Of a DNA stretch of 34,026 bases, positions 1 to 34,026 are shown in pieces. Where the stretch lies: the NCBI GenBank assembly GCA_020628145.1, contig JAHDFN010000016.1:1-34026 (forward strand), read 5' to 3'. This DNA comes from Saprospiraceae bacterium. GTDB lineage: Bacteria; Bacteroidota; Bacteroidia; Chitinophagales; Saprospiraceae. The notes beneath the pieces were generated by a model. It saw only the letters and a list, made by a program, of their open reading frames with translations, was not told the origin of the DNA and did no database searches. Position 1 is the stretch's first letter; each line of letters begins with the position of its first letter. Position numbers and translations under genes: made by a program.

Positions 1-30
1 CTCATTCCCTATTCGGGAATGAGGCTTTTT
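1..30. terminator. Hairpin CTCATTCCC-TATTC-GGGAATGAG followed by GCTTTTT
   Basis: Perfect 9-bp stem at 1-23 with a T-rich tail on the + strand; it lies just past the 3' end of the minus-strand protease gene. The window edge cuts off context on the other side. Confidence 0.6.
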
Positions 31-47
31 ATTGCCGGTATTGGAAT

Positions 48-2141
48 TTATCTTACAATTACTTTTCTCACGAAGAAATCATCTTCTACTTCCACTTTCA
101 CGAAATAAACCCCGGGAGGTTGGCTCTTCAAATCAAAAGCCGTAGCTCCGTTTCTGACATTCCTGTAGGAAACCTGCCGTCCTACCGCATCGTATATACT
201 TACTAATGCATCTCCATCCAGATGACTAAGGGTCAATTGGAATTCACCATCATTGGGATTCGGAGAAAGGCTGAATCCTAATTCTTCAGCCAAGGCATTA
301 TCCACACCTACAGTTCCTTCCGCTACCCTAAACAAATCAATAGCCGCATCCACCAAGTGGCCGTTGGGAGATAATTGATCCGCCGTGGAGATAATAACCT
401 GCATACTGTTGGTCGGAGTCAAATAATCAGCGATATTGTATTTACTCAACACCCATGAGTTCAGTGCAGGGTCGCTTGCATCCACACTTTCCATAACCAC
501 GGTCTGTGTACCATCCGTCAGGCTGATTTCCAAAACATCATTGGGGGCGGCTCCTTCTCCTCCTCCATTGGCAAACCATCGGTACAGGCTAATTTCCGGT
601 GCATTGAAAATCGTGGCATCGAAAACAGGCGAAGTCAAAATCGTTGTTCCATTATCGACATCGTTTCCTCCTGCCTGACCTCCACTATTTCCGGTAAGGT
701 AACATTCCTCACCTAAATCATCCTGCACATCCTGATTCGGGTCATACAATACTCCCTGATAATCCGCTCCAAGTGGAACCCCGCGAGTCCAACTACCCGT
801 TTCAGCATCTCCTGTAACAACCCATCCCAAATCCAAGACGAATTCGTCCTGGTATCCTTCATTCAATTCAATAGTTAAAGGAGTTGAAGAGGTGCTGATA
901 TTGACATTGGCCATTTCCTTAGTAATGTATCCCCAACTTCCAGCATAAAAATTGAAATTACCTTGTACAATATCCAACGCAAAGTCTCCATTACCATCCG
1001 AAATGGTTTCAAAGGATCCCCCACCAGCCGATATCTTGACTGTAGCTCCGGGAACACCCTCGCTTGTTCCTGCCTTAACCACCCTACCCGAATATTCGAA
1101 GGATTCGGAAGGAGTGCAAGCCATTGAATTTGCCAAGCTTGCCCTTCGTGGACTATTGGCCATCACGGTTTGCATTCTTTGTTTCTGATCATTGGTAAAG
1201 ATATTCATGCAATAGTCTGTTGAATAATCCATATAATTTTCGACCATATTTACAGAACCACAAGCCACTGCCCCGGTCGGGCATCCCTGGGATTGGCTGT
1301 CTGCGGCAGGCGTATCCGCACAAAAATCATCCTCGTTACATCCTCCATCTCCCCATATATGACGAAGACCAAAATAATGCCCGGCTTCGTGTGTGGTGGT
1401 ACGTCCTCCATCATACGGGGAACTTAGTGTAAAAGTGCCGTCATCTTCAGCTGCACTCCCGAAAAATTCAGCCCCGATAACTATACCATCCGAACCTGCG
1501 GCAGTAGCTCCTCCTGCAAGCCCTTGCAGGCCTGATCCAGTAGGAAACTGGGCATAGCCCAATATCGTTCCGAAAAAGCTTGAGATTTCGCCAACGACCC
1601 ACATATTGAAATAATCATCCGGGTTCCAAATAGTAGAGGGTTTGACCGAGGAATCCAAGGCACTATTGTCAAATGCATTTCCTAAATTCACACGATTGAT
1701 TCCATTGGTTGGAAAACCTAGGGGATCCCTTTGTGCCAAGCAGAATTCGATTTCAACATCCGCCCCGTCGGGGTGTTCATTATATCCGGGCGTACCCAAA
1801 GCCCTGCGGAAATCATTGTTCAATACATTAATCTGGGAAATAACCTGAGCATCCGTAATATTCGGATAAGTACCCACAGCTTGCCCTCCATGAATAACAT
1901 GAACGACTACGGGGACTGTAATCACGACTCTTTGTGAAAAATCCATTTCCGCTTTCGCCCTATCCATCCAAGCTTCAAATTCGTCATCCGAAGGCAGTAT
2001 ATTTTGCTCCTGCATCCATTTGGTCATATGGGCAGTTCCACATTGTTCATCAATAACCGGATAGTCCTGGGCTATTAGATTTAATGATAAAAAACAGAAG
2101 AGTACAATCGGGATTAAACAGTTGAGTATTTGTCTTAACAT
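48..2141 (-). CDS. Secreted M43/pappalysin-like zinc metalloprotease with T9SS type A C-terminal sorting domain
   Basis: HEAGHYFGLRHIWGD (HExxHxxGxxH metzincin motif), and C-terminal FSLSPNPNDGEFQLTL...GVYFVKVEVEDDFFVRKVIVR typical of T9SS cargo. Start chosen at the internal Met (MLRQILNCLIPIVLFCFLSLNLIAQ), which gives a signal peptide; the ORF track start at 2210 is probably too long. Confidence 0.9.
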   Translation of the reverse strand: MLRQILNCLIPIVLFCFLSLNLIAQDYPVIDEQCGTAHMTKWMQEQNILPSDDEFEAWMDRAKAEMDFSQRVVITVPVVVHVIHGGQAVGTYPNITDAQVISQINVLNNDFRRALGTPGYNEHPDGADVEIEFCLAQRDPLGFPTNGINRVNLGNAFDNSALDSSVKPSTIWNPDDYFNMWVVGEISSFFGTILGYAQFPTGSGLQGLAGGATAAGSDGIVIGAEFFGSAAEDDGTFTLSSPYDGGRTTTHEAGHYFGLRHIWGDGGCNEDDFCADTPAADSQSQGCPTGAVACGSVNMVENYMDYSTDYCMNIFTNDQKQRMQTVMANSPRRASLANSMACTPSESFEYSGRVVKAGTSEGVPGATVKISAGGGSFETISDGNGDFALDIVQGNFNFYAGSWGYITKEMANVNISTSSTPLTIELNEGYQDEFVLDLGWVVTGDAETGSWTRGVPLGADYQGVLYDPNQDVQDDLGEECYLTGNSGGQAGGNDVDNGTTILTSPVFDATIFNAPEISLYRWFANGGGEGAAPNDVLEISLTDGTQTVVMESVDASDPALNSWVLSKYNIADYLTPTNSMQVIISTADQLSPNGHLVDAAIDLFRVAEGTVGVDNALAEELGFSLSPNPNDGEFQLTLSHLDGDALVSIYDAVGRQVSYRNVRNGATAFDLKSQPPGVYFVKVEVEDDFFVRKVIVR

Positions 2142-2250
2142 TATTACTACGGTTTTTATTGAATCGTGAATTTCGTAAAAAATGACCATAAAGTGGAATA
2201 AGTAGGCCATCCAATATGGTAAATGAAAGACAAGTTGGGATGAATGAATA

Positions 2251-2292
2251 AATAAAACCCCATTCCTCCAAGATTAGGAATGGGGTTTTATT
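2251..2292. terminator. Bidirectional intrinsic terminator
   Basis: AATAAAACCCCATTCCT-CCAAGATT-AGGAATGGGGTTTTATT: perfect 17-bp inverted repeat with A/T-rich outer arms, between two minus-strand genes. Confidence 0.85.
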
Positions 2293-2310
2293 ACATAGCA
2301 CAATACAAAA

Positions 2311-3930
2311 TCAATATCCCATTACATAAACCTTATAAGTATAGGTGATTTCCAAATCTTCTCCCGCACCTATCGAGGTTTCCCAACAGATATCGGTTAC
2401 CTTATTCAGATCTCCGCTTCGATTGATACGTTCCGCCTTCAGCCATTTCACACTGGATTTACGGAGTTCTCCTATGATTGTCCTTTTAATATTGAGATCC
2501 ACTTTTTTCTTTTTGTAGGATTTGACTTTTATCTTCCCTTCTACGGTAACCAAATCGTAATAGTAAGTATTGTTACCTGGCATTTTCTTCACTCTTTCTT
2601 CCCTTGCTATTTCCTTTTCCGCCTGTTTCACCTTGATGTCCGGCGCTTCTGTAAGTTTGACATAGGTATGCCCTTTGATGGGTGTATATTTCAACAAATC
2701 CTGACTGATGGGTCGGGTTTCACCGCTCTTATTACTAACGACCAATGCAGCACCGGTTGTCCACGGGAAATCCGTTTCATTCATTACTTTTACAGAATGG
2801 AAAACGGGGTTTTGGTTATCCGGAGAAAAAAGGAAATCCTTTTGATAATAACCTTTGTTCACTGCATTTTGGGCCAAATTGGTTTCATAAATGTGAGCGA
2901 CATCGATTTCCTTGGAAAAAACAGGATATTGTCCTCTTCCTCCCTTTTTCAAATTGATATCCTTTACCTTGTAAAAATACAAATCCTCATCTGCATCTCC
3001 TTCTACTCCCGGCCCCATCGGTGTACCGGAAAATGAAGCATCACTTTCATATTTGACCGAAGCGGTAGAAATGGAATTCGAAAAATTATTCAATGCATAA
3101 TTTTTATGGCCGGGATGAACCATGCCGAGGAAATCCACGAGGAAGGAAAGCCTGTTGGCATATTTGAAATTGGGAATCCCTACAACGAAATTAACATCGG
3201 TATCTTCAATATCTTCTGCATTATTGGTCACTTCAGCCCGGAGGGATAATTTGGCCTTTTGGTCGGAAACCAATTCGATGAGGTAGGTCGGCACCCAGTT
3301 CAACCCATTTTGCAAATACATCATTTCCAATGCCTGTTCTTTTTTCTTTGTCGTAAAATCCACACTCAATACATGTTTGGAAGAGGTCGTTTCCGTTTCC
3401 AATAACTGATTCGGTTTTTCCATGAATTCCAGTCGCCTTATTTCCGATGGAGAAAAGGAAAGCCATTTGGTTCCTGTGCGGAAAACAATAATGGCACTAC
3501 CTAAGGTTTTCTTTTCTTTGCCTTTGGCATCTTTTGTCACCACCTCTTCAACCACTCCTTCGTATTCCTCCTCTTGGCCAATATGAACCCTCACCTTTTT
3601 TCCGATATTGGCCTGGAGCAAATCGAAATAGGAACCGGCAATCCGTTCTCCCTTATCCGTTATCATATCCGTATAGCTGTGGACATGTTTCAATTCGTTC
3701 TGGGGCGAATGCACCCAAAAAGTACCGAATAATGCCCGGGGAAGATTTTCGGTCATCAGGAAAGAACCGTTTTGGGTTGGGACTTTTCCATCTTTGATAA
3801 AAAAGGATGAGCCGTTTTTAAAAATGGAAACCGACCGGGTTTTGAACGGAGAATTTTCTTTTTCCTGGGCGGTCAATTGTATCGAAACAAGCAGAGTACA
3901 AATCAACAGTAAATAAGATTTCATTTTCAT
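2311..3930 (-). CDS. Secreted DUF4139-like domain protein
   Basis: Signal peptide MKMKSYLLLICTLLVSIQLTAQ; beta-rich body with LQNGLNWVPTYLIEL and a C-terminal VKWLKAERINRSGDLNKVTDICWETSIGAGEDLEITYTYKVYV pattern resembling DUF4139 proteins. Confidence 0.6.
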   Translation of the reverse strand: MKMKSYLLLICTLLVSIQLTAQEKENSPFKTRSVSIFKNGSSFFIKDGKVPTQNGSFLMTENLPRALFGTFWVHSPQNELKHVHSYTDMITDKGERIAGSYFDLLQANIGKKVRVHIGQEEEYEGVVEEVVTKDAKGKEKKTLGSAIIVFRTGTKWLSFSPSEIRRLEFMEKPNQLLETETTSSKHVLSVDFTTKKKEQALEMMYLQNGLNWVPTYLIELVSDQKAKLSLRAEVTNNAEDIEDTDVNFVVGIPNFKYANRLSFLVDFLGMVHPGHKNYALNNFSNSISTASVKYESDASFSGTPMGPGVEGDADEDLYFYKVKDINLKKGGRGQYPVFSKEIDVAHIYETNLAQNAVNKGYYQKDFLFSPDNQNPVFHSVKVMNETDFPWTTGAALVVSNKSGETRPISQDLLKYTPIKGHTYVKLTEAPDIKVKQAEKEIAREERVKKMPGNNTYYYDLVTVEGKIKVKSYKKKKVDLNIKRTIIGELRKSSVKWLKAERINRSGDLNKVTDICWETSIGAGEDLEITYTYKVYVMGY

Positions 3931-3984
3931 TGCGTTATTCTGATTTTGATATGGAAGTTGTTTAAATACGTATTGGAATCCCGG

Positions 3985-4006
3985 GCATATGCCTTACGGC
4001 ATATGC
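3985..4006. repeat. Short perfect hairpin in the intergenic gap
   Basis: GCATATGCC-TTAC-GGCATATGC (9-bp stem, 4-nt loop) with no T-tract. Confidence 0.6.
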
Positions 4007-4036
4007 GACGGTAATCCCCAACATTGATTTTATAGA

Positions 4037-5383
4037 TTATTCGAAAGAGAATTCTTTGACTTCGGCCTGTTTCCTGAGGGTGGACATCATTACATTATCC
4101 AAGGTATTTTCTTCGCCACCTTCTGCCGCCATTTCCTTTTTCTTTTCCACGACATAAGCATCCACTTTCTTTTCCAATTCCTTGAGTCGGCTTTGGAGTT
4201 CCTTCCGTTCCTTTCTTTTCTTTTCTATGAATGCTTTTCTTTCCGCAGGAGACAAGCCTTGCAGTTCCTTCGGTAGTTGTTCTTCCTTGATGTCCTTCAT
4301 TATCTTATCATAATCTTTTTCGGTGGCATCAATGATATCCCAAGAAGCATTGGAGTAATTGGATTTGGTTTTATAGAACGCCCTAGTCCTTGTATTGGCA
4401 GAGGAATATTCCATAGACTTCGCATCGTTGGCAGACTGCATGTTTTTCCTAGAGGCCCCCAATGTTCCATATCCAAAATAGGTATCATTCAATTGCTTAT
4501 TCAATTCCAAGACCTTATTATCATATGGTGTGGGAACATGAACCACTTTCTTATCCTGATCGATATTCATATAAGAACCACCGGTACACTTACCTCCGTC
4601 TGCCCACATTTCCGTAATGCCTCTCTTGTAGTTTCCACAATAAATCGTATTGATGACAATGCCTTTTTCCTTAGCCAGCTTACAGGCTTCCAAATAATTC
4701 ACAGCCCCTTGCGTGTATTCTTCATTACCTGCGATGAAAATCATCTTCAAGTCATTGGGATTATCCGACCATTCCAATTCCTTTACGGCATCCCTGACTA
4801 CCCATCCGCAATATTCGGAGCCGCCATTGGTTCTCAATTCGAATAAACGATCCGAGACGAATTCCAAATCTATGGTCATACGGCTTACCTGCCTGACATA
4901 ACCGTCCGTCATACTGAGCCAGTCGTTCCCATATTCGAACAATGCCAATTCCACCTGGGGCGTATCGTCTCCCTTGTTGGCTTTTGCCAATTCATTGACC
5001 ATTTTCCATAGTTGGGATTTGGCTTGATCTATCAGGCCGTCCATACTGTTACTGGTGTCCAATAATAAAGCCACTTGGATTCGATTACGGGCAAACGGAG
5101 GTTTGGGAGGTTGGGGAAATGTATCATATGCCGGCTGATTACGGCTTGTCAGGCTATTGGAAACCTGCTGGATTTGTCGATTGGAGGTCTGTTGTTGTAT
5201 GGGAGCATTGGCATTATTATTCAATATTGCCTTATTGCTTCTGTTCGGAAACGAATCCTGTGCTATGGCATTCCTACCTAATGTCACCTCATCCGATGTA
5301 TCTTCGGCGACTTGGCAGGATATGATGATAGTTATTGTAAAAAGTAGAATTGTGAGGTAGGTTAAGTTGACGGATTTCAACAT
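4037..5383 (-). CDS. von Willebrand factor A (VWA) domain lipoprotein
   Basis: Lipobox-like ...TITIIISC near the N-terminus; MIDAS motif DTSNS in VALLLDTSNSMDGLIDQAKSQL; charged coiled-coil C-terminus. Confidence 0.85.
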   Translation of the reverse strand: MLKSVNLTYLTILLFTITIIISCQVAEDTSDEVTLGRNAIAQDSFPNRSNKAILNNNANAPIQQQTSNRQIQQVSNSLTSRNQPAYDTFPQPPKPPFARNRIQVALLLDTSNSMDGLIDQAKSQLWKMVNELAKANKGDDTPQVELALFEYGNDWLSMTDGYVRQVSRMTIDLEFVSDRLFELRTNGGSEYCGWVVRDAVKELEWSDNPNDLKMIFIAGNEEYTQGAVNYLEACKLAKEKGIVINTIYCGNYKRGITEMWADGGKCTGGSYMNIDQDKKVVHVPTPYDNKVLELNKQLNDTYFGYGTLGASRKNMQSANDAKSMEYSSANTRTRAFYKTKSNYSNASWDIIDATEKDYDKIMKDIKEEQLPKELQGLSPAERKAFIEKKRKERKELQSRLKELEKKVDAYVVEKKKEMAAEGGEENTLDNVMMSTLRKQAEVKEFSFE

Positions 5384-5494
5384 GGCTTATCGTGTTATGG
5401 TTTAAAATAGATTACAGATGGTGAGATGCTCCATTTGCTTTTCTCGGTGTACGCTATCGCACCCTTAACTATTCCTTAACACGGCCTTTTTTCC

Positions 5495-7162
5495 TTATAA
5501 TATCCCGGTAGCAATCTTATTGTAATATGCCCACCGTTTGATAATCTTTTTGTGTTCGTCATTGGGTCTGGCATTGAATCTGGCAGAAGCCTGGACGATG
5601 CGGCTGCCCTTGTTCAATTCTATGGTAACCCGGCTGAGCCATTTGCCATCCTGATATTCCCTTAGCGACCAGATCGAACAGAAGCCCTTGACACAACTAT
5701 CCGCATAAGAGCCTACACAATGATTCATCACCATTCCTTCCACCCGCAACATCCCCTTGGATGTCAATTCTTCAATCCGATAGGGATCTTCGTCGAAGGG
5801 TTTTATTTTTTTGTGGGGATCCCAGATTCCTTTCCTTCTTTTTTCTTCCCAGGAAATCCTACGTCTTCTCGCCTGATCCTCGGCTTCCCTTCTTTGCCGA
5901 CGTTCCAATATTCGGGCATTATAAGTGTCACTCTCTTCCATCAGACTCCGAAGCGATCTTCTTTGTACGGTAAATCCGGGTTTATCCCGGAGGCAATGGT
6001 AAATGTATCCCATGAATGGAACGGCATTTACTTCAGGGATGGCTTCGAATTCGTCATTTGAAAATTTTTGGATAACCGGATTCCATTTATCCAACTCGAT
6101 TTGTAAAGCGATGTGATCTTCGGGATGCCTGACGAATTGTTGCAACATATTTGATAATAAATCCCCGGCGCCCAAGGATTTTCCATAAAAATAAATGTAC
6201 ATGTCTTTTCCTTCCTGATCGAAATCATAAGGGAGATTTACGAATGTCTTGGCCATCCTTCGGGTATAATGGTGTAGGTCGGGAGCATTACGGATACTTC
6301 CTCCTTTTGCCAAATGAAAAAATCCCGGACTGCCGAAATAAAAATTCTTATTGCCCTTGCCGTAATAAATTCCGTTTTTCCACCAAATGAATTCAGGGAC
6401 ATATTTGACAACATTAGAAAATTCCATGGAATAATATTCATCATTATTTTCCAAAGCTTGTTCCTTTCGTTCCTTGTACCTTTCCCAAACCATGAACCAT
6501 TCTGCTATCCGATCCACATTATTCAATAATTCTTTTTCATCCATCCGATGAAAAAACCGATTAATAAAAAACGGAAGTATTTTCTTTATGAATAGAAAAA
6601 CATATTCTGCCGAGGTTTCAGAGAGTGATGTGGGATATAATAAATGTAATAAATCGGCAATGAACTTTTTTTCGTCATCATTAAAATCCTGTGCGTAGTT
6701 ATCCCATAATTCAATAAAGACATCCAAGTTTTTGAAATAGAAATATTTTATTTTTTGCAAATAGTCCACGGGGTAATTCTCCAAAGCCTTGCTTTTCAGC
6801 AATTGTCCGGCACTGATTCCGTCCATTCCTCTCCCTCCTAAAAACAACCATGTATTCAATGCTCCTTTTTTAGTCGGCAGTTGTAACCCATCTTTCAAAA
6901 TTCCATTAAAATGTCCTAGTAATAAATCTTCCTTATTCCCTGTATTTCCGAACAAGGAGGAAAGGGAAACATCCAATGCGGTTTTGGATGCTCCGACTGA
7001 AAAATATATTTTTTTCAAGGATTCCAACGAGCCATTTCCCAATAGCTTTTTTAATTTTCCATCCTCATATAAATTCCGGATTTCGTGGATAAAGGATTGT
7101 TTTTCCGAAGTCTCATCGAAATCCATTTTATTCATTAATCGTATAATGTCATTCCACTCCAT
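5495..7162 (-). CDS. PcfJ-like domain protein
   Basis: C-terminal MVMNHCVGSYADSCVKGFCSIWSLREYQDGKWLSRVTIELNKGSRIVQASARFNARPNDEHKKIIKRWA matches the PcfJ-like pattern (HCVgsY...i.Slr...g...TiEl...ivQ..g..N). Confidence 0.75.
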   Translation of the reverse strand: MEWNDIIRLMNKMDFDETSEKQSFIHEIRNLYEDGKLKKLLGNGSLESLKKIYFSVGASKTALDVSLSSLFGNTGNKEDLLLGHFNGILKDGLQLPTKKGALNTWLFLGGRGMDGISAGQLLKSKALENYPVDYLQKIKYFYFKNLDVFIELWDNYAQDFNDDEKKFIADLLHLLYPTSLSETSAEYVFLFIKKILPFFINRFFHRMDEKELLNNVDRIAEWFMVWERYKERKEQALENNDEYYSMEFSNVVKYVPEFIWWKNGIYYGKGNKNFYFGSPGFFHLAKGGSIRNAPDLHHYTRRMAKTFVNLPYDFDQEGKDMYIYFYGKSLGAGDLLSNMLQQFVRHPEDHIALQIELDKWNPVIQKFSNDEFEAIPEVNAVPFMGYIYHCLRDKPGFTVQRRSLRSLMEESDTYNARILERRQRREAEDQARRRRISWEEKRRKGIWDPHKKIKPFDEDPYRIEELTSKGMLRVEGMVMNHCVGSYADSCVKGFCSIWSLREYQDGKWLSRVTIELNKGSRIVQASARFNARPNDEHKKIIKRWAYYNKIATGIL

Positions 7163-7192
7163 TTTATTTTTTTATCCGACGGGAACCATTTT

Positions 7193-7200
7193 CAAACTTA
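7193..7200 (-). promoter_or_regulatory. Candidate Bacteroidota -7 element (TAAGTTTG on minus strand)
   Basis: CAAACTTA on + is TAAGTTTG on minus, matching TAnnTTTG, 31 bp upstream of the PcfJ-like gene start. Confidence 0.5.
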
Positions 7201-7437
7201 CTGCATTCTTTATCGTGAATCTAATATCCAGAAAATTAATTCAAAAATTAATGATTACAAAAATCAAACATATCAAACGGAGTTACCTGTCGCAAGAAGG
7301 GATGTTTTTTCCGAGTGTCTGATTTTCCATTATTGATTTTTCAATCATAAGGGGAGATCTCCAACTCCCTTTCTTTTCCAAAATGTTTTTGTTGCGTTTA
7401 TTTTTTTTAGCCAGAGGTATATCCTCAAGCCAACATA

Positions 7438-7509
7438 GGTGACCAAGCTCTCTGGGGAGAGCGCCCTGTTGAAACCAGGGAGGGCTTGGTTCGAATCCAG
7501 GATTACCAC
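7438..7509 (+). tRNA. Atypical tRNA-Phe(GAA)-like element, possibly degenerate
   Basis: D arm GCTC-TCTGGGGA-GAGC, anticodon arm CCCTG-TTGAAAC-CAGGG (anticodon GAA), T arm CTTGG-TTCGAAT-CCAGG. The acceptor stem is poor: only GGTGA/TTACC pairs cleanly and it is out of register by one. Followed directly by a terminator. Confidence 0.5.
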
Positions 7510-7511
7510 AA

Positions 7512-7542
7512 AAAATGGCTTCCGTTTCACGGAAGCCATTTT
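7512..7542. terminator. Intrinsic terminator after the tRNA-like element
   Basis: AAAATGGCTTCCG-TTTCA-CGGAAGCCATTTT, perfect 13-bp stem with A/T outer arms; also just beyond the 3' end of the minus-strand 1518-aa gene, so it may serve both strands. Confidence 0.85.
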
Positions 7543-7561
7543 ATTTTATCCATTGTTACCA

Positions 7562-10500
7562 TTACCAGGCTCCCTTCACTCTGGATATGAACATATCCGC
7601 AGAAACGGGACTGATGGGTGAAATCTTATAAACACCATCCTTGCCCATTTTTATTTCGAGTTCTTTTTTCTTGGCTCCTGTAATAGCATTATTATATGCG
7701 GGGTTACTGGAAACGGTTTCCAATTCTCCGTTTTTATATTTAAAATAATAATAGTGTCCTCCCGAAGAAGGGTTTTTAATATAAACATGCATACCGTCCT
7801 CACCATTACCGGGCATTCTGAATTCGACATAAGCTTCAACGGTTTTACTGATACTGACTCCGTTGACCTGTGACAGTCCGAGGCTTTTCGTTCTATTGAC
7901 CAAGGACTTCAGATTCGGGTCCCATTTCATAGGGAGATAAGAAAAGAAGAAAAGATGTTTTTTCTTATTCGTCAGGGTTACTTTTCCTGTCGTTTCATAA
8001 TTCCTTACAATTTGTTCATATGCTTTTTCACTATCCACCATTCCACCGATGATATCGGGTAATAACTTTTCATAGAGTGAATTCAATCGGATACTGGAAA
8101 CGTCGTAGGTATTATCTTGTAAATCCTTTACCATGATTTTCAGTGCGGCTTCCGGTAGCTGATAGGAAATACCCGCCATTGCATCCAATGTCAGTCTTTG
8201 CGGTACCGAGACCCTCATGCCGGTAGAATCCACTTCCGATTTTTTCATAACCACTTTGGCTTTTCCTACAACGGTGGGTTGAAAGAATTTGACATTTTCC
8301 CCCACATTGAATACACCCGTTGCTTCACAATCCTTGGTTTTATTATTCACTTGAAAAGTATTCCCTTTGTAATGGCCATTCCTACTTGCAAGTTTTATGG
8401 AATCACCGAAAATGAAAGCGTCTTTTCCTTCATCATATTTGAATACGCCGGTTACATCCATGATTGCCCTATCCTTTCTGGCAAACAGAATACCCATTAC
8501 ACTGGGGTAAGGATTCCCCATCATCTTATCGATGAAAATCCCCGTTTTAAGCGGATCACCATTAGGTGTTTTTGGTTTTTCATAAGGGATGACCAAATTA
8601 TTTTTATCCGCTTCGCTCTGTACGGTGAACCAATTATTCTGAGGGAGTTCCATATCCAAGTTGGCATAACCATCAAAAGATAAATTCTTTTTTTCCGAGC
8701 TTAATGAGATTTCCCCCTTGAACTTGGTTTTGACATCCATGTAGAAATCATCTTCACCGCTTACCTTTCCACTACCCCTGGTCGCCAATTCCTTCTCGAC
8801 TCTTTTTCCCTTACCTATTGGAGAGCCGACAATATTACTGAATTCAATTTCCTGTTTACGAGAACCGATATTATACTCATAGAACCCACTAGCCGTATAG
8901 TCCCTTCCTCCTTTTATATCTACAGTAGCCCTATTGATAGCATGATACTTGGTTCTATGACTAGCTAGAATCCGTGCATTTTCCAAAGTCCCCATCTTAC
9001 CACCGGCCGTAACTTCCACATCTCCCGTTTCGGGATAAATCAGGGCATCTGCCGATTTGATGAAGGGGACACCTCCAATCTTAAGGGTACTCGTTTTAAT
9101 ATCATACATGGCCGTCGCCCCCTGGAATCTCAGCGAATCCAATTCGGGAGCCAGAAACTCATCGACCTTGCCTTCCTCTGCCTTGAAGTCAACCGTTTCT
9201 GCATTCATATCCCATGTAAATTCATTCATGGAAGTTTTATACTTATTGTAAGGCATAGAGGTAGCAATTCCATCCGAGTTATTTTTGAATTTCCCTATTC
9301 CTTTGTCAAAATCCACATCTGCCATTACATTTTTAGAATCGAAAGCCAATTCCCCAGCGGCATCTTTTGCCTTGATAGAAATATTGGAAGTATCGGCAGA
9401 TAATGAATTGGCATTGAATAGGAAATCACGGGAAGTCATCGAGGCTTTATCCCAGTCCAATAATCCATTGGCCCGAAGTCCTCCCGGCGTAAGAATAAGC
9501 GTACCATCCAAGGTATGTAGGCCCGACTTGAACATTTCAAATGGGGACTCCTTGGGTTTGATGTACATTGAGTCACGATAGGGTGCCCAATCCACATTTA
9601 CATCGACACCCCTTACCTGGGGTACTTCGGGATTAGTTCCTCTTTTTTCTTCCAAATCAAAGCTCCTTGCGGAACAGGTCATCCTCTTCGGTTCAAAGGC
9701 GATATCTTCCGAATCAATCGACGCTGCAAGATAGTTGATGTTGCCTTTTGCTAGGAAACCAGCATTACTTAAGGTGAGTTCTCCTTTGAAATTACCTTTT
9801 CCTGCACTGCTTTCCCTAACATAAGTAGGATAACCGTTGGCAGGAGTATCATGGATAAAACCTAGGGATTTGTCTTCTTCCATCAAGGATACGGTTTCCT
9901 TGAAAGGGGCAAAAATATCCGCCGAATACATACTTCCTTTAAAGCTAATATCCGAAGGCATATAATTATCCAGATTATCGAATCCGAATTCATTCAATTG
10001 GAAATAGAAAGAGTCTCTTTTATATGCATAGGATCGTGTTTCGGCAGCATCATAATACACATAGGCCGGCCCCTTACTTGAAAAAGAGGGGAACATGGAA
10101 ATATCTTCATTACTTGCCTTGTTATTCGGTGCATCAATCAATAGTGCTCCGGAAAGATTCTCTATTCTGGAACCGATCGAAAAGGCCACCGGGTCTCCAT
10201 TTTCATCTTCATCCCCACTATGTTCGAACAAATCGAAATATTTGATGGAATCCATTTTGATTTGGTATGCTCCATAATCGAAACGGTTGTCTGTTCCTTG
10301 AAATGCACTCATTCCGGCGAATGTCTTTCCATTGTATTCCAGATTCCTATTCTTTTTCAAGAACAGTTGGTTGTTCCGGGGTTTGAAGGCTACTTTCTGA
10401 ACCTTGCTTAATTCTACGAATTTCACAGAACGGATATCTATTGGATTCTCATTCTGATCATCCAAATAAATGACACCATTTGTGTTTTTGGTTTTGGAAG

Positions 10501-12118
10501 CGATAAATACATTATCATAATCCGTTTTCTTGACGGCGGCTTTGGCATAGTGTCTCAATTTTTCCTGCACATACACCTTTCCGGTTTCATTATCGAATTC
10601 GACAAAACCCCTCGAAACCATTGAGTATAAAAGACTTTTAATGGATTTGAGGGAGAATTTGGGGTTTATTTTTTGAGCCAGACCATCTCCATCCAACACA
10701 TCGGAGCCTGTTTCTTTGGAATAAGCCATTACCACAGCAATTGGATTTACCGTCGATATGTTCTGAAGTTCCAGATAACCACCTTCGTTAAAATAATGAA
10801 TGGATTCGAAATTGGCAATCTTGTCATTTCCTCCTGCAATACCGGGAATGGTCTTACCTATAACAATCGAATCCGTGTCTAACTGCCAGTCCAACTTATC
10901 CGCATCCAGTCGGATATTATGGAATGAATTATAAAATGGATTCCTGTCGTTTCCTCTTTCTCCTCTTTCTATTGATAGATTTTTATCGTCGATTTCAAAA
11001 CGAATATTAGACGAAGGGTGATAAATCGAATCCTTCCCCATGTACAAAACAGTTTCCGTACTGGAACTAACCACCCTACGCACATCTTCCTTGATGATGA
11101 ATTGGAGGGAACGTGCTTTAAAAACCGTTTTTCCGGTCTTATTGGATTTGACCTGGATTTCGGCTCTCCTTTCCTCATCTCCATAGCCATAGATGGTAGG
11201 GCCTTGTAACTTGAATCCTCCTCTATAAATCACATCGGAACCGATATTATCTATCTGAAGTATTTTTTGGTCGGATTCAAATCTGGGGTAAGTCGATTTA
11301 GAGCCTTCTCCCTTCACGACTATCCGATCTTCAAAAACCCCTTGTATAGGTTTACCGGGAAAATATTTCGGATAATGCAAAACAGCATCGGGACAGGTAT
11401 AAACATTCTTTTTGACTTCAAATTCATATTTGCCCAATTTGACAAAGACATCTTCCATTCCGTTCCTAGCCCAACTTACTTGGCCTTTTTCCCCTTTCCA
11501 AATATCCGAAAACGGATAATAAGCTCCCGTTGTTTGTTCGATTTTAATAGAATCCTGTTTCCGCACTCCATATAAATCCACTTGAGCAAATTCAACAGAT
11601 ACTATTTTGTTTTCGTATTTCACTTTATAACTAGGCGCTTCTATTCTCCATGTGGAACCGGCTGACTTCCTGATGGCTTTGAACTCGTAGAAACCCTCTG
11701 CGAAAACCAGGAAATTCTTGTAATCCTTATTGTTCCTTTTTTCAATATCATCGATTATGAGCTTACTGGTGTTGTTGAATTCATCAATACTTGTAGAAGA
11801 CTTCTGAAACTTATTGATTTTGTTCAGTGTACCCAGATAACCTATGAAATAAGGGGCGGGAGTCATTCTTTTTTTCAACATTCCATCACAAACGGCATGG
11901 ATCGTGGTTGCTTGTTCGGGCGTGTATATTCCACCTTCATAACCTGTCTTGAATTCCTTATAAATAATTTCAATATCCTCTCTTTGGTTCTTATTCATAT
12001 ATTCTCCCAACTGGGTCATGAATTCCTGAGGATTGGAAGAAAACTCCTTTAATGTCTGGGCATGAACAATGGTTCCCGACATTAAAACGGCTATTAGTGT
12101 AAATAATCTGAATATCAT
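7562..12118 (-). CDS. Very large secreted beta-repeat protein of unknown function
   Basis: Signal peptide MIFRLFTLIAVLMSGTIVHAQ; 1518 aa with repeated L.L...G..A.G segments (e.g. LTLSNAGFLAKGNINYLAASIDSEDIAF and LILTPGGLRANGLLDWDKASMTSRDFLF). Confidence 0.75.
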   Translation of the reverse strand: MIFRLFTLIAVLMSGTIVHAQTLKEFSSNPQEFMTQLGEYMNKNQREDIEIIYKEFKTGYEGGIYTPEQATTIHAVCDGMLKKRMTPAPYFIGYLGTLNKINKFQKSSTSIDEFNNTSKLIIDDIEKRNNKDYKNFLVFAEGFYEFKAIRKSAGSTWRIEAPSYKVKYENKIVSVEFAQVDLYGVRKQDSIKIEQTTGAYYPFSDIWKGEKGQVSWARNGMEDVFVKLGKYEFEVKKNVYTCPDAVLHYPKYFPGKPIQGVFEDRIVVKGEGSKSTYPRFESDQKILQIDNIGSDVIYRGGFKLQGPTIYGYGDEERRAEIQVKSNKTGKTVFKARSLQFIIKEDVRRVVSSSTETVLYMGKDSIYHPSSNIRFEIDDKNLSIERGERGNDRNPFYNSFHNIRLDADKLDWQLDTDSIVIGKTIPGIAGGNDKIANFESIHYFNEGGYLELQNISTVNPIAVVMAYSKETGSDVLDGDGLAQKINPKFSLKSIKSLLYSMVSRGFVEFDNETGKVYVQEKLRHYAKAAVKKTDYDNVFIASKTKNTNGVIYLDDQNENPIDIRSVKFVELSKVQKVAFKPRNNQLFLKKNRNLEYNGKTFAGMSAFQGTDNRFDYGAYQIKMDSIKYFDLFEHSGDEDENGDPVAFSIGSRIENLSGALLIDAPNNKASNEDISMFPSFSSKGPAYVYYDAAETRSYAYKRDSFYFQLNEFGFDNLDNYMPSDISFKGSMYSADIFAPFKETVSLMEEDKSLGFIHDTPANGYPTYVRESSAGKGNFKGELTLSNAGFLAKGNINYLAASIDSEDIAFEPKRMTCSARSFDLEEKRGTNPEVPQVRGVDVNVDWAPYRDSMYIKPKESPFEMFKSGLHTLDGTLILTPGGLRANGLLDWDKASMTSRDFLFNANSLSADTSNISIKAKDAAGELAFDSKNVMADVDFDKGIGKFKNNSDGIATSMPYNKYKTSMNEFTWDMNAETVDFKAEEGKVDEFLAPELDSLRFQGATAMYDIKTSTLKIGGVPFIKSADALIYPETGDVEVTAGGKMGTLENARILASHRTKYHAINRATVDIKGGRDYTASGFYEYNIGSRKQEIEFSNIVGSPIGKGKRVEKELATRGSGKVSGEDDFYMDVKTKFKGEISLSSEKKNLSFDGYANLDMELPQNNWFTVQSEADKNNLVIPYEKPKTPNGDPLKTGIFIDKMMGNPYPSVMGILFARKDRAIMDVTGVFKYDEGKDAFIFGDSIKLASRNGHYKGNTFQVNNKTKDCEATGVFNVGENVKFFQPTVVGKAKVVMKKSEVDSTGMRVSVPQRLTLDAMAGISYQLPEAALKIMVKDLQDNTYDVSSIRLNSLYEKLLPDIIGGMVDSEKAYEQIVRNYETTGKVTLTNKKKHLFFFSYLPMKWDPNLKSLVNRTKSLGLSQVNGVSISKTVEAYVEFRMPGNGEDGMHVYIKNPSSGGHYYYFKYKNGELETVSSNPAYNNAITGAKKKELEIKMGKDGVYKISPISPVSADMFISRVKGAW

Positions 12119-12216
12119 AATTAGATATAATTTAATTGGAATCCCTAAAGAGTAAAAACCTACTCTTACTAGGCTACAAATTTCTTAAAAGGGGTCATAT
12201 GGATTATAAAATTAAT

Positions 12217-12240
12217 ATTTCCATTCGTAAGGATGGAAAT
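12217..12240 (-). terminator. Weak terminator downstream of prmA
   Basis: ATTTCCAT-TCGTAAGG-ATGGAAAT hairpin followed on the minus strand by ATTAATTTTATAAT. Confidence 0.5.
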
Positions 12241-12269
12241 CATTATTTATTTAAAAACTTCTAACACCA

Positions 12270-13097
12270 TCAGTATCTTCTAAAAGCCTTTAGTGCCATC
12301 CATTTTCCTTTATGTTTCAACTCTCCGGCAAAAAATCCATTTTCTCTATGGGCATCCAATACCAAGGTCTTATCCTTTTCCAAAAAACCCGAGGTCATCA
12401 GGATTCCTGCCGGTTTCAGCCTCTGATACAACGTAGGAAGTGATTCCAGTATTACGTTTCGATTGATATTGGCTAGAATGATATCATAATTCCTTTCGGG
12501 TACATTTTCCAATGTCCCTTCATAAAATCCAATCCCATTGGTTTTATTCAATTCTGCATTTTCAATGCTATTCAAATAAGCGGGTTTCTCTATATCTACG
12601 GCATCCAAATCGGTACATCCCATTTTGGCTGCAAGAATGGCGAGGATTCCGGTTCCACATCCATAATCAAAAACGGATTTCGATGTAAAACCGATGTCTT
12701 TCATGAATTCCATCATCATAAATGTCGTTTCATGATGACCTGTTCCGAATGCCATTTTGGGATTGATGATGATTTCATGTTCCATATTTTCAAAGGGAGG
12801 ATGGAAATCAGCCCGGATACCGCAGAACCCTTCTACCGATACCGGTTGGAAGTTGGATTCCCAAATTTCATTCCAGTTGCGTTCTTTTATGAGTTCCTTT
12901 TCAAAGGAAAACCGGAAATTATTTTTCAGTTCGGTGACACCCTTTTCCACATTCGGATTATGTAATTCGACTGGGATGAAAGCATCCAATCCAGTTTCTG
13001 TTTCCTGAAAAGTATCGAAGGGCCATTCGGATAAAAAGGCTATTAGTATTTCGGAAGTAGTCCTATCGGAAGTAAATGCATATCGGATATAATCCAT
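12270..13097 (-). CDS. prmA: Ribosomal protein L11 methyltransferase
   Basis: SAM-binding region FDYGCGTGILAILAAKMGC, upstream KMAFGTGHHETTFMMMEF and DIILANINRNVIL are characteristic of PrmA. Confidence 0.95.
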   Translation of the reverse strand: MDYIRYAFTSDRTTSEILIAFLSEWPFDTFQETETGLDAFIPVELHNPNVEKGVTELKNNFRFSFEKELIKERNWNEIWESNFQPVSVEGFCGIRADFHPPFENMEHEIIINPKMAFGTGHHETTFMMMEFMKDIGFTSKSVFDYGCGTGILAILAAKMGCTDLDAVDIEKPAYLNSIENAELNKTNGIGFYEGTLENVPERNYDIILANINRNVILESLPTLYQRLKPAGILMTSGFLEKDKTLVLDAHRENGFFAGELKHKGKWMALKAFRRY

Positions 13098-13114
13098 TTA
13101 TAAAAGGGATTTGT

Positions 13115-13885
13115 TCAAACTCTGGACTGAGACAATGCTTCAATAATGGGCAAAAATGATTCCGCTTTCAAGGAAGCTCCTCCTACCAAGCCCCCATCGA
13201 CATCAGGCTGGGCGAAAAGTTCCCGGGCATTTCCAGGCTTTACACTTCCCCCATAAAGGATGGTTGTTTGTTCGGCAGTCGCTTCATCATACCTTTCGGC
13301 AATCGCCAATCGAATCATCCGATGCATTTCCTGGGCCTGTTCGGGGCTTGCCGTTACTCCCGTACCAATTGCCCAAATGGGTTCATAAGCGATGATTACC
13401 TTTAGGAAATCATCTTTTTCCAAATGAAAAATGCCTTTGACCAATTGATTTTTCACATATCTTTCATGCCATCCTTCATTTCTTATTTCCAGTGCTTCGC
13501 CACAGCAAAAAATGGGTTTCATCCCTCCCTTGATAGCGGCATCCGCCTTCTTGGACAAGAGTTCATTGGATTCCCTGAAATACTGCCTTCTTTCTGAATG
13601 TCCGAGGATAACATATTCAACACCAATAGAAGTAAGCATTCCTACGGAGATTTCACCCGTAAAAGCCCCGGATGCTTCCTGGTGACAATTCTGTGCGGCT
13701 ATTTTTACTTCAGAATTCCTTCCGGCCATCTCTACCATATCTTTAAGATGGATATAAGGTGTACCCAATATGGTCAAAGTACCGGGTTGTGGTTTTGTTT
13801 CTTTTATGATGGCATGGGCCAATTCACGGCCTTCATCATAATCCATATTCATTTTCCAATTTCCGGCAGCGATTCTGAGTCTCAT
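13115..13885 (-). CDS. tpiA: Triosephosphate isomerase
   Basis: AGNWKMN, YVILGHSERRQYF, IAYEPIWAIGTG, ILYGGSVKPGNA, GGLVGGASL. Confidence 0.98.
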   Translation of the reverse strand: MRLRIAAGNWKMNMDYDEGRELAHAIIKETKPQPGTLTILGTPYIHLKDMVEMAGRNSEVKIAAQNCHQEASGAFTGEISVGMLTSIGVEYVILGHSERRQYFRESNELLSKKADAAIKGGMKPIFCCGEALEIRNEGWHERYVKNQLVKGIFHLEKDDFLKVIIAYEPIWAIGTGVTASPEQAQEMHRMIRLAIAERYDEATAEQTTILYGGSVKPGNARELFAQPDVDGGLVGGASLKAESFLPIIEALSQSRV

Positions 13886-13895
13886 ATTTCCTATC

Positions 13896-14588
13896 TTAAT
13901 CTATTTTTATACTAATGGTTTCTCCGAGGAATCTGGGTTGTTTTCCAAGTATGTACAGGTCGATTACCGCCTTGACCTTAGCTAGATATTCTCTTGCCAT
14001 TGTCTTACGGCCATATGCCTTTCCTACATCTTCGGCATTATAGGCCACTGCATCGATTCCCATCTTTCTTGCAATAAATAATGCTCGTTGATTGTGGAAT
14101 TCCTGTGATATGACCGTGAATTTTTCCTGAAGAAAAACCTTCTTGCATCTCACAACGGAGTCCAAGGTACGGAATCCGGCATAATCCAAAGTTATTTTAT
14201 CCGGAGGAATACCTGCTTCAATGAGTGCGGCCTGCATATCTTCCGGTTCATTGTAGGATTTGATATGGTTATCACCACTTACGATGATGTGTTTTATCTT
14301 TCCTTTTCCATATAGATCCGCTGCTGCCCGGATGCGGTAACGGAAGTAATAATTTTCACGACCACTGTGCAAATATCGAACGGTTCCCAAGAGAAGTCCC
14401 ACATTGTTTTCAGGTATTTCATCAACGGAAGTATAAATGGAAGAAGCCGTGGATTTTTTTATCCATGTATTACAACAATAGGAAAACAAAACAGCAAACA
14501 ATCCTAGAAGGGCAACCGAAAAGAAAAGTATTTTAATGATTTTCAAGGGCAAGGGATTTAAAAAATCACAAATTGAATCTTTGAACAA
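13896..14588 (-). CDS. SanA/YdcF-like DUF218 membrane protein
   Basis: N-terminal TM segment, GLLLGTVRYLHSGRENYYFRYRIRAAADLYGKGKIKHIIVSGDN, GIPPDKITLDYAGFRTLDSVVRCKKVF, QEFHNQRALFIARKMGIDAVAYNA. Confidence 0.9.
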   Translation of the reverse strand: MFKDSICDFLNPLPLKIIKILFFSVALLGLFAVLFSYCCNTWIKKSTASSIYTSVDEIPENNVGLLLGTVRYLHSGRENYYFRYRIRAAADLYGKGKIKHIIVSGDNHIKSYNEPEDMQAALIEAGIPPDKITLDYAGFRTLDSVVRCKKVFLQEKFTVISQEFHNQRALFIARKMGIDAVAYNAEDVGKAYGRKTMAREYLAKVKAVIDLYILGKQPRFLGETISIKID

Positions 14589-14596
14589 TTCCTTGG

Positions 14597-17500
14597 CTAC
14601 GGTATGGCCAAAAGGTTGTTGATTTGTTCGATGACACTCATATTGCTTGATTTTTCGGTATTCCGTGCTACCCTCCCCTTCTTGTCTATAATGAGTAAGG
14701 CCGGAAGTTTTTTCACTCCATAGTCCTTAGCCATATCCGACCCTAACCCTCCTTTGGCATAAAGGTGGGTTCCGGGCAATTTATGTCTTACCAGATAATT
14801 TTTCCATTCGCTTTCGGTATAATCCAATGAAACATAAATGAAAACGACATCCTTATTTTTGAATGAATTCCTCAGGTTATCGGAATTACTCATTTGGCGT
14901 ATGCAGGCATTGCACCAAGTTGCCCAGAAATCCAAATAAATCACCTTACCCTTGAAATCCGTAAGAGATACTTTCCGTCCGTTGTTATCCAAAAGGGTGA
15001 AATTGGGGGCTGTCATTCCCTTGAGCAGGGTATTGGATTCCCGAAGTGCAGCCTTCACCGACTCTCTGTAGGTTTCGTAGGGACATTCATCCATAAACCT
15101 TTTGATTTCAAATATCACATCTCCGAGTTTGCCATTACGGGCCAGTGCCGAAAGTCTTTTTGCCTGATAATAATACATCACTTCCCCATAGAGATACCTT
15201 GTAGATAATTCCATGGATGTCATTCCTCTGTTTTCAAATTCTTCTTCCTTGTCCTTCAGGTATAAATCGAGGAAATATGTATAGAATTCATTGGGTAAGG
15301 CCCTATCATTGACCAGACCGATTTCATCCACATAATCATAATAGGATACATCGGTAATTTTAATGGGTTTGGAATTCCCATATTGAAGAGGGTTTTCCCA
15401 CCGGTAATTGGTTAGATTATATGCATACCAATAATCGATATCGCTTCGGATGAAGTTATCAAAACCTGAAGAAAATCCTTTTTTGTTTTTTTGGTAGTAT
15501 TTGGTTTTGTCCTTATGGATTTTTCGGATAAAATGTTTGAACCCTGCTGCACTTGCCGAGTAGATTTTCCCTTTGGTTTCAACATCTCCGTTTTTGAACT
15601 CTCTTCTCATGTCCAGGATAAAGGAGTTATGGACACTTCCTTTTCCATTGTACTTCAAGGTACCTTTGAAATCATTGGCAAAGAAGGAAATATCGAGGTC
15701 ATCTCCCGGTTCCAAATAAATATCCACATGTCTAGAACCATAAATGAATTTACCAATGGTTGGTTCATAAATTTTGAGAACGGTGGAAAACGCCCCATCA
15801 GGTTTGACAAATAAATTGAAGTTCACTTCCTTCATTGAAACCGGATCCGTGTATAGTATGATTTGGACATTCTTATTTCGATAATAACGGATTTTGCCTT
15901 TCACTTTCACCGAATACATTTCCCTTTTAATTGGTTCCATATCAATCATGGATAATAGTTCGGCAGGGGAAATCAAACGGCCATCCTCTTGGGAGGAAGT
16001 TGTTTTGACCGGAGGAGTAGAGATTTTTTTCCAATTATTCTTTTCTTCCGTTTTAGGCTTAGAGGTATTATTTACAACAGGCGGTTCTTCTTTTTTTGAA
16101 GCATCGGCTTTTTCCTTCTTCTTGGCTTCCGCCTTGGCTTGTTTTTTTCTTTTCTGTACAACTTTTTTTGCTTCCTCGGGTGTATAACCCAAGGATATCA
16201 AATCCAATTCAGCTACCAAATCCTCGTCTAATGCTCCACTGGATCTACTAGAAATATCTTCGGGTTCTGCGACGACCCTCCCTATTGTTCCGTCATCATC
16301 CAATTTAACCAAAGTTCCTTCCTCTATTTTTACTTCTTTTTTCTTATCCTCGGATTTTCCTTTCGGTTTTTCCCTAGGCTTCTTTTTTTCCTTCTCCTTA
16401 CTTGTAGTCACATTTTCGGAATCGGATTTCGACGTCTTCTCCTTCGTTGATTTTTCTGGTTTTTCGGATTTATTTTTTTGCTTCTTGGCTGTATTATTCT
16501 TTTTGCTTTTATCGGGTTGTTCTTTTTCTATTTTTTTCTTTTCTACCGATTGACCATCGGTGGAAATCGTTTCCTTAGTAATCGGTTTTTCAGGTAATGG
16601 TTCTTTTATTTTTTCTTCTTTTCCCGGAACAACAGAAACGATATCGGCATTTTCAGAAGCCGAATTCACCGATGTCGGTTGAGTAGGAGGAACAATTGTC
16701 AATACCTGATCCAATTCTCCTCTAAGTGATTGTTGATATACCTTATTAATTGCTTCATCCAGTTCCGGATAAGGACAACGGGCAACAAACGACCTTACTT
16801 CGTTCTCCACTTCAGCAGGTCTTGAATTTTTACATTTCCAAAAAAGGGAATTGGCCATCGTATAGTAAAGCGCCCTACCGGAAAGATATAATTCCGAGGG
16901 GTCGGCCTTTTTCTTTTCTCCTTCGACAGTAATTGTTTTTTTAACCTTCCGGCTTGACTTTATGGTTTTCAATTCCACTCCTGCACCAAAGACCCATCCG
17001 ATCATCCCGGAAGATGTCCGGATGTTATAAAAATGATCCGTCCTCGATTTGCCTCTGATATTGAAAGTATATTTTTGGGATGACTTATTTCCGAGGTAGG
17101 ACATTTCATCTCCTTGTTTCATCAAGGCAATGGCATTGGAGAGATCAGGATTCTCCCTGACCCTTAGCTTATCGACCAGAGCAACGGCTACCATCTTGTC
17201 GTAGTTTTCCAACACCTCTACGGTTTTGTATTTTTTTTCCGTTTGGCGACCGCCAATGATTTCACCACCCCCACCAAAGACCCATCCTTCCCTTCCATCA
17301 CGAGTTCTGACCCTTAGCCAATGAGCCGATTTGATGATTCCATCAATGGTCTTGGACATCAATGTGGATGATTTTTCATCCAAGTACTTAATCCGCTCCC
17401 CACGTTTAAGTGTTGTAAGCGGGGTACGACTACCGGTATTGACCAAGACATCCAATTCACTAACCCTTACTTCAAAAACCGACTGGTCTATTTGTTCCAA

Positions 17501-18520
17501 AATAGAGGCATCGGGGTTGTCTTCCCTCAACTTGAGGTATAATACCAGAAAATTGAGATAATTACGGCTCCTTACTGCAAAATCATTACTAACCAATATC
17601 TTACCAAGAAAATTATAATATGACGGCGTTATCCTCATGGGGTAAGATAAGCCATTGGAAGCCGGATGTTCCCAATGATACCTCAACAGGGAATAGGCCC
17701 ACCAATAATCTATTTCGCCAATAATATACCTTTCGAATTCATTAGAGAATTTTTTTCTAGCCTGCCGGTCATAAGTATGGTAATAATTCCATTTGGAACG
17801 ATGAACCCTATCTACATAGGAACGATAATCCATTGCCCTTTTGGATACGATTTCGCTATATACTCTGTTTTCACCGTGGTTGATGAATTCGGCATTGAAC
17901 CTTTTGAGGAAGTTATTATTGATTGCCCCTTCTCCTTTGAAGCCCATCGACCAGACGAATTCGTTTCCGTGGGCATCGATTTCCAAATCATCTCCCGGCT
18001 CCAGGAATATTTCGACTTCCTTGTTGCCATAGGCGAGTTTGGCTATGGTCGGTTCTGCAATTTGAAATTGGAAATCAAAATAGTTTCCACCATTGAGTGG
18101 TAGTACGAATTCCTTTTCTTCAAAAGAAATCAAATCCTTGTAGAACTTTACTGCGACCGATGTGAAACTTGGGGATTTTATCGTCCCTTTCAGGCGGGTT
18201 GTTTTTGCTTGGGCTTTCGGATAATTCGAAGAATATGCAACAGGATAATCTACAAATAACGGAGAAGGTCTTTTTCTGATTTTTTCTGCTGCCTCGGATA
18301 ATACTTCCGGGAAATGCTCCTTATCGGTTTTCCAATTTCCACTCCGGGGAAGTGTTTTTATTTTCCCCAAGGCCAATGCATTCAATGCCCACAAATCCAC
18401 AGCATGATTATGCTGATTCTTTTCCAACCGATTTTCATTAAAATGAGCATCGGGATGCTGGGCAGAAATTTGAAAAAGAATGAATAAAAACAATATGATT
18501 AAAATTCCGCTATATCTCAT
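14597..18520 (-). CDS. Modular secreted protein: duplicated N-terminal modules, two SH3-like domains, Lys/Glu-rich linker and a C-terminal TlpA/AhpC-TSA thioredoxin domain
   Basis: C-terminal KVIYLDFWATWCNACIRQMSN (CxxC); two GWVFG(G/A)G-containing SH3-like units; EPTIAKLAYGNKEVEIFLEPGDDLEI is repeated as EPTIGKFIYGSRHVDIYLEPGDDLDI. Confidence 0.85.
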   Translation of the reverse strand: MRYSGILIILFLFILFQISAQHPDAHFNENRLEKNQHNHAVDLWALNALALGKIKTLPRSGNWKTDKEHFPEVLSEAAEKIRKRPSPLFVDYPVAYSSNYPKAQAKTTRLKGTIKSPSFTSVAVKFYKDLISFEEKEFVLPLNGGNYFDFQFQIAEPTIAKLAYGNKEVEIFLEPGDDLEIDAHGNEFVWSMGFKGEGAINNNFLKRFNAEFINHGENRVYSEIVSKRAMDYRSYVDRVHRSKWNYYHTYDRQARKKFSNEFERYIIGEIDYWWAYSLLRYHWEHPASNGLSYPMRITPSYYNFLGKILVSNDFAVRSRNYLNFLVLYLKLREDNPDASILEQIDQSVFEVRVSELDVLVNTGSRTPLTTLKRGERIKYLDEKSSTLMSKTIDGIIKSAHWLRVRTRDGREGWVFGGGGEIIGGRQTEKKYKTVEVLENYDKMVAVALVDKLRVRENPDLSNAIALMKQGDEMSYLGNKSSQKYTFNIRGKSRTDHFYNIRTSSGMIGWVFGAGVELKTIKSSRKVKKTITVEGEKKKADPSELYLSGRALYYTMANSLFWKCKNSRPAEVENEVRSFVARCPYPELDEAINKVYQQSLRGELDQVLTIVPPTQPTSVNSASENADIVSVVPGKEEKIKEPLPEKPITKETISTDGQSVEKKKIEKEQPDKSKKNNTAKKQKNKSEKPEKSTKEKTSKSDSENVTTSKEKEKKKPREKPKGKSEDKKKEVKIEEGTLVKLDDDGTIGRVVAEPEDISSRSSGALDEDLVAELDLISLGYTPEEAKKVVQKRKKQAKAEAKKKEKADASKKEEPPVVNNTSKPKTEEKNNWKKISTPPVKTTSSQEDGRLISPAELLSMIDMEPIKREMYSVKVKGKIRYYRNKNVQIILYTDPVSMKEVNFNLFVKPDGAFSTVLKIYEPTIGKFIYGSRHVDIYLEPGDDLDISFFANDFKGTLKYNGKGSVHNSFILDMRREFKNGDVETKGKIYSASAAGFKHFIRKIHKDKTKYYQKNKKGFSSGFDNFIRSDIDYWYAYNLTNYRWENPLQYGNSKPIKITDVSYYDYVDEIGLVNDRALPNEFYTYFLDLYLKDKEEEFENRGMTSMELSTRYLYGEVMYYYQAKRLSALARNGKLGDVIFEIKRFMDECPYETYRESVKAALRESNTLLKGMTAPNFTLLDNNGRKVSLTDFKGKVIYLDFWATWCNACIRQMSNSDNLRNSFKNKDVVFIYVSLDYTESEWKNYLVRHKLPGTHLYAKGGLGSDMAKDYGVKKLPALLIIDKKGRVARNTEKSSNMSVIEQINNLLAIP

Positions 18521-18678
18521 TTATTACCGCCAAATTCTATCTATGATCCCGTAGTTTTTATAAGTGATTCGTTCATGGGTAACATCCGGATTTTTCACAA
18601 TTGGGAATAGAAGTGGAAATTTACAAAAAAACGAATGAAATCCAATAATAATTAAACACCGGATTCACTCTTTTTTGT

Positions 18679-19863
18679 TCAAGCGTATTCAAATTTATTA
18701 TCAGACATAAAAATAGTGACTTTTTCGCCAGAAAAAGGTTGCACCATTCCGATGATTTTCGCATCGATTCCAAGGGCTTTTGAAATTGCAATCATTTCAT
18801 TTGCCGTATCAGCATCAGTATATATTTCCAGCCGGGTTCCCATATTGAAAACCTGATACATTTCCTTGAGGGAAGTACCCGATTCCTTCCTAATTAATTC
18901 GAACAGCGGAGGAGGAGGAAAGAGGTTGTCCTTGATGATATGTTTGTCTTTTATGAATTTCAAAACCTTAGTATGCGCCCCTCCAGAACAATGGATAATT
19001 CCATTAATCTTCTTGGTTGCCTTATCGATTTCCAAAATCTTTTTGATCAGCGGCAGATATGTGCGGGTAGGAGAAAGTACAAGTTTCCCTATTGTTGTTT
19101 CAAACCCGTCTATGGTTATTTTTTCTGTTAGCTTTTTTGTTCCTGAATATACATATTCTTCAGGTATGGAAGGGTCGAAACTTTCAGGGTATTTTTTGTG
19201 ATATTCTTTTGTGAAAACATCATGCCGGGCAGAAGTAAGTCCATTGCTTCCCATGCCTCCATTGTATTCATTTTCATAAACGGCTTTCCCATATGAGGCG
19301 AAACCAACAATGACATCGCCGGCCTTTATATTATTGACAATGACATCATTCCTTTTCATGCGGGCAAAGGTCGTGTACCCCACATCAATCGTCCGGACAA
19401 TATCACCCACATCGGCCGTTTCTCCTCCTGCCAGATGGATATGGATTCCATATTGTTCCAACATTTTGCAGAAATCAACCGCTTCATTAATAATGGTACC
19501 GATGACCTCCCCTGTAATTAGATTCTTATTCCTTCCTATGGTGGAAGAAAGGATGATATCGTCAACACAACCGATACAGGCCATATCGTCAATATTCATT
19601 ACTATCGCATCTTGGGCTATTCCCTTCCAAACATCCAAATCACCCGTTTCCTTCCAATAGAGGTAGGCCAAACTCCCCTTGGTCCCGGCAGTATCCGCAT
19701 GCATGATGTTACAATAGGCAGAATCCCCTCCTACCACATCAGGCAACACCTTACAGAATGCATTGGGAAAGATGCCCTTGTCCAAGCTTTTGATGGCCTG
19801 ATGGACTTCATCTTTTGTAGCCGACACACCTCTTAAATTATATTTGTAATCGTCCTTTTCCAA
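18679..19863 (-). CDS. purM: Phosphoribosylformylglycinamidine cyclo-ligase family (AIR synthase)
   Basis: HADTAGTKGSLAYLYWKETG, DAIVMNIDDMACIGCVDDIILSSTIGRNK, HLAGGETADVGDIVRT, GGAHTKVLKF, MYQVFNMGTRLEIY. Confidence 0.88.
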   Translation of the reverse strand: MEKDDYKYNLRGVSATKDEVHQAIKSLDKGIFPNAFCKVLPDVVGGDSAYCNIMHADTAGTKGSLAYLYWKETGDLDVWKGIAQDAIVMNIDDMACIGCVDDIILSSTIGRNKNLITGEVIGTIINEAVDFCKMLEQYGIHIHLAGGETADVGDIVRTIDVGYTTFARMKRNDVIVNNIKAGDVIVGFASYGKAVYENEYNGGMGSNGLTSARHDVFTKEYHKKYPESFDPSIPEEYVYSGTKKLTEKITIDGFETTIGKLVLSPTRTYLPLIKKILEIDKATKKINGIIHCSGGAHTKVLKFIKDKHIIKDNLFPPPPLFELIRKESGTSLKEMYQVFNMGTRLEIYTDADTANEMIAISKALGIDAKIIGMVQPFSGEKVTIFMSDNKFEYA

Positions 19864-19893
19864 AATTCGGTTTTTATATTGCTATAACTGATT

Positions 19894-19901
19894 CAAAGAT
19901 A
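19894..19901 (-). promoter_or_regulatory. Candidate -7 element TATCTTTG on minus strand upstream of purM
   Basis: CAAAGATA on + is TATCTTTG on minus, a perfect TAnnTTTG match about 30 bp upstream of the purM start. Confidence 0.6.
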
Positions 19902-19955
19902 CCATGAATCATTGATAAGTTAAGGTTGAAACAAGTCCAAACCAAGCAGAAAGAA

Positions 19956-21167
19956 TCACATCATGGTTTCCGCATTCCTATATAATTCCAATAATGAAGA
20001 AAAGTGTTTCCTTTCATCATATTTTTCTTTTACGAATTCCATTCCCTTCCGGGTTAATCGGTTCCTCAAATCATCATCCAACAACATCGCCCTAATTGTG
20101 TCGTCTAATGTTTCAGGTTTTCCAGCATCAAACAACAAACCGGTTTCACCATGAATACACCATTCAGGAATACCTCCAGTGCTACTCCCTATCACAGCCG
20201 TACCACTGGCTAATCCTTCTATGCCTATTAATCCGAACTGCTCCATATCCAATGAAGGGACAACCAGCAGATTCGCTTCATTATATAGTTGGTTGACCTT
20301 ATCATACCCTACAAATCCGACCGTATTGACGAATCCCTCCAGATTTTCGGTTTTGACTTTTTTCCTAATTCGTTCAAGTTCAGAACCATCTCCGGCAATC
20401 ACCAATTCCAAATCGGAGATTTCCTTTTTCAGTTTCAATATCGAATCCAAAAGAAGGCAAATCCCCTTGTTTGTTTCCACCCTTCCTATAAACAATACTT
20501 TATTCTTCTTTTTCCTATTCATATCGAAAGACCACTTCTCCTCATCAACAAAAAAAGGCAGATAGGTTACTTTTTCGAAGCCCGCCTTTTCCAAATATTC
20601 CTTAAGCTTGAGGGATGGAGCAATAAATGCTGGCATATTCTTGATAATTCGCCTCCGTTTCCTATCGTGTGCAAACGGATGTGCCAATCGTGAAGTGGTA
20701 GGAAGACAAGAACCTTGAGAACAAATAAGGCTACAGTTTTCCCTCCTTGTTTTTGTTCCCGGTGTATCATAATATAAGTCGGGATAATACTGGGACGGAC
20801 AGAGCAGGGTGTAATCATGGATGGTTTGCACCACCGGAATCGCCAAATCCTTGATGGCTTTCATTACTGAAAAAGTATAATACCGGTTATGATGGAGATG
20901 GATGACATCAGGATTGATTTCTTCCAGTTTCTTCCTAATGCCCCGGTAAGCCTTGGGATTGAAAAAATATTTGGATACAAGATAATTGAACCTGCCTTTA
21001 TTATAATCTGGCAGTACATCATGATGTTTTTCCCTAGGAGAATCATCTCCATGTGCCAGCCATTCAACCTCATGCCCCATGCTAGGAAGTTTATCCAGCA
21101 ACTCCAGACAATAGGTTTCGGCTCCTCCTACATGTTTATAAGTATCATTATATAAAAGGATTTTCAC
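19956..21167 (-). CDS. Glycosyltransferase family 4
   Basis: [26 protein letters not shown]-terminus, [72 protein letters not shown]. Starts with GTG. Confidence 0.93.
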
Positions 21168-21180
21168 AGTAGCGATTTCT

Positions 21181-21188
21181 TATCTTTG
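21181..21188 (+). promoter_or_regulatory. Candidate -7 element TATCTTTG for pyrD
   Basis: Perfect TAnnTTTG match 19 bp before the GTG start proposed for pyrD. Confidence 0.6.
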
Positions 21189-21206
21189 CTCGAAAATAAT
21201 ACCATC

Positions 21207-22241
21207 GTGTATAAAAGTATCATCAAACCATTATTGTTTTTACTATCTCCTGAAAAAGCACATCATTTCGCTCTTTCTCTTTTAAAATTCATATTGGCCA
21301 TACCTTTTGTGCGTTCCATTTTCACCGGCCTTTATTCGATCAAGGATGATCGGTTGAAGAGGAAAGTCATGGGATTGGATTTTCCCAACCCCGTCGGACT
21401 GGCTGCCGGTTTCGATAAGGATGGTAAACATTTTGAAGCGATATCCGCCTTGGGTTTCGGGTTTATAGAAATCGGAACGGTTACCCCCCTGCCCCAAATA
21501 GGCAATCCTCAACCCCGTTTATTCCGGTTACCAGAAGATGAGGCCCTCATCAATCGAATGGGTTTCAACAATGAAGGAGTCCAAAAAATGGTAGAAAGGC
21601 TGAAAAACAGGTCGGATAGGACATTGATTATTGGAGGCAATATTGGCAAAAACAAAATCACAAGCAACGAAAATGCCGTCACAGATTACGAAGCAAGTTT
21701 CATATCCCTACACCCTTATGTGGATTATTTCGTTGTTAACGTGAGTTCACCTAATACACCTGGACTCAGGGAACTACAAAACAAAGAACCGTTGACTCGT
21801 TTACTCCGACAATTGCAATCCTTGAATCAAGCAGAAAAAACCCCAAAACCCATACTCCTCAAAATTGCTCCCGACATGACTGTTGAACAATTAGATGACA
21901 TTATCGAAATCGTATTGGACACAGGGTTGGAAGGGATTATTGCAACCAACACAACCATTTCCAGATCAAAACTCAACACATCAGAGAAAACAATAATGGA
22001 TATTGGAAATGGAGGTTTGAGTGGAAAACCCCTGTGTAGCCAATCAACCGAAATCATCAAGTATATTCATGACAAAACACAAGGAAAAATCGTAATCATA
22101 GGCGTAGGGGGAATCAACAAACCGGAAGACGCTTTGGCAAAGCTCAATGCAGGTGCTTCACTGGTACAGGTTTATTCGGGTTTGGTTTATGAAGGTCCCG
22201 GATTAATAAAACGAATCAACAAGGCTATACTAAAATCCTAA
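21207..22241 (+). CDS. pyrD: Quinone-dependent dihydroorotate dehydrogenase (class 2)
   Basis: (M)[84 protein letters not shown]. The GTG at 21207 fits the class 2 N-terminus better than the upstream TTG at 21186. Confidence 0.95.
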
Positions 22242-22430
22242 TCTTTCCCAAAAAGATGTCACGATCATAGGGGCAAAAAATATGTCTTTATTTTTTTGGC
22301 ATTCTTTTTGGCTTATAGGAATCAAACAATTTGATGTAAAGGCAATTCCCTCCGCATTTATCAAATATGTTCTACCAATTATTATTCGTCACTATAAAAT
22401 TATTTATTTAACTAAAAACCGAATAGAAAG

Positions 22431-22535
22431 ATGCTTACGGATGATAGTTTGACATTCTATAAGGATGTACGCTTTTGGGTGGTATTGGTTTCCCTGATGT
22501 CTTTGATGATTATCTCATGTACAACACATTATTAA
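22431..22535 (+). CDS. Candidate 34-aa micro-lipoprotein/membrane peptide
   Basis: ATG...TAA encodes MLTDDSLTFYKDVRFWVVLVSLMSLMIISCTTHY: hydrophobic segment and lipobox-like IISC; preceded by AGAAAG and followed by a terminator-like hairpin. Confidence 0.4.
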   Translation: MLTDDSLTFYKDVRFWVVLVSLMSLMIISCTTHY

Positions 22536-22611
22536 ACTAATAATCAACAGTTTACACCGGTTCCAAACCCAACCACCATTTCACCCTCCCTTCATTGTCA
22601 AATGAAAAACC

Positions 22612-22639
22612 AAAAGGGGATTCCCTCTGCCCTTTTTTT
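22612..22639 (+). terminator. Terminator-like hairpin with T7 tail
   Basis: AAAAGGG-GATTCCCTCTG-CCCTTTTTTT downstream of pyrD and the micro-ORF. Confidence 0.5.
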
Positions 22640-22824
22640 ATTTTTCACAAATCCATTTTATTCACGTTCCTTTTCGCAGGAAGACCGATTTCTTGAAAAC
22701 CCTAGTTTTCAATATAAAACGATTTGGTTCTATATTATGTATTCTGGATATATAAAAGGAAGCCGTCGGGTTGGGCCATTGAGGTAAAGAGGCATGGGAT
22801 CAACATCCTCTGCAAAATCTTCCA

Positions 22825-23685
22825 TTATTTTTTAATCTTCAGGCTGAGATCAAGGCTTTTTATAGAATGGGTCAATTCCCCTACGGATACGAAGCCGACA
22901 CCTGTTTCAGCATATTTCCTTACCGTGTGTAGGTTGATGCCTCCTGACGCTTCCGTTTCAAAACGGCCGTTTACAATGGCCACTGCCTCCTTGACCAAAG
23001 GGACTTCGAAATTATCCAGCATAATTCTGTCTATGCCGCCTATTTCAAGTACGTCATACAACTCTACCAAATTCCTGACCTCCACTGTGATTTTCAAATC
23101 CAGATTGTTTTCCTTCAGGTAAGCATGTGTCCTATTGATTGCATTCTTCATTCCTCCTGCTGCATCAACATGATTATCCTTTATCATAATCCTATCATAA
23201 AGTCCGCTGCGGTAATTGGTACATCCTCCGATTCGTACAGCTTGTTTCTCCAAGAACCTCATCAAAGGAGTCGTCTTTCTTGTATCAAGAATCCGGGTTT
23301 CCAATCCTTCCACTTCATCAGCATAACGGCGGGAATGGGTAGCAATCCCACTCATCCTCTGCATGGTATTGAGCACCAACCTTTCCGCTTTCAGCAACGC
23401 TTGTGTATTACAGGTAACATTGAAGGCGATATCCCCTTCAGAAACCGAATCACCATCCTTTAGCAAGGGATTGAATTCTACTTCAGGATCAACATATTCA
23501 AAAACGGCTCGGGCAACTTCCATTCCGGCCAAGACGCCGAAATCCTTGACCAATAATTTTGCCGTACTCCTTTTAGATGTTGGGATACAGGCTTGAGAAG
23601 TATGATCCCCATCCTTTACATCTTCCTGTAAACCAGCCTTAATAAAGGCTGACAACTTCGTATTATCCAACTTACTTACCGTCAT
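22825..23685 (-). CDS. nadC: Nicotinate-nucleotide pyrophosphorylase (carboxylating)
   Basis: ALLKAERLVLNTMQRMSGIATHSRRY, RILDTRKTTPLMRFLEKQAVRIGGCTNYRSGLYDRIMIKDNHV, IMLDNF, EASGGINLHTV. Start placed at MTVSKLDNTK; the ORF track start at 23751 looks too long. Confidence 0.96.
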   Translation of the reverse strand: MTVSKLDNTKLSAFIKAGLQEDVKDGDHTSQACIPTSKRSTAKLLVKDFGVLAGMEVARAVFEYVDPEVEFNPLLKDGDSVSEGDIAFNVTCNTQALLKAERLVLNTMQRMSGIATHSRRYADEVEGLETRILDTRKTTPLMRFLEKQAVRIGGCTNYRSGLYDRIMIKDNHVDAAGGMKNAINRTHAYLKENNLDLKITVEVRNLVELYDVLEIGGIDRIMLDNFEVPLVKEAVAIVNGRFETEASGGINLHTVRKYAETGVGFVSVGELTHSIKSLDLSLKIKK

Positions 23686-23782
23686 AATCGAGCATTTTAG
23701 AATATCATTAGTAGGTTTCCGAAATGGATTCACAAAAATGGAGGATTCCACATCCTAAAGCAAATATGTGGACATAAAAAAA

Positions 23783-23807
23783 GGAGAACCCGCATAGCGG
23801 ATTCTCC
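23783..23807 (-). terminator. Intrinsic terminator downstream of the DUF4783 gene
   Basis: On minus: GGAGAATCCGC-TAT-GCGGGTTCTCC followed by TTTTTTT; one mismatch in the stem. Confidence 0.8.
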
Positions 23808-23828
23808 CTGACTTAAAATTATACTTCT

Positions 23829-24209
23829 TTATTCTTCGATCCTAAGTTCCTGAATAACATAGGAATCTTCCGTTTCCTCCAAATAGATGTAAACCCTAAA
23901 TGTATCTCCATTGGCAACCAAATCACCGATGACATAATGGGAATCTTCTCCTTTGGAAGTGCCTTTGTGTACTTGGTTGAAAGATTTTGGAGGATTACTG
24001 GAAAAGAATTTAGCCAATTTATCCCGGGCTTCTTCTTTTTCATATATATCCTCATCATCGATAAGTGCCAATTCCACATCTTCTCCAAAATATTTGGACA
24101 ACGCTTCTGCATTTCCCGTTTTCAAAGCTTTTGTAATCCCTGTCATATCAGGCATTACATCCGTAAGTGGCGTAGCAAAAATCACTAAACTGAATATCAG
24201 GCTCTTCAT
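23829..24209 (-). CDS. DUF4783-like secreted protein
   Basis: Short signal-like N-terminus; ITKALKTGNAEALSKYFGEDVELAL and KGTSKGEDSHYVIGDLVANGDTFRVYIYLEETEDSYVIQELRIEE resemble DUF4783 proteins, which I recall near nadC in Bacteroidota. Confidence 0.75.
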   Translation of the reverse strand: MKSLIFSLVIFATPLTDVMPDMTGITKALKTGNAEALSKYFGEDVELALIDDEDIYEKEEARDKLAKFFSSNPPKSFNQVHKGTSKGEDSHYVIGDLVANGDTFRVYIYLEETEDSYVIQELRIEE

Positions 24210-24211
24210 AT

Positions 24212-24219
24212 CAAAAGTA
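24212..24219 (-). promoter_or_regulatory. Candidate -7 element TACTTTTG on minus strand
   Basis: CAAAAGTA on + is TACTTTTG on minus, matching TAnnTTTG, 3 bp upstream of the annotated ATG. This would give a near-leaderless mRNA or mean the start lies further in. Confidence 0.35.
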
Positions 24220-24436
24220 TTTACACATTCAATTTACCGCAAAATGTATTGATAATCAACAAAAAACAGTTACGGCATGATTAATAAATGGTTAAAAGGT
24301 GTAATGCTATGACTTATAGTCTATATATGTTTAGTTCACTCTAATGTAACGGGAAATCATTAAAAAGATTCAGGAATTAAGATAATTTAACCTTAACCGA
24401 ATGGAATTTAACGCTTAGATTCACCTCCGGAGTCTT

Positions 24437-24444
24437 TACATTTG
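24437..24444 (+). promoter_or_regulatory. Candidate -7 element TACATTTG for gpmI
   Basis: Perfect TAnnTTTG match 37 bp upstream of the gpmI ATG. Confidence 0.6.
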
Positions 24445-24481
24445 CACGACTTTCATGTTGAAAATCATTTAAAACACGGAT

Positions 24482-26038
24482 ATGACACCGACCAGTAATC
24501 CCCAAAAGTGCGTTTTGATAATTCTCGATGGCTGGGGACACGGCCCCCAACCTGAAGTAAGTGCCATAGCACAGGCCAACACCCCGTTCATAGATTCCTT
24601 ATATGAAAAACACCCCAATTCGGAATTGATTACCTATGGAAAAGAAGTAGGCCTACCTCCCGGACAAATGGGCAATTCGGAAGTAGGACACCTCAACATA
24701 GGAGCGGGACGTATCGTTTATCAAGAATTACTCCGTATCAATAACGCCATCAAGGATAGAACTTTTTACGACAACGAGGTATTGAAAAAAGCTTTCACAT
24801 ATGCCAAGGAAAACAATCGAGCCATTCATCTGATGGGATTGCTTTCTGATGGAGGTGTACACTCCCATATTGATCACCTGAAAGCATTGACCGATATGGC
24901 CGAGCGAAATGATTGCCGAGATGTTTTCATCCATGCATTCATGGATGGCAGAGACACCTCTCCTACTTCCGGGGTGACTTACATGAGGGACTTATTATCA
25001 CATATCGAAAATACACCGACCCAACTAGCTACTGTCACCGGTCGCTACTATGCGATGGATCGGGATAAACGATGGAACCGCATCAAATTGGCATACGATG
25101 CCATTGTCAAAGGAAAAGGAAAGATGACACAAGATATCATCGGGACTTTGAAAGCCTCCTATGCCCAGGGGGGTAAATTCACCGACGAATTCCTGATGCC
25201 GATTATTCTTGAAAATGGACAAGGTGCACCTGTTGCCACCTTGAGTAATGACGATGTGGTCATCTTCTTTAATTTTAGGACAGACCGCCCCAGGCAATTG
25301 ACAGAGGCATTGAGCCAAAAAGATTTCCCTAAGGAGCAAATGGTAAAAATGCCGTTGAAATTCGTGACGATGACTCGTTACGATGATACATTCAAAGAAA
25401 TAGATGTTGTTTTTGACAAGGAAAATCTGAAAATGACTTTGGGGGAATATCTTTCTCTAGAAGGTAAAACCCAAGTAAGAATTGCGGAAACGGAAAAATA
25501 TCCACATGTGACTTTCTTTTTCTCAGGAGGTAGGGAAAAACCTTTTAAGGGAGAAGAACGGATTATGCTTCCCTCTCCAAAAGTTGCCACCTACGACTTA
25601 CAACCGGAGATGAGTGCCGTTGCCATTACCGATGCTATCATCGCCCATATTAAAGAAAAGCAACCGGATTTCATTTGTCTTAATTATGCCAACACGGACA
25701 TGGTTGGACACACCGGTGTTTTCGAAGCTGCAAAAACCGCCGCAGAAACGGTTGAACAGTGTGTCGAACGTCTGCTCGAAACTACTTTGGAAAAAGGTTA
25801 CACTTCCCTAATCATTGCGGATCATGGAAATTCGGATTTTATGATAAATGCAGACGGAAGCCCACACACCGCCCATACTACGAACCCTGTCCCTTGTTTT
25901 CTAATTTCTCCGGAAAAAGATGCCAACATCAAACTAAAGGATGGAAAATTGGCTGATATCGCTCCTACGATCCTAGACATCCTCAACCTCAAACAACCTG
26001 AAGAAATGACAGGCGAATCATTAATCGAATATTCATGA
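24482..26038 (+). CDS. gpmI: 2,3-bisphosphoglycerate-independent phosphoglycerate mutase
   Basis: VLIILDGWG, GQMGNSEVGHLNIGAGRIVYQ, HLMGLLSDGGVHSHIDHL, HAFMDGRDTSPTSG, GRYYAMDRDKRW, NYANTDMVGHTG, IADHGNSD. Confidence 0.98.
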   Translation: MTPTSNPQKCVLIILDGWGHGPQPEVSAIAQANTPFIDSLYEKHPNSELITYGKEVGLPPGQMGNSEVGHLNIGAGRIVYQELLRINNAIKDRTFYDNEVLKKAFTYAKENNRAIHLMGLLSDGGVHSHIDHLKALTDMAERNDCRDVFIHAFMDGRDTSPTSGVTYMRDLLSHIENTPTQLATVTGRYYAMDRDKRWNRIKLAYDAIVKGKGKMTQDIIGTLKASYAQGGKFTDEFLMPIILENGQGAPVATLSNDDVVIFFNFRTDRPRQLTEALSQKDFPKEQMVKMPLKFVTMTRYDDTFKEIDVVFDKENLKMTLGEYLSLEGKTQVRIAETEKYPHVTFFFSGGREKPFKGEERIMLPSPKVATYDLQPEMSAVAITDAIIAHIKEKQPDFICLNYANTDMVGHTGVFEAAKTAAETVEQCVERLLETTLEKGYTSLIIADHGNSDFMINADGSPHTAHTTNPVPCFLISPEKDANIKLKDGKLADIAPTILDILNLKQPEEMTGESLIEYS

Positions 26039-26586
26039 AAAAATATATTTGTTTCGTTATCATCTTAATTTATCCAATCCTCTTTTTCAAGTGTACCCCA
26101 CCTGAAATACAAGGAGAAAATATACAAAAAAAGTTTTTTGATATTCCGACTTTTATTTCGGAAGAAAAAAAACGACTGGACGGCACCCATATCCGAAAAA
26201 CAATTCAATTGAATGAAAAATCGGAAAGCCAACATATTAAAGATCCGAATTGGGAACAGGAATTATCCGAATTTTCAAAAACGAATATTAACAAACCTGC
26301 CCTTCGGGATAAATACGAAGAAAAATCATCAGGAAAATCAAAAAAATATATCGCCCTTGACAAAACATTGCATACTAAGGAAGTGAGGCTGGAATACCCC
26401 GGCAATATCGGTGAAGGAAACCCTTCCCGAATTTACATTTTAAAAGAAAAAAATAATATCCTGAATCGGGAAAGAACGGAAATGAATTATTCTCAAGTTT
26501 CGGGGTTTTCCATCCGTAGCATTCGAAAATCGATTAGTGATGAAACAGCCGATACAATTTTGATTACAATTGAGTACTTACCGTAG
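26035..26586 (+). CDS. Small predicted lipoprotein, uncharacterised
   Basis: ATGA overlap with the gpmI stop; N-terminus MKKYICFVIILIYPILFFKC (lipobox-like Cys); no stops over 183 codons. Confidence 0.65.
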   Translation: MKKYICFVIILIYPILFFKCTPPEIQGENIQKKFFDIPTFISEEKKRLDGTHIRKTIQLNEKSESQHIKDPNWEQELSEFSKTNINKPALRDKYEEKSSGKSKKYIALDKTLHTKEVRLEYPGNIGEGNPSRIYILKEKNNILNRERTEMNYSQVSGFSIRSIRKSISDETADTILITIEYLP

Positions 26587-26589
26587 GAA

Positions 26590-26888
26590 TCAATTAGCCT
26601 CCTTGTCCAAGCCCAACTGCTTCAAAAGCCAAGCCCTTTCCGTAAGGATTTTCACCTCTCGAATTTCTTCTTTTAATCCATTGATTTCCTCTTTGTCAAA
26701 TGGTTTAACCTGCATATTTTTCTCACAAAAAAAATAATATTCAAATAATTCCCCCTGTGATATCCTATTTCCTTTTTCCTCAAAATAAAAACCCTGAAAC
26801 TTTCCAAAAAACTTTCCAAAGCATCCCATTCCTTTAATTCAAAAAACATTTTCACCAGCATGATTTCTTTTTTGGGGAATGAATTCAT
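26590..26888 (-). pseudogene. Frameshifted C-terminal remnant of a conserved Bacteroidota protein
   Basis: Frame A (26888 down) reads KEIMLVKMFFELKEWDALESFLESFRVFILRKKEIGYHRGNYLNIIFFVRKICRLN; frame B continues PFDKEEINGLKEEIREVKILTERAWLLKQLGLDKEAN. Joining them needs one added base near AAACCATTTGAC. Confidence 0.55.
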
Positions 26889-27343
26889 TTTGAATTCAGG
26901 AAGTAGCCGAGAGCTTCTTCTTCTTTTTCCCTCATCAAGGCCTTTTCTTCATCCGTTTTATCTCCATATCCACACAGATGCAAAACTCCATGAATAATCA
27001 CCCGATGCAATTCGATTTCAAAAGGGATACCACGTTCCGAAGCATTTTCGCCTACCCTTTCCATACTGATGAAAATATCGCTTTCTATGCATTCATCAGA
27101 TAAGGAAAAGGTGATGATATCCGTATAGGTATCATGGTTGAGGTATTCTAGATTTATCTTGTGGAGATATTTGTCCGAACAGAATACATACTGGATAAAA
27201 TCCAATTCACGACCTTCCTTATGGACAATATCTTTTATCCATTGCGAGGTAATGAATGGGCTATCCAATCGTTTTTCCGTATCCTCGTAAATAAAACTTA
27301 TTTCTCCCCGTGGAGCAGGGTCGTCGGGAAATCCGAAAGACAT
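26885..27343 (-). CDS. ybeY: Endoribonuclease YbeY (rRNA maturation)
   Basis: HRVIIHGVLHLCGYGDKTDEEK (HxxxHxxxxxH zinc motif), INLEYLNHDTYTDIITFSL. Confidence 0.95.
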   Translation of the reverse strand: MSFGFPDDPAPRGEISFIYEDTEKRLDSPFITSQWIKDIVHKEGRELDFIQYVFCSDKYLHKINLEYLNHDTYTDIITFSLSDECIESDIFISMERVGENASERGIPFEIELHRVIIHGVLHLCGYGDKTDEEKALMREKEEEALGYFLNSK

Positions 27344-27346
27344 GAA

Positions 27347-27754
27347 TCAGACCTTGAATTGCATTTCGACAGTGCTTCCATTATCTGAAAAGACAACCAA
27401 ATCGGATAATTGCTTCATCATGAAAACTCCACGGCCTCCAATCCTTAACAGATTTTCGGGGGCGGTTGGATCGGGTAAGGCTGAAAAGTCGAAACCGGAC
27501 CCCTGATCCGTCACTTTGAAAATGATTTCACGATCACTCTTGTTCATTCCTACGAATACCTTTTTTGTGGAATCCGATGAATTTCCATGAACGATGGCAT
27601 TGGTAACCGCCTCCGTGAGTGAAATGAGTATGTTCCCGTATATTTCGGGAGCAACGTGGAATTTATCCACTACATTTTCGACGAAAGATTCTACTTCCGG
27701 CATACAACTGATATCCGATTTCAATTCCAACATTTCTTTTAATTCGTTAGCCAT
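27347..27754 (-). CDS. RsbW/anti-sigma-type HATPase_c protein
   Basis: ISLTEAVTNAIVHGNSSDSTKKV (N box), VTDQGSGFDFSALPDPTAPENLLRIGGRGVFMMKQLSD (G boxes). Confidence 0.9.
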   Translation of the reverse strand: MANELKEMLELKSDISCMPEVESFVENVVDKFHVAPEIYGNILISLTEAVTNAIVHGNSSDSTKKVFVGMNKSDREIIFKVTDQGSGFDFSALPDPTAPENLLRIGGRGVFMMKQLSDLVVFSDNGSTVEMQFKV

Positions 27755-27826
27755 ATCTGGTTTATATGGTTAGAGTTTAATAGTGCTTGTTCTGTGTTTT
27801 CGAAATTTGTGGGTGCTTTATGGTTC

Positions 27827-30800
27827 TTAATTACTGTTCTGCTTCAAACTCTTATAATATTCTTCCACCAATGCCTTATAGTAAGGTTTGAGTGAAGGAG
27901 ATACCGTTTTATACATATCTATTTCTGCTTCTCTCTTCTTGAGATATTCTTCCAATGCCGGTGGCATTTTCCTTTCTTTCCGGGTTGTTCTTTCGGCTTT
28001 ACGTTTATCGTCATATTCACGTTGACGCTCGGCCTTATCCGATTTCAACAGGCGGGTCATGATATCCTGCTGGCGTTTCATGGTTTCGTTATTAAGCCGC
28101 TTATTGACCAAGTCTGTTTCCGTTTTATTCATTTGTTCTATCAACTCCTGCAGTTGGGGATCTCCTCCTTCTCCGGATTGCTGTTTTTCCCTTTGCAGTT
28201 TTTCCATAGCATCACGGATGGCAGCCTGTCTTTTGGCCATTTCGGCAAAACGCTTACTCATGCCTTTCCCACCCTTTCCTTTCATGCCTTCCTTCATTTG
28301 TTGGAGATCCTTATTCAATTGTTCCTGCATACCTTTCATATCCCCGGGAGTACGGCCGTTCTTTCCTTTCCCCTTGCCTTTTCCACCCGGCTTCTGGCAG
28401 TTCTGATTTCCTTGCATCTCGGATGCCATCTGTTGTTGCATCTGATTCAAGACCTCACTCAACATCAATGCCAAGTCATTCAGCCCTTTCATGGAAGCAT
28501 TTTCATTTACTGCAGCCTGTTGCTTCCTTCTTTCTTCAAGATGCTTTAATGATTCTTCAAGATTATCCTTGACTTCGGTTACTTTTTCGGTAACAAAAGA
28601 CTCAATCTGATAAACTCGCTTACTCAAGGCATGAAGACTATCTTCAACAATCTTGAAATCGTCCTTGATCTTATACTGATCCTGAACTAATTCAACATAT
28701 CGGGGGGTGTTGATGGCCGTTTTATTGATATTTTCCATGACTTCCTCCTGTTCGAAGGAAAGTGTCACTAGGTTTTCCAACAACTGACGTAAAGCATCCA
28801 TGTCTTCTTCCATCTGTTCCTGCTCACCGGCCTGCATCTGCATCTGCATATTTCCGGCAGCCTGTTTCATTTTTTCAGAAGCACTCTTCTGGGATTCGGA
28901 AGCCTTGCTTTTTTGACCTTTCTGCAACTCCTGTTGTCCCTGATCCAAATCCTCTTGAATATCTTCCAATGCTTCTTGCATTCCATCCATATCCATAGGA
29001 TTCTCCAACTCTTCATTCTTTTCTTCCAACTCCTCCATCTTCTCTTGGATCTCATCGAATTTTTCTTGGATTTCCTCCTGTTTCTTTTCCAATTCGTTTT
29101 GGCTCTTACGGTTTTCCTGTGTGTCTTCACTCAACTGTTCCGTTTCTTCAGCCAATTCTTCCAAGTCTTCTATCTGATCCATCATCTCGCTCTCCATTTC
29201 CAATTGCTTGAAGAGTTCCAACATCCTATCCAACTCCATTTCCAACTCCTCGTCATTCATCTCCATATCTTCAAGATTCTCCATCGCATCTTCCCGATCC
29301 ATTTTTTCCAAGAGTTCTTCCATCTGCTGCATAAGTTCCTTCATTTCCTCACTCATCAGCTCTTGGAAAAGCTTCTGGACTTTCTCCTGCTTATCCATCA
29401 ATTCTTCCTTGGATTGGTCGAACTCCTCTTGGTTCTTCATATTCTCCTCGAAATTCTCTTGGGCATTCTGGATACGTTCCTGCAATTCCTTCTGCTGCTC
29501 CATCAACTTTTCGATCTCTTTCCTATCCTGCCAGTCCAATTCTTTTTCCTGTAACATCTTTTCCCTCATTTCCTTCATCTTCTCTTGGATTTCCTTGGTT
29601 TCTTCCAAGGCCTGTTCCAAGTCTTCTTTGATTTCCTCATTGTTTTCATCTTCGATTTCCTTGATTTCATCAATGGAAGGCATCTTATAGGTCATCAATT
29701 GTGTCCTTGCCGATTTGCTGCCATTGATACCATCATTATCAAAGACCTCGAAGTAGTAAGTTGCATTGTCTCCGGGCTGTAAATTGAGATTTCTGATATC
29801 CCAGGTATATTCATATTGTACTCGGTTATTAGTCGGCTGTTGGATAGGGATCGCATTAAGCGTTCCTTCAGCACCATTTTCCTTTTTGATACGATAATTA
29901 AAATTCAGGCGGGTCAATCCGTAATCATCAGAAGCATCACCGGCAAAATAGATCAGCTTGTTGTCCGTACTATCAATGAATCTCTCCAAGGAAATACTCG
30001 GATTCAAATCCGGTATTACCGAGATCGTATATCCGATGGAATCGGCATTCGCCAACCTTTCATTGGAAACATAAACCTTATAGGTTTCATCTTTCATTGC
30101 CCTTCGTTGATAGGCAAAATATTTTTCCCCACTCCGTTTGGCTTCAATCGCTTTTTTATTGCCTGAGAATTTCATGTCGATTTTATCCGTATGTCGGGTA
30201 TCGAACATCCAATCCAAACGGGTTCCCAAAGGAACAACCATATCTCCAATATCTTTTAAGGCTTCATCCTTACGGCCGGTATAAGATGGATAATCCAATC
30301 TGATTTCGAAACCGGAAATGTCCGGTTTTTTCAACACATCCAAATTATATTTTTCGGAAAAGAAACCACCGGATGTCAATTTGAAATCCGTATCCTTCTG
30401 TACATTTTTGAATTTATAGGTAAAAGTATTTTTAGAAGCTTGGGTCAGTTTATATTGATAACCTTCCACATCTATGAAAACCTCACTGGGGATGACTTCC
30501 CCTTCGGTTGATACTTTCAATAGGTAATCCTCATATTGAATAACTTCGAAATCGTCATTTTCCACACTGAAGGAGAATGGGGCTTCCCTTTCGAATTCCT
30601 TATCATTATTGATGATACGAGTCGTTCCATCCTTGATGATGCTTGCATTGACAAAAAGGATGAAGAAGAGTGCCAATAGTGGAGGCATGGCGTATTTGAG
30701 GTATTTCCTGTTTTTACCCAAATCGATGGCCTTGCGGAAAGGAGTCAGTTTGATATCTTCGGATTTCTGATCGATGCCTGCGAGCAAAAGACCGTTATTC

Positions 30801-31180
30801 CCACCTGCTTTATCCGCCTGTTGTTTGAGTTGGAGGATATTGAGCATTTTATCTTTTACATTTCCAAAATGATCACCGATAATGGATGCGGCCTGTTCGT
30901 GGGAAATAACCTTTCCCAAACGCATAATCTGCATTAAGGGCCAAAGGACCAATGTGGCCAAAGCGACTCCACTGATACCGATAAAAGTATAGAAGAAACC
31001 TTTCCTGACGGGTTTATCAAAATAATAATAATATTCCAATACGTTAAAGATGACGAATAAGGCGATTATGATGCCTACGGCATAAAGGGTTCCCCTTATG
31101 AATTTATTGAAATAGAATTTTCGGATAAATCGATCTAATTTGGAAATCAGGAGATCGTAATTGCTATTAGCTTTTGCCAT
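27827..31180 (-). CDS. DUF4175-family-like large membrane protein with long coiled coil
   Basis: Two N-terminal TM helices and a third around residue 170; central E/K/Q/M-rich coiled coil; C-terminal Q-rich region. Matches the layout of Bacteroidota DUF4175 proteins. Confidence 0.75.
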   Translation of the reverse strand: MAKANSNYDLLISKLDRFIRKFYFNKFIRGTLYAVGIIIALFVIFNVLEYYYYFDKPVRKGFFYTFIGISGVALATLVLWPLMQIMRLGKVISHEQAASIIGDHFGNVKDKMLNILQLKQQADKAGGNNGLLLAGIDQKSEDIKLTPFRKAIDLGKNRKYLKYAMPPLLALFFILFVNASIIKDGTTRIINNDKEFEREAPFSFSVENDDFEVIQYEDYLLKVSTEGEVIPSEVFIDVEGYQYKLTQASKNTFTYKFKNVQKDTDFKLTSGGFFSEKYNLDVLKKPDISGFEIRLDYPSYTGRKDEALKDIGDMVVPLGTRLDWMFDTRHTDKIDMKFSGNKKAIEAKRSGEKYFAYQRRAMKDETYKVYVSNERLANADSIGYTISVIPDLNPSISLERFIDSTDNKLIYFAGDASDDYGLTRLNFNYRIKKENGAEGTLNAIPIQQPTNNRVQYEYTWDIRNLNLQPGDNATYYFEVFDNDGINGSKSARTQLMTYKMPSIDEIKEIEDENNEEIKEDLEQALEETKEIQEKMKEMREKMLQEKELDWQDRKEIEKLMEQQKELQERIQNAQENFEENMKNQEEFDQSKEELMDKQEKVQKLFQELMSEEMKELMQQMEELLEKMDREDAMENLEDMEMNDEELEMELDRMLELFKQLEMESEMMDQIEDLEELAEETEQLSEDTQENRKSQNELEKKQEEIQEKFDEIQEKMEELEEKNEELENPMDMDGMQEALEDIQEDLDQGQQELQKGQKSKASESQKSASEKMKQAAGNMQMQMQAGEQEQMEEDMDALRQLLENLVTLSFEQEEVMENINKTAINTPRYVELVQDQYKIKDDFKIVEDSLHALSKRVYQIESFVTEKVTEVKDNLEESLKHLEERRKQQAAVNENASMKGLNDLALMLSEVLNQMQQQMASEMQGNQNCQKPGGKGKGKGKNGRTPGDMKGMQEQLNKDLQQMKEGMKGKGGKGMSKRFAEMAKRQAAIRDAMEKLQREKQQSGEGGDPQLQELIEQMNKTETDLVNKRLNNETMKRQQDIMTRLLKSDKAERQREYDDKRKAERTTRKERKMPPALEEYLKKREAEIDMYKTVSPSLKPYYKALVEEYYKSLKQNSN

Positions 31181-31347
31181 TTTATTATGTGCCTAGTTTT
31201 TCCGGAACTCTCTTGACAATATCATCATTACTATAACCCGGAAACTCCCCCAAAAGGTTTTCCATCATGTTTTAATTCGTTTTCCGTTTGGCTGAAGCAG
31301 ACTTTCCAATGCTAGGGATATACGCAGGAAAGTCGATTTTGTTACAT

Positions 31348-31355
31348 CAAAATTA
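31348..31355 (-). promoter_or_regulatory. Candidate -7 element TAATTTTG on minus strand
   Basis: CAAAATTA on + is TAATTTTG on minus, matching TAnnTTTG, 167 bp upstream of the DUF4175-like gene. Confidence 0.4.
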
Positions 31356-31367
31356 CAAAATATGAGA

Positions 31368-33593
31368 TCAAGTGTCAAGTGAGACGAAGGGTTCTTCCTT
31401 CTCGTTTTTGGGTAATGGAGGATCTACAGGCAAGCCAATGGTGAATACGGCACCATTTCCTTCTTCTGATTCTACGGCAATAATGCCTTTCAGTTTTCTA
31501 ATGATTTTCATACAAATAGAGAGTCCTAGGCCGGTTCCTTGGTATTCGGAACGTTTATGGAGTCTTTGGAAAATAACAAAAATACGTTCTTGGGATTCTT
31601 TAGGTATGCCGATTCCATTATCCCTGAAACTAATCATATGCATATTGTCCTTGAGTTCATACCCTATGTCTATCACGGGAGGGACATCCGGCTTACTGAA
31701 TTTCAATGCATTGCCTATCAGGTTCTGAAACAATTGGGAAACCAGGGAGCGGCTTGAAATGATTTCGGGCAAAGGCACCTTATTGATAGTCGCTGCCGTT
31801 TCACTGATATTCAGACTCAGATTGAATTCCGTTGCATCAAGTACTTCATTCAGGTCCACTTCTTCCCATTCCATTTCCTCACGACGCCCAACAGTAGCAT
31901 ATTTTAGAAGGTCATTCAGAAGTTTGGTCATTCTTTCGACACCTTCATTGACGTATCCGAAAAACTCCCCTGACGATTCATCCAATGCATCCGAATAACG
32001 TTTTTGAATCAAGGATGAATAACTACCTATCATCCTTAGTGGTTCTTTCAAATCATGGGAAACCACATAGGCGAATTGTTTAAGCTCTTGATTGATTTCC
32101 ATCAAATCGGCATTCTGCTCGGCGATTTTATTCCGTTGGCTGATAAGCATATCCTTGAACTTGGTCAGGAGTTCTATTTCCTGTTCTTTTTTCTGGATGT
32201 CATACCTGATTTCGATATCCATGATTTGGCGGTTACGCTGATCCATTGCATATCGTTCCTGTGCTTGGGAGTAAATCAATTGATAATCCAATGCTTTTTT
32301 ATAATTCCCTTTTTCCTTGAAGATATTCGACATCAGCCGATAACCACGGATTTCACTTACGGTATCCTTCATATGCTTGGAACTGACAATACCTTTCCCA
32401 ACGTATTTCATAGCCAAATCGAAATCCCCTAATTTGTAATAGATATTTCCGAGAGTAATATAATTGATTTGTTTTCCTTCAATAGAGTCGGAATCTTCGA
32501 TGAGGGCTTCGGACTTAAAGGCATATTCCAACGCTTCATCATATTTTTTCTGGGAGACGAGTGTTCGGCTGACCTGAGCCATCGTATGGGCCAACATTTC
32601 GGTATAATTCATGGATTCGGCCATTGTGAGGGCCCTTTGGAAATAATCCAATGCTTCATCCAGATTACCAACGGTAAAATAAATGTTACCGACATTGTTC
32701 ATGATGATCAATCCCGTACTTTCATCCAAGACATCCTCGTATTCCTCCAAAACGGTCGTATATCTCACCAATGCTTCATTATAATTGAAAAGATTGGCGT
32801 AAATGGTACCTATATTGATCAGACAATAAGCCGTCCCATAACGATAATTGATTTCTTTGCTCTTGTCCAGTGCATTCCTGAAATTGAGCATGGCCATTTT
32901 GAAGTCGTATTTGGTTCCATGATAAACAGCGATGGCATTCAAACCTACGAATTCCTTTTCCTTGTCTTCATATTTGCGGCTTAGCTCCAATGTCTTATTA
33001 CCATACTCAAGGATTTTCCCATATTCATGGCGTCTCAGATATACCCTTACCAATTGACTATAGACTTCCAGTAGAAGTTTCCCATCCAAATCATTATCCA
33101 TAACGATAGACAATGCTTCTTCAGCTTTATCTACTGCTTCGTCATATTCGTTTTTAAGATAATGAAATTCGCTAATGGCTAGACGGAGGTTGACATCCCG
33201 GACGGGTCTTTCAAACAGTGCGGATTCATCATCTGCACATTTTTCAAAGACATTGGCTGCACTTGCAAAATCGTTTTTCAATAGAAAAGTCCGACCTTTT
33301 TCCAAGAGCGTATCCCAATATTCTCCTTCCTGATAAGGGAAAAGGGTAAGGGCCGCATCCAAATGGCTGAGGGATTCTTCATAAAGCGTATGATCGTTAT
33401 TATAGCGGCCTTTGATATTATTGACTCGTGATATGAATCTGAGTATCTGGGCTTTGACTGCCATATCCCCAGAAGCCGAGGTTATTTCCAGGGCAGAATG
33501 AGCGGACTCCATAGAATCCACAAACCTCCTTTGGTTCAAAGAAGATTCTGCGTTATTCAATTCCTGTATGGCCGTCCTATTGTATTCAGGCAT
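31368..33593 (-). CDS. TPR-containing cytoplasmic sensor histidine kinase
   Basis: Multiple TPR units (e.g. GLNAIAVYHGTKYDFKMAMLNFRNAL, NNVGNIYFTVGNLDEALDYFQRALTMA), H box FAYVVSHDLKEPLRMIGSYSSLI, N box QNLIGNALKFSKP, G boxes DNGIGIPKES and GTGLGLSICMKI. Start placed at MPEYNRTAIQ. Confidence 0.9.
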   Translation of the reverse strand: MPEYNRTAIQELNNAESSLNQRRFVDSMESAHSALEITSASGDMAVKAQILRFISRVNNIKGRYNNDHTLYEESLSHLDAALTLFPYQEGEYWDTLLEKGRTFLLKNDFASAANVFEKCADDESALFERPVRDVNLRLAISEFHYLKNEYDEAVDKAEEALSIVMDNDLDGKLLLEVYSQLVRVYLRRHEYGKILEYGNKTLELSRKYEDKEKEFVGLNAIAVYHGTKYDFKMAMLNFRNALDKSKEINYRYGTAYCLINIGTIYANLFNYNEALVRYTTVLEEYEDVLDESTGLIIMNNVGNIYFTVGNLDEALDYFQRALTMAESMNYTEMLAHTMAQVSRTLVSQKKYDEALEYAFKSEALIEDSDSIEGKQINYITLGNIYYKLGDFDLAMKYVGKGIVSSKHMKDTVSEIRGYRLMSNIFKEKGNYKKALDYQLIYSQAQERYAMDQRNRQIMDIEIRYDIQKKEQEIELLTKFKDMLISQRNKIAEQNADLMEINQELKQFAYVVSHDLKEPLRMIGSYSSLIQKRYSDALDESSGEFFGYVNEGVERMTKLLNDLLKYATVGRREEMEWEEVDLNEVLDATEFNLSLNISETAATINKVPLPEIISSRSLVSQLFQNLIGNALKFSKPDVPPVIDIGYELKDNMHMISFRDNGIGIPKESQERIFVIFQRLHKRSEYQGTGLGLSICMKIIRKLKGIIAVESEEGNGAVFTIGLPVDPPLPKNEKEEPFVSLDT

Positions 33594-33679
33594 ATGCGTC
33601 ACACGAAGGTTAGTAGGGATAATCGTCATTATTTTTTACGATGAAGTTTCCAGGTTGTTTCTTTTTTTTATCAACCCAG

Positions 33680-33733
33680 TTATTTTTCTTTCATCATAAA
33701 CCATTCCAATATGTTAAGGAGCAGTATTACCAT
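33680..33733 (-). CDS. Candidate 17-aa leader peptide with strong Shine-Dalgarno
   Basis: Minus strand AGGAGG (33743-33748), 9-nt spacer, then ATG encoding MVILLLNILEWFMMKEK-stop. Confidence 0.3.
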   Translation of the reverse strand: MVILLLNILEWFMMKEK

Positions 33734-33841
33734 ATTAATATTCCTCCTATTAAACATTAGATGTTATCACGAAAAGAGTTTCTCTACAAAATATGCAACT
33801 ATTTACAAATATGCTACTTAAACAAAAATTCCATTCATAAA

Positions 33842-33876
33842 AATCGGGTTTGGAAACAAGAATTCCAAACCCGATT
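33842..33876. terminator. Strong intrinsic terminator-like hairpin
   Basis: AATCGGGTTTGGAA-ACAAGAA-TTCCAAACCCGATT, perfect 14-bp stem, in the intergenic region upstream of the histidine kinase. Confidence 0.75.
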
Positions 33877-34026
33877 CAAACAACGCCCATGCTGTTGATG
33901 AACTCGTTATCACTTTACGACACCTTCCAACCTTAAGACATATTTCTTAGGATAGGCATTGGTCAATACTGTGAATTCCGGTCTTAGCCGGCCTGCCGGC
34001 ACTATGTTACGGTAATAGCACTTTCA

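Follow-up and report, generated by a model that had tools for sequence, protein, structure and literature searches.

The fold shared by LptA and LptC binds lipid A moieties, and the delivery to the outer membrane of lipids other than LPS is still being worked out. Here, the closest described systems are the Lpt proteins themselves and the AsmA-like proteins TamB, YhdP and YdbH, which are very long β-groove proteins proposed to act as lipid bridges (PMC8593681; PMC8912898; PMC12045153). In Escherichia coli, the joint deletion of three AsmA-like proteins was needed to reveal their part in lipid delivery (PMC8593681; PMC8912898), and the Bacteroidota have hardly been studied in this respect (PMC12045153). 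The gene described here, given the working label TARGET, lies on the Saprospiraceae contig JAHDFN010000016.1 within a window of 34,026 nucleotides, the whole stretch of DNA that was analysed. Its product resembles the AsmA-like proteins in size and in its predicted very long β-groove. It is predicted to share with LptA, LptH, LptC and the N-terminal domain of LptD, its best structural matches, an antiparallel β-jellyroll, amphipathic strands and export from the cytoplasm.

The gene and its exported product

7562..12118, minus strand: TARGET gene (open reading frame and translation; homologue family in three orders)
12059..12118, minus strand: signal peptide, residues 1-20 (from the sequence; cleavage expected before Q21)

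The open reading frame begins with ATG on the minus strand and encodes a protein of 1518 residues, predicted to be secreted and to form a β-groove; an earlier note on this DNA had described a frame of that length with a signal peptide. A plus-strand reading of 7562-12118 is ruled out by its many stops. At the N-terminus, a hydrophobic segment is followed by VHAQ, of the signal peptidase I type and lacking a lipobox. On inspection of 127 homologous sequences, 120 carry an Ala, Gly or Ser followed by Gln after the N-terminal hydrophobic segment, and only 7 carry a lipobox-like motif. No further transmembrane-like segment is found in TARGET, where the maximum KD-19 value after residue 40 is 1.01, and such a segment is likewise absent from 126 of the 127 homologues examined. 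The export signal thus computed suggests a Sec-exported, soluble protein that would reside in the periplasm.

Searches of the sequence returned no match in Pfam (E<=0.1), in NCBIfam (E<=1) or among PDB sequences (E<=10), the last with either the single sequence or a 38-sequence profile. No enzyme or adhesin family was therefore found for TARGET in Pfam or NCBIfam, the kind of match that had been named as evidence against a groove protein, and no description of the family was found in the literature searched. Pfam also detects no C-terminal sorting domain of the type IX secretion system (Por_Secre_tail) in TARGET, unlike the protein encoded at 48-2210 of the same contig, which has such a match. 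A scan for promoters and terminators gave counts at the level of shuffled sequence, with no terminator-like site on the minus strand of the 151-nt gap between TARGET and its upstream neighbour prmA.

Predicted fold and structural relatives

Structure prediction by AlphaFold2, with 91 diverse homologues, yielded two confident, overlapping models that cover residues 620-1518 (mean pLDDT 93.1) and 21-1160 (mean pLDDT 91.4), with pTM values of 0.67-0.68. The following parts are distinguished.

11681..12031, minus strand: N-terminal domain of six helices, residues 30-146 (AlphaFold2 model 21-1160, local pLDDT about 85-94)
8159..11677, minus strand: β-solenoid/groove, residues ~148-1320 (AlphaFold2; Foldseek to LptA/LptC/LptD/LptH; amphipathicity z 5.5)
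10535..10786, minus strand: winged-helix-like insertion, residues ~445-528 (helix-helix-helix-strand-strand order in the AlphaFold2 model)
9590..9850, minus strand: repeat copy 1, residues 757-843 (profile self-comparison, p 1.1e-5)
9317..9559, minus strand: repeat copy 2, residues 854-934 (profile self-comparison, p 1.1e-5)
7988..8152, minus strand: three helices linking the solenoid to the C-terminal domain, residues 1323-1377 (AlphaFold2)
7565..7951, minus strand: C-terminal domain, residues 1390-1518, seven strands then helices (AlphaFold2)

The β region spans about 1170 residues and is nearly purely antiparallel, with over 80 short strands. The faces of these strands alternate beyond what is seen in shuffled sequences (z 5.5; 0 of 2000 shuffles): Leu, Phe, Ile and Val account for 45% of the residues on the more hydrophobic face and Lys, Glu, Asp and Arg for 11%, against 22% and 31% on the opposite face. 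The solenoid may form one continuous open groove; at two strands per rung and a rise of 4.8 Å, its more than 80 strands would by our estimate extend over a length of the order of 20 nm. In some distant members of the family, weak sub-threshold matches link the insertion to the winged-helix families Fe_dep_repress, SgrR_N and GntR (E 1e-3 to 1e-2). A PDB profile search with the C-terminal domain retrieved antibody chains and weak matches that include the SKAP PH domain (1u5g; E 0.25), so that this domain is possibly, if weakly, PH-like.

Recurring segments had been reported in the protein, and the two that were quoted correspond to residues ~781-822 and 874-915. They fall within one clear pair of repeats, residues 757-843 and 854-934, recovered by profile self-comparison with 107 homologues (p = 1.1e-5) and with 68 (p = 2.7e-4). 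Further copies are weak, with p values of ~1e-3 for residues 487-594 against 954-1043 and for 156-629 against 603-1100 (405 columns); at that level a large internal duplication with a period of ~450 residues is hinted at and is not claimed here.

Foldseek comparison with the PDB places LptA (2r19/2r1a) at a probability of 1.00, with an rmsd of about 3 Å and target-normalised TM-scores mostly of 0.59-0.65, followed by LptH (0.95-0.98), LptC (0.94-0.97) and many chains of LptD (E down to 1.4e-6, probability up to 0.96). Each LptA alignment covers only about 120 of the ~1500 residues at once. Over the whole length, LptD reaches a TM-score of only 0.1-0.17, and teneurin chains obtain low E-values as well, at a probability of 0.2, so part of the Foldseek signal is that of a generic β repeat. 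The shells of teneurin and Rhs proteins are likewise long chains of short antiparallel strands, but their Foldseek probabilities reach only 0.13-0.25, with TM-scores of 0.04-0.07. Taken with the all-β models and the amphipathic strands, the LptA matches support the elongated, LptA-like all-β fold that had been proposed for this protein.

The likeness to the Lpt proteins is one of fold. TARGET is a single chain nearly ten times the length of LptA and carries additional N-terminal helical, winged-helix-like and C-terminal domains; no sequence homology to the Lpt proteins is detectable, no barrel is recognised, and the gene does not lie beside lpt genes. There is no LptD match in Pfam, and the C-terminus is modelled as helices and an α/β domain. 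OstA/LptA homology is not detected by Pfam or NCBIfam, and hhalign against 25 OstA_2 proteins returns a probability of 2%. The same genome encodes separate OstA_2 (681-residue open frame) and LptD_2 (937 residues) proteins. An orthologue of LptA/OstA is accordingly rejected, given the lack of sequence homology and the genome's own OstA_2. The OstA_2 proteins of Bacteroidota (PF13100; mostly 600-770 residues) are of the same secreted β-groove type and occur in the same genomes, but differ in being present also in relatives that lack TARGET.

The suggested kinship with TamB and AsmA was not upheld. Neither PF04357 nor any other AsmA model matches TARGET in Pfam, no TamB structure is among the best 50 Foldseek matches, profile-profile comparison with 25 TamB relatives gives a probability of 0.2%, and a separate TamB of 1654 residues is encoded in the same genome (G000:C80); together, these observations rule out membership of that family. 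TARGET further differs from AsmA-like proteins in its predicted cleavable signal peptide, which would replace their inner-membrane anchor.

Distribution, ancestry and gene neighbourhood

One scan of genome contigs found 56 loci, nearly all in metagenome-assembled genomes of Saprospiraceae or related Bacteroidota, that are colinear with TARGET from end to end at 36-83% identity; the nearest relatives (79-83%) are Saprospiraceae, the family to which they assign the window, and the cultured Flavilitoribacter nigricans is among the carriers (locus L018). Profile searches of whole genomes detected the gene in 91 of 150 Saprospiraceae, and further profile searches found it in 120 of 150 genomes sampled across its own order, 167 of 195 from a second order and 92 of 100 from a third. 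The three are probably Chitinophagales, Cytophagales and a group of the Crocinitomicaceae/Schleiferiaceae type. Samples drawn across the phylum contained it in 13-14 of 346-396 genomes, all within the three orders barring one short, chance-like match, and 197 genomes of another class of the phylum gave nothing but that same match, of 50 residues. The protein is thus not the orphan that the earlier note took it to be but a member of a family widespread across three orders; "Bacteroidota-specific" holds as far as sampled, yet is too broad for a family found in three orders of Bacteroidia only.

Homologues range from 1468 to 2166 residues in length (median 1525) and remain colinear down to about 20-25% identity. 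One copy per genome is the rule, with a second or third copy in some Saprospiraceae, several in tandem. A tree built from 127 sequences recovers Saprospiraceae, the second order and the third order as clades (support 1.0, 1.0 and 0.996, respectively); the remaining families of the gene's own order also cluster, but without support. Because each order forms one group in this tree, inheritance is read as vertical and, judging from these sequences, the family is ancient. It is missing from 50 of 129 good Saprospiraceae genomes and from whole families.

The position of the gene is conserved with respect to two upstream neighbours.

12270..13097, minus strand: prmA, ribosomal protein L11 methyltransferase, upstream neighbour (PF06325 1.5e-47; NF001785 6.3e-89)
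13115..13885, minus strand: tpiA, triosephosphate isomerase, next conserved neighbour (PF00121 2e-90)

At the 127 loci whose upstream sequence is present, the adjacent upstream gene in the same orientation as TARGET is prmA in 95 cases: 41 of 57 in Saprospiraceae, 18 of 20 in the order's remaining families, 18 of 29 in the second order and 18 of 21 in the third. Median gaps between the two genes are 65, 9, 29 and 6 nt, respectively, and some pairs overlap. The order tpiA-prmA-TARGET occurs at 48 loci, and at 25 loci outside Saprospiraceae TARGET is followed by plsY (PF02660; E 4e-56 to 9e-59 for the best of those tested). In some genomes without TARGET, the gene immediately after prmA is plsY (loci L261, L264 and L267); in others it is clpS-like (L259 and L260), and locus L203 has the order prmA-TARGET-clpS. 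The simplest reading is an ancestral row tpiA-prmA-TARGET-plsY from which TARGET was cleanly lost, repeatedly. The conserved neighbours comprise tpiA, prmA, plsY and an M20 peptidase, with no linkage to lpt, kds or LPS genes. A functional link through plsY was considered and downgraded, since the adjacency of prmA and plsY persists in genomes without TARGET, which makes plsY weak evidence for a role connected with lipids.

Proposed role and alternatives

The reading we favour, held at about even odds, is that TARGET works in the manner of LptA, but as a single chain, conducting or carrying the acyl chains of envelope lipids between the two membranes. Following Sec export, the soluble protein would reach the periplasm, where its core of ~1170 residues may form one long β-jellyroll groove, or 'β-taco', of the LptA/LptD-N type. 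The N-terminal helical and C-terminal α/β domains would cap this groove and probably dock to partners or membranes. The groove could then carry the acyl chains of a phospholipid or another envelope lipid across the periplasm, on a route parallel to the Lpt and TAM systems that this genome also encodes. Computation establishes the export signal, the fold class, the amphipathic strands, the ancient vertical inheritance and the conserved locus; residence in the periplasm, a continuous open groove, a span from membrane to membrane and a lipid cargo are inferences. In these terms, TARGET would function much as OstA/LptA proteins and TamB do while falling outside both families. Since whole families and the Saprospiraceae genomes noted above lack the gene, a transport function, if there is one, must be either dispensable or backed up by another system.

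Other functions can be envisaged for a long exported groove. It might serve as an envelope assembly chaperone, in which outer-membrane or surface proteins would be held in the groove as unfolded β-strands and handed on through strand augmentation; TamB-type β-tacos have been discussed both as a scaffold for protein assembly and as a lipid conduit (PMC11014939; PMC12045153), and the winged-helix-like insertion and C-terminal α/β domain of TARGET are of a docking type. We consider this unlikely, as no gene of the TamA, TamL or BamA type is recognised among the conserved neighbours, no barrel-like pseudosubstrate domain is recognised at the C-terminus, and the nearest folds are those of Lpt lipid carriers. 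A periplasmic scaffold that binds a polymer or glycolipid (e.g., capsule, LPS variants or sulfonolipids) without transporting it would accord with the lipid A binding of the LptA/LptC fold and, as expected of an accessory function, with the absence of the gene from many families; this is improbable, in that the chain is far longer than a binding domain, for which a pure binder offers no obvious reason, and the neighbourhood holds no pointer to a polymer pathway. Hardly probable either is a structural protein or adhesin of the cell surface or extracellular space built from β modules. Its appeal lies in a large, secreted protein with repeated β elements and a low-probability Foldseek resemblance to teneurin/Rhs shells (about 0.2, TM 0.06), against which stand the lack of any adhesin domain or sorting tail and a mostly single-copy, colinear, vertically inherited, housekeeping-like gene, unlike those of adhesins.

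If TARGET is the lipid conduit proposed here, it could represent a third, so far undescribed type of lipid bridge across the envelope, built as a soluble LptA fold in one piece and independent of both the Lpt and AsmA/TamB systems. The ancestor of the three orders of Bacteroidia would have possessed it, their sister families would have lost it, and the lipid brought to the outer membrane would be a phospholipid or one peculiar to Bacteroidota; we put this forward only tentatively and think it rather doubtful. The family is large, has a predicted LptA-like fold and a fixed chromosomal place, and occurs in many environmental Bacteroidota, where it would have escaped notice; most genomes sampled across the phylum lack it, presumably including the usual laboratory models. 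TARGET may represent an undescribed one-piece lipid bridge, and through its family the existence of further bridge systems could be tested directly.

Loss and duplication of the large gene

The gene of the 1518-aa secreted beta-groove protein has apparently been lost repeatedly from one fixed chromosomal place, and a clean case is offered by the prmA-plsY interval, from which it is absent in three genomes (L261, L264 and L267, where plsY directly follows prmA), but in which it is present in three others (L132, L153 and L193). Some Saprospiraceae carry a second, more divergent copy, which either follows the prmA-linked one in tandem or lies at another place in the genome (L093, L094, L095, L098/L099). 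A further copy, with 38% identity to the window protein, lies on a contig filed under a Thermoanaerobaculia MAG (L023). This identity resembles that of other Saprospiraceae copies, and the assignment is probably a binning error.

Other genes of the window

5495-7162, minus strand, PcfJ-like protein (PF14284)
7437-7509, plus strand, tRNA-Phe gene
14597-18520, minus strand, 1307-aa secreted SH3_3 and Redoxin protein
27827-31180, minus strand, 1117-aa DUF4175 protein

The PcfJ-like gene adjoins the tRNA-Phe gene; its family was originally recognised in conjugative elements. The 1307-aa protein has a pair of SH3_3 domains and a linker rich in Lys and Glu, and its C-terminal domain is thioredoxin-like (Redoxin); its gene shares the gene row of the large gene and adjoins tpiA/prmA in close relatives too. 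The middle of the DUF4175 protein is a coiled-coil very rich in Glu, Gln and Met.

A winged-helix-like insertion in an exported protein

10535-10786, winged-helix-like domain inserted in the exported beta protein (residues about 445-528)

Distant members of the family match the Fe_dep_repress, SgrR_N, GntR and MarR models with E-values between 1e-3 and 2e-2. Winged helices usually occur in cytoplasmic DNA-binding proteins, and the binding partner of this secreted one is therefore probably a protein.
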